The notes beneath the pieces are model-generated. The model was not told the origin of the DNA and searched no databases. It saw nothing but the letters and a program-made list of their open reading frames with translations. The position numbers and the translations under genes are program-made. Positions 1 to 36,306 of a DNA stretch of 36,306 nucleotides are shown piece by piece. Position 1 is the stretch's first letter. Each line of letters starts with the position of its first letter. Location of the stretch: the NCBI GenBank assembly GCA_031269545.1, contig JAISYZ010000151.1:1-36306 (forward strand), read 5' to 3'. The stretch is from Prevotellaceae bacterium (lineage in GTDB: Bacteria > Bacteroidota > Bacteroidia > Bacteroidales > UBA932).

Positions 1-39
1 CTGGATAGCTGTCAATTCCAGTTTCTTTATCTTTCCCAT
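1..39 (-). CDS. N-terminus of a possible IS630-type transposase (partial, runs off window)
   Basis: Reading leftwards from an ATG at 39-37 the frame stays open to the window edge and encodes MGKIKKLELTAIQ. This resembles the N-terminus of IS630-family transposases, which often begin with a short basic segment followed by LT..Q before the helix-turn-helix. Only 13 residues are visible, so the assignment rests on resemblance from memory. A weak -7-like box (TTTCTTTG on the minus strand, near 68-75) lies upstream of the ATG. Confidence 0.35.
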   Translation of the reverse strand, partial: MGKIKKLELTAIQ

Positions 40-194
40 TGCTTATCGTATTTACTGTAACAGAATACAAAGAAAGACTAAATATTTGATATAAACTAAT
101 TATGAACATTTACTTAATAATAAAAACAAAAAACATCACGACTATCCATAAAAATCAATTTTTTTTATCGATTTTTTGCGGCGAATATGCTAAA

Positions 195-218
195 ATTTTC
201 ACTTTTTACAGTGAAAAT
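195..218. other. Perfect 9-bp hairpin upstream of the CapA/NlpC gene
   Basis: ATTTTCACT at 195-203 and AGTGAAAAT at 210-218 are exact reverse complements with a 6-nt loop. The hairpin lies about 55 bp upstream of the -7 box of the following gene. It could be a terminator remnant or an operator. The rest of 40-295 is AT-rich with no gene that I can see. Confidence 0.35.
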
Positions 219-273
219 CAATAATATTAAAAAAAATTAACTTTTTATATATTATTGTTGGTCATTATTGTTG

Positions 274-281
274 TATCTTTG
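274..281 (+). promoter_or_regulatory. -7 promoter box (TATCTTTG)
   Basis: TATCTTTG matches the Bacteroidota -7 consensus TAnnTTTG exactly and lies 14 bp before the ATG at 296, so the leader would be very short. No convincing -33 TTTG is visible at the usual distance. Confidence 0.6.
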
Positions 282-295
282 CCGCCCCAAAAAAA

Positions 296-1837
296 ATGAA
301 TATGAAACATTTTAAGTTAATAAATAAAGCGTGTCTTGCTGTGATTTTATTTGTTTTTTCGATATATGGATTTTCACAAGAAACGCAAAATGACAAAACC
401 TTAATATCTGTCATAGGTACAGGCGATATAATGCTTGGGTCGAATTACCCATCTAATGCAAATCTTCCTGTAAATGACGGTCGTGAGTTGTTGAGCAAAG
501 CTAAAGATATTCTGAAAGATGCAGATATTACTTTCGGAAATCTTGAAGGTTGCTTTCTTGACAAGGGAGGAAATCCCAAATCGTGTAAAAGCAAATGCTA
601 TTTTTTCAGAATGCCCGACAGATATGTAAATTATTTGGTAGATGCAGGTTATGATTTAATCAGCGTTGCCAATAATCACATGGGCGATTTTGGCGCTCCG
701 GGACGCGAAAACACCGTGAAAGTTTTACGCGAGGCAGGACTGAATTATGCAGGACTGGAAAATATTTGCGAAACTTCTATTTTTGAGATTGACGGAATTA
801 AATACGGTTTTTGCGGTTTTGCCCCAAATTCGGGAACGGTAAAAATTACGAATATAGCTAATGCAAAAAAAACAGTAACTCAATTGAAATCTGAATGTGA
901 TATAGTTATAGTTTCGTTTCACGGCGGAGCAGAAGGTAAAGACAACAACAGAGTAACGCGGAAACCAGAAACATTTTACGGCGAAAATCGAGGAAATGTT
1001 TATGAATTTGCTCACGCCGTGATTGATGCGGGAGCCGATATTGTTTTCGGACATGGACCTCATGTTGTGCGTGCTGCTGAACTGTACAACGACAGATTTA
1101 TTATTTACAGCATGGGAAATTTTTGTACATCAGGCACCTTCAATATCAACGGAACCAGCGGTTATGCTCCGATTGTGAAAGTGTTTGTCGATAAAGAAGG
1201 AAAATTTGTGAAAGGACAAATATTTTCGTTCCTTCAAAAAGATAAAACAGGTCCCGTACCAGATAATAATAATAGCGCCGCCAAAGAAATAAAACGCCTT
1301 ACCGAACTGGATTTTCCTCAAACCGATTTAGTCATATCAGACGAAGGAATTATAAAACGAAAAAACAAAAATGATATATTTGCCGAAAATCTGAACAATA
1401 TGCACGATTCTTTATCAACAAACATATTCGATAGCATTTCAGTCATGCAAAGCCTTATTGATTTTTCAAAACAATTTTTAGGCGTTCCGTATCGCATGGG
1501 TTCAAAAGGCACGAAATCATTTGACTGTTCAGGATTTACGTCATTCGTTTTTGGTAATTTCGGTTATAATATAGGTAGAAATTGCATATCGCAGATACAA
1601 CAAGGCATGAGAGTTGTGATGGACGAATTGCAGACGGGTGATCTCATTTTTTTCAAAGGACGAAATGATAACTCGAACAAAGTCGGACATGTAGGAATTG
1701 TGGTATCGAACGACGAAGACGGAAATGTACGATTTATTCATGCCTGTCGCCGCGGTGTTACAATTGACGAACTGAGCAAATCGCCGTATTACAAACGCAG
1801 ATACATCACAGGATTGCGTATTTTAACCGCATCGTGA
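296..1837 (+). CDS. Exported CapA-like phosphoesterase-fold protein fused to an NlpC/P60 peptidase
   Basis: The protein has 513 residues. Residues 1-27 form a signal peptide (hydrophobic run LAVILFVFSIYGFS, then QET), so the product is exported. Residues about 36-290 match the CapA/PGA_cap family, with GTGDIML at 41-47, GNLEG, VANNHMGDFG, FGHGPHVV and SMGNF, a calcineurin-like metallophosphoesterase-type fold. Residues about 385-513 are an NlpC/P60 (peptidase C40) domain with catalytic Cys411 in FDCSGF, His465 in VGHVGI and a third polar residue, His482. C40 domains cut peptidoglycan stem peptides, while CapA proteins act in polyglutamate export or related envelope steps. Both halves suggest work on gamma-glutamyl or peptide bonds in the periplasm, but the CapA half has no proven substrate here. 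An in-frame ATG at 302 is an equally good start. Confidence 0.88.
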   Translation: MNMKHFKLINKACLAVILFVFSIYGFSQETQNDKTLISVIGTGDIMLGSNYPSNANLPVNDGRELLSKAKDILKDADITFGNLEGCFLDKGGNPKSCKSKCYFFRMPDRYVNYLVDAGYDLISVANNHMGDFGAPGRENTVKVLREAGLNYAGLENICETSIFEIDGIKYGFCGFAPNSGTVKITNIANAKKTVTQLKSECDIVIVSFHGGAEGKDNNRVTRKPETFYGENRGNVYEFAHAVIDAGADIVFGHGPHVVRAAELYNDRFIIYSMGNFCTSGTFNINGTSGYAPIVKVFVDKEGKFVKGQIFSFLQKDKTGPVPDNNNSAAKEIKRLTELDFPQTDLVISDEGIIKRKNKNDIFAENLNNMHDSLSTNIFDSISVMQSLIDFSKQFLGVPYRMGSKGTKSFDCSGFTSFVFGNFGYNIGRNCISQIQQGMRVVMDELQTGDLIFFKGRNDNSNKVGHVGIVVSNDEDGNVRFIHACRRGVTIDELSKSPYYKRRYITGLRILTAS

Positions 1838-1882
1838 GTTTTTCTACAAAAAATATTATAAGTTAAAAATGAACTGCTGTAA

Positions 1883-1924
1883 TTATAAAAGGCTGCCAAT
1901 TTGTTTTTTGACAGCCTCTTATAA
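1883..1924. terminator. Bidirectional terminator between convergent genes
   Basis: TTATAA-a-AGGCTG (1883-1895) pairs with CAGCCT-c-TTATAA (1912-1924), and inner CAA/TTG pairs close a T-rich loop. The hairpin lies between the converging ends of the CapA/NlpC gene (1837) and the acyl-CoA dehydrogenase gene (1939), with A and T runs on both sides. Confidence 0.75.
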
Positions 1925-1938
1925 AACCAAACAAAAAA

Positions 1939-3654
1939 TTATTCAATTACCGATTTGAAATTTTCAATATCTTCAGGCTTGAATGATTTTATATAATTAA
2001 ATCTTTCTTCGTTCCAAGCAATTGTTCGCTTTGTATAAACTTCGGCAATTTTTGCATATTCGTTATCGCGTTGCGCATCAAACAAAAGCAAATAACTCAT
2101 AATTATATGTCCTGCCATTTCGACTAAACGGCGTGCATGAAAATCCAGATATTCCTGATTTTTTACTTCTGTAACCATCGTTACGGCTTGTTCGTAATCG
2201 GCGGTAAGTGCTACGAGTTGCTCTTTCGCTTTTGCAAATTCGGGAGCAGTAATATTTGCTTCATATTGACGAATTTTGTTGAGATATGCGCCTGTTGTAA
2301 CGCCGCGAATTGCAGCAACAACCTGTAACTGTGAAGTTCCTTCGTAAATATTCAAAATACGAGCGTCTCTGTAAAGTCGTTCGACTAAATAATCTTTCAT
2401 AAATCCCGAACCGCCATGAATTTGAATTGCATCGTAGGCAAGTTGATTGGCATATTCGCTTGCAAAAAGTTTCAGTATTGGCGTATAAATATCTGCTAAA
2501 CGCTGATATTCTTTATGTTCTTCACGTTCTTCGGGAATAAGTTTGCGCTCGTTGCTTATAAGATTGTAGGCTTTGTAAATATCAACAAAACGTGACGTTT
2601 CGTAAAGCAGCGAACGTGCAGCCTGTAAACGCGCTTTCATTGTAACAAGCAGTTCGTAAACGGCGGGAAAGTTTATTATTTCTTTTCCGAATTGTGTTCG
2701 TTCGCCTGCATATTTCAATGCTTCGCGATAAGCCGCCTCGCTCAATCCTACCGATTGTGCGGCAACGCCAAGCCGCGCTCCGTTCATAAGCGACATTACA
2801 TATTTTATCAAGCCGAGTCTGCGTTCTCCGACAAGTTTTGCAGGAACATTACGAAAAACCAGTTCGCATGTAGGCGAGCCTTTAATTCCCAACTTATTTT
2901 CGATGCGGCGAACAAGAATTTTATCGTCATGATTGTTGTCGCAAACAAAGTACGATAAGCCTCTGCCGTCTTTTGTTCCTTCTTCGCTGCGAGCCAGCAC
3001 TAATTTTATGTGAGCATCGCCGTTGGTTATAAAACGTTTTACGCCGTTCAAAAACCAGCAATTTTTTTCTTCATCAAAAGTTGCTTTCAGTTGAACAGAC
3101 TGCAAATCCGAACCTGCATCGGGTTCTGTCAAATCCATTGAACAGGTATCGCCTTTGGGAATACGCGGAAGATATTCGTCCTGAATTTCCTTTGATGCAA
3201 ATTCGTGAATTGTTTCGGCGCAATCCTGTAATCCCCAGATATTTGCAAATCCGGCATCGGCACGCGAAACGAGTTCGGCAGCCATCACGTACGGAACCAT
3301 TGCAAAATTTAATCCGCCATATTCGCGAGGAAGCGAAATTCCGTAAACGCCCGCTTTTTGCAGTGCTTCGTGATTTTGCTGTGTTCCTTCGGCATAAATG
3401 ACGCGGTTGTTTTCGTGTCGTGGACCTTCGTGGTCAACATTTTCGGCATTGGCGGCGATGATTTCTCCGCAAATTTCGCCGATTATTTCGAGCGTTTTTT
3501 GATAACTGTCCATTGCGTCTTCAAAATCAACCGGCGCATAGTCGAATTTATCTTTGTCTTCAAAATTTTTTTCTTTCAGTTCCACTATTTTTTCCATCAG
3601 CGGATGTGTTAAGTGGAATTGCAGATCCTTGTTGTCGTTATAAAAATTTGCCAT
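1939..3654 (-). CDS. Acyl-CoA dehydrogenase (long Bacteroidetes type)
   Basis: The 571-residue flavoprotein oxidises acyl-CoA to enoyl-CoA and passes electrons to ETF. The N-terminal and middle domains carry DLTEPDAGSDL and the substrate/FAD strand GVKRFITNGD. The C-terminal helical domain carries ARTQFG-like GERTQFG, AIQIHGGSGFMKDY and NIYEGTSQLQ. Glu438 in YEGTS aligns with the catalytic base of medium-chain dehydrogenases. The protein is longer than the usual 380-residue type, with extra residues at the N-terminus and about 110 after the Glu motif. It is transcribed in the same direction as etfB and etfA, the expected electron acceptors, although an unrelated ATPase gene separates them. 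Chain-length preference cannot be read from the sequence. Confidence 0.93.
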   Translation of the reverse strand: MANFYNDNKDLQFHLTHPLMEKIVELKEKNFEDKDKFDYAPVDFEDAMDSYQKTLEIIGEICGEIIAANAENVDHEGPRHENNRVIYAEGTQQNHEALQKAGVYGISLPREYGGLNFAMVPYVMAAELVSRADAGFANIWGLQDCAETIHEFASKEIQDEYLPRIPKGDTCSMDLTEPDAGSDLQSVQLKATFDEEKNCWFLNGVKRFITNGDAHIKLVLARSEEGTKDGRGLSYFVCDNNHDDKILVRRIENKLGIKGSPTCELVFRNVPAKLVGERRLGLIKYVMSLMNGARLGVAAQSVGLSEAAYREALKYAGERTQFGKEIINFPAVYELLVTMKARLQAARSLLYETSRFVDIYKAYNLISNERKLIPEEREEHKEYQRLADIYTPILKLFASEYANQLAYDAIQIHGGSGFMKDYLVERLYRDARILNIYEGTSQLQVVAAIRGVTTGAYLNKIRQYEANITAPEFAKAKEQLVALTADYEQAVTMVTEVKNQEYLDFHARRLVEMAGHIIMSYLLLFDAQRDNEYAKIAEVYTKRTIAWNEERFNYIKSFKPEDIENFKSVIE

Positions 3655-3730
3655 AATTTTAATTTATTTTTGAATTATTATGTTCTAATTTCTTTATATA
3701 CATTCTTTAATTCAATTGAATATTGTTTGC

Positions 3731-4852
3731 TTATATTAAAAATTCTTCAATATTATCTCTGTTTATTATCTTAAATATATTGTTGTTATATGTTTTTTTG
3801 AATATTTGAGGAATATTGCTTTGTTTTTTCGGATTCCACTTAAATTCAAATGCTTCTATTTGTCCATCATCTTCTTCAATATAGTCGATTTCCTGTTTTT
3901 CTACGGTACGCCAAAACCATCTGTTTTTCCATTGTCCGCTGTAATTAATATATTTCAACCGCTCGCTTATGATAAAATTTTCCCATAATGCGTCTGTATC
4001 CTGGCGTAACTCCACAGGGTTAAAATTGTTTATCAAAGCATTGCGAATACCGTTGTCGTAAAAATATATTTTTCGTTTATTTTTCAACTCATTTCGCAGA
4101 TTTCTATTAAACGAAGCCAAGCGGAAAATTACATACGACTGTTCCAAAAGTACAATGTATTTTTCAACGGTTTTATAATCTATCTGGCAAATTTCGCCAA
4201 GTTCGCGCAATGATACTTCGCTGCCAACCTGAAACGCCAAAGCCTGTAACAGTTTAGATATTATATCCGGTTTTTTAATTCCTTCGTATGCAAGCACATC
4301 GCGATAAAGGTAACTGTCTGCAAGTTGCAGCAAAATATCTTTTTCGTCGCCTGCATTAGTTACAACATTAGGATAATATCCATAAATCATACGATGCGGC
4401 ACAAGGCGTTTTTCGTTTATAAGCCCATGATGATTAACCATTTCGCCAAATGACAGTGGAAACATTTTATATTCCCATTTTCGTCCCGTAAGCGGTTCAT
4501 TTATTTTATTTGCCAAGTCAAACGAAGAACTTCCTGTTGCAATCAGTTGTTTATCTTGCATTTGGTCGGTAATTAATTTGAGTTTCACTCCTACATTGTT
4601 TATACGTTGAGCCTCGTCAATAATTATAATTTTATGATTTCCGAAATGTTGTTTCAGAATAGTAGAAGTGGCATTTTCGAACAGGGCGCGCACATCGGGT
4701 TCATCTGCATTTAACCACAATACATCATTAGCATCGGCAAAAAGCATTTTGAGCAGCGAAGTTTTTCCAACCTGCCGCGCTCCCATAACAATAATAGCTT
4801 TATTTTTCCAAAGTTTATCGTTTATAGTATTTGCCAAACTGCGTATTATCAT
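3731..4852 (-). CDS. AAA_14/DUF4143 family ATPase
   Basis: Starting from the ATG at 4852 the product has 373 residues; a TTG two codons further out (4858) would add little. It has a Walker A motif GARQVGKTS at about residues 24-32, a Walker B motif IIIIDEAQ, the sensor-like IATGSSSFDL and a C-terminal DUF4143 domain with a nuclease-like segment (EIDYIEEDDGQIEAFEFKW). The family is widespread in Bacteroidota and archaea, often as scattered accessory genes, and its function is unknown. It sits between etfA and the acyl-CoA dehydrogenase gene, 76 bp before the latter. Nothing links it to electron transfer, so I infer an inserted accessory gene. Tandem hairpins lie directly upstream. Confidence 0.88.
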   Translation of the reverse strand: MIIRSLANTINDKLWKNKAIIVMGARQVGKTSLLKMLFADANDVLWLNADEPDVRALFENATSTILKQHFGNHKIIIIDEAQRINNVGVKLKLITDQMQDKQLIATGSSSFDLANKINEPLTGRKWEYKMFPLSFGEMVNHHGLINEKRLVPHRMIYGYYPNVVTNAGDEKDILLQLADSYLYRDVLAYEGIKKPDIISKLLQALAFQVGSEVSLRELGEICQIDYKTVEKYIVLLEQSYVIFRLASFNRNLRNELKNKRKIYFYDNGIRNALINNFNPVELRQDTDALWENFIISERLKYINYSGQWKNRWFWRTVEKQEIDYIEEDDGQIEAFEFKWNPKKQSNIPQIFKKTYNNNIFKIINRDNIEEFLI

Positions 4853-4888
4853 CGTCAAATTTATTTCTGCGCAATGCTGATTTTTTAT

Positions 4889-4952
4889 TCAAATCCTCAA
4901 ATATTGCCTTTTTTGAGGAATCAAATCCTCAAAATTGCCTTTTTTTGAGGAT
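4889..4952. repeat. Two tandem 32-bp hairpin repeats
   Basis: Copies at 4889-4920 and 4921-4952 are nearly identical and adjoin with no spacer. Each is itself an inverted repeat: TCCTCAAA with TTTGAGGA in the first, ATCCTCAAAA with TTTTGAGGAT in the second. They fill most of the 123-bp gap between etfA and the ATPase gene, so they could end etfA transcription or control the ATPase. Confidence 0.75.
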
Positions 4953-4975
4953 TCGCATATCTCAACAATATTAAA

Positions 4976-5995
4976 TTATTTTGAATTTTTCTTATAATAT
5001 TTAATCATTTTCGGGATAACTTCCATCAAATCGCCAATTATTGCATAGTCGGCAATTTGATTTATCGGCGCATTTGCATCGTTGTTTATTGAAATTATCA
5101 TCGAACTGTCCTGCATTCCTGCAATGTGCTGAATTTGTCCCGAAATTCCGCAGGCAATATATAATTTAGGATGCACGGTTATGCCTGTCTGCCCGATTTG
5201 TCTGTCGTGTTCGGCAAAGCCTGCATCAACAGCGGCGCGGCTTGCGCCTACTTCTCCGTTTATAACTTTTGCCAAATCGTACAGCAGTTTGAAATTTTCT
5301 TTTGAGCCAACGCCATAACCTCCCGAAACTATAATAGGAGAGCCTTTAAGATTGTGTTTGGCTTTTTCGATATGCCGTTCGATAACTTTCACAACATAAT
5401 CGCTTTCGTCAACGTAAGTCGAAACTTTGTGACGTATCACTTCGCCCTTGTAATTTTCGTCAAGAATTTCTTTTTTCATAACGCCTTCGCGAACGGTTGC
5501 CATTTGCGGACGATGTTCGGGATTGATAATTGTTGCAACAATATTTCCTCCAAAGGCAGGACGAATTTGATACAGCAGATTTTCGTAAACGATATTGTTT
5601 TTCTTGTCTTCGTGCGAGCCTATTTCGAGCGAAGTGCAGTCGGCAGTCAAACCGCTTTTAAGCGCAGACGATACACGAGGTCCCAAATCGCGTCCGATAA
5701 CTGTCGCTCCCATCAGGCAAATTTGCGGTTTTTCTTCTATAAACAAATTTACTAAAACAGACGTGTGAGGAAGCGATGTGTATGGATAAAGTTTTTCTCC
5801 GTCAAACACATGTAATTTATCAACACCGTAAGGAATTATCTGTTTTTCGATACCATCCAGTTTGCTGCCTATAACTATGGCTTCGAGCTGACATTTGAGT
5901 TGATTTGCCAGCGAGCGTCCTTTTGTAAGCAATTCGAGGCTTACATCGGCAACAATATTATCTTCTATTTCGCAATATACAAATAAATTATTCAT
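4976..5995 (-). CDS. etfA: Electron transfer flavoprotein alpha subunit
   Basis: The 339-residue protein is the FAD-binding subunit of the ETF heterodimer, which collects electrons from acyl-CoA dehydrogenases. The N-terminal ETF domain (about 3-190) is followed by the C-terminal FAD-binding domain (about 219-330). That domain has GGYGVGSKENF, the flavin-contact Arg in GASRAAVDAGF (R253), GQTG at 268-271 and GISGQIQH at 283-290, ending in IIGDLMEVIP. It lies 48 bp downstream of etfB on the same strand and the two are almost certainly co-transcribed. Length and motif order are normal. Confidence 0.96.
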   Translation of the reverse strand: MNNLFVYCEIEDNIVADVSLELLTKGRSLANQLKCQLEAIVIGSKLDGIEKQIIPYGVDKLHVFDGEKLYPYTSLPHTSVLVNLFIEEKPQICLMGATVIGRDLGPRVSSALKSGLTADCTSLEIGSHEDKKNNIVYENLLYQIRPAFGGNIVATIINPEHRPQMATVREGVMKKEILDENYKGEVIRHKVSTYVDESDYVVKVIERHIEKAKHNLKGSPIIVSGGYGVGSKENFKLLYDLAKVINGEVGASRAAVDAGFAEHDRQIGQTGITVHPKLYIACGISGQIQHIAGMQDSSMIISINNDANAPINQIADYAIIGDLMEVIPKMIKYYKKNSK

Positions 5996-6043
5996 TCTAT
6001 AAATTTTATTTAAATTAATAATTTTCAGACATTAAATAATGCA

Positions 6044-6922
6044 TTATCCTATGGTATGATTATTTAAAAGTTCTACAATTAAATCTTCGACTTCGTTATC
6101 GGCGCTTGTTATTGTTTTACTTTCTTTTGCCTGAAAAACAATGTTTTGAATAGCCTTCACCTTTGTTGGCGAACCTGATAATCCGCATTGTGCAACATCG
6201 CCGTTTACATCTTTAACGCTCCATTCTACGAGATTGAGATATTCGCGAGTGTTGTACAAATCGGCATATTTTGACTGATTTTCTGCTTTTTCGGTCGGTG
6301 TTTTGGCATATTTGTACTTTTGTACCAATTTTGCATTACGCGGACGACAGGAAGCAGCCGAGCCGTTCACTGTGATAACAATCGGCAATGGACCTTCAAC
6401 GGTTTCGATTCCTCCGGGAATATGTCGTTTTACCGTGATTTTTTCATCTTCGATTTTAACAATATCTTCGGCATAGGTAATTTGCGTAAGTCCAAGTTTT
6501 TCGGCAACTTGTGGTCCTACCTGAGCCGTGTCGCCATCTATTGCCTGGCGTCCGCCGATAATAATATCGTAATCTCCGATTTTCTTGATTGCCGTAGCAA
6601 GAGCATACGATGTTGCCAAAGTATCGGCGCCTGCAAAGGCTCTGTCGGTGAGCAAATAACCGTTATCGACGCCGCGGAATAATCCTTCGCGAATTATTTC
6701 GGCTGCGCGTGCCGGACCCATTGTTAAAATAGTAATGGTTGAACCTGCATACAGGTCTTTCAATCGAAGAGCCTGTTCGAGTGCGTTTAAATCTTCGGGA
6801 TTGAAGATTGCAGGCAGTGCTGCGCGATTTACCGTTCCGTCTTCTTTCATAGCATCTTTACCAACGTTACGAGTGTCAGGAACTTGTTTTGCCAGCACTA
6901 CAATTTTTAATTCTTTTGTCAT
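6044..6922 (-). CDS. etfB: Electron transfer flavoprotein beta subunit
   Basis: The 292-residue protein is the FixA/EtfB partner of EtfA and binds the nucleotide (AMP or a second flavin) of the ETF dimer. Visible family features are KQVPDTRNV near the N-terminus, NPEDLNALEQALRLKD, the TMGPARAAEIIREGLFRGVD segment, and IIGGRQAIDGDTAQVGPQVAE, the conserved nucleotide-binding stretch. It is the first gene of the etf group, with a TACCTTTG promoter box upstream. Whether this ETF bifurcates electrons cannot be decided from the sequence alone. Confidence 0.96.
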   Translation of the reverse strand: MTKELKIVVLAKQVPDTRNVGKDAMKEDGTVNRAALPAIFNPEDLNALEQALRLKDLYAGSTITILTMGPARAAEIIREGLFRGVDNGYLLTDRAFAGADTLATSYALATAIKKIGDYDIIIGGRQAIDGDTAQVGPQVAEKLGLTQITYAEDIVKIEDEKITVKRHIPGGIETVEGPLPIVITVNGSAASCRPRNAKLVQKYKYAKTPTEKAENQSKYADLYNTREYLNLVEWSVKDVNGDVAQCGLSGSPTKVKAIQNIVFQAKESKTITSADNEVEDLIVELLNNHTIG

Positions 6923-6964
6923 AAATAGTCTATTTTAATTAAAAAAATTATTCAATTTAGCCGA

Positions 6965-6972
6965 CAAAGGTA
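6965..6972 (-). promoter_or_regulatory. -7 promoter box of etfB (TACCTTTG)
   Basis: Read on the minus strand, 6972-6965 is TACCTTTG, an exact TAnnTTTG match 42 bp before the etfB ATG. The -33 region is AT-rich without a clear TTTG. Confidence 0.6.
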
Positions 6973-7123
6973 TGAAAAAAAATAAGAAATGATAATTTAT
7001 GACTATTAGTTTGTGCAATAATTTGTTAATTCCAAATATCATACACGTTATAACTTGTTGATTTTTTTATGAATATGTATTATATTTAATAATATTCAAG
7101 ATTTCGTTATACAATTAACGATT

Positions 7124-8179
7124 TTACAAATAAAACTTTCTGTTTCCTTTATACTTTTTGATATAGTCAATTATATATTCAGTTATTTTTTTTTCTTCCT
7201 TATTCAAAAATTTTATTTTTATCGGAAGATAAAACATTTTTGCCTTTTGTTCTTCCGTGAAATTTTCATATTTCATCAGTCGCATGGCATCCTTTTCGGT
7301 TGTTACAAAAAGTTCGTTTCTGTCAATTATTTCGCAAATACTATCAATATCTTTCTTGGAAAAATCGTGATGATCGGGAAATATTAATATTTGAGGTTTT
7401 GCGTAGGCTGCTGATATGTATTCTTCAAACAATCTTGGATTTGCAATTCCTGCAACAGCCGCTATTTTATTTGTTTCGGCAGGTTTGTTCTTTACATCAA
7501 AAACAGGTTTTAAATCATTATATTCCAATGATGTAAAAAACAGTTTTTGATACGGAAAAAGATCTAAATCGTTGATAACAATCCTCATATCAATCGGATT
7601 TATATTCTGCGGACATTTTGTAACAAATACAATATCAGCGCGATATTTTTGATTTTGCCTGTCGCGTAATGTTCCCCATGGCAACATTTTATCTTTATTT
7701 ACAGGACGCCAGTAATCGCAAAGCAAAATATATAAAGACGGTTTCAAATGCCTGTGCTGAAAAGCATCATCCAAAACAATAACATCAACATCCGGATATT
7801 TTTCTTTTATATATTTTATGCCTCTCACTCTGTTAGCGTCAACGGCAACTATTATATCCGTAAATTTACGTTTTATTTGCAGCGGTTCGTCTCCGACTTC
7901 TACGACAGTACTTGTTGCTTCTACATATCTGAATTTCTTTATTTTACGTTTGTATCCACGAGAAAGCAGAGCCACTTTAAATTCGTGTTTCAAAATATTT
8001 ATCATAAATTCCGAATGTGGTGTTTTTCCTGTTCCGCCGACAGTAATATTTCCTATGGCGATTGTTACTACATCTTTTATTTCTTTGTGTGGAAATATGC
8101 CGACGTCGTAAAATTTATTGCGTATGGAAACTGCTGTACCATAAATAAATGAAACTATTATTTTTATGATTTTCAACAT
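7124..8179 (-). CDS. lpxK: Tetraacyldisaccharide 4'-kinase (lipid A kinase)
   Basis: The 351-residue inner-membrane kinase phosphorylates the 4' position of the lipid A disaccharide, late in the Raetz pathway. The Walker A motif is GGTGKT at residues 48-53 inside AIGNITVGGTGKTP, the LpxK signature. DD at 137-138 in VLDDAFQHRHLKP and LPWGTLRD are the other conserved blocks. The N-terminal hydrophobic segment fits membrane attachment. Length is normal. It is monocistronic here, with a near-consensus -7 box (TACCTTTA, minus strand, 8207-8200) upstream of the ATG. Confidence 0.95.
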   Translation of the reverse strand: MLKIIKIIVSFIYGTAVSIRNKFYDVGIFPHKEIKDVVTIAIGNITVGGTGKTPHSEFMINILKHEFKVALLSRGYKRKIKKFRYVEATSTVVEVGDEPLQIKRKFTDIIVAVDANRVRGIKYIKEKYPDVDVIVLDDAFQHRHLKPSLYILLCDYWRPVNKDKMLPWGTLRDRQNQKYRADIVFVTKCPQNINPIDMRIVINDLDLFPYQKLFFTSLEYNDLKPVFDVKNKPAETNKIAAVAGIANPRLFEEYISAAYAKPQILIFPDHHDFSKKDIDSICEIIDRNELFVTTEKDAMRLMKYENFTEEQKAKMFYLPIKIKFLNKEEKKITEYIIDYIKKYKGNRKFYL

Positions 8180-8199
8180 TTATCTAATTAATAATCTAT

Positions 8200-8207
8200 T
8201 AAAGGTA
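8200..8207 (-). promoter_or_regulatory. Probable lpxK -7 box (TACCTTTA)
   Basis: Minus-strand TACCTTTA differs from TAnnTTTG only at the last base and lies 20 bp before the lpxK start codon. Confidence 0.4.
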
Positions 8208-8489
8208 TAACTTTTTTCCGAAACGGCAAAAAATAATAAGTTAATTATTGTTTATAAAATGAAATTTTTATACAATTTTGTACGTGATAATGTAAATATT
8301 GTGTGCTTATTATTAAATACGTGCTTATTTTTTTATGTTCATTGTTTAGTAACAATAATTTAAGCAGAACAAAGGATATACAGAATATTTATGTATTTTC
8401 GTGATTAGATGTAGAATAGTTTTTATGATGTGGCAAATATTTTACACATTCGCCGCATTTTTGCGGAAAATAATTTGTGTATTTGCTGA

Positions 8490-8706
8490 AAATTTTATTT
8501 AACAGAAATGTCGGAAACAGGAACATATCACACATTCTCCGCAACAAACAATTCGGAAAGATCATCATGGTATAAGCACCGAAACGCTGTAACGCCGCAT
8601 AGTCGAAAAAACCGGCTCTGTAAAGAACAACGGCAAGCGCGATGTGTGAATTTCATAACGAGAGATCATATTTTAAAAAAGGGGATTGGGCATATTGTTC
8701 GTTTTT
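8490..8706 (+). ncRNA. Candidate structured small RNA (possibly 6S-like)
   Basis: The 548-bp gap between lpxK and the next gene is AT-rich except for this block, which is clearly richer in G and C. GAACATAT (8521-8528) can pair with ATAT-t-GTTC (8692-8700), and CACACAT (8529-8535) with ATGTGTG (8642-8648). Inside are TTCGG/CCGAA and GCCG/CGGC stems. A T-run (GTTTTT) directly follows the closing stem, as at an intrinsic terminator. A -7-like TGTATTTG lies at 8478-8485. Size and paired ends recall 6S RNA, but I cannot confirm a family. The 66-codon frame at 8508-8708 has no recognisable protein character. Confidence 0.3.
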
Positions 8707-8727
8707 AACATATATAACGCAGATTTA

Positions 8728-9405
8728 TTATACACTTTCTAAAATTCTCTTATTTCTTCTATTAATTAAATCTATTGTATGCATTTTATATTTTTTATAC
8801 TCATCAACTGTTTGAGGTAACGGTGACCGTTTAAAATTATCACAAGGTAAAGAAAATTTGATTTGTTTTTTTTCATCTGTAAAATCCTGCAATATAAAGA
8901 AATCAATATAACCGCTAAAATCAATAAACAAATCAAAAAAATCCTTGTATCTCATAAGTGTATCATAAAGTGGACTTTGTTCTTCTTGATAAAAACATCT
9001 AATGCACTCTAAAGTTAAATCAAATCTGTCGCAAATAGTCCTGCTTACTCCTCTGGCTTGATTTATTGTAAAACCATTCTTTTTATGAGCAGGAAAAATT
9101 ATATGTCCTCCAATAGTACGAACTTTATGTTTCAATTCTTCTATCTCAAAGTCAGACAACCAGCCGTCAAATTTACCATTATATTTTCCGTCAAAATGCG
9201 GACACATTCTATCGCTCGACAAATTGTCACATAAATTATTTTTCAAAAGCAATCTATCATAATTGTCACCTGAAATTTTCAAATCAAGAATTTTTCCGCA
9301 CGGCAATTTTTTATTCCATAAAATTTTAGGTTCAAGATACTTTAAGCATCCATTTAACCTTTTTTTAACGACTGTAAAATTACAACTTTTTTTGAAACAT
9401 AACAC
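8728..9405 (-). CDS. DUF6994-like protein, 5' end replaced by an insertion sequence
   Basis: The open frame encodes 225 residues, but only residue 27 onward is native. Codons 1-25 and most of codon 26 lie inside the left end of the adjacent IS, so MLCFKKSCNF... is IS sequence read in frame. The native part starts KILWNKKLPCGK and carries GGHIIFPAHKK, INQARGVSR, ICDRFDLTLECIRCFY and GYIDFFILQDF. I recall these blocks from a bacterial family of unknown function annotated as DUF6994. Family members normally have about 30-40 more residues before the LW.K.LP motif, which are missing here. The gene is probably non-functional or makes a hybrid protein from IS-driven transcription. The family name is from memory. 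Confidence 0.7.
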   Translation of the reverse strand: MLCFKKSCNFTVVKKRLNGCLKYLEPKILWNKKLPCGKILDLKISGDNYDRLLLKNNLCDNLSSDRMCPHFDGKYNGKFDGWLSDFEIEELKHKVRTIGGHIIFPAHKKNGFTINQARGVSRTICDRFDLTLECIRCFYQEEQSPLYDTLMRYKDFFDLFIDFSGYIDFFILQDFTDEKKQIKFSLPCDNFKRSPLPQTVDEYKKYKMHTIDLINRRNKRILESV

Positions 9406-9410
9406 ATATA

Positions 9411-10094
9411 TTACGATAATTTAATTGGATTATCTTTTATGACTTTCAATAAATACTTGTAAATATCTGTGTTTCTGTTATTATACCTAAATTCACATTC
9501 TTTTAGATGCAAGTAAAATTTATGTTGATGTATGCCTCTATATTTGCTCAATCTTACCTTACATAAGCCCCAGAAGTTCTCTATACCGTTGATGTGATTA
9601 CGACCATTAGCAAATTCATTATCAGAGTGTTTTATTCTGTAATGGCGTTTATAACCAAAGTCTGCCAAGCCATCATAAGTCTTAAAATAATCGGTATAAA
9701 TTGTTGAGTTTTTATCTGCCTTGCTTTCTATGATGGGTAGTAGTTCTTTAATAGAACAATACTTAACTATCTGTGTATAAACATTCCCATTGCGTTTTAA
9801 CATGCCAAATACAGGCGTTTTACCATAAGCGCCTCTTCCTCTTTTCCCTCGTACTCTTTTTGCTCCAAAGTAACTTTCATCAAGTTCTATTTCTCCTGTA
9901 TCAAAGCAACTTATCTTTTCGCATTCTTCTGCAATACGCTCTCGTATCTTGTCAAAAAGACGATTAACACAGATTCTACTTACACCTGTATGTGCTGATG
10001 TTTTTGTAGCATCAACATCAACGCAAAATAACCTTAAAATATCCCTAAATTTCTTCTCTGAAATGTGGGAACGGAATATATACTTATTATTCAT
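9411..10094 (-). CDS. IS1595-family (ISXO2-like) DDE transposase
   Basis: The 227-residue transposase starts at the ATG at 10094 (MNNKYIFRSHISE). An upstream TTG at 10115 would overlap the -7 box and is unlikely. An N-terminal helix-turn-helix (TKTSAHTGVSRICVNRLF) is followed by the ISXO2-like catalytic domain: ELDESYFG (first Asp), YTDYFKTYDG (second Asp) and NHINGIENFWG (Asn/Glu region). The zinc ribbon of longer IS1595 members is absent, as in the IS1016-like subgroup. All expected catalytic blocks are present, so the gene looks intact. It ends 5 bp before the start of the hybrid DUF6994-like frame on the same strand. Confidence 0.93.
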   Translation of the reverse strand: MNNKYIFRSHISEKKFRDILRLFCVDVDATKTSAHTGVSRICVNRLFDKIRERIAEECEKISCFDTGEIELDESYFGAKRVRGKRGRGAYGKTPVFGMLKRNGNVYTQIVKYCSIKELLPIIESKADKNSTIYTDYFKTYDGLADFGYKRHYRIKHSDNEFANGRNHINGIENFWGLCKVRLSKYRGIHQHKFYLHLKECEFRYNNRNTDIYKYLLKVIKDNPIKLS

Positions 10095-10112
10095 AGAATA
10101 TCTAATAGTTTG

Positions 10113-10120
10113 CAAAGATA
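10113..10120 (-). promoter_or_regulatory. -7 box of the IS transposase (TATCTTTG)
   Basis: Minus-strand TATCTTTG, an exact TAnnTTTG match, lies just inside the right IS end and 18 bp before the transposase ATG. It could also drive the truncated gene downstream. Confidence 0.6.
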
Positions 10121-10147
10121 CAAATGCCTCTTAAAGTATCTTGAACC

Positions 10148-10545
10148 CAAATGATTATCCGTATATGTCCTATCAAATGTTGTAAAATTCATAAAATAAA
10201 ACAGTTGATGTATATAATTGAATCAATATATTAAAATAATGATAATAAATTATTTATGATAAATTATAGGAAGCTATGCGGATTATCATTATAATTTATA
10301 TTCTTTTAAAGTAGCGAATAAATAAAGGAATAATTATGTAATATAAATTTATTTCTGTAATTTTATCATACAATCTTACATTTCAATCGATTAATAGCAA
10401 TTATCACAACGTTTTTTGATAACTTTTGTATAACTTATTTTATTTTTTATATTTGAATAACAAAAAAATAATTACCTTTATGGGCTAAAATTATAAAAAA
10501 ACGTTTTCATGAATATAACAAATATATAATCAACATGTTAGTTAG
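10148..10545. other. AT-rich gap between the IS and purH
   Basis: Next to the IS, on the minus strand, an ATG at 10192-10190 opens MNFTTFDRTYTDNHL before running into the IS; this may be a remnant of the interrupted gene. ATAAATTATA (10259-10268) and TATAATTTAT (10290-10299) are a perfect 10-bp inverted repeat. TTTG at 10452-10455 and TACCTTTA at 10473-10480, 17 bp apart, are a plausible purH promoter. Nothing else stands out. Confidence 0.4.
10473..10480 (+). promoter_or_regulatory. Probable purH-mre-rodA operon -7 box (TACCTTTA)
   Basis: TACCTTTA is one base off TAnnTTTG, with TTTG 17 bp upstream and the purH ATG 66 bp downstream. It is the only promoter-like site that I see before the operon. 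Confidence 0.4.
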
Positions 10546-12075
10546 ATGAATAATATGAATTTAAAGATTAATACAGCATTAATATCTGTATTTTATAAAG
10601 ATGGACTTTGCGAGATTGTAAATAAACTAAACGAATTTGGGGTTAAAATTTATTCGACCGGTGGAACTTACGATTTTATTAAAAATTCAGGAATAAATGT
10701 TCAAACTGTAGAAAGTTTAACATCATATCCATCGATTTTCGGAGGACGCGTAAAAACACTGCATCCGAAAATTTTTGGAGGAATTTTGTTTAGACGCAAC
10801 AATGCAAAGGACACCGAAGAACAAATACAATACCAAGTGCCACCTATCGATCTTGTGATAGTAGATTTGTATCCGTTTGAAGAAACACTTAAACAAAACG
10901 CAAGCGAAGATGATTTGATAGAAAAAATAGATATAGGCGGAATTTCGCTAATTCGCGCTGCCGCTAAAAATTTCAGCGATGTGCTTGTTGTTTCGTCGCG
11001 AAAACAGTACGATTGTCTGAAAAAAATATTAATCGAACAGCAAGGTGAAACAACGCTTGCTCAACGAAAATATTTTGCAGCCGAAGCATTTAACATTTCA
11101 TCTCATTACGATACCGAAATATTCAAATACCTTAATCAACAACATGATATAAATGTATTTAAACAAAGTATCGAACAGGCAAATCAATTGCGATATGGAG
11201 AAAATCCTCATCAAAAAGCAACATTTTTCGGAAATATTGACGAAGTTTTCAGCCAGTTGCACGGAAAAGAAATATCATACAATAATCTGTTGGATATAGA
11301 TTCGGCGATAAATCTGATAAACGAGTTCGATGAGCCTACTTTTGCAATATTAAAACACAATAATGCATGTGGCTGTGCTTCGCACAATGACATAACCGAA
11401 GCATGGAAACTTGCCTTACAAGCCGATCCCGTTTCGGCATTCGGAGGCGTGATAATTACAAATAAAACTGTTGATAAATCATGCGCCGAAGAAATAAATA
11501 AACTGTTTTTTGAAGTAATAATTGCTCCCGATTTCACAATAGATGCTTTAAATATCTTGCAATCAAAGAAAAACAGAATAATTTTACAGCAAAAACAATT
11601 CGATATTCCGCAAAAACAGTTCAGAACAATATTGAATGGAATTGTAGAGCAGGACAGAGATAATTGCACAGGTGGAACAGACGGACTTGATTTTATGACT
11701 GAGAAAAAACCAAGCGAAGAACAAATACGCGATTTGATTTTTGCAAATAAATTAGTGAAACATTCCAAGTCAAACGCCATTGTGCTTGCAAAAAACCGTA
11801 TGCTTTTGGCAAGCGGCATCGGACAAACATCAAGAGTTGATTCGTTGAAACAGGCAATAGAAAAAGCAAAAAATTTTGATTTATCGCTTGCCGATGCGGT
11901 AATGGCTTCGGATGCATTTTTCCCTTTTGCCGATTGTGTACAAATTGCATGCGAGGCGGGAATAAGCGCAGTGATACAGCCGGGAGGCTCGGTTCGCGAT
12001 AAAGAATCAGTTGATTATTGCAATGCAAACGACATGATAATGGTATCAACAGGAATACGACATTTTAGACATTAA
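10546..12075 (+). CDS. purH: Bifunctional AICAR formyltransferase / IMP cyclohydrolase
   Basis: The 509-residue enzyme catalyses the last two steps of IMP synthesis in the cytoplasm. The N-terminal MGS-like cyclohydrolase domain (about 6-150) has STGGTYDFI, GGRVKTLHPKIFGGIL and DLVIVDLYPF. The AICAR transformylase domain follows with QLRYGENPHQKA and the catalytic Lys270-His271 pair in ILKHNNACG, then DAFFPFAD and the terminal STGIRHFRH. The protein is shorter than many PurH proteins, as is usual in Bacteroidota. An ATG three codons in (10555) is an alternative start. It leads the mreB operon with a 40-bp gap, an order that I recall from other Bacteroidales. Confidence 0.96.
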   Translation: MNNMNLKINTALISVFYKDGLCEIVNKLNEFGVKIYSTGGTYDFIKNSGINVQTVESLTSYPSIFGGRVKTLHPKIFGGILFRRNNAKDTEEQIQYQVPPIDLVIVDLYPFEETLKQNASEDDLIEKIDIGGISLIRAAAKNFSDVLVVSSRKQYDCLKKILIEQQGETTLAQRKYFAAEAFNISSHYDTEIFKYLNQQHDINVFKQSIEQANQLRYGENPHQKATFFGNIDEVFSQLHGKEISYNNLLDIDSAINLINEFDEPTFAILKHNNACGCASHNDITEAWKLALQADPVSAFGGVIITNKTVDKSCAEEINKLFFEVIIAPDFTIDALNILQSKKNRIILQQKQFDIPQKQFRTILNGIVEQDRDNCTGGTDGLDFMTEKKPSEEQIRDLIFANKLVKHSKSNAIVLAKNRMLLASGIGQTSRVDSLKQAIEKAKNFDLSLADAVMASDAFFPFADCVQIACEAGISAVIQPGGSVRDKESVDYCNANDMIMVSTGIRHFRH

Positions 12076-12115
12076 AATTAAAAATATAATAATAATAAAT
12101 TAAAAAGATAAGGAA

Positions 12116-13132
12116 ATGGCATTTTCGTTATTAACACAGGAATTAGCAATGGATTTGGGAACAGCAAATACGCTTATTATCTCTAACGACAAGATTGTTG
12201 TTGATGAACCCTCAATAGTTGCAATTGACAAGCAGACAAACAAATTGAAAGCATTGGGACATGCTGCCCGACAAATGCAGGGACGCGAACACGAAGGTAT
12301 AAAAGTTATACGACCTTTGCGCGATGGCGTGATTGCAGATTTTGACGCTGCAGAAATGATGATTCGCGGCATGATAAAAATGATAAACAATAAAAACCGC
12401 TGGTTGCAGCCTACTATAAAAATAGTTATAGGAATTCCATCGGGAAGCACCGAAGTTGAGCGGCGAGCGGTTCGCGACTCTGCTGAAAATGCAGGCGGAC
12501 GCGGAGTTTATCTTATTTACGAACCAATGGCGGCGGCTTTGGGAATAGGTCTTGACGTAATGGCTCCGACAGGAAATATGGTAATAGATATTGGCGGAGG
12601 CACAAGCGAAATTGCAGTGATTTCGCTCGGCGGCATTGTTTGCGGCGAAAGTATTCGCACGGCAGGAGATGTTTTTACAAATGACATAAAGGAATTTATG
12701 CGTCAAGAATACAGCGTACGCATTGGCGAGCGCACAGCCGAAGATATTAAAATCGCCGTAGGCTCGGCTCTTACCGAATTGGAAAATCCGCCTGCTGATT
12801 ATATCGTTAGAGGTCCTAATATCATAACAAATTTACCTCTTGAAATTGCAGTATCATACCAAAAAATTGCAATGGCGCTTGATAAATCAATTGCACGACT
12901 CGAAACTGCAATCATAAATGTTTTGGAACAAATGCCGCCCGAACTGTATGCCGATGTCGTAGCAAACGGTATTCATCTCACAGGCGGCGGCGCATTGCTC
13001 AAAGGACTGGATAAACGGTTAAAACAAAAAATAAATATTTCTTTTATCGTTTCCGAAGATCCGCTTAGAGCCGTTGCACGCGGAACAGGTTTGGCATTAA
13101 AAAATGTAGAAAAATTCCCGTTTTTGATGTAA
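12116..13132 (+). CDS. mreB: Rod-shape actin homologue MreB
   Basis: The 338-residue cytoskeletal ATPase polymerises under the inner membrane and positions the elongasome. The phosphate-1 motif MDLGTANTLI is at residues 11-20. VIGIPSG, EPMAAALGIGLDV, the phosphate-2 motif DIGGGTSEIAVISLGG, the adenosine motif GIHLTGGGALLKGLD and a normal C-terminus are present. The N-terminal MAFSLLTQEL is a short amphipathic segment suited to membrane binding. It lies 40 bp after purH and 21 bp before mreC. Confidence 0.97.
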   Translation: MAFSLLTQELAMDLGTANTLIISNDKIVVDEPSIVAIDKQTNKLKALGHAARQMQGREHEGIKVIRPLRDGVIADFDAAEMMIRGMIKMINNKNRWLQPTIKIVIGIPSGSTEVERRAVRDSAENAGGRGVYLIYEPMAAALGIGLDVMAPTGNMVIDIGGGTSEIAVISLGGIVCGESIRTAGDVFTNDIKEFMRQEYSVRIGERTAEDIKIAVGSALTELENPPADYIVRGPNIITNLPLEIAVSYQKIAMALDKSIARLETAIINVLEQMPPELYADVVANGIHLTGGGALLKGLDKRLKQKINISFIVSEDPLRAVARGTGLALKNVEKFPFLM

Positions 13133-13153
13133 GCAAATAAAAACAAAACGTAA

Positions 13154-13975
13154 ATGGGATCGATACTTCGCTTTTTGCTTCGTTACCGAACAATAATCCT
13201 TTTTGTGATATTGGAGTCTGTCGCTGTTGTTTTGATATTCAACAATTCAAAGTATCAAAAAACACAGTTTGCAGCCTATATTAACCATGTCAAAGGTGTT
13301 GTATATGAAAAATATGCAAGCATAAAACAATATTTTGCGTTAGAAGAAGAAAATAAAAAATTGATTGCCGAAAATCTTGATTTACACAATAAATTAAATA
13401 AATATATAAACAGTGATACAATACGCAGTGGAATAAGAAATATTTTAAATCGTCCTGCTTATACCTATAAAACGGCAAAGATTATACGAAATTCAACAAA
13501 CAAACAACAAAATTTCATAATACTCAATATAGGCAGCGAACAGGGCGTACGTCCCGAAATGGGAGTCATTTCAAGCGACGAAAAAATTATAGGCATGATT
13601 GTAAAAACTTCGGCAAATTATTCATCGGCAATATCGATATTAAATACAGGATTTATAAAGTTTAGCGGAAAACTGAAACGCACGGGCAACTACGGAACAA
13701 TATCGTGGAACGGCGTGAATATTAATACTGTACAACTTCATGACATAATGCAGCAAAGCGATGTAGTGGTTGGCGATACGGTAACAACAAATCAACATTC
13801 AGGCGTTTTTCCCGAAAATATTTTAATAGGAACAGTAGAAAAAATCAATATAAAAGATGGTATTTTTTATGAAATAGACGTAAAATTAAGCCAGGATATG
13901 AAAGTATTGCAAAATGTTTATGTTGTTGACATTCACGATAAAGACGAAATAAATACATTGTTGAAAAATGAATGA
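13154..13975 (+). CDS. mreC: Rod-shape-determining protein MreC
   Basis: The 273-residue periplasmic scaffold has a single N-terminal membrane anchor (about 12-30), a coiled-coil segment (EEENKKLIAENLDLHNKLNKY) and the two-lobed beta domain. That domain includes NSTNKQQNFIILNIGSEQGV, GVISSDEKIIGMIV and the conserved DVVVGDTVTTNQHSGVFPENILIGTV. It joins MreB and MreD to PBP2. The end overlaps the start of mreD by 8 bases, implying translational coupling. Confidence 0.95.
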   Translation: MGSILRFLLRYRTIILFVILESVAVVLIFNNSKYQKTQFAAYINHVKGVVYEKYASIKQYFALEEENKKLIAENLDLHNKLNKYINSDTIRSGIRNILNRPAYTYKTAKIIRNSTNKQQNFIILNIGSEQGVRPEMGVISSDEKIIGMIVKTSANYSSAISILNTGFIKFSGKLKRTGNYGTISWNGVNINTVQLHDIMQQSDVVVGDTVTTNQHSGVFPENILIGTVEKINIKDGIFYEIDVKLSQDMKVLQNVYVVDIHDKDEINTLLKNE

Positions 13976-14492
13976 TTTTATAAAATATTTGTTATGGTTT
14001 GTGTGTTTGGTATTATTGCAGGAATTTTTGTTCAATAATATACAGTTCATACATTTTTTGTCGCCATACGTATATATATACATGATTTTGATTTTACCAT
14101 TTAACATGCATCCTGCATCGGTCATGCTTATATCATTCGGATTAGGATTAAGCGTTGATATAATTTCTGCAGGTATTCTCGGCGCACATGCAGCGGCTTG
14201 TACGGCTGCGGCATTTTGTCGTAACTTTATTATAAAAATCACAATACCTCGCGTTGAATACGAAAGCATGTCAACATCAACGGCAATGCAAATAAAGTTG
14301 AAAATATTTATATTATACGCTTTTTTATTTGTGTTTTTGCACCATTTTATATTGTTTTTGCTCGAAATATTATCATTAAATAATTTTATTTTTACATTTG
14401 TACGAATTTTGGTAAGTTCAATTATATCAACTGTATTTATAGTATTGATAAAACATCTTTTTAAAAGAGAAAAGAAACGTAATATATCGTAA
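13968..14492 (+). CDS. mreD: Rod-shape-determining membrane protein MreD
   Basis: The 174-residue protein is almost entirely hydrophobic, with about five or six membrane spans. The family is recognised by small size, position between mreC and PBP2, and the MHPASVMLISFGLGLSVDI segment, which resembles the conserved G...GL..D region. It overlaps mreC by 8 bases, and its stop shares one base with the PBP2 start. Confidence 0.9.
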   Translation: MNDFIKYLLWFVCLVLLQEFLFNNIQFIHFLSPYVYIYMILILPFNMHPASVMLISFGLGLSVDIISAGILGAHAAACTAAAFCRNFIIKITIPRVEYESMSTSTAMQIKLKIFILYAFLFVFLHHFILFLLEILSLNNFIFTFVRILVSSIISTVFIVLIKHLFKREKKRNIS

Positions 14493-16336
14493 TGCGAATA
14501 ATAATAACTAAAAATAAGATTGTTTTGTTTGCGGCATGTATGGTAATTTTTATTATTATTGCCAAACTGTTTTACATACAAATTATAAACGATGAATACA
14601 AACAGATAGCAAAACGTAATGCGCTATATTATCAAACTCAATATCCCGCACGTGGTTTGATATACGACCGCAACAAAAATGTTTTGGTGTCGAATCAAAC
14701 AATGTACGATATAACCGTAATTCCGCGCGAAATAAGTGGTTTTGACACTGTTGAACTTTGTAAGATATTGAATATAAGCGAAGATTTTATAAAACAGTCG
14801 TTAACCGAAGTAACAAAAAAATACAAAAACAAGGGAATTGCAAGTTATCAGCAAACACCAGTTGTAAAACACATAAGTATAGATGCATATACAAAATTTC
14901 AGGAAAAATCGTATAAATTTCCCGGATTTTATACTCGAGCATACACAGCCCGAAAATATACAACAAAATCGGCAGCCAATCTGCTTGGATACATAACCGA
15001 AGTTGATAAAAACGACATAAGCAACGATAATTATTACCAACAGGGCGATTTTATAGGCAAAAACGGCATAGAAGCGCGATACGAAAATGAATTGCGCGGA
15101 CGAAAAGGCGTAGCGATTTATACGCGGGACGTTCTCAACAGAATACAGGATCGTTATAAGAACGGCGAAGAAGATTCGCTGGCAATTACAGGTTTGGATT
15201 TGGTTTGCACCATAGATTCAACATTGCAAAATTACGGTGAAAAATTGATGAAAAACAAAATAGGCAGCATCGTTGCCATAGAACCGGCAACGGGCGAAGT
15301 GCTTGCATTAATATCAAGTCCCTGTTTCGATCCGAGCCTGCTTGATGAAGAAAACAGAATGACTAATTACCGAAAATTAGTAAACGACAAATACAAACCT
15401 CTTTTTAATCGAGCAACGATGTCATCATATCCGCCAGGTTCGGTTTTTAAAGTTGCAAATGCACTTATCGGTTTACAGGAAAATGTTCTCACTCCCGACA
15501 CGTATTATTCGTGCGCTATGGGTTATAATGTGGGCAAAGGAGTTCGTTGCCATTCTCATCCTTCGCCTGTAAATATGACTCAATCAATAATGATGTCGTG
15601 CAATGCATATTATTGTCATGTTTTTCGCAACATTATTGACAATCCTGAATATGAAAACATTTATGATTCGTTCAATAAATGGATAGAATACTGTTTGTCG
15701 TTTGGCTTCGGACGCAAACTTGATACGGATCTTTACGGCGAAAAAAACGGAATAATACCAAGCGCTAAAACTTACGACAACCTGCACGGAAAAAACAGAT
15801 GGAAATCATTGTCAATAATATCGCTTGCAATAGGACAGGGCGAAATAGGCTGCACTCCTTTGCAAACTGCTAATTTTATGGCAACAATAGCAAATCGCGG
15901 ATATTATTATATACCTCATGTTGTAAAAGACATTGAAGGCAAAGGGATTGATACCAAATTTAAACAAAAACGCTATACGATAGTTGACACTGTAAACTAT
16001 AAAAAAGTGATAGACGGAATGTATCTGGCAGTAAACGGACTTGGAATGGGCAATACAGCAGGACGCGCTTATGTCAAAGATCTTGATATTTGCGGAAAAA
16101 CGGGAACAGCGCAAAATGCAGGAGAAGACCATTCTACATTTGCCTGTTTTGCTCCTCGTGCAAATCCTAAAATTGCCGTCGTCGTTTATGTCGAAAATGC
16201 AGGAGCCGGCGCAACATGGGCTGCGCCTATTGCAAGTCTTATCGTCGAAAAATATCTTACAGGCAAAACAACGCGTCCGTACGAAGAAGAACGAATTGTT
16301 AATGCAAACCTGCTTAATAAAGATAAAATTCAATGA
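14492..16336 (+). CDS. mrdA: Penicillin-binding protein 2 (elongation transpeptidase)
   Basis: The 614-residue class B PBP crosslinks side-wall peptidoglycan in the periplasm with RodA. A single N-terminal membrane segment (about 8-28) is followed by the dimerisation domain (PARGLIYDRNKNVLVSNQ, LLGYITEV, GIEARYENELRG). The transpeptidase domain has the catalytic SxxK Ser317-Lys320 in PPGSVFK, SxN Ser369-Cys-Asn371 and KTG at 536-538 in GKTGTAQN. All catalytic residues are intact. It starts on the last base of mreD (TAATG overlap) and overlaps rodA by four bases. Confidence 0.96.
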   Translation: MRIIITKNKIVLFAACMVIFIIIAKLFYIQIINDEYKQIAKRNALYYQTQYPARGLIYDRNKNVLVSNQTMYDITVIPREISGFDTVELCKILNISEDFIKQSLTEVTKKYKNKGIASYQQTPVVKHISIDAYTKFQEKSYKFPGFYTRAYTARKYTTKSAANLLGYITEVDKNDISNDNYYQQGDFIGKNGIEARYENELRGRKGVAIYTRDVLNRIQDRYKNGEEDSLAITGLDLVCTIDSTLQNYGEKLMKNKIGSIVAIEPATGEVLALISSPCFDPSLLDEENRMTNYRKLVNDKYKPLFNRATMSSYPPGSVFKVANALIGLQENVLTPDTYYSCAMGYNVGKGVRCHSHPSPVNMTQSIMMSCNAYYCHVFRNIIDNPEYENIYDSFNKWIEYCLSFGFGRKLDTDLYGEKNGIIPSAKTYDNLHGKNRWKSLSIISLAIGQGEIGCTPLQTANFMATIANRGYYYIPHVVKDIEGKGIDTKFKQKRYTIVDTVNYKKVIDGMYLAVNGLGMGNTAGRAYVKDLDICGKTGTAQNAGEDHSTFACFAPRANPKIAVVVYVENAGAGATWAAPIASLIVEKYLTGKTTRPYEEERIVNANLLNKDKIQ

Positions 16337-17751
16337 AAAGAAAGAAAAATATATTGCAGGCATTGGATTGGAAAACTATCACGGTTTACATAATTCTTGT
16401 ATGTACAGGATGGATCTGCATTTATTCGTCAGTTTATAATGTCGAACATTCAAGCATTTTCGACATGTCGCAACGTTATGGAATGCAAATCGTATGGATT
16501 GGAACAGCCTTTTTGCTCGCACTTTTTATACTTTGTTTAGATATAAAAGTCTTTACCGTATTGTCGTTTCCTTTATATCTGATAACACTGTTTTCGTTAC
16601 TTTTTGTTATTTTTGCAGGAACTGAAGTAAACGGTTCCAAATCGTGGCTGGCAATAGGTTCGATACGGATTCAGCCTGCCGAATTTATGAAAATAGCAAC
16701 ATCTTTGATGGTTGCGTATGTGATAAGCGAATATGGATTCAAAATAAATTCATTTACAAATATTTTAAAACTGCTCGTAATTTTTATAGCTCCAATAGCG
16801 CTGATTTTAATGCAGAAAGATACAGGTTCGGCTCTGGTATTTTCGTCATTTCTGATTATGCTTTATCGCGAAGGCATGAGCGGCTGGATAGTTATCGGAA
16901 TAATTTATATTTCTGCTCTGTTCATATTATCATTATTGATGCCTGCCTTAGAAACAGTTTGTATTCTTACCGTACTGACAATGTTGATTTATATTGTTTT
17001 AAACTCAGACATATTATGGAAAAGCATAAAAATCGCATTTACATTTTTTATAGGATTGATAATCGCAACATTCATCCGCAACGAAGCCGACATTAAATTA
17101 GAAACGCAATATTTAATTTTAATCTACGTTGCAGTATTTTTATCAATGCTTTTAATAAAATATCATAAAGGACGAATCTCTAAATTATTGCTCGTTGCTG
17201 TCTTTTTTTTCTCATCTGTATTTATTAGTTTTTCAGTTGATTATGTATTTGATAATTTTCTGAAGCCGCATCAAAAAGACAGAATTGAAGATATGCTCAA
17301 CATGAAAGTAGATTTACAAGGCACAGGATATAACGTCAATCAGTCGAAAATAGCAATAGGTTCGGGCGGATTGTTTGGACAGGGATTTTTACAAGGCACG
17401 CAAACGAAATTCAATTTTGTTCCCGAACAAAGCACCGATTTCATATTTTGCACAATAGGCGAAGAAGCAGGATTTGCAGGCTGTTTGGTGATTATTGGCT
17501 TGTATCTTTTTCTCCTGTTCAGGATAATAATAATTGCCGAACGGCAGCGTTTCGCTTTTACGCGCATCTTTGCATACTGCACTTTTGGAATTTTGTTTTT
17601 CCACTTTGCCGTCAACATCAGTATGACAATAGGACTTATACCCGTAATAGGCATTCCGCTTCCATTTTTGAGTTATGGCGGTTCATCTCTTTGGGCGTTT
17701 ACAATAATGCTTTTTATTTTATTAAAACTTGATACTAAACGATGGAATTGA
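16333..17751 (+). CDS. rodA: Peptidoglycan glycosyltransferase RodA
   Basis: The 472-residue SEDS-family membrane enzyme polymerises glycan strands from lipid II as the partner of PBP2. About ten membrane spans are visible. SEDS signatures include GSKSWLAIGSIRIQPAEFMKI, LMQKDTGSALVF, the FVPEQSTDFIF motif (the Asp region expected to be catalytic), IGEEAGFAGC and IPLPFLSYGGSSLW. The protein is somewhat long, with extra hydrophobic segments in the middle (about residues 190-290), which I recall as common in Bacteroidota RodA. The ATGA overlap with the PBP2 gene indicates coupled translation. Confidence 0.95.
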   Translation: MKRKKNILQALDWKTITVYIILVCTGWICIYSSVYNVEHSSIFDMSQRYGMQIVWIGTAFLLALFILCLDIKVFTVLSFPLYLITLFSLLFVIFAGTEVNGSKSWLAIGSIRIQPAEFMKIATSLMVAYVISEYGFKINSFTNILKLLVIFIAPIALILMQKDTGSALVFSSFLIMLYREGMSGWIVIGIIYISALFILSLLMPALETVCILTVLTMLIYIVLNSDILWKSIKIAFTFFIGLIIATFIRNEADIKLETQYLILIYVAVFLSMLLIKYHKGRISKLLLVAVFFFSSVFISFSVDYVFDNFLKPHQKDRIEDMLNMKVDLQGTGYNVNQSKIAIGSGGLFGQGFLQGTQTKFNFVPEQSTDFIFCTIGEEAGFAGCLVIIGLYLFLLFRIIIIAERQRFAFTRIFAYCTFGILFFHFAVNISMTIGLIPVIGIPLPFLSYGGSSLWAFTIMLFILLKLDTKRWN

Positions 17752-17801
17752 AACGCCGCCGCTGCGAAGAACGTATAAACGAATTAAAAATAAAAAACGA
17801 A

Positions 17802-17837
17802 GAGTGATTATTCGCTCCTTAAAATTAAAATTTTAAG
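17802..17837 (+). terminator. Probable end of the cell-shape operon: two adjacent hairpins
   Basis: GAGTGA (17802-17807) pairs with TCGCTC (17812-17817) across a 4-nt loop. The next 20 bases are a perfect hairpin, CTTAAAAT (17818-17825) with ATTTTAAG (17830-17837). The hairpins lie 50-85 bp after rodA. No long T-run follows, so termination strength is uncertain. Confidence 0.45.
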
Positions 17838-17864
17838 ATACACAAATTAATAAACAGACATTTT
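17827..17864 (-). repeat. Dispersed repeat copy C (38-bp core)
   Basis: The core reads AAAATTTTAAGATACA... through ...AACAGACATTTT. Its reverse complement matches 23741-23778 at 36 of 38 positions, and 31 of 37 positions match in inverted orientation at 18817-18853. A 12-bp stretch AACAGACATTTT recurs directly at 17883-17894. The AACCTAAC/GTTAGGTT inverted repeat follows at 17878-17912. Confidence 0.75.
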
Positions 17865-17877
17865 ATAAGAAGTTTTC

Positions 17878-17912
17878 AACCTAACAGACATTTTTACAAA
17901 AAAAGTTAGGTT
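17878..17912 (+). other. Inverted repeat in the leader of the repeat lipoprotein gene
   Basis: AACCTAAC (17878-17885) and GTTAGGTT (17905-17912) are exact reverse complements separated by 19 nt and followed by TTTTAG. The arms resemble the palindromes at 23708-23740 and 28329-28359. The structure could terminate upstream transcription or sit in the mRNA leader of the next gene. Confidence 0.45.
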
Positions 17913-17966
17913 TTAGAAAAAAAAATGAAAATGAATAAACAAATTTTTAATTTTAATAAAAAGATT

Positions 17967-18740
17967 ATGACAAAAAATTTAACAAAATTCATGGTAAACA
18001 TGCTGCTGGTGGCAACATTTGCCGCAGTAGTTGCCTCGTGCAGCAAAGAGGATCCTGCGCCTGTAAAAAAACAGCCTGATGTATATGTTGCAGGACGACA
18101 AGACTATAATAGTGGAACCAATGGAGTAGCCACTGTATGGAAAAACGGCATGCTTACCGCGCTTACAGATGGGACAAACTATGCCAAAGCATATTCCGTT
18201 TTCGTATCGGGCAGCGATGTATATGTTGCAGGATACGAATATAACGGAAACATCTATGTAGCCAAAGTCTGGAAAAACGGCGCTGCTACTGTGCTTACAG
18301 ATGGAGCAAACTCTGCATGGGTAAATTCGGTTTTCGTGTCGGACAGCGATGTATATGTTGCAGGATACGAATATAGTGGAAACAAAACTGTAGCCAAAGT
18401 ATGGAAAAACGGTGTGGCAACTGCGCTTACAGACGGTACAAACTATGAGCGGGCAACGTCTGTTTTTGTGTCGGGCAGCGATGTATATGTTGCAGGAGAC
18501 GAATATAGTGGAAACAACTATGTAGCCAAAGTATGGAAAAACGGCGCTGCTACTGCGCTTACAGATGGGACAAACGATGCAGATGCAAATTCCGTTTTCG
18601 TGTCGGGCAGCGATGTGTATGTTGCAGGATACGAAAATAACGGAAGCAGAGATGTAGCCAAAGTATGGAAAAACGGTGCTGCTACCGCGCTTACAGATGG
18701 AACAAACTCTGCATATGCAAATTCCGTTTTTGTAAAATAA
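17967..18740 (+). CDS. Lipoprotein of five near-identical 44-residue repeats (propeller-like)
   Basis: With the start at 17967 the product has 257 residues. MTKNLTKFMVNMLLVATFAAVVASC is a clean lipoprotein signal with the lipidated Cys in VASCS; the upstream ATG at 17925 would give an unusually long n-region. After SKEDPAPVKKQP come five units of the form DVYVAGYEYNG...VAKVWKNGAATALTDGTN..A.SVFVSGS, starting at 18078, 18216, 18348, 18480 and 18612. The periods are 138 bp once and 132 bp three times. The YVAG and VWKNG strands suggest beta-propeller blades, but five units plus a short end is a low count. No enzyme motif is visible. Function is unknown; a surface or periplasmic binding role is my inference. 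Confidence 0.85.
   Translation: MTKNLTKFMVNMLLVATFAAVVASCSKEDPAPVKKQPDVYVAGRQDYNSGTNGVATVWKNGMLTALTDGTNYAKAYSVFVSGSDVYVAGYEYNGNIYVAKVWKNGAATVLTDGANSAWVNSVFVSDSDVYVAGYEYSGNKTVAKVWKNGVATALTDGTNYERATSVFVSGSDVYVAGDEYSGNNYVAKVWKNGAATALTDGTNDADANSVFVSGSDVYVAGYENNGSRDVAKVWKNGAATALTDGTNSAYANSVFVK
18078..18737 (+). repeat. Five tandem in-frame repeats of 132 bp (first one 138 bp)
   Basis: Units start at 18078, 18216, 18348, 18480 and 18612, each at GATGTATATGTTGCAGGA or a one-base variant. Long stretches are identical at the DNA level, including synonymous positions, which indicates recent duplication or gene conversion. Confidence 0.9.
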
Positions 18741-18760
18741 TGATTAACGTTTAATACTGC

Positions 18761-18795
18761 AAGGGCGAAGGTTTTTCGCCCTTTGTTTGTTTTGT
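18761..18795 (+). terminator. Intrinsic terminator of the repeat lipoprotein gene
   Basis: AAGGGCGAA (18761-18769) pairs perfectly with TTCGCCCTT (18775-18783) around a 5-nt loop, followed by TGTTTGTTTTGTTG. It starts about 20 bp after the stop codon. Confidence 0.88.
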
Positions 18796-18802
18796 TGTTT
18801 AG

Positions 18803-18863
18803 ACCTGTCAGGCTTGAAATGCCTGTTTCTTAATTTTTGTATCTGGGAATTTTACTTTTTAAT
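18803..18863 (+). repeat. Dispersed repeat copy A
   Basis: CCTGTCAGGCTTGAAATGCCTG is a degenerate palindrome, followed by a tail through ...TTTGTATCTGGGAATTTT. The tail core at 18817-18853 is the inverted counterpart of copy C (17827-17864), and it lies in the same orientation as copy B (23741-23778). Copies A and C flank the repeat lipoprotein gene in opposite orientation. Confidence 0.75.
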
Positions 18864-18911
18864 ACTGACTAAATACTTTTTAAAACTTTAGAAAATTACT
18901 GTATTTTTATA

Positions 18912-18919
18912 TATCTTTG
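18912..18919 (+). promoter_or_regulatory. lepA -7 box (TATCTTTG)
   Basis: TATCTTTG exactly matches TAnnTTTG and lies 23 bp before the lepA ATG. Confidence 0.6.
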
Positions 18920-18942
18920 CACAAAATTCGAAACGACAATAA

Positions 18943-20730
18943 ATGAATAACATTCGTAATTTCTGCATAATAGCACATATCGACCATGGAAAAAGCACGC
19001 TTGCCGACCGTTTGTTGCAAACGACAAACACGCTGTCGGAACGCGAATTTCAAGATCAGGTTCTTGATGATATGGATTTGGAGCGAGAGAAAGGCATTAC
19101 CATAAAAAGTCATGCAATACAAATGGAATATACACACGACAGCGAAAAATATATTCTCAACCTGATTGATACTCCGGGACATGTCGATTTTTCATACGAG
19201 GTTTCGCGTGCTATTGCTTCGTGCGAAGGCGCTTTGCTTGTTGTTGATGCAACTCAGGGCATTCAGGCGCAAACAATATCAAATCTTTACCTTGCACTCG
19301 AAAACGATTTGGAAATTATTCCTGTTCTTAATAAAATTGACATGGCAGCCGCTATGATAGAAGAAGTCAGCGACCAGATAGTCGATTTGACAGGCTGTCA
19401 GCGACAGGATATTATACTCGCCAGCGCAAGAACAGGCGAAGGCGTACCGCAAATTCTGGAAACAATCATTCATAGAATAAAACCACCGCAAGGAGATGTA
19501 AACGCTCCGTTGCAGGCATTGATTTTTGATTCAATTTTCAATTCGTTTCGCGGAATAATTGCATATTTTAAAGTCAAAAACGGAATTATTCGCAAAGGTG
19601 ACAAAGTGAAATTTTTTGCTACAGGCAAAGAATACGAAGCCGACGAAGTTGGTGTGCTGAAACTTTCGCTGCAACCTCAAAACGAAATCAGAGCGGGAGA
19701 TGTAGGATATATAATATCGGGAATAAAAACAACTACCGAAGTAAAAGTCGGAGACACAATAACTCATGTTGATAAACCTTGCAATTCGCAAATAGATGGT
19801 TTTGAAGATGTGAAACCAATGCTGTTTGCAGGAATTTATCCAGTATCGACAGATGAATACGAAGAATTGCGAACAGCGCTGGAAAAACTGAAACTCAATG
19901 ATGCTTCGCTGACTTTTGAACCCGAATCGTCGATGGCTTTGGGATTTGGATTTCGCTGCGGATTTCTCGGATTGCTTCATCTCGAAATTGTTCAGGAACG
20001 CCTCTATCGCGAGTTCGACATGGATGTGATTACCACAGTACCGAATGTATCTTTTGATGTTTATACTACGAGCAGCGATAAAATTGTTGTTCACAATCCT
20101 TCGGGACTTCCTGCATCTACGCTTATCGACCGTATTGAAGAACCGTATATTTCGGCGCAGATAATAACGAAAAGCGAATATCTCGGAGCGGTTGTAAAAT
20201 TATGCCTTGATAGACGGGGAACATTGAGAAATCAGTCGTTTTTGACTACCGATCGCGTAGAACTTACGTTTGACATGCCATTGTCGGAGATTGTTTTTGA
20301 TTTTTACGACAAACTCAAAAGCATTTCACGCGGATACGCTTCGTTCGATTATTCGCTTACTAACTACAAATTAGCCGACTTGGTGAAACTTGATATTCTT
20401 TTGAACGGCGAACAGGTAGATGCTCTTTCAAGTCTAACGCATCGCACTCATGCTTACGATTTTGGCAGGAAAATGTGCGAAAAATTAAAAGAACTCATTC
20501 CACGCCAGCAGTTCGACATAGCAATTCAGGCTGCAATAGGAGCAAAAATCATTGCACGCGAAACGGTAAAAGCCGTGCGTAAAGATGTTACCGCAAAATG
20601 TTATGGCGGCGACATTACACGCAAACGCAAACTTTTGGAGAAACAGAAAAAAGGTAAAAAACGCATGCGACAGATAGGCAGTGTCGAAGTTCCGCAGGAA
20701 GCTTTTTTAGCAGTTTTAAAAATGGAATAA
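18943..20730 (+). CDS. lepA: Elongation factor 4 (ribosome back-translocase LepA)
   Basis: The 595-residue translational GTPase acts on stalled or mis-translocated ribosomes and in ribosome biogenesis. The G domain has G1 AHIDHGKST at about 10-18, G2 around KGITIKS, G3 DTPGHVDF and G4 NKID. The beta-barrel domain II, the EF-G-like domains III and V, and the LepA-specific C-terminal domain ([24 protein letters not shown]) are complete. Length is standard. It is a single gene with its own -7 box, and it runs convergently into the YdjM-type hydrolase gene. Confidence 0.97.
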
Positions 20731-20788
20731 ATCAGCATTTAACGACTTATACCAAACTTCCACAAAAATACAATTTGTATAAATTGAT

Positions 20789-20809
20789 TATCAATAAAAT
20801 AGATTGATA
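20789..20809. terminator. Weak hairpin between convergent genes
   Basis: TATCAAT (20789-20795) pairs with ATTGATA (20803-20809) across a 7-nt loop, with TTTAAGATTGTTTT following. It lies between the end of lepA and the end of the minus-strand hydrolase gene. It is AT-only and short, so the assignment is tentative. Confidence 0.3.
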
Positions 20810-20838
20810 TTTAAGATTGTTTTGATGCCGTTTTGGTA

Positions 20839-21855
20839 TCAATCGTTTACTATTTGCCGAAAATATTGTTTTAATTTTTCAAAATCTACTTTGCGTTTTG
20901 GATAATGGTGTTCCATTATCAGTTCGCCGTTGTCGCTCATTTTCAGACGATGCGCAAACACGGCTTTGTCAAGGTCGGCTGTACCGTCAAAATCGAAACT
21001 TGCAAAACGCAAATCATAAAAAAATATTTCTCCATTTTCACCTTTCGTAAGACAGTAAAATCCTTTTGAAAAGCGTACAAGCCGCATAAATTCGGCATTT
21101 TTGTTGAATTTTTCGGATAAATAATAATTTTTTGGAAAATATTTTTTATAATTAATCTCTTTATTTATAAGATTGTAATTTGCCGAAAAAAATCCATCTT
21201 CATCTTCAACAATTACAAGCCACACAAGGTTTGTAAGCGGTAATGGAGATGTCAATATTCTGTCGTAATTTATAGTTTGATCATTAAGATGAAATTTGAT
21301 TTTCTGTTCGAGAGATATTTTATTAACGACCGTAAAACCAAGATATGTTACAGAAAGCAACATCGCCAATGACGCAATGACTTTACGTAATTTTGTCCCT
21401 CTTTTCACAAAAATAAAACATAACAAAGCAATTACAAAAGGAAAAATTAAAAACAAATCGACAATTCCTATGCAATCGAATGCCACCCTGAATTTGCTGA
21501 ACGGATAAAAAATTGCCGTTCCGTACGAATTGAAACAATCAATAAATATATGCGAAAACAAACACCACGAAGCAACTTTTAACCAATCGATTAGATTCTT
21601 TTTTGTTCTTTTATGAATTATTGTCAGCAGTTTTGCAACAAGCGGAATTATCAAGATGCAAAAGAGAATTGAATGTGTAGGACCACGATGGAAAAGTAAA
21701 GATTGTGCTGGCAGGAGAAAAGGTTGTGCAATTACATCCAAATCGGGTAAACTTGCAATTGCCGCTCCCCAAAGCGCTGCTTTTTTTCCTAATTTGTTGC
21801 CGGCGACAATCTCGCCCGCGACAGCGCCAATTAATATGTGAGAAATCGTATCCAT
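20839..21855 (-). CDS. YdjM/YbcI-type membrane-bound metal-dependent hydrolase
   Basis: The 338-residue membrane protein begins MDTISHILIGAVAGE. It carries the family's polar motifs between hydrophobic spans: DTISH near residue 2, SLPDLDV, HRGPTHS and SHIFIDCFNSYGT. These match the YdjM/LexA-regulated family (PF04307), predicted inner-membrane zinc hydrolases resembling phospholipase C-type enzymes. About four or five membrane segments occupy the first 180 residues. The remaining C-terminal half is a soluble beta-rich region (LTNLVWLVIVEDEDGFFSANY) found in the longer members. The natural substrate is unknown. It shares a bidirectional promoter palindrome with the divergent rlmD-type gene. 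Confidence 0.85.
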   Translation of the reverse strand: MDTISHILIGAVAGEIVAGNKLGKKAALWGAAIASLPDLDVIAQPFLLPAQSLLFHRGPTHSILFCILIIPLVAKLLTIIHKRTKKNLIDWLKVASWCLFSHIFIDCFNSYGTAIFYPFSKFRVAFDCIGIVDLFLIFPFVIALLCFIFVKRGTKLRKVIASLAMLLSVTYLGFTVVNKISLEQKIKFHLNDQTINYDRILTSPLPLTNLVWLVIVEDEDGFFSANYNLINKEINYKKYFPKNYYLSEKFNKNAEFMRLVRFSKGFYCLTKGENGEIFFYDLRFASFDFDGTADLDKAVFAHRLKMSDNGELIMEHHYPKRKVDFEKLKQYFRQIVND

Positions 21856-21902
21856 GAATATTGAAAATTACAGTTATTTTTTATTGAATATTTCATTTTT
21901 AA

Positions 21903-21922
21903 TTACTTTTGCACAAAAGTAA
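21903..21922. promoter_or_regulatory. Symmetric bidirectional promoter: 20-bp perfect palindrome with a -7 box on each strand
   Basis: TTACTTTTGCACAAAAGTAA equals its own reverse complement. It contains TACTTTTG (TAnnTTTG) on the plus strand at 21904-21911, before the methyltransferase gene, and the same box on the minus strand at 21921-21914, before the hydrolase gene. For the minus promoter a TTTTG lies 22 bp upstream. The two promoters would compete for RNA polymerase. Confidence 0.6.
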
Positions 21923-21928
21923 AAAAAA

Positions 21929-23341
21929 GTGAGTAAAAAGAAGCAAAATATTATTTTAAATAATGCAGAAATTATTGATATTGCCGCCGAAGGCAAGGCT
22001 ATTGCAAAAGTGGATGGCAAAGTAATCTTTGTTCCGTATGCAATTCCCGGCAGTATTGTCGATTTGCAAATTGTGCGTAAACAACGCAATTTCATGGAAG
22101 GAAAAATTATAAATATCGTCAAACAATCAGATAAATTTATTGATGCATTTTGCGAACATTTTGGCGTTTGCGGAGGTTGTAAATGGCAAAATTTGCCATA
22201 TAACGAACAACTTTTTTACAAACAGAAACAGGTTGCAGATCAACTTCAAAGAATAGGAAAAATTGACTTTCCTCACATGAATGATATTATTGCTTCGCCG
22301 AAAATTACTGAATACCGCAACAAGTTGGAATTTACTTTTTCGTGCAAACGCTGGATTACGCAAAACGAAATAGACGAAAATACAGTAATCGAAAATTATA
22401 ATGCTTTGGGTTTTCATATTCCGCAACTGTTTGATAAAGTTTTGAATATAAATCATTGTTACCTTCAACCCGAGCCGTCGAATACAATACGCAAGGCAAT
22501 TTACGATTTTGCCGTCGAAAACAATTATTCGTTTTTTGATATTCGCGAGAAAAATGGACTTTTACGCAATCTGATTCTTCGCAATACCAAGTGCGGCGAA
22601 GTAATGGCGATAATTGTGTTTGGTTATGATGATGAAAAAAAACGTTGCGCTTTGCTTGACTATTTACAAACTAATTTTCCGCAAATTGTTTCATTGCAAT
22701 ATGTTATAAATGCAAAACTAAACGACACTATTAATGATTTGGATGTAATATGTTACAGCGGCAACAGTTTTCTGATGGAAGAGATGAACGGATTAAAATT
22801 CAAAATTGCAGCAAAATCCTTTTATCAGACAAATCCCGAACAGGTTTTAAATCTTTATCAGAAAGTATTTGATTTTGCGGCGGTCAACAGTTCTCAAACT
22901 GTTTACGACCTTTACACGGGAACGGGAACGATAGCATTGTTTCTCGCACGACATGCAAAAAAAGTGATAGGAATAGAATGTATAGCCGAAGCAATTGAAG
23001 ATGCAAAACACAATGCAAAAATAAATGATATTGAGAATGTTGACTTTTTCGTTGGCGATATGAAAGATATTCTTACCGCCGATTTTATCAACAAAAGCGG
23101 CAAAGCAGACCTTATAGTTCTCGATCCTCCGCGCGCAGGAATCCATCCAAAAGTAGGCGAAGTAATTTTGAATGCAAATCCCGAAAAGATTGTTTACGTA
23201 AGTTGCAATCCTGCAACGCAAGCCCGCGATTTGCTTATGTTTGCCGATAAATACAAAATCGAAAAAATACAGCCTGTCGATATGTTTCCGCACACGCATC
23301 ATGTCGAAAATATCGTTTTGCTTGTCAGGAAAATGAAATAA
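21929..23341 (+). CDS. rlmD: RlmD/TrmA-type 23S rRNA (uracil-5-)-methyltransferase
   Basis: The protein has 470 residues from a GTG start, chosen because it lies 17 bp after the -7 box and the TRAM domain begins at once (IILNNAEIIDIAAEGKAIAKVDGK). Cys75, Cys81 and Cys84 in CEHFGVCGGC, plus Cys177, match the 4Fe-4S ligands of RumA. The SAM-binding domain has YDLYTGTGTIALFLA, IGIECIAEAIEDA, LDPPRAGIHPKV and the nucleophile Cys426 in YVSCNP. The enzyme methylates a uridine of 23S rRNA. Bacteroidota carry several paralogues, so the exact position (U1939 or U747) is uncertain and the symbol is by best family fit. Confidence 0.85.
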   Translation: MSKKKQNIILNNAEIIDIAAEGKAIAKVDGKVIFVPYAIPGSIVDLQIVRKQRNFMEGKIINIVKQSDKFIDAFCEHFGVCGGCKWQNLPYNEQLFYKQKQVADQLQRIGKIDFPHMNDIIASPKITEYRNKLEFTFSCKRWITQNEIDENTVIENYNALGFHIPQLFDKVLNINHCYLQPEPSNTIRKAIYDFAVENNYSFFDIREKNGLLRNLILRNTKCGEVMAIIVFGYDDEKKRCALLDYLQTNFPQIVSLQYVINAKLNDTINDLDVICYSGNSFLMEEMNGLKFKIAAKSFYQTNPEQVLNLYQKVFDFAAVNSSQTVYDLYTGTGTIALFLARHAKKVIGIECIAEAIEDAKHNAKINDIENVDFFVGDMKDILTADFINKSGKADLIVLDPPRAGIHPKVGEVILNANPEKIVYVSCNPATQARDLLMFADKYKIEKIQPVDMFPHTHHVENIVLLVRKMK

Positions 23342-23373
23342 ATTATACTCGTTTTTATTAGATTTTCATTTAC

Positions 23374-23404
23374 AGTTTATTTTAAATTTTATACAAAGGT
23401 AAAA
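23374..23404 (-). repeat. Orphan copy of a 31-bp promoter-region sequence
   Basis: The 31 bases are identical to 24552-24582, the sequence that carries the TACCTTTG -7 box of the outer-membrane gene at 23799-24542. Here the box (minus strand, 23401-23394) faces the 3' end of rlmD and precedes no gene. Confidence 0.8.
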
Positions 23405-23543
23405 GTAATTCCTGACTTTGACACTTTATTTAGTTTCTCCTTAAAAGAACATAAAATATTTATTCACAATCAATTATTAGTTAAAATTAGATAAACTATT
23501 TTTGCAAAATCATTAAACCAGACAAAATAATTGTCAATAAAAA

Positions 23544-23695
23544 TGTCCTGTCAGGGACAAAACGTTGGTAGAAAAATAATTGCCGCCGATATTTTCGCGC
23601 GAAGCATTGTCGCTGACTTGAAAAACTGTCGGCAACTCGCGCGACATGCAGGATGAGATTCTTCGTTCTACCAATATTCTGTCCCTGACGGGACA
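23544..23695. repeat. 152-bp inverted-repeat element, REP/MITE-like
   Basis: TGTCCTGTCAGGGACA (23544-23559) and TGTCCCTGACGGGACA (23680-23695) form the outer arms, with exact inner arms TTGGTAGAA (23565-23573) and TTCTACCAA (23666-23674). Inside, TCGCGCGA occurs near 23595 and again near 23637, enclosing a TTGTCG..GAC/GTCGGCAA stem. The element is GC-richer than its flanks, contains no gene, and would fold into one long branched hairpin. Confidence 0.75.
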
Positions 23696-23707
23696 GCAAG
23701 CATCATC

Positions 23708-23790
23708 AAACCTAACAGGTTTCGGAAACCTGTTAGGTTTAAAATGTCTGTTTATTAATTTTTGTATCTGAAAATTTTGCTTTTTAATAA
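23708..23790 (+). repeat. Dispersed repeat copy B with a perfect 15-bp-arm palindrome
   Basis: AAACCTAACAGGTTT (23708-23722) and AAACCTGTTAGGTTT (23726-23740) are exact reverse complements with a 3-nt loop. The tail core at 23741-23778 matches copy C at 36 of 38 positions in inverted orientation, and also matches copy A. The repeat lies just past the stop of the outer-membrane gene, so the hairpin may end that gene's transcript. Confidence 0.8.
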
Positions 23791-23798
23791 GCGATTAA

Positions 23799-24542
23799 TT
23801 AAAAAATCCTGTAGCTAAGAGTAAAATTTAACATTGGCCATAATTTAAAAATTTTTTTCGGGAGATCGCTCAATTCGTCTGAATTATTTAAAGTGTTCTG
23901 ATCTTCTTGTGAGATATATATTTGCTTGCTGTCAAATTTGAAATCACCTTGATAAATTATTCCTACATCAAATTTAAAAGCTATTCTTTTGTTTGCTATT
24001 GAGCGTCCAAGTCCAATTCCAAAATAAGGTTTAACAATGCCGCCTAATTTAACTTTTGCATCAAAAGTTCCGTCAGTGCGTGGTTTTACAATAATATCGT
24101 CGTTAAGTTCAAAAATTACATCGGGATTGTAATTATTTATTTTTCCTTTCATCGAAACAGAATTGGAACCGAGATAAAAACCTGCTGAAAGAGAAAAAAT
24201 ACCGTTTTTCCATGGATAATAATCAAGTAAAAGTTTAAAATTAACAAAACTTAATTTCGGGTCGAAAAGAGAACCTGACAATTGTTCGCTGTGCGCATTA
24301 GCATCAGGAATATAACCGTCGGGAGAAATGTCAAAATCCAAACTTGGGCTAAGGCTGAAGATATCGAATCCGCCTCTTAACTTGAAGTTAGGAAACAATG
24401 ATGTTGAAGCAGTAATACCGGGTCCATAAGTCCCCGCTTCCAAACCAACAGCAAGTTGGTCAAATGCTTTTTGAGCCATTGTGGCTGTCGAAAAAGCAAA
24501 GCAGCAAAGAACTGCAATAATAATTTGATTTTTTCTAACCAT
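23799..24542 (-). CDS. Small outer-membrane beta-barrel protein of unknown function
   Basis: The 247-residue protein has a signal peptide (MVRKNQIIIAVLCCFAFSTATMAQ, cleavage near residue 24). The rest alternates polar and hydrophobic residues in strands such as FKLRGGFDIFSL, FVNFKLLLDYYPW, GIFSLSAGFYLGS, VKPYFGIGLGRSI, AFKFDVGIIYQG and MLNFTLSYRIF. It ends in Phe, as barrel proteins inserted by the Bam machinery do. I recognise no specific family. It has its own -7 box and stands at the end of the co-directional envelope cluster, so it may be regulated separately. Confidence 0.75.
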   Translation of the reverse strand: MVRKNQIIIAVLCCFAFSTATMAQKAFDQLAVGLEAGTYGPGITASTSLFPNFKLRGGFDIFSLSPSLDFDISPDGYIPDANAHSEQLSGSLFDPKLSFVNFKLLLDYYPWKNGIFSLSAGFYLGSNSVSMKGKINNYNPDVIFELNDDIIVKPRTDGTFDAKVKLGGIVKPYFGIGLGRSIANKRIAFKFDVGIIYQGDFKFDSKQIYISQEDQNTLNNSDELSDLPKKIFKLWPMLNFTLSYRIF

Positions 24543-24551
24543 AATTTCAAG

Positions 24552-24582
24552 AGTTTATTTTAAATTTTATACAAAGGTAAAA
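24552..24582 (-). promoter_or_regulatory. Promoter region of the small barrel gene (31-bp repeat, TACCTTTG)
   Basis: Minus-strand TACCTTTG at 24579-24572 lies 29 bp before the ATG. The whole 31-bp block is repeated exactly at 23374-23404 on the far side of the gene. Confidence 0.6.
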
Positions 24583-24732
24583 TTAATTTAATAACTGTAA
24601 AAATATTACAATGTATTTTAAAATTACAATTCGACATTTTATATCATCAAGGTAAAACAGATTTTATTGTATCCTCTGCTTTATGTTTATGCGCCGAAAG
24701 TGAGTTTCATCATTAAATATTAAAATTGTAAA

Positions 24733-27408
24733 TTATTGAATCTTCATGTTGAATTTCAAAATAATGCTTCCGGGAATGCGGCGCATGAAACTTTCTATCA
24801 TTGCGTTATCGGTGTACGAAATTTCGCGCCAATGTTTGTTGGATGTATGCATCATGTCGTTTCCGAGTAACTGCAATTCATATTTTTTATTGGCAAACGA
24901 ATAACGAATATCAGCATTCCAGTAATAAAAATTTTGCATCACTTTGCGTGCATTATTATGTTCGTAATCGAGCGCTGTTGATATGTAGAAATTGTTTTTA
25001 CGGAACGAGATTTTTCCCGAATACCGTTGTATATCCTGTTTGTTTGCAACTGTTGTTTTGTAATGATTACGCGAAAAAGCGGCTTTTAATTCAAAATTAA
25101 ATCCTTCTTTGTAACTGCTCGAAACGTCAAAATTGGCGGATGTCGAATATGTTTTGGTTTTTATTTCGTTTCCTGCGCTGAAATACAAATAGGTATTTTG
25201 CCTGTACGTAAGGCTGATGCCTGTCGAAATTGGTGCAAACAGAAACTTTTTCGAAAACGATGAAGTTCCCCAAATATCGTATTTGCTTGGAGCCGAAACC
25301 GTGCGAATTTCATTTAACGAGCCTGTTCGATAATAATCTTTTGATGCTGTTATATCGGTTTTTCCGTATCGCAGAGTAGTAAAAAACTGTGTATTGTAAA
25401 ACTGATTAAAATCGGAAAAAGTTGTTGAAACTGAATGTCGATTTGCAAAAAGTTTCGTAAAACTGCTGCCGTTTGCATAACTGTCGAAACGGTTGATGTA
25501 CATATTAGATATTAAGTCGGCAATGGATGTTGTTGATGTACTTTTTCGATACGAAATTGAAAATCGGCGAGCCTGTTTCGGAATTATTGAAATTTCGAGT
25601 TCGGGTTCTGCTACAATTTTGTTTTTATCTTCAAGCGTTTCGGCAATATTGTGATAAAAAATCATGCTACGCACGGTCAAACCCGCTTTAAATCTGAATA
25701 TGCCCTGATTTTTCGTGATATTTGCATTTATTGTCTGATTGAAAAATCCTAAATAAGAATCGTTTATAAAATGCTCGTCGTCAATCAGCCTTTTTTCTTC
25801 ATTCAAATGATTTTCATAAATAAAAGATGTAAAGTCGTTGCGCGTATAATTTGCGCCCAGAGCGATTTTCACAAAATACGATGAGTTCAGTTTATGCATA
25901 TACGACAAGTCGGCGCCTGCCGTTTTTTGTTTTGTGGTTTTTTGCTGTAATACATAAAACAAATCGTTGTAAGCGGCAACGGTGAGCGGCAATAAAAGCG
26001 AATCGGTCTGGAAACTGTATTCGGCGGGAGTATCTTTGTATGTAAAATTTGCGTTGGCAGTAAAAACGTTGTCTTTGATTTTTTTGATTGCAGTAAGATT
26101 ATGTGTTGTGTTCAGCGATTCGCGTCTGATTTGCGACAGGGTAAACAAATCAACATTATCAATGTCGGATGTTGATTTTGCAAGTGCACTGGTAAAAATT
26201 CCCTGATAAATATAACTTAATGTCGCCGATGGATTGTATGATAATTTTAAAAACCCGCTGCCCATTTTATTACGTTTTATGCCTTTTGTAGATTTTGTAT
26301 AATGTTCGTCTCCGTTTGCGTTGAAGTAGGTATACTGGCTTTCGTCCTGATCTTTGAATTTCGACATATTGAAAAGTCCGTAAGTATTTATTTTGAATTT
26401 TTCGCTTGGTTGAGCCGAAATGTTTAATATGCCGAGATTGTTCATGCTGCTGTAAGTGTTGGCATCTGCCGCCGTCAGCAGCGACATATCCGTTTCGTCG
26501 AAGGTAAACGAAAACGTATTTGAACCTGTCGAAAATTCATTCATTCCGCCTTTCATTTTAATATAATCGTCAAATTCCAAAAGGTTTTCGCCAAGATTAT
26601 TTCCCGAAAATGTTAATGATGACATAAATTTAGGCATCAGCCGTATTATGTTGTTTTTTGTATAAAATTTATTCTGCACGCCGCCTGCAAGACTGATATT
26701 TCCGCTGATTTTTTCCCAAAAACTTTTATTTACTTTTACATTTATGGCAGTTTTTTCGTACGATTGAAATCCTTTCATAATATCGTATTCGCTGTAATTG
26801 TTTACAACTTCGACTTTTTCGGCTATGTTTGCGGGCAGATTCTGCAAAGGCACCTGCGTGTTGCCCGAAAACAGATCTCTGCCTTCAATCAGAATAGCAT
26901 CTACATCTTTGCCCTGCGCTGTTACCTTTCCCGATTCGGTAACGTTAATGCCGGGAAGTTTGTTCATCATTTCGCCGAGCGTAACTTCCGAGCCATCGGT
27001 GTAGGCAAGCGGATTGTAGCGAACGGTATCACCGCTAAATTCTATTCCTTTATAGTTTGCCTTCACCTTTGATGCTTCGAGTGTCGTAATTTCTGCTTCG
27101 AGTTTGAAGTTAACGTCAAGATTGTTGTTTCCGAAAACTCCTACTTTTGTCCGCTGCGTTGAATATCCTGTGTAACGCACCTCTACCAAGTACTGTCCGT
27201 TTGGTATTTGCAATAATCTGTACATGCCGCTGTTATCGCTTGTGGCATACTTCACGACAGACGAATCTTTTGCCGACAGCAGTAAAACCGTAGCCAAACT
27301 TGCAGGTTCGTTTTTTTCGTTGGTAATATGTCCTTTTACGCTGTTGGTTTGAGCAAAACCGCAGGTGCAGCAGACAAAAAACGCCGCAAAAAATAAAAAC
27401 TTTTTCAT
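24733..27408 (-). CDS. Large outer-membrane beta-barrel protein (CarboxypepD_reg plus plug plus OMP_b-brl_3)
   Basis: The 891-residue protein has a signal peptide (MKKFLFFAAFFVCCTCGFAQ). A carboxypeptidase-regulatory-like beta domain (about 22-105: VKGHITNEKNEPASLATVLL, GQYLVEVRYTGY) and a plug-like region follow (VTLGEMMNKLPGINVTESGKVTAQGKDVD, ILIEGRDLFSGN, IAEKVEVVNNYSEYD). The rest is a long barrel of alternating strands to residue 891. This is the TonB-receptor-like architecture of the OMP_b-brl_3 family, though no clear TonB box is visible. It lies 83 bp downstream of the GLPGLI gene, a pairing common in Bacteroidota. The substrate is unknown; peptide, metal or polymer transport are all possible. 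Confidence 0.88.
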   Translation of the reverse strand: MKKFLFFAAFFVCCTCGFAQTNSVKGHITNEKNEPASLATVLLLSAKDSSVVKYATSDNSGMYRLLQIPNGQYLVEVRYTGYSTQRTKVGVFGNNNLDVNFKLEAEITTLEASKVKANYKGIEFSGDTVRYNPLAYTDGSEVTLGEMMNKLPGINVTESGKVTAQGKDVDAILIEGRDLFSGNTQVPLQNLPANIAEKVEVVNNYSEYDIMKGFQSYEKTAINVKVNKSFWEKISGNISLAGGVQNKFYTKNNIIRLMPKFMSSLTFSGNNLGENLLEFDDYIKMKGGMNEFSTGSNTFSFTFDETDMSLLTAADANTYSSMNNLGILNISAQPSEKFKINTYGLFNMSKFKDQDESQYTYFNANGDEHYTKSTKGIKRNKMGSGFLKLSYNPSATLSYIYQGIFTSALAKSTSDIDNVDLFTLSQIRRESLNTTHNLTAIKKIKDNVFTANANFTYKDTPAEYSFQTDSLLLPLTVAAYNDLFYVLQQKTTKQKTAGADLSYMHKLNSSYFVKIALGANYTRNDFTSFIYENHLNEEKRLIDDEHFINDSYLGFFNQTINANITKNQGIFRFKAGLTVRSMIFYHNIAETLEDKNKIVAEPELEISIIPKQARRFSISYRKSTSTTSIADLISNMYINRFDSYANGSSFTKLFANRHSVSTTFSDFNQFYNTQFFTTLRYGKTDITASKDYYRTGSLNEIRTVSAPSKYDIWGTSSFSKKFLFAPISTGISLTYRQNTYLYFSAGNEIKTKTYSTSANFDVSSSYKEGFNFELKAAFSRNHYKTTVANKQDIQRYSGKISFRKNNFYISTALDYEHNNARKVMQNFYYWNADIRYSFANKKYELQLLGNDMMHTSNKHWREISYTDNAMIESFMRRIPGSIILKFNMKIQ

Positions 27409-27491
27409 ATTTATCTATAAATATTATGTTTATATTCATCTCAAATGCTGTCTTCTGCATCTCAATTTCCGCAGTTTCTCTTAATTATTAA

Positions 27492-28202
27492 TTATCTCAT
27501 AATTTTTATAGTTATGCCGCCGCCCGACTCATCGCTTTGTTCCATTGTTTTCATGCGTTTTTCGACCATTTTATCAAATTCTTCCTTGCTTATTTTTTTA
27601 CCTTTTGTCGGAGCGGCAATATCGCAGTCGGCGTCAATCAGTATTTCCTGTGCAGAAACAGTTGAATTGTCGGATACGACTTCCAGCACAAGTCCATCCA
27701 AACCCGTATAAAAAGGACCATCTTTTATCGGCAAGTGCGGGCAAAACCAGACTGAGGCTTCTTTTTCTTTATTCTTTGATATTGCTTTTGTGCATGTATA
27801 ACCAAGTATGTTTTTTGTCGAATCGGTAATTTCCCAAATAGAATCGGCAATTTTCAATTCGCTTTCAATCAAAAAACCTTTGCCGAAAAAATCCTTATAC
27901 GATATTTCCTTGTTTGTATTGTGATTTTTGTAGATAATGTTTTCGGGAGTTTTAATATTAATTCCGCCCGACGGTTCATTTTCATTTTTTAGCGATTTGA
28001 AAACGCTTTCGCCGTTGCTGTAACAAAGCATGTTTTTGATTTTTGAACTTTTCTTAATCTGTTCGATAAGATGTGCATCCAAACCATCGGCTTTGATTTG
28101 CATTTTTGGCTGTGTTTCGTAAATCACCTGTATGGTTTGCGATTTTGCCTGATTAAATAAACATGCGCAGACTGTTGCTGCAATTAAAATTTTTGCTTTC
28201 AT
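27492..28202 (-). CDS. GLPGLI family exported protein
   Basis: The 236-residue protein has a signal peptide (MKAKILIAATVCACLFNQAKSQ). The GLPGLI (Porph_ging) hallmark appears as GPFYTGLDGLVLEV, a variant with D in place of P, preceded by LGYTCTKAISKNKEKEASVWFCPHLP. Upstream are the family's DSIWEITDSTKNILGY and YSNGESVF segments. GLPGLI proteins are periplasmic or surface proteins of unknown role, usually encoded next to TonB-receptor-like proteins, as here. I see no TAnnTTTG box directly upstream, so it may be read from the blaI promoter through blaR1. Confidence 0.85.
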   Translation of the reverse strand: MKAKILIAATVCACLFNQAKSQTIQVIYETQPKMQIKADGLDAHLIEQIKKSSKIKNMLCYSNGESVFKSLKNENEPSGGINIKTPENIIYKNHNTNKEISYKDFFGKGFLIESELKIADSIWEITDSTKNILGYTCTKAISKNKEKEASVWFCPHLPIKDGPFYTGLDGLVLEVVSDNSTVSAQEILIDADCDIAAPTKGKKISKEEFDKMVEKRMKTMEQSDESGGGITIKIMR

Positions 28203-28328
28203 TTATTTTCCTTTTTTTTATTTTAAAAATTGCTGTTATATAAAATTTATTTATTCATAATTTGCTGTTTTTAAACCGAATTTACGGCAGCGAAGCCTTT
28301 CGCCCGAATGAATTAGACCTTGTTCTTA

Positions 28329-28359
28329 AACCTGACAGGTTTCCAAAACCTGTTAGGTT
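28329..28359. repeat. Palindromic intergenic hairpin (AACCTGACAGGTTT family)
   Basis: AACCTGACAGGTTT (28329-28342) pairs with AAACCTGTTAGGTT (28346-28359) with one G-T wobble and a 3-nt loop. It is a diverged copy of the palindrome at 23708-23740 without the 38-bp tail. It lies in the 188-bp gap between the blaR1-type and GLPGLI genes and could attenuate read-through. Confidence 0.7.
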
Positions 28360-28390
28360 GTCATCTTTCCACCTTTATAACTAATGACTT

Positions 28391-30358
28391 TTATCTATCT
28401 TTTGTTTCAACAATTATTACTCCTTTTCTTGCTTTTATTCCGTATTTTTTTATTGCCTCTTTATCTTTCAAAACGCTTATTGTGCCGATTTGCCTGCCCA
28501 TTTTTGCAAATTCGTCAAATTTCATCTCTTTTCCATCTACAATTACTAAAATGTTTGAGTCAAAAATATCGGCGGATTTATCGGAATCCCATTTGAAATA
28601 ATAATTATGATTTATCTTTTTAATGGAATCGTTCCATGATTTTAAATTAAAATTCCAACCTTTTAATAACGAATCGCTCTGTGATTTGGAATAGAGGCTC
28701 AAAGTATTTGACAGAGAATCGTTCCATGATTTTAAATTAAAATTCCATGCTTTTAATAAAGAATCATTAACCGATTTTGAATAATTAAGATTCCACTTTT
28801 TTAACAATGAATCGCTAACCGGTTTTGAATAATCAAATTCCCAACTTTTTAATAACGAATCATTTTGTGATTTTGAAAAATAAAAATGCGGCTTATACAG
28901 CGAATCAATATTGAATTTTTTTATATCATTATTATCGAAATAAAATGAATAGGCATAATTTTTCAACGAATCAAGAATAGTGGTATCGCAAGTAACATAC
29001 ATTAAAGTATTGCCGTTGTTGATTGTCGTTGCCGAAGTATAAACCCGTGTGTTTGCCTTTTTGTTTTCTTCATTATATTTTTTTGTTTTTATCAGTATTA
29101 CACTGGTTTTTTCAGCGTCATCTTTTTTTGCTTTTGAATCGTTTTTGATAACTGAAATGCTTTCTATTTGTGTTTTGTTAATATCGTCCATGCTGTTCAC
29201 TATTTTGTCGTCCACAATAATCAAAACATCGGAATTTAATATTTTGCCGTTTTCACTGTCCATAAAAACTGCAACAGTATCCTGCAGGTTGCCTTGCGTA
29301 CTTACGATGACCGACATTTGAGAATTGCCTGTGGAATCATTGCTTTGCATTTGACTGAAAACAGTGAGCATAATCGAATCGCTTGCATTTGTATTTCCAT
29401 TCTGTTCGTCTTCGTTTTGCCTGATGAAATCGCTGATGCTGACAGACGAAATTTTTTCCATTTCGTTTTTCACCTGCGGGTTTGCGAATGTCGTTACGAC
29501 AATGGCAAGCATTGGCAGCACATATAAATATTTCAACCTTGAATAAGGATTTGATTTGTTTTTTGACATCATTGTTATGCGTTTTTGAAGTTTGTTTTTA
29601 TTAAAATTGTTTGCCAGAGCAAAAAGTTTTGAGCCTACGGCTTTTTGTATCAGCAGCATTTGATACTGTTTGGCATTTACTCCTTTTTTTATTACGGCTT
29701 CGTCGGCTTCGTATTCGTGAATGTTTTGCAGTTCGCGTTTGAACAGCCACACAACAGGATTAATCCATTGCACCATACTGTAAATATGACAAAGCAACAG
29801 ATCTATCGAATGCCGTTTCATGATATGAGCCTTTTCGTGAGTGATGATTTCATTTCCACTTTCGGCAAAATCCTTTTCGGAAATTACTATATATTTGAAC
29901 CAGCTGAAAGGCGCAATATTTTTATTGTGTACGATAATAAGTGTAATATTGTTTTCCAAAATTTGCTTTCTTCCGTTTTTTACGAGCAGGCAAAGTTTGA
30001 TTACGGAATAAATATTGCGTATCGGCAAAAATATTACGCCTGCAATGTAAATCAGCAATATTGCGTGCAGCCATGTTAGAGTTGCAGTTTCGGGCTGCTG
30101 CATCAGTTCAATGCCTGCCGCATCCGAATAAACAAGAGTCGATTGCAGCATCATCATTATGTTGTTCAACATTTCGGTTTGCTGTTCTGTCGAAGATATT
30201 TCTATCAGAGGCAAGGCGATTGATAAAAATAAAATTCCCAGCAATGCAGCGCGATTAAATTTGTGGAATGTTTCGTTGCTAAGCAAAAGTTTGTAGAATA
30301 AATAAAATACCGACAAACATATTCCCGATTTGATTAAATAAACTAATAGCGTTCCCAT
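28391..30358 (-). CDS. BlaR1/MecR1-type M56 membrane metalloprotease with two plug-like domains
   Basis: The 655-residue protein starts with membrane spans (MGTLLVYLIKSGICLSVFYLFYKLLL, AALLGILFLSIALPLIEI, AILLIYIAGVIFLPI). The zinc site HEKAH is at 174-178 with a downstream glutamate in EYEADEAV, and a further span lies near YLYVLPMLAIVVTTFA. This is the antirepressor family that senses an envelope signal and cleaves its BlaI partner. Beyond residue 300 there is no penicillin-binding sensor. Instead there are two plug-like segments of the kind found in TonB receptors (VLIIVDDKIV..IESISVIKN near 378; ILVIVDGKEM..ISVLKDKEAIKKYG..GVIIVETK near 605-650). A stretch of degenerate DSLLK.WN repeats lies between them. 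The signal is unknown. Confidence 0.87.
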   Translation of the reverse strand: MGTLLVYLIKSGICLSVFYLFYKLLLSNETFHKFNRAALLGILFLSIALPLIEISSTEQQTEMLNNIMMMLQSTLVYSDAAGIELMQQPETATLTWLHAILLIYIAGVIFLPIRNIYSVIKLCLLVKNGRKQILENNITLIIVHNKNIAPFSWFKYIVISEKDFAESGNEIITHEKAHIMKRHSIDLLLCHIYSMVQWINPVVWLFKRELQNIHEYEADEAVIKKGVNAKQYQMLLIQKAVGSKLFALANNFNKNKLQKRITMMSKNKSNPYSRLKYLYVLPMLAIVVTTFANPQVKNEMEKISSVSISDFIRQNEDEQNGNTNASDSIMLTVFSQMQSNDSTGNSQMSVIVSTQGNLQDTVAVFMDSENGKILNSDVLIIVDDKIVNSMDDINKTQIESISVIKNDSKAKKDDAEKTSVILIKTKKYNEENKKANTRVYTSATTINNGNTLMYVTCDTTILDSLKNYAYSFYFDNNDIKKFNIDSLYKPHFYFSKSQNDSLLKSWEFDYSKPVSDSLLKKWNLNYSKSVNDSLLKAWNFNLKSWNDSLSNTLSLYSKSQSDSLLKGWNFNLKSWNDSIKKINHNYYFKWDSDKSADIFDSNILVIVDGKEMKFDEFAKMGRQIGTISVLKDKEAIKKYGIKARKGVIIVETKDR

Positions 30359-30373
30359 GATTTTGAAATTTAG

Positions 30374-30730
30374 TTATGATTTTTGTACATTTTCTATCAG
30401 TTTTTTCAATTCATCGAGCGAAATTTTTTCTTCTTCAACAAGCGATGAAACTATGTTGAAATATGAATTGTTGAAATATTTGCTGACAACATTGCTCAAC
30501 GTTTCTTTGTGAAATTCTTCTTCGCTCACGGCAGGAAAATACCGATAGGTATTTCCAAAAGTTTCGTGCGACAGAAATCCTTTGTTTTCGAGTATGCGCA
30601 CAATAGTCGAAACAGTGTTGAAATGTGGTCGCGGTTCGTCGTAGAACGTCAGCAGTTCTTTTACAAATAAAGGTCCTTTTTCCCAAAAGAAATCCATTAT
30701 TTCTTCTTCCTTTGTTGTGAGTTTTCTCAT
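30374..30730 (-). CDS. blaI: BlaI/MecI-type transcriptional repressor
   Basis: The 118-residue winged-helix protein has the family's KEEEIMDFFWEKGPLFVKELL start, the recognition region FNTVSTIVRILENKGFLSH, FGNTYRYFPAVSEEEF and a C-terminal dimerisation helix pair (LSNVVSKYFNNSYFNIVSSLVEEEKISLDELKKLI). It should bind as a dimer to palindromic operators and be cleaved when the adjacent M56 protease is activated. It lies 15 bp before the blaR1-type gene. Palindromic candidate operators sit just upstream of its own -7-like box, which suggests autoregulation. Confidence 0.92.
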   Translation of the reverse strand: MRKLTTKEEEIMDFFWEKGPLFVKELLTFYDEPRPHFNTVSTIVRILENKGFLSHETFGNTYRYFPAVSEEEFHKETLSNVVSKYFNNSYFNIVSSLVEEEKISLDELKKLIENVQKS

Positions 30731-30750
30731 GATATTAAAATTTTGTTATG

Positions 30751-30794
30751 CAAAGAAACTGATAATTTTAGTTTTATAACTAATTTATTTAGTT
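30751..30794 (-). promoter_or_regulatory. blaI promoter with candidate BlaI operators
   Basis: Minus-strand TTTCTTTG at 30758-30751 is one base off TAnnTTTG. Directly upstream, TAGTT-TTAT-AACTA (30769-30782) and AACTAA-TTTAT-TTAGTT (30778-30794) are overlapping palindromes sharing an AACTA arm. They lie between the -7 and -33 regions, where a repressor would block transcription. Binding by BlaI is my inference. Confidence 0.45.
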
Positions 30795-31150
30795 AAACAT
30801 TGTTAATCTCAATGAATATAATTGCAAAATGCATAATATCAATATATTATAAAAACATATATTTGTGATAAAAAACAGTTTTAATTTAAGAATCGGAATG
30901 ATTATCTGTTTAATTATTGACAATGAAAAATCAAAAAATTTATACTTTTCTAACCTTAAATATCATCATATTCTTTTTTCTAAATAAATTGAAATACGTA
31001 TTGTTTATAAAAATAATACTACTTTTGTGTTATTAAGCAAATTAAAATAAGCAAACCAATGAGAATATAATTTCTTTCAAAAAAAAATAAAATCAATCGA
31101 CAAGGCTGCATTTACGTGTAGCAATTTATCAATTTTTTAAAGAAATTATT
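30795..31150. other. AT-rich intergenic region with the leader of the ABC-F gene
   Basis: The gap between blaI and the ABC-F gene holds a -7 box at 31020-31027 and then a leader of about 120 nt containing a minimal open frame, ATG AGA ATA TAA, at 31059-31070. No gene or RNA family is recognisable in the rest. Confidence 0.4.
31020..31027 (+). promoter_or_regulatory. ABC-F gene -7 box (TACTTTTG)
   Basis: TACTTTTG matches TAnnTTTG exactly. The ATG lies 123 bp downstream, leaving the longest apparent leader in the window. Confidence 0.5.
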
Positions 31151-32737
31151 ATGCTTATTATACAAAATCTCACTTACATACATCCCGATAAAGAACTGCT
31201 GTTCAAAAATATAAATTTTGCTGTCAATCACCGTGAAAAAGTCGCTCTGATTGGCAATAACGGCACGGGAAAATCAACTTTGCTCAAAATAATTGCAGGA
31301 ATTTTTGCGCCAACGGAAGGACAGGTTTACACTGATAATTCGCTTTATTATGTTCCTCAAATATTCGGACAATATAATTATCTGACTGTTGCGCAAGCCT
31401 TGCAAATAAACGACAAACTACAAGCTCTGAATGAAATTATCGACGGAAACCTGACAGAAGCAAACATCGCTATGCTCGACGACGACTGGACAATTGAAGA
31501 ACGTTATATCGAAGCATTGAAATACTGGCAACTGGAAGGTTTGGATTTGTCGCAGAAAATAGGAACTTTAAGCGGCGGACAAAAAACAAAAATATTTCTC
31601 GCAGGAATATCAATTCACCAGCCCGAACTTGTTTTGCTTGACGAGCCAAGCAATCATTTAGATACGGCGGCAAGACAGTTATTGTACGATTTTATTCGCT
31701 CTACTTCGAGCGCTTTGCTGGTTGTAAGCCACGACCGTATATTGTTGAATTTGCTTGACTCGATTTGCGAATTGAGCAAACGGGGAATGACGGTTTACGG
31801 GGGAAATTATGATTTTTACGAAGCGCAAAAAGAGATTGAAAACCAAGCATTACAGCATAATGTAAAAAACAAAGAAAAAGAATTGCATAAAGCCAAAGAA
31901 AAAGAACGGGAAACACTGGAACGGCAACAAAAATTAAACGCTCGCGGGAAAAACCAGCATAAAAAAGAAGGAATGCCCAAAATAATGATGAACAAACTGA
32001 AAAATGATGCCGAAAAAACTACTTCTCGACTGAAAGATGTGCATACCGAAAAAATAAACGCTATTTCGCAAACATTAAACGAACTGAAAAGAGAACTGCC
32101 CGACATCGACAGAATAAAACTTTATTTCGACAATTCCATGCTACATAAAGGAAAAATACTGATTTGTGCAAACAATATAAATTTTGGATACAGTAAACAA
32201 TTGCTTTGGAAAGAACCATTGAATTTTCAGTTGACAAGCGGCGAACGAATTGCGTTAAAAGGATTAAACGGTTCTGGTAAAACTACTTTGATAAAAATAA
32301 TTTCAGGCGAAATAGAACCTGTTGCGGGCAAAATTTCCAGAGCCGACAATCAGTCAATATATATTGATCAGGATTATTCGCTTATAAACAATCAATTTAC
32401 TGTATATGAGCAATCTCAACAATTTAATTGCGCAACCTTGCAGGAACATGAAATAAAAATTCGACTCAGCCGTTTTTTATTTACTAAAGACGATTGGGAA
32501 AAACCCTGCGAAATGTTGAGCGGCGGCGAAAAGATGCGTTTAATGCTTTGCTGCCTTACATTAAATAATCGCCCGCCCGACATAATTATTTTAGACGAAC
32601 CAACCAACAATCTGGATATTCAAAACATAGAAATACTGATTAATGCAGTTAACGATTATCAAGGCACGCTCATTGTGGTATCGCACGACAGATATTTTTT
32701 GAAAAAAGTGAACATAGAACGCGACATTTGTCTGTAA
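31151..32737 (+). CDS. ABC-F family ribosome-associated ATPase
   Basis: The 528-residue protein has two ABC domains on one chain and no membrane segments. ABC1 has GNNGTGKS at 35-42, LSGGQKTKIFLAG and LVLLDEPSNHLD; ABC2 has GLNGSGKTT, LSGGEKMRLML and IIILDEPTNNLD. The two are joined by a long, highly charged linker (about 225-315: KEKELHKAKEKERETLE..., GMPKIMMNKLKNDAEKT), which reaches the ribosome in this family. ABC-F proteins either rescue stalled translation or displace ribosome-targeting antibiotics. A separate promoter with a long leader would fit an inducible factor, but neither resistance nor a specific subgroup can be decided from the sequence. Confidence 0.92.
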   Translation: MLIIQNLTYIHPDKELLFKNINFAVNHREKVALIGNNGTGKSTLLKIIAGIFAPTEGQVYTDNSLYYVPQIFGQYNYLTVAQALQINDKLQALNEIIDGNLTEANIAMLDDDWTIEERYIEALKYWQLEGLDLSQKIGTLSGGQKTKIFLAGISIHQPELVLLDEPSNHLDTAARQLLYDFIRSTSSALLVVSHDRILLNLLDSICELSKRGMTVYGGNYDFYEAQKEIENQALQHNVKNKEKELHKAKEKERETLERQQKLNARGKNQHKKEGMPKIMMNKLKNDAEKTTSRLKDVHTEKINAISQTLNELKRELPDIDRIKLYFDNSMLHKGKILICANNINFGYSKQLLWKEPLNFQLTSGERIALKGLNGSGKTTLIKIISGEIEPVAGKISRADNQSIYIDQDYSLINNQFTVYEQSQQFNCATLQEHEIKIRLSRFLFTKDDWEKPCEMLSGGEKMRLMLCCLTLNNRPPDIIILDEPTNNLDIQNIEILINAVNDYQGTLIVVSHDRYFLKKVNIERDICL

Positions 32738-33126
32738 CAACAAGGTGTTATTCATCATTCGGATTGCGGGATACAACAATACAGGAAAACGAATAGTAAA
32801 AATTTAGTATTAACCTGCTAACTTTTTTCAGGAAGGAACACAAGACATTAGTTGTTAATTTTTAATTGTTTATCTATTAATTTAATGTTTTCTTAACCGC
32901 AAATAACGCAAAATCGCCGTTTCAATTCAACAAACAAAATCATTTAATCATGCAAACTAAGTACATCACAAAAAATTAAAAACATTAATATTTACATTTG
33001 CGAGTGGGTTAAGCAAGATATTTGCAATTTTTGTAAAACATTTTTACTCGTTTGTGTTTAATTGAGGATTTTATGCTAACTTTGCAACCAAATTTAATTT
33101 AGTCTTATTAAAATTACAAATAAATT
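32738..33126. other. Intergenic region between the ABC-F and aminotransferase genes
   Basis: This 389-bp AT-rich stretch has no gene. Perfect GTAAAA/TTTTAC (33033-33047) and GCAA/TTGC pairs and a CGAGT (33001-33005)/ACTCG (33046-33050) pairing lie just before the promoter of the next gene. CCTG/CAGG near 32814-32832 is a weak hairpin. No clear terminator for the ABC-F gene is visible. Confidence 0.35.
33051..33084 (+). promoter_or_regulatory. Promoter of the aminotransferase gene (TTTG, 22 bp, TAACTTTG)
   Basis: TTTG at 33051-33054 and TAACTTTG at 33077-33084 match both parts of the Bacteroidota consensus, 42 bp before the ATG. This is one of the clearest two-part promoters in the window. 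Confidence 0.65.
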
Positions 33127-34326
33127 ATGCCAAACATTTCAGAGAAGGGCAAATCAATGCCCGCATCGCCAATTCGTAAGTTAGTACCGTATGCCGAAGC
33201 AGCAAAAAAACGCGGAATAAAAGTTTATCATTTAAATATCGGACAACCAGATATTATAACGCCTCCATTAGCACTGGAAGCCGTAAAAAAATATGATGCA
33301 CAAGTCATAGAATACAGTCATTCGGCAGGAAACGAATCGTATAGAAAAAAACTTGCAAAATATTATCAAGGTATAGGAATTGATATTGACGAAAACGATA
33401 TGATTATCACCACAGGAGGCTCGGAAGCAATAACTGTCGCAATGATGTCGTGCCTGAACGAAGGTGACGAGATCATTATTCCCGAACCGTTTTATACCAA
33501 TTATAACGCTTTTGCGCTTCAGGCAGGAATAAAAGTCGTGCCGATAAAAACTGCTATTGACAACAATTTTGCCCTTCCCGCCATCGACGAATTTGAAAAA
33601 ATCATAACTCCGCGAACAAAAGCAATAATGATTTGCAATCCAAACAACCCGACAGGCTATCTTTATTCGGCTGCAGAACTCGAATCGCTACGGCAGACAG
33701 TCGTGAAACACGATTTGTATCTCTTTGCCGACGAAGTTTATCGCGAATTTTGTTATGATGGAAATTCACATATTTCGTGCATGACGCTTAAGGATATAGA
33801 ACAAAATGTTGTGCTTATAGATTCGGTTTCGAAACGATACAGTATGTGCGGCGTGCGAATCGGAGCATTGATTTCTAAAAATAAAGATGTTGTTGAAACA
33901 GCATTACGCTTTGCTCAGGCTCGATTATGTCCTCCATCTTACGGACAGGTTGCAGCCGAAGCCGCACTTGAAACGCAGTCGGATTATTTTTCGAATGTTT
34001 ATAACGAATATATTATGCGCAGGAATTACATGGTTGAAGCGCTCAATAAAATCGACGGAGTGTATTGCCCAAAACCAAAAGGAGCATTCTACACTGTTGT
34101 AAAACTACCTGTTGACGATTCCGATAAATTTGCACGCTGGCTGCTCGAAGAGTTTGAATATGACAAACAGACAGTAATGTTAGCGCCTGCAACAGGTTTT
34201 TATGCAAGCGCAGGAATGGGAAAAAACGAAGTTCGTATTGCATACGTTTTGAAAATAGAAGATTTGAAGAATGCAATAATATGTCTTGAGCAGGCGCTGA
34301 AAGTATATCCGGGAAAAGTTGAATAA
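33127..34326 (+). CDS. Class I/II PLP-dependent aminotransferase (aspartate aminotransferase-like)
   Basis: The 399-residue fold-type I enzyme has LNIGQPDIITPP at the substrate mouth, TTGGSEAI for phosphate and cofactor contact, the CNPNNPTGYLYS block and the LFADEVYREF Asp that binds the pyridine nitrogen. The PLP Lys is Lys236 in SVSKRYSMCGVRIG, and the C-terminal MGKNEVRIAYV has the substrate-carboxylate Arg. It transfers amino groups between amino acids and 2-oxoacids in the cytoplasm. Aspartate or aromatic amino acids are likely donors, but the sequence does not settle the substrate. No operon partner is visible; the next gene is 143 bp away with its own promoter-like box. Confidence 0.93.
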   Translation: MPNISEKGKSMPASPIRKLVPYAEAAKKRGIKVYHLNIGQPDIITPPLALEAVKKYDAQVIEYSHSAGNESYRKKLAKYYQGIGIDIDENDMIITTGGSEAITVAMMSCLNEGDEIIIPEPFYTNYNAFALQAGIKVVPIKTAIDNNFALPAIDEFEKIITPRTKAIMICNPNNPTGYLYSAAELESLRQTVVKHDLYLFADEVYREFCYDGNSHISCMTLKDIEQNVVLIDSVSKRYSMCGVRIGALISKNKDVVETALRFAQARLCPPSYGQVAAEAALETQSDYFSNVYNEYIMRRNYMVEALNKIDGVYCPKPKGAFYTVVKLPVDDSDKFARWLLEEFEYDKQTVMLAPATGFYASAGMGKNEVRIAYVLKIEDLKNAIICLEQALKVYPGKVE

Positions 34327-34432
34327 AAAACAGACTGTCGGTTTTCTTACAAGATAACATGTTTTCCATCACGCATAAAAAAATTTTTTAATCAAATAAT
34401 TTCAAAATTATCTCATATTAAATCATTTTTTG

Positions 34433-34440
34433 TATCTTTA
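34433..34440 (+). promoter_or_regulatory. Probable -7 box of the D-aminoacylase gene (TATCTTTA)
   Basis: TATCTTTA is one base off TAnnTTTG and lies 29 bp before the ATG. Confidence 0.4.
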
Positions 34441-34469
34441 CGCAAAATTACACACAAAAATATTTTGTT

Positions 34470-36149
34470 ATGAGTAAAAAAGTTTCACGCAGAAAATTTA
34501 TCAAAACATCAGCGCTTATGGGCTGCGGCATTGGCTTAATCGGTGGCGGAGCATTATCAAGTTGCATTAGTTCGCGAAACCGTTTTGACACAATCATAAA
34601 AAACGGACTTGTTTATTCGGGCAACGGCGATTTGCCCGTTGTTGCCGATATTGCTGTCAAAGACAATAAAATTGCTGCTATCGGCAAAGTTGGCGAATCG
34701 GCAAATCAAATCATCGATGCGAAAAATTTCGCTGTAAGTCCCGGATTTATTGATATTCATACGCATACCGATACAAATCTTTTTATTTGTCCCGAAGGCG
34801 ACAGTAGAATTTATCAAGGCATAACAACAGATGTTGGCGGAAATTGCGGAGGTTCTCCTTTTCCTTATTCCGACAAAGATTTTGAAGAACGAAAAACGCA
34901 ATTGCGGTACGGTTATCCGTCGTGGCAACATGTTGATGGCTTTTTTGATGCTCTCGAAAAAAACAAAATAAGTATAAACTATGCATCGTTTACCGGACAC
35001 GGAGATTTGCGTTCGGTTGTTGTTGGCGACAATGATATTCCTGCTACACAAGAACAGATAGAACAGATGAAAAATCTGTTGCAGCACCAGATTGCTTGCG
35101 GAAGCATAGGAATATCATACGGATTGGAATATGCGCCCGGCAGTTATGCAAATACTCAAGAACTTGTCGAACTGTGCAAAGTAGTTGCAAAAAACGATGC
35201 CTTGTACGCAATTCACATGCGCAACGAAGATGATTATGTCGAAGAAGCAATAAAAGAAGCTATTGACGTTGCGCGACAGTCAGGAGTGCGCCTCGAAATT
35301 TCGCACCTTAAAGCGCAAAATGCAAACAATTGGCACAAAGCGCCGAACATGCTTAAAATTATCGAAGAAGCATATTCGAGCGGCGTTAATGTCGCTTTCG
35401 ACCGTTATCCATACATCGCTTTTTCTACAGGACTTTCTACATTTATTCCACTTTGGGCAAGACAGGGCAGCAACGCCGAAGTTTTGTCGCGCCTGAAAGA
35501 CAGGGTGAATTTTGAAAAAATAAGCCAATATGCAGAGTCGCGCATTAAAAGATTGGGCGGAGGACAAAATGTAATCATCACTTCGGGCAAAGGCGAAAAT
35601 GCCGAATTTATCGGAAAAAACCTGATTGAATGTGCCGAGATTTCGCATAAAAAGGAAACAGACTTTATTCGTGATATTTTACTTGCAGAAAACGGACATG
35701 TAAATATGGTTTGCTTCGCAATGACCGAAGACAATGTAAAAATATTTCTTTCGCATAAACTTGGCATGCCCGCATCCGATGGTTCTGTATATTCGCCTGT
35801 AGGCGACCTGTCAACAGGAAAACCGCATCCGCGCAGTTACGGAACCTTTCCGCGATTTTTAGGCAAATATTGCAGAGATGAAAAAATTGTTGACCTTTCG
35901 ACAGGAATAATGAAAATGACAAAATTACCTGCAAGTCGCCTGAATCTTAAAAACAGAGGAACAATACAGGTAGGAAATTTCGCCGATATAGTTGTATTCG
36001 ATGTTGATAAGATTATTGACAAAGCAGAATTTACCAATCCGCATCAATTTGCGGCAGGAATAGAACATGTATTAGTGAATGGCGTTCATACCATTAATAA
36101 TGGAAAACATACCGGCGTCCGCAACGGAATGGTTTTGCGGCATGGATAA
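34470..36149 (+). CDS. Exported N-acyl-D-amino-acid deacylase (amidohydrolase superfamily)
   Basis: The 559-residue enzyme belongs to the D-aminoacylase branch of the amidohydrolases, which release D-amino acids from N-acyl forms. The N-terminus has a twin-arginine motif (SRRKFIK) before a hydrophobic stretch that ends in a lipobox-like ALSSC (Cys32). It may therefore be Tat-exported and lipid-anchored. Metal-site features are His97 and His99 in IDIHTHTD, Cys126 in GGNCGGSPF, EISHLKAQN, HMRNEDD and the catalytic Asp in PASDGSV. The C-terminal beta segment (IQVGNFADIVVFDVD) returns to the amidohydrolase sandwich. Periplasmic recycling of D-amino-acid derivatives, perhaps from peptidoglycan or diet, is an inference. 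Confidence 0.92.
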   Translation: MSKKVSRRKFIKTSALMGCGIGLIGGGALSSCISSRNRFDTIIKNGLVYSGNGDLPVVADIAVKDNKIAAIGKVGESANQIIDAKNFAVSPGFIDIHTHTDTNLFICPEGDSRIYQGITTDVGGNCGGSPFPYSDKDFEERKTQLRYGYPSWQHVDGFFDALEKNKISINYASFTGHGDLRSVVVGDNDIPATQEQIEQMKNLLQHQIACGSIGISYGLEYAPGSYANTQELVELCKVVAKNDALYAIHMRNEDDYVEEAIKEAIDVARQSGVRLEISHLKAQNANNWHKAPNMLKIIEEAYSSGVNVAFDRYPYIAFSTGLSTFIPLWARQGSNAEVLSRLKDRVNFEKISQYAESRIKRLGGGQNVIITSGKGENAEFIGKNLIECAEISHKKETDFIRDILLAENGHVNMVCFAMTEDNVKIFLSHKLGMPASDGSVYSPVGDLSTGKPHPRSYGTFPRFLGKYCRDEKIVDLSTGIMKMTKLPASRLNLKNRGTIQVGNFADIVVFDVDKIIDKAEFTNPHQFAAGIEHVLVNGVHTINNGKHTGVRNGMVLRHG

Positions 36150-36194
36150 TTAAAATAATTGATAAAAGTTAGAAATATTAATAAAAAAAAATGA

Positions 36195-36306
36195 TTACTT
36201 AATATTATACCTAAATTGGTTTTTGTATGACACAGCAGCTATTAAAAGTCTGTCAAACAATTGTTCACCAAAATACCTGCGGTTGAATTTATAACAAAAT
36301 TCGTGG
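36195..36306 (-). CDS. C-terminus of an IS1595-family transposase (partial, runs off window)
   Basis: The minus strand is open from the window edge to a TAA at 36197-36195 and encodes 36 residues, HEFCYKFNRRYFGEQLFDRL followed by LIAAVSYKNQFRYNIK. The EF.YKFNRRYFGE.LFDRL pattern is the characteristic end of longer ISXO2/IS1595 transposases. It differs from the short transposase at 9411-10094, so it represents a second IS type. The IS end must lie within the 45 bp between here and the D-aminoacylase gene, but I cannot define its inverted repeat with only one side visible. Confidence 0.75.
   Translation of the reverse strand, partial: HEFCYKFNRRYFGEQLFDRLLIAAVSYKNQFRYNIK

Follow-up and report, generated by a model that had tools for sequence, protein, structure and literature searches.

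An M56 protease of the BlaR1 type with SusC plug-like modules in its predicted periplasmic tail, encoded in a BlaI operon of Bacteroidota

A BlaR1-type protease with a plug-derived tail

We found that a BlaR1-type (M56) membrane metalloprotease, encoded behind a BlaI-family repressor, ends in two modules related by sequence and fold to the plugs of SusC-type transporters. The gene lies at positions 28391 to 30358 of a 36,306-nucleotide stretch of metagenomic DNA (the window), on the reverse strand like the other genes of its operon; it opens with ATG and codes for 655 amino acids. What the system senses is probably outer-membrane transport rather than an antibiotic, and we tentatively favor a derepression switch in which a sensor derived from the TonB system has replaced the extracytoplasmic part of BlaR1.

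The protein passes the gathering score of the Pfam family Peptidase_M56 (PF05569, 46.7 bits with a cutoff of 31, E 3e-12). Residues 1 to 295 (29474-30358) make up a transmembrane bundle and cytoplasmic zinc-protease core modeled with a pLDDT mostly above 90 and alignable to Staphylococcus aureus BlaR1. A Foldseek search with the whole-chain model retrieved the S. aureus BlaR1 structure 8exp (E 1.6e-6, prob 1.00), with a low whole-chain TM-score because the M56 tail is disordered. An earlier note on this DNA, made from the sequence alone, had described the protease core as intact from its HEKAH motif, and this description stands: the alignment with 8exp places the HExxH motif (HEKAH, residues 174 to 178, 29825-29839), the gluzincin ExxxD motif (E215...D219, 29702-29716, the equivalent of E242xxxD in BlaR1 [PMC9834060]), and the active-site Tyr and Arg. 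Among 45 aligned relatives, H174, E175, H178, E215, D219, and R260 are invariant and Y232 is nearly so. A conserved NNF before KRI in the M56 proteins aligns with the BlaR1 autocleavage stretch SHSF.

In BlaR1 the protease is on the cytoplasmic side, the C-terminal sensor is outside, and BlaI is cleaved directly by BlaR1 (PMC9834060). The same topology would place everything after the last transmembrane helix of the window protein (residues 271 to 292, 29483-29548, a helix in the model) in the periplasm, and the cleavage of BlaI may likewise carry over from BlaR1. Pfam and NCBIfam scans found no transpeptidase or penicillin-binding family in the window M56 protein, the C-terminal class D-like penicillin-binding sensor domain included, as the earlier note had supposed for the extracytoplasmic part, and NF000326 matches the M56 core only (18.4 bits with a cutoff of 400). 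A phage-derived protein was also considered and dropped, since a PHROGs search returned no match.

Two half-plugs on a repeat-rich linker

The earlier note had singled out residues 370 to 420 and 595 to 655 as plug-like. A profile built solely from seven SusC proteins of relatives matched the window tail at residues 369 to 427 (mini-plug 1, 29078-29254, iE 1.9e-5) and 593 to 654 (mini-plug 2, 28397-28582, iE 1.9e-12), and none of the shuffled decoys (five per tail, about 134 tails) fell below 1e-3. Mini-plug 2 was also recognized by the NCBIfam SusC/RagA signature TIGR04057 (E 4.4e-6, residues 624 to 653) and by TIGR04056 (residues 600 to 653), both with scores under the curated whole-protein cutoffs, as expected for a fragment. 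All 10 complete orthologs of the genus match TIGR04057 (best 2.2e-16), while the Pfam Plug family PF07715 was not reached by the window M56 protein. The YG and NGV signature residues are no longer present in mini-plug 1 of the window; in two sister species (L041 and L042) the same segment is a textbook mini-plug ending in GDKGKNGVIIITTKK, so that the window version is a diverged homolog.

The predicted structures agree with the profiles. Modeled alone with AlphaFold2, mini-plug 2 folds as strand-strand-helix-strand-helix-strand (pLDDT 75), and the top matches of this model in a Foldseek search of the PDB were SusC, RagA, Cir, and further TonB-dependent receptors (E from 0.07, prob 0.96 to 0.99 for the first five). 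In the full-length model, a confident core is followed by two folded mini-domains (pLDDT about 72 to 88 for mini-plug 1 and about 86 to 93 for mini-plug 2) with about 165 disordered residues between them (pLDDT 26 to 51), and the whole chain aligned with the plug of SusC 8a9y over 53 columns (rmsd 2.1 Å, 40% identity, prob 1.00, E 0.16). The plug relation claimed for both segments is thus borne out by profile and by structure comparison. Each module corresponds only to the C-terminal half of a plug, its final 55 residues or so; the TIGR04056 match of mini-plug 2 spans only positions 151 to 204, the tail lacks a barrel, and a motif search found no SusC-type TonB-box motif in it. Being half-plugs with no such motif, the tail modules cannot be a working plug.

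The linker (residues 428 to 592, 28583-29077) contains the DSLLK/WN repeats described earlier, in a tandem block of 45/48-nucleotide units at 28626-28879 (repeat family D1). We counted five copies of a 68-nucleotide reference at spacings of 45, 45, 48, and 48 nucleotides, and the pair reported as nearly identical in DNA (28626-28675 and 28716-28765) has 3 mismatches in 50 bases. The number of repeat copies and the length of the linker vary among species of the genus. Judged by its low predicted order, the linker most resembles a spacer, and a large part of the tail may do no more than tether, given the divergence of mini-plug 1 and the tolerance of the linker to changes in length.

The BlaI operon and its predicted operators

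The gene 15 bp upstream of the M56 gene (30374-30730) codes for a BlaI/MecI-family repressor of 118 amino acids (PF03965, Penicillinase_R, 100.1 bits with a cutoff of 22.6, E 1.3e-28), with MecI as its relative in the PDB (E 2e-8), so the BlaI partner that the earlier note had presumed is present. The VLNF stretch of MecI aligns with VSSL in this protein, leaving a hydrophobic residue other than Phe at P1'. Downstream, the operon ends as expected in an outer-membrane barrel, preceded by a GLPGLI family protein. The latter is the third gene (27492-28202; TIGR01200, 128.1 bits with a cutoff of 50, E 4.2e-37, and synteny), and the barrel protein (24733-27408, 891 amino acids) carries a CarboxypepD_reg domain (PF13620, E 1.6e-13) and also matches Plug weakly (E 0.03); its homologs in other genera, such as L049 and L053, match OMP_b-brl_3. 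A small beta-barrel protein resembling outer-membrane proteins (23799-24542), with a weak match to PF13505 (E 0.018), may be the last gene.

The order BlaI-M56-GLPGLI-barrel is kept in the relatives of the genus wherever the contig reaches, with one optional insertion: L034 (6357-8009) and L035 (5071-6753) have an extra M1-family, aminopeptidase-like gene (HEMAH) that separates M56 from GLPGLI and may point to a peptide-related substrate of the operon. A BlaI-M56-barrel arrangement was seen in two other genera as well. The M56 and GLPGLI genes are 3 to 8 bp apart in most relatives and 188 bp apart in the window, where the gap houses a 31-bp double palindrome, AACCTGACAGGTTTNNNAAACCTGTYAGGTT (28329-28359), found again at 23709-23739. 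It is a dispersed, REP-like element with about 92 copies in the 2.9-Mb genome (control, 0). Elsewhere in the window, an open reading frame at 9411-10115 (reverse strand), beside an unrelated one, resembles an IS1595-type DDE transposase (translation judged by eye), and a lipoprotein-like open reading frame at 17925-18740 (forward strand) contains near-identical repeats of about 40 amino acids (SVFVSGSDVYVAGYEYSGN...VAKVWKNGAATALTDGTN).

Upstream of blaI, we found paired palindromes of the form AACTA-N7-TAGTT, 21 bp apart, conserved in all 11 genomes of the genus. In the window, predicted operator 1, AACTAAATAAATTAGTT (30778-30794), is the only perfect copy in its own genome, and predicted operator 2, AACTAAAATTATCAGTT (30757-30773), has one mismatch and is perfect in most relatives of the genus. 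Across the 11 genomes the perfect pattern occurs one to four times per genome, less often than a reversed-pattern control (5 to 17), and the blaI promoter holds 19 of the 25 perfect sites by hand count. This rarity possibly reflects selection against stray BlaI sites, or else base composition. The same pattern is also found upstream in other genera (e.g., L044 and L045). The BlaI circuit, if the repressor binds these sites as their placement suggests, looks local, dedicated, and self-regulating, and the best-supported reading is that its sole evident target would be its own GLPGLI/outer-membrane-barrel operon.

The link between barrel and protease does not extend through the order. A strong barrel match was found in 13 of 149 genomes, and 6 of the distant ones have a GLPGLI gene in the flank, but none of the distant genomes with a strong match has M56 or BlaI within the barrel flanks, and we rejected an order-wide association of barrel and M56 for this reason. 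The GLPGLI-barrel pair therefore appears to be independent of M56 and to have been put under BlaI control in this genus. Most of the plug-tailed M56 genes of other genera have no adjoining barrel gene. This neighborhood evidence, with neither the barrel nor the GLPGLI-barrel pair apparently tied to M56 outside the family, would count against a sensor of the TonB system.

TonB-system domains in other M56 tails

An M56-family match was found in 104 of 148 sampled genomes, in a search that also catches other metalloproteases according to its control. The tails of 119 M56 proteins outside the orthologs of the genus, a sample drawn from the better-scoring matches and hence with biased frequencies, contain TonB_C (52), Plug (12), CarboxypepD_reg (8), and ExbD (5) domains in Pfam and SusC families in NCBIfam (21). 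They are highly varied (L074 to L164), with MORN repeats, amidase, DUF1573, POTRA, and coiled coils besides. The SusC-trained profile detected mini-plugs in 10 of 92 proteins of the phylum sample and in 8 of 32 from relatives within the order; several of these proteins also carry TonB_C, and plug-like tails occur in many families, in up to three copies. A profile search of the PDB with the M56 alignment likewise returned BlaR1, TonB, and SusC. Judged by these matches, the plug-tail architecture is a recurrent theme of Bacteroidota and not unique to the window.

The genome of the window itself encodes a second BlaI-M56 pair, with a TonB_C tail (L001, G000:C155, 617-2316), and in G002 (L036) such a pair stands head-to-head, in divergent orientation, with the plug-type system. 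The SusC-type motif EVVVxGY, from the TonB-box region, occurs in the tails of L051, L066, L145, and L164, all of other genera; 4 of 134 tails have it (shuffle mean 0.46, maximum 3), an enrichment that is suggestive only. Fusions of M56 with a TonB C-terminal domain (MecR1-like TonBs) were reportedly described in Bacteroidota around 2007. No account of M56-plug sensors was found in the papers searched. The presence of TonB_C, Plug, ExbD, and CarboxypepD_reg in other M56 tails favors a TonB or outer-membrane signal, and from this recurrence we infer that the half-plugs may read the state of TonB or of an outer-membrane receptor.

A tail with its own history

The orthologs of the genus come from metagenome-assembled "Prevotellaceae bacterium" genomes, possibly from termite guts, judging by the isolate names. 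The core and the tail of the window protein have different closest relatives. The core is closest to L036 and L037 (87 and 86% identity) and the downstream barrel also groups with L036 (86%), whereas the tail is closest to L034, with mini-plug 2 being 95% identical to that of L034 and 64% to that of L036. Between the window and L034, dS is 0.48 for the core but only 0.09 for mini-plug 2, and the core and tail topologies within the genus reject each other (AU test, p 8e-4 and 5e-48). The simplest reading, which the sequences suggest, is that the tail was exchanged between lineages of the genus by recombination; a chimeric metagenome assembly could give the same picture, yet the two flanks are in agreement. 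All regions are under constraint at nonsynonymous sites (dN/dS 0.12 to 0.53), which argues against mere decay of the tail. Mini-plug 2 is constrained in 10 of 10 complete orthologs, and the core is well preserved, in contrast to the linker and the juxtamembrane parts, which are free to vary.

Proposed switch and alternative explanations

In the switch that we tentatively favor, BlaI dimers bound at rest to the pair of 17-bp palindromes in the blaI promoter would keep blaI, M56, GLPGLI, and barrel genes repressed. The M56 protein would span the inner membrane, its zinc protease on the cytoplasmic side and two SusC-type half-plugs in the periplasm; the linker that carries them, long, disordered, and expanded by repeats, might allow the distal half-plug to extend toward the outer membrane. 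The mini-plugs might bind TonB or a component of outer-membrane transport, either a plug-engaging TonB-type C-terminal domain or the barrel of the operon itself; a change in this engagement would relieve the autoinhibition of M56, leading to cleavage of BlaI and induction of the operon, and so to more sensor, GLPGLI protein, and barrel. The proposal builds on the observed architecture, the homology and fold of the plug modules, the catalytic residues, the conservation of operon and operators, the purifying selection, and the separate history of the tail; what the mini-plugs would bind, what signal they would carry, and which way it would act is inferred.

The varied composition of M56 tails, from coiled coils and MORN repeats to amidase and DUF1573, suggests that the tail is perhaps an accessory of the plug-and-play kind. 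Along with the free variation of the linker and juxtamembrane parts beside a well-kept core, it fits a somewhat unlikely alternative in which the mini-plugs serve, in a generic way, for docking or dimerization in the periplasm and the transmembrane bundle or an extracytoplasmic loop, comparable to loop EL1 of BlaR1, reads membrane or peptidoglycan stress or a small molecule. However, with TonB_C or Plug in close to half of the tails sampled, the assortment is not random, and the constraint on mini-plug 2 holds throughout the complete orthologs. It is improbable that the tail is a decaying, nonfunctional remnant of a SusC gene fusion: the lost signature residues of mini-plug 1 and the repeat-rich, unstable linker would fit such a remnant, but mini-plug 2 is kept, and can be aligned, in every complete ortholog, dN/dS stays below 0.55 throughout, and similar tails recur in many families.

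The plug tail might also attract, as bait, a TonB-type C-terminal domain, for instance that of the BlaI-M56-TonB_C paralog in the same genome, the two M56 proteins forming a cross-talking pair that measures TonB occupancy. The paralog itself, the head-to-head placement of both systems in G002, and the single proteins that bear both plug and TonB_C are in keeping with this idea, which we nevertheless consider unlikely, since the two systems are adjacent in one genome only and TonB normally binds the TonB box of TonB-dependent transporters, not the C-terminal plug half kept in the M56 tail. Very improbable is a functional sensor of beta-lactams or cell-wall damage in the manner of canonical BlaR1/MecR1. 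The M56 core, the BlaI partner, and the BlaR1-like fold are what such a sensor would have, but we dropped this identity because Pfam and NCBIfam scans show no penicillin-binding domain; besides, no beta-lactamase was found among the operon genes profiled, and perfect operators are almost confined to the operon itself.

Relation to known systems and significance

The derepression switch proposed here combines traits of several known systems. With BlaR1/MecR1-BlaI/MecI of S. aureus and Bacillus licheniformis it shares the N-terminal transmembrane and zinc-protease core with its gluzincin residues, the 8exp fold, the adjacent BlaI-type repressor, and the palindromic operators; unlike them, it has two half-plugs and a disordered linker in place of a penicillin-binding sensor, and its operon codes for a GLPGLI protein and an outer-membrane barrel, not for a beta-lactamase or PBP2a. 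The mini-plugs have the sequence signature and the fold of the C-terminal half of SusC/RagA plugs, whereas the barrel, the N-terminal half of the plug, and the TonB-box motif of these transporters are missing from the M56 tail, which is anchored in the inner membrane through M56. Like the M56-TonB C-terminal fusions, one of which is found in the same genome, the protein joins an M56 core to a TonB-system module on a periplasmic linker; it differs in having a plug half instead of a TonB C-terminal domain, so that the logic of binding would be reversed. The proposed flow of information, from the state of an outer-membrane transporter through an inner-membrane protein to transcription, resembles FecA/FecR-type surface signaling, but it would use a protease and a BlaI repressor instead of an anti-sigma/sigma pair, and the plug piece would sit on the inner-membrane sensor and not as a signaling domain on the receptor.

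On a broader scale, it is conceivable, though doubtful, that BlaR1-type proteases of Bacteroidota are general monitors of the TonB system, in which the penicillin end has repeatedly been swapped for a TonB C-terminal domain, half-plugs, ExbD, or CarboxypepD_reg; occupancy would then be fed to transcription through cleavage of BlaI, separately from sigma/anti-sigma systems, and the plug tail of this genus would be an exchanged specificity cassette. BlaI-M56 pairs are common in Bacteroidota, and their sensing ends are often parts of the TonB system. BlaI-M56 genes of this type should not be annotated as beta-lactam resistance determinants. With the repressor here apparently dedicated to one operon for outer-membrane proteins, the label of "antibiotic sensor" may give way to a testable hypothesis, that of transcriptional feedback from outer-membrane transport.
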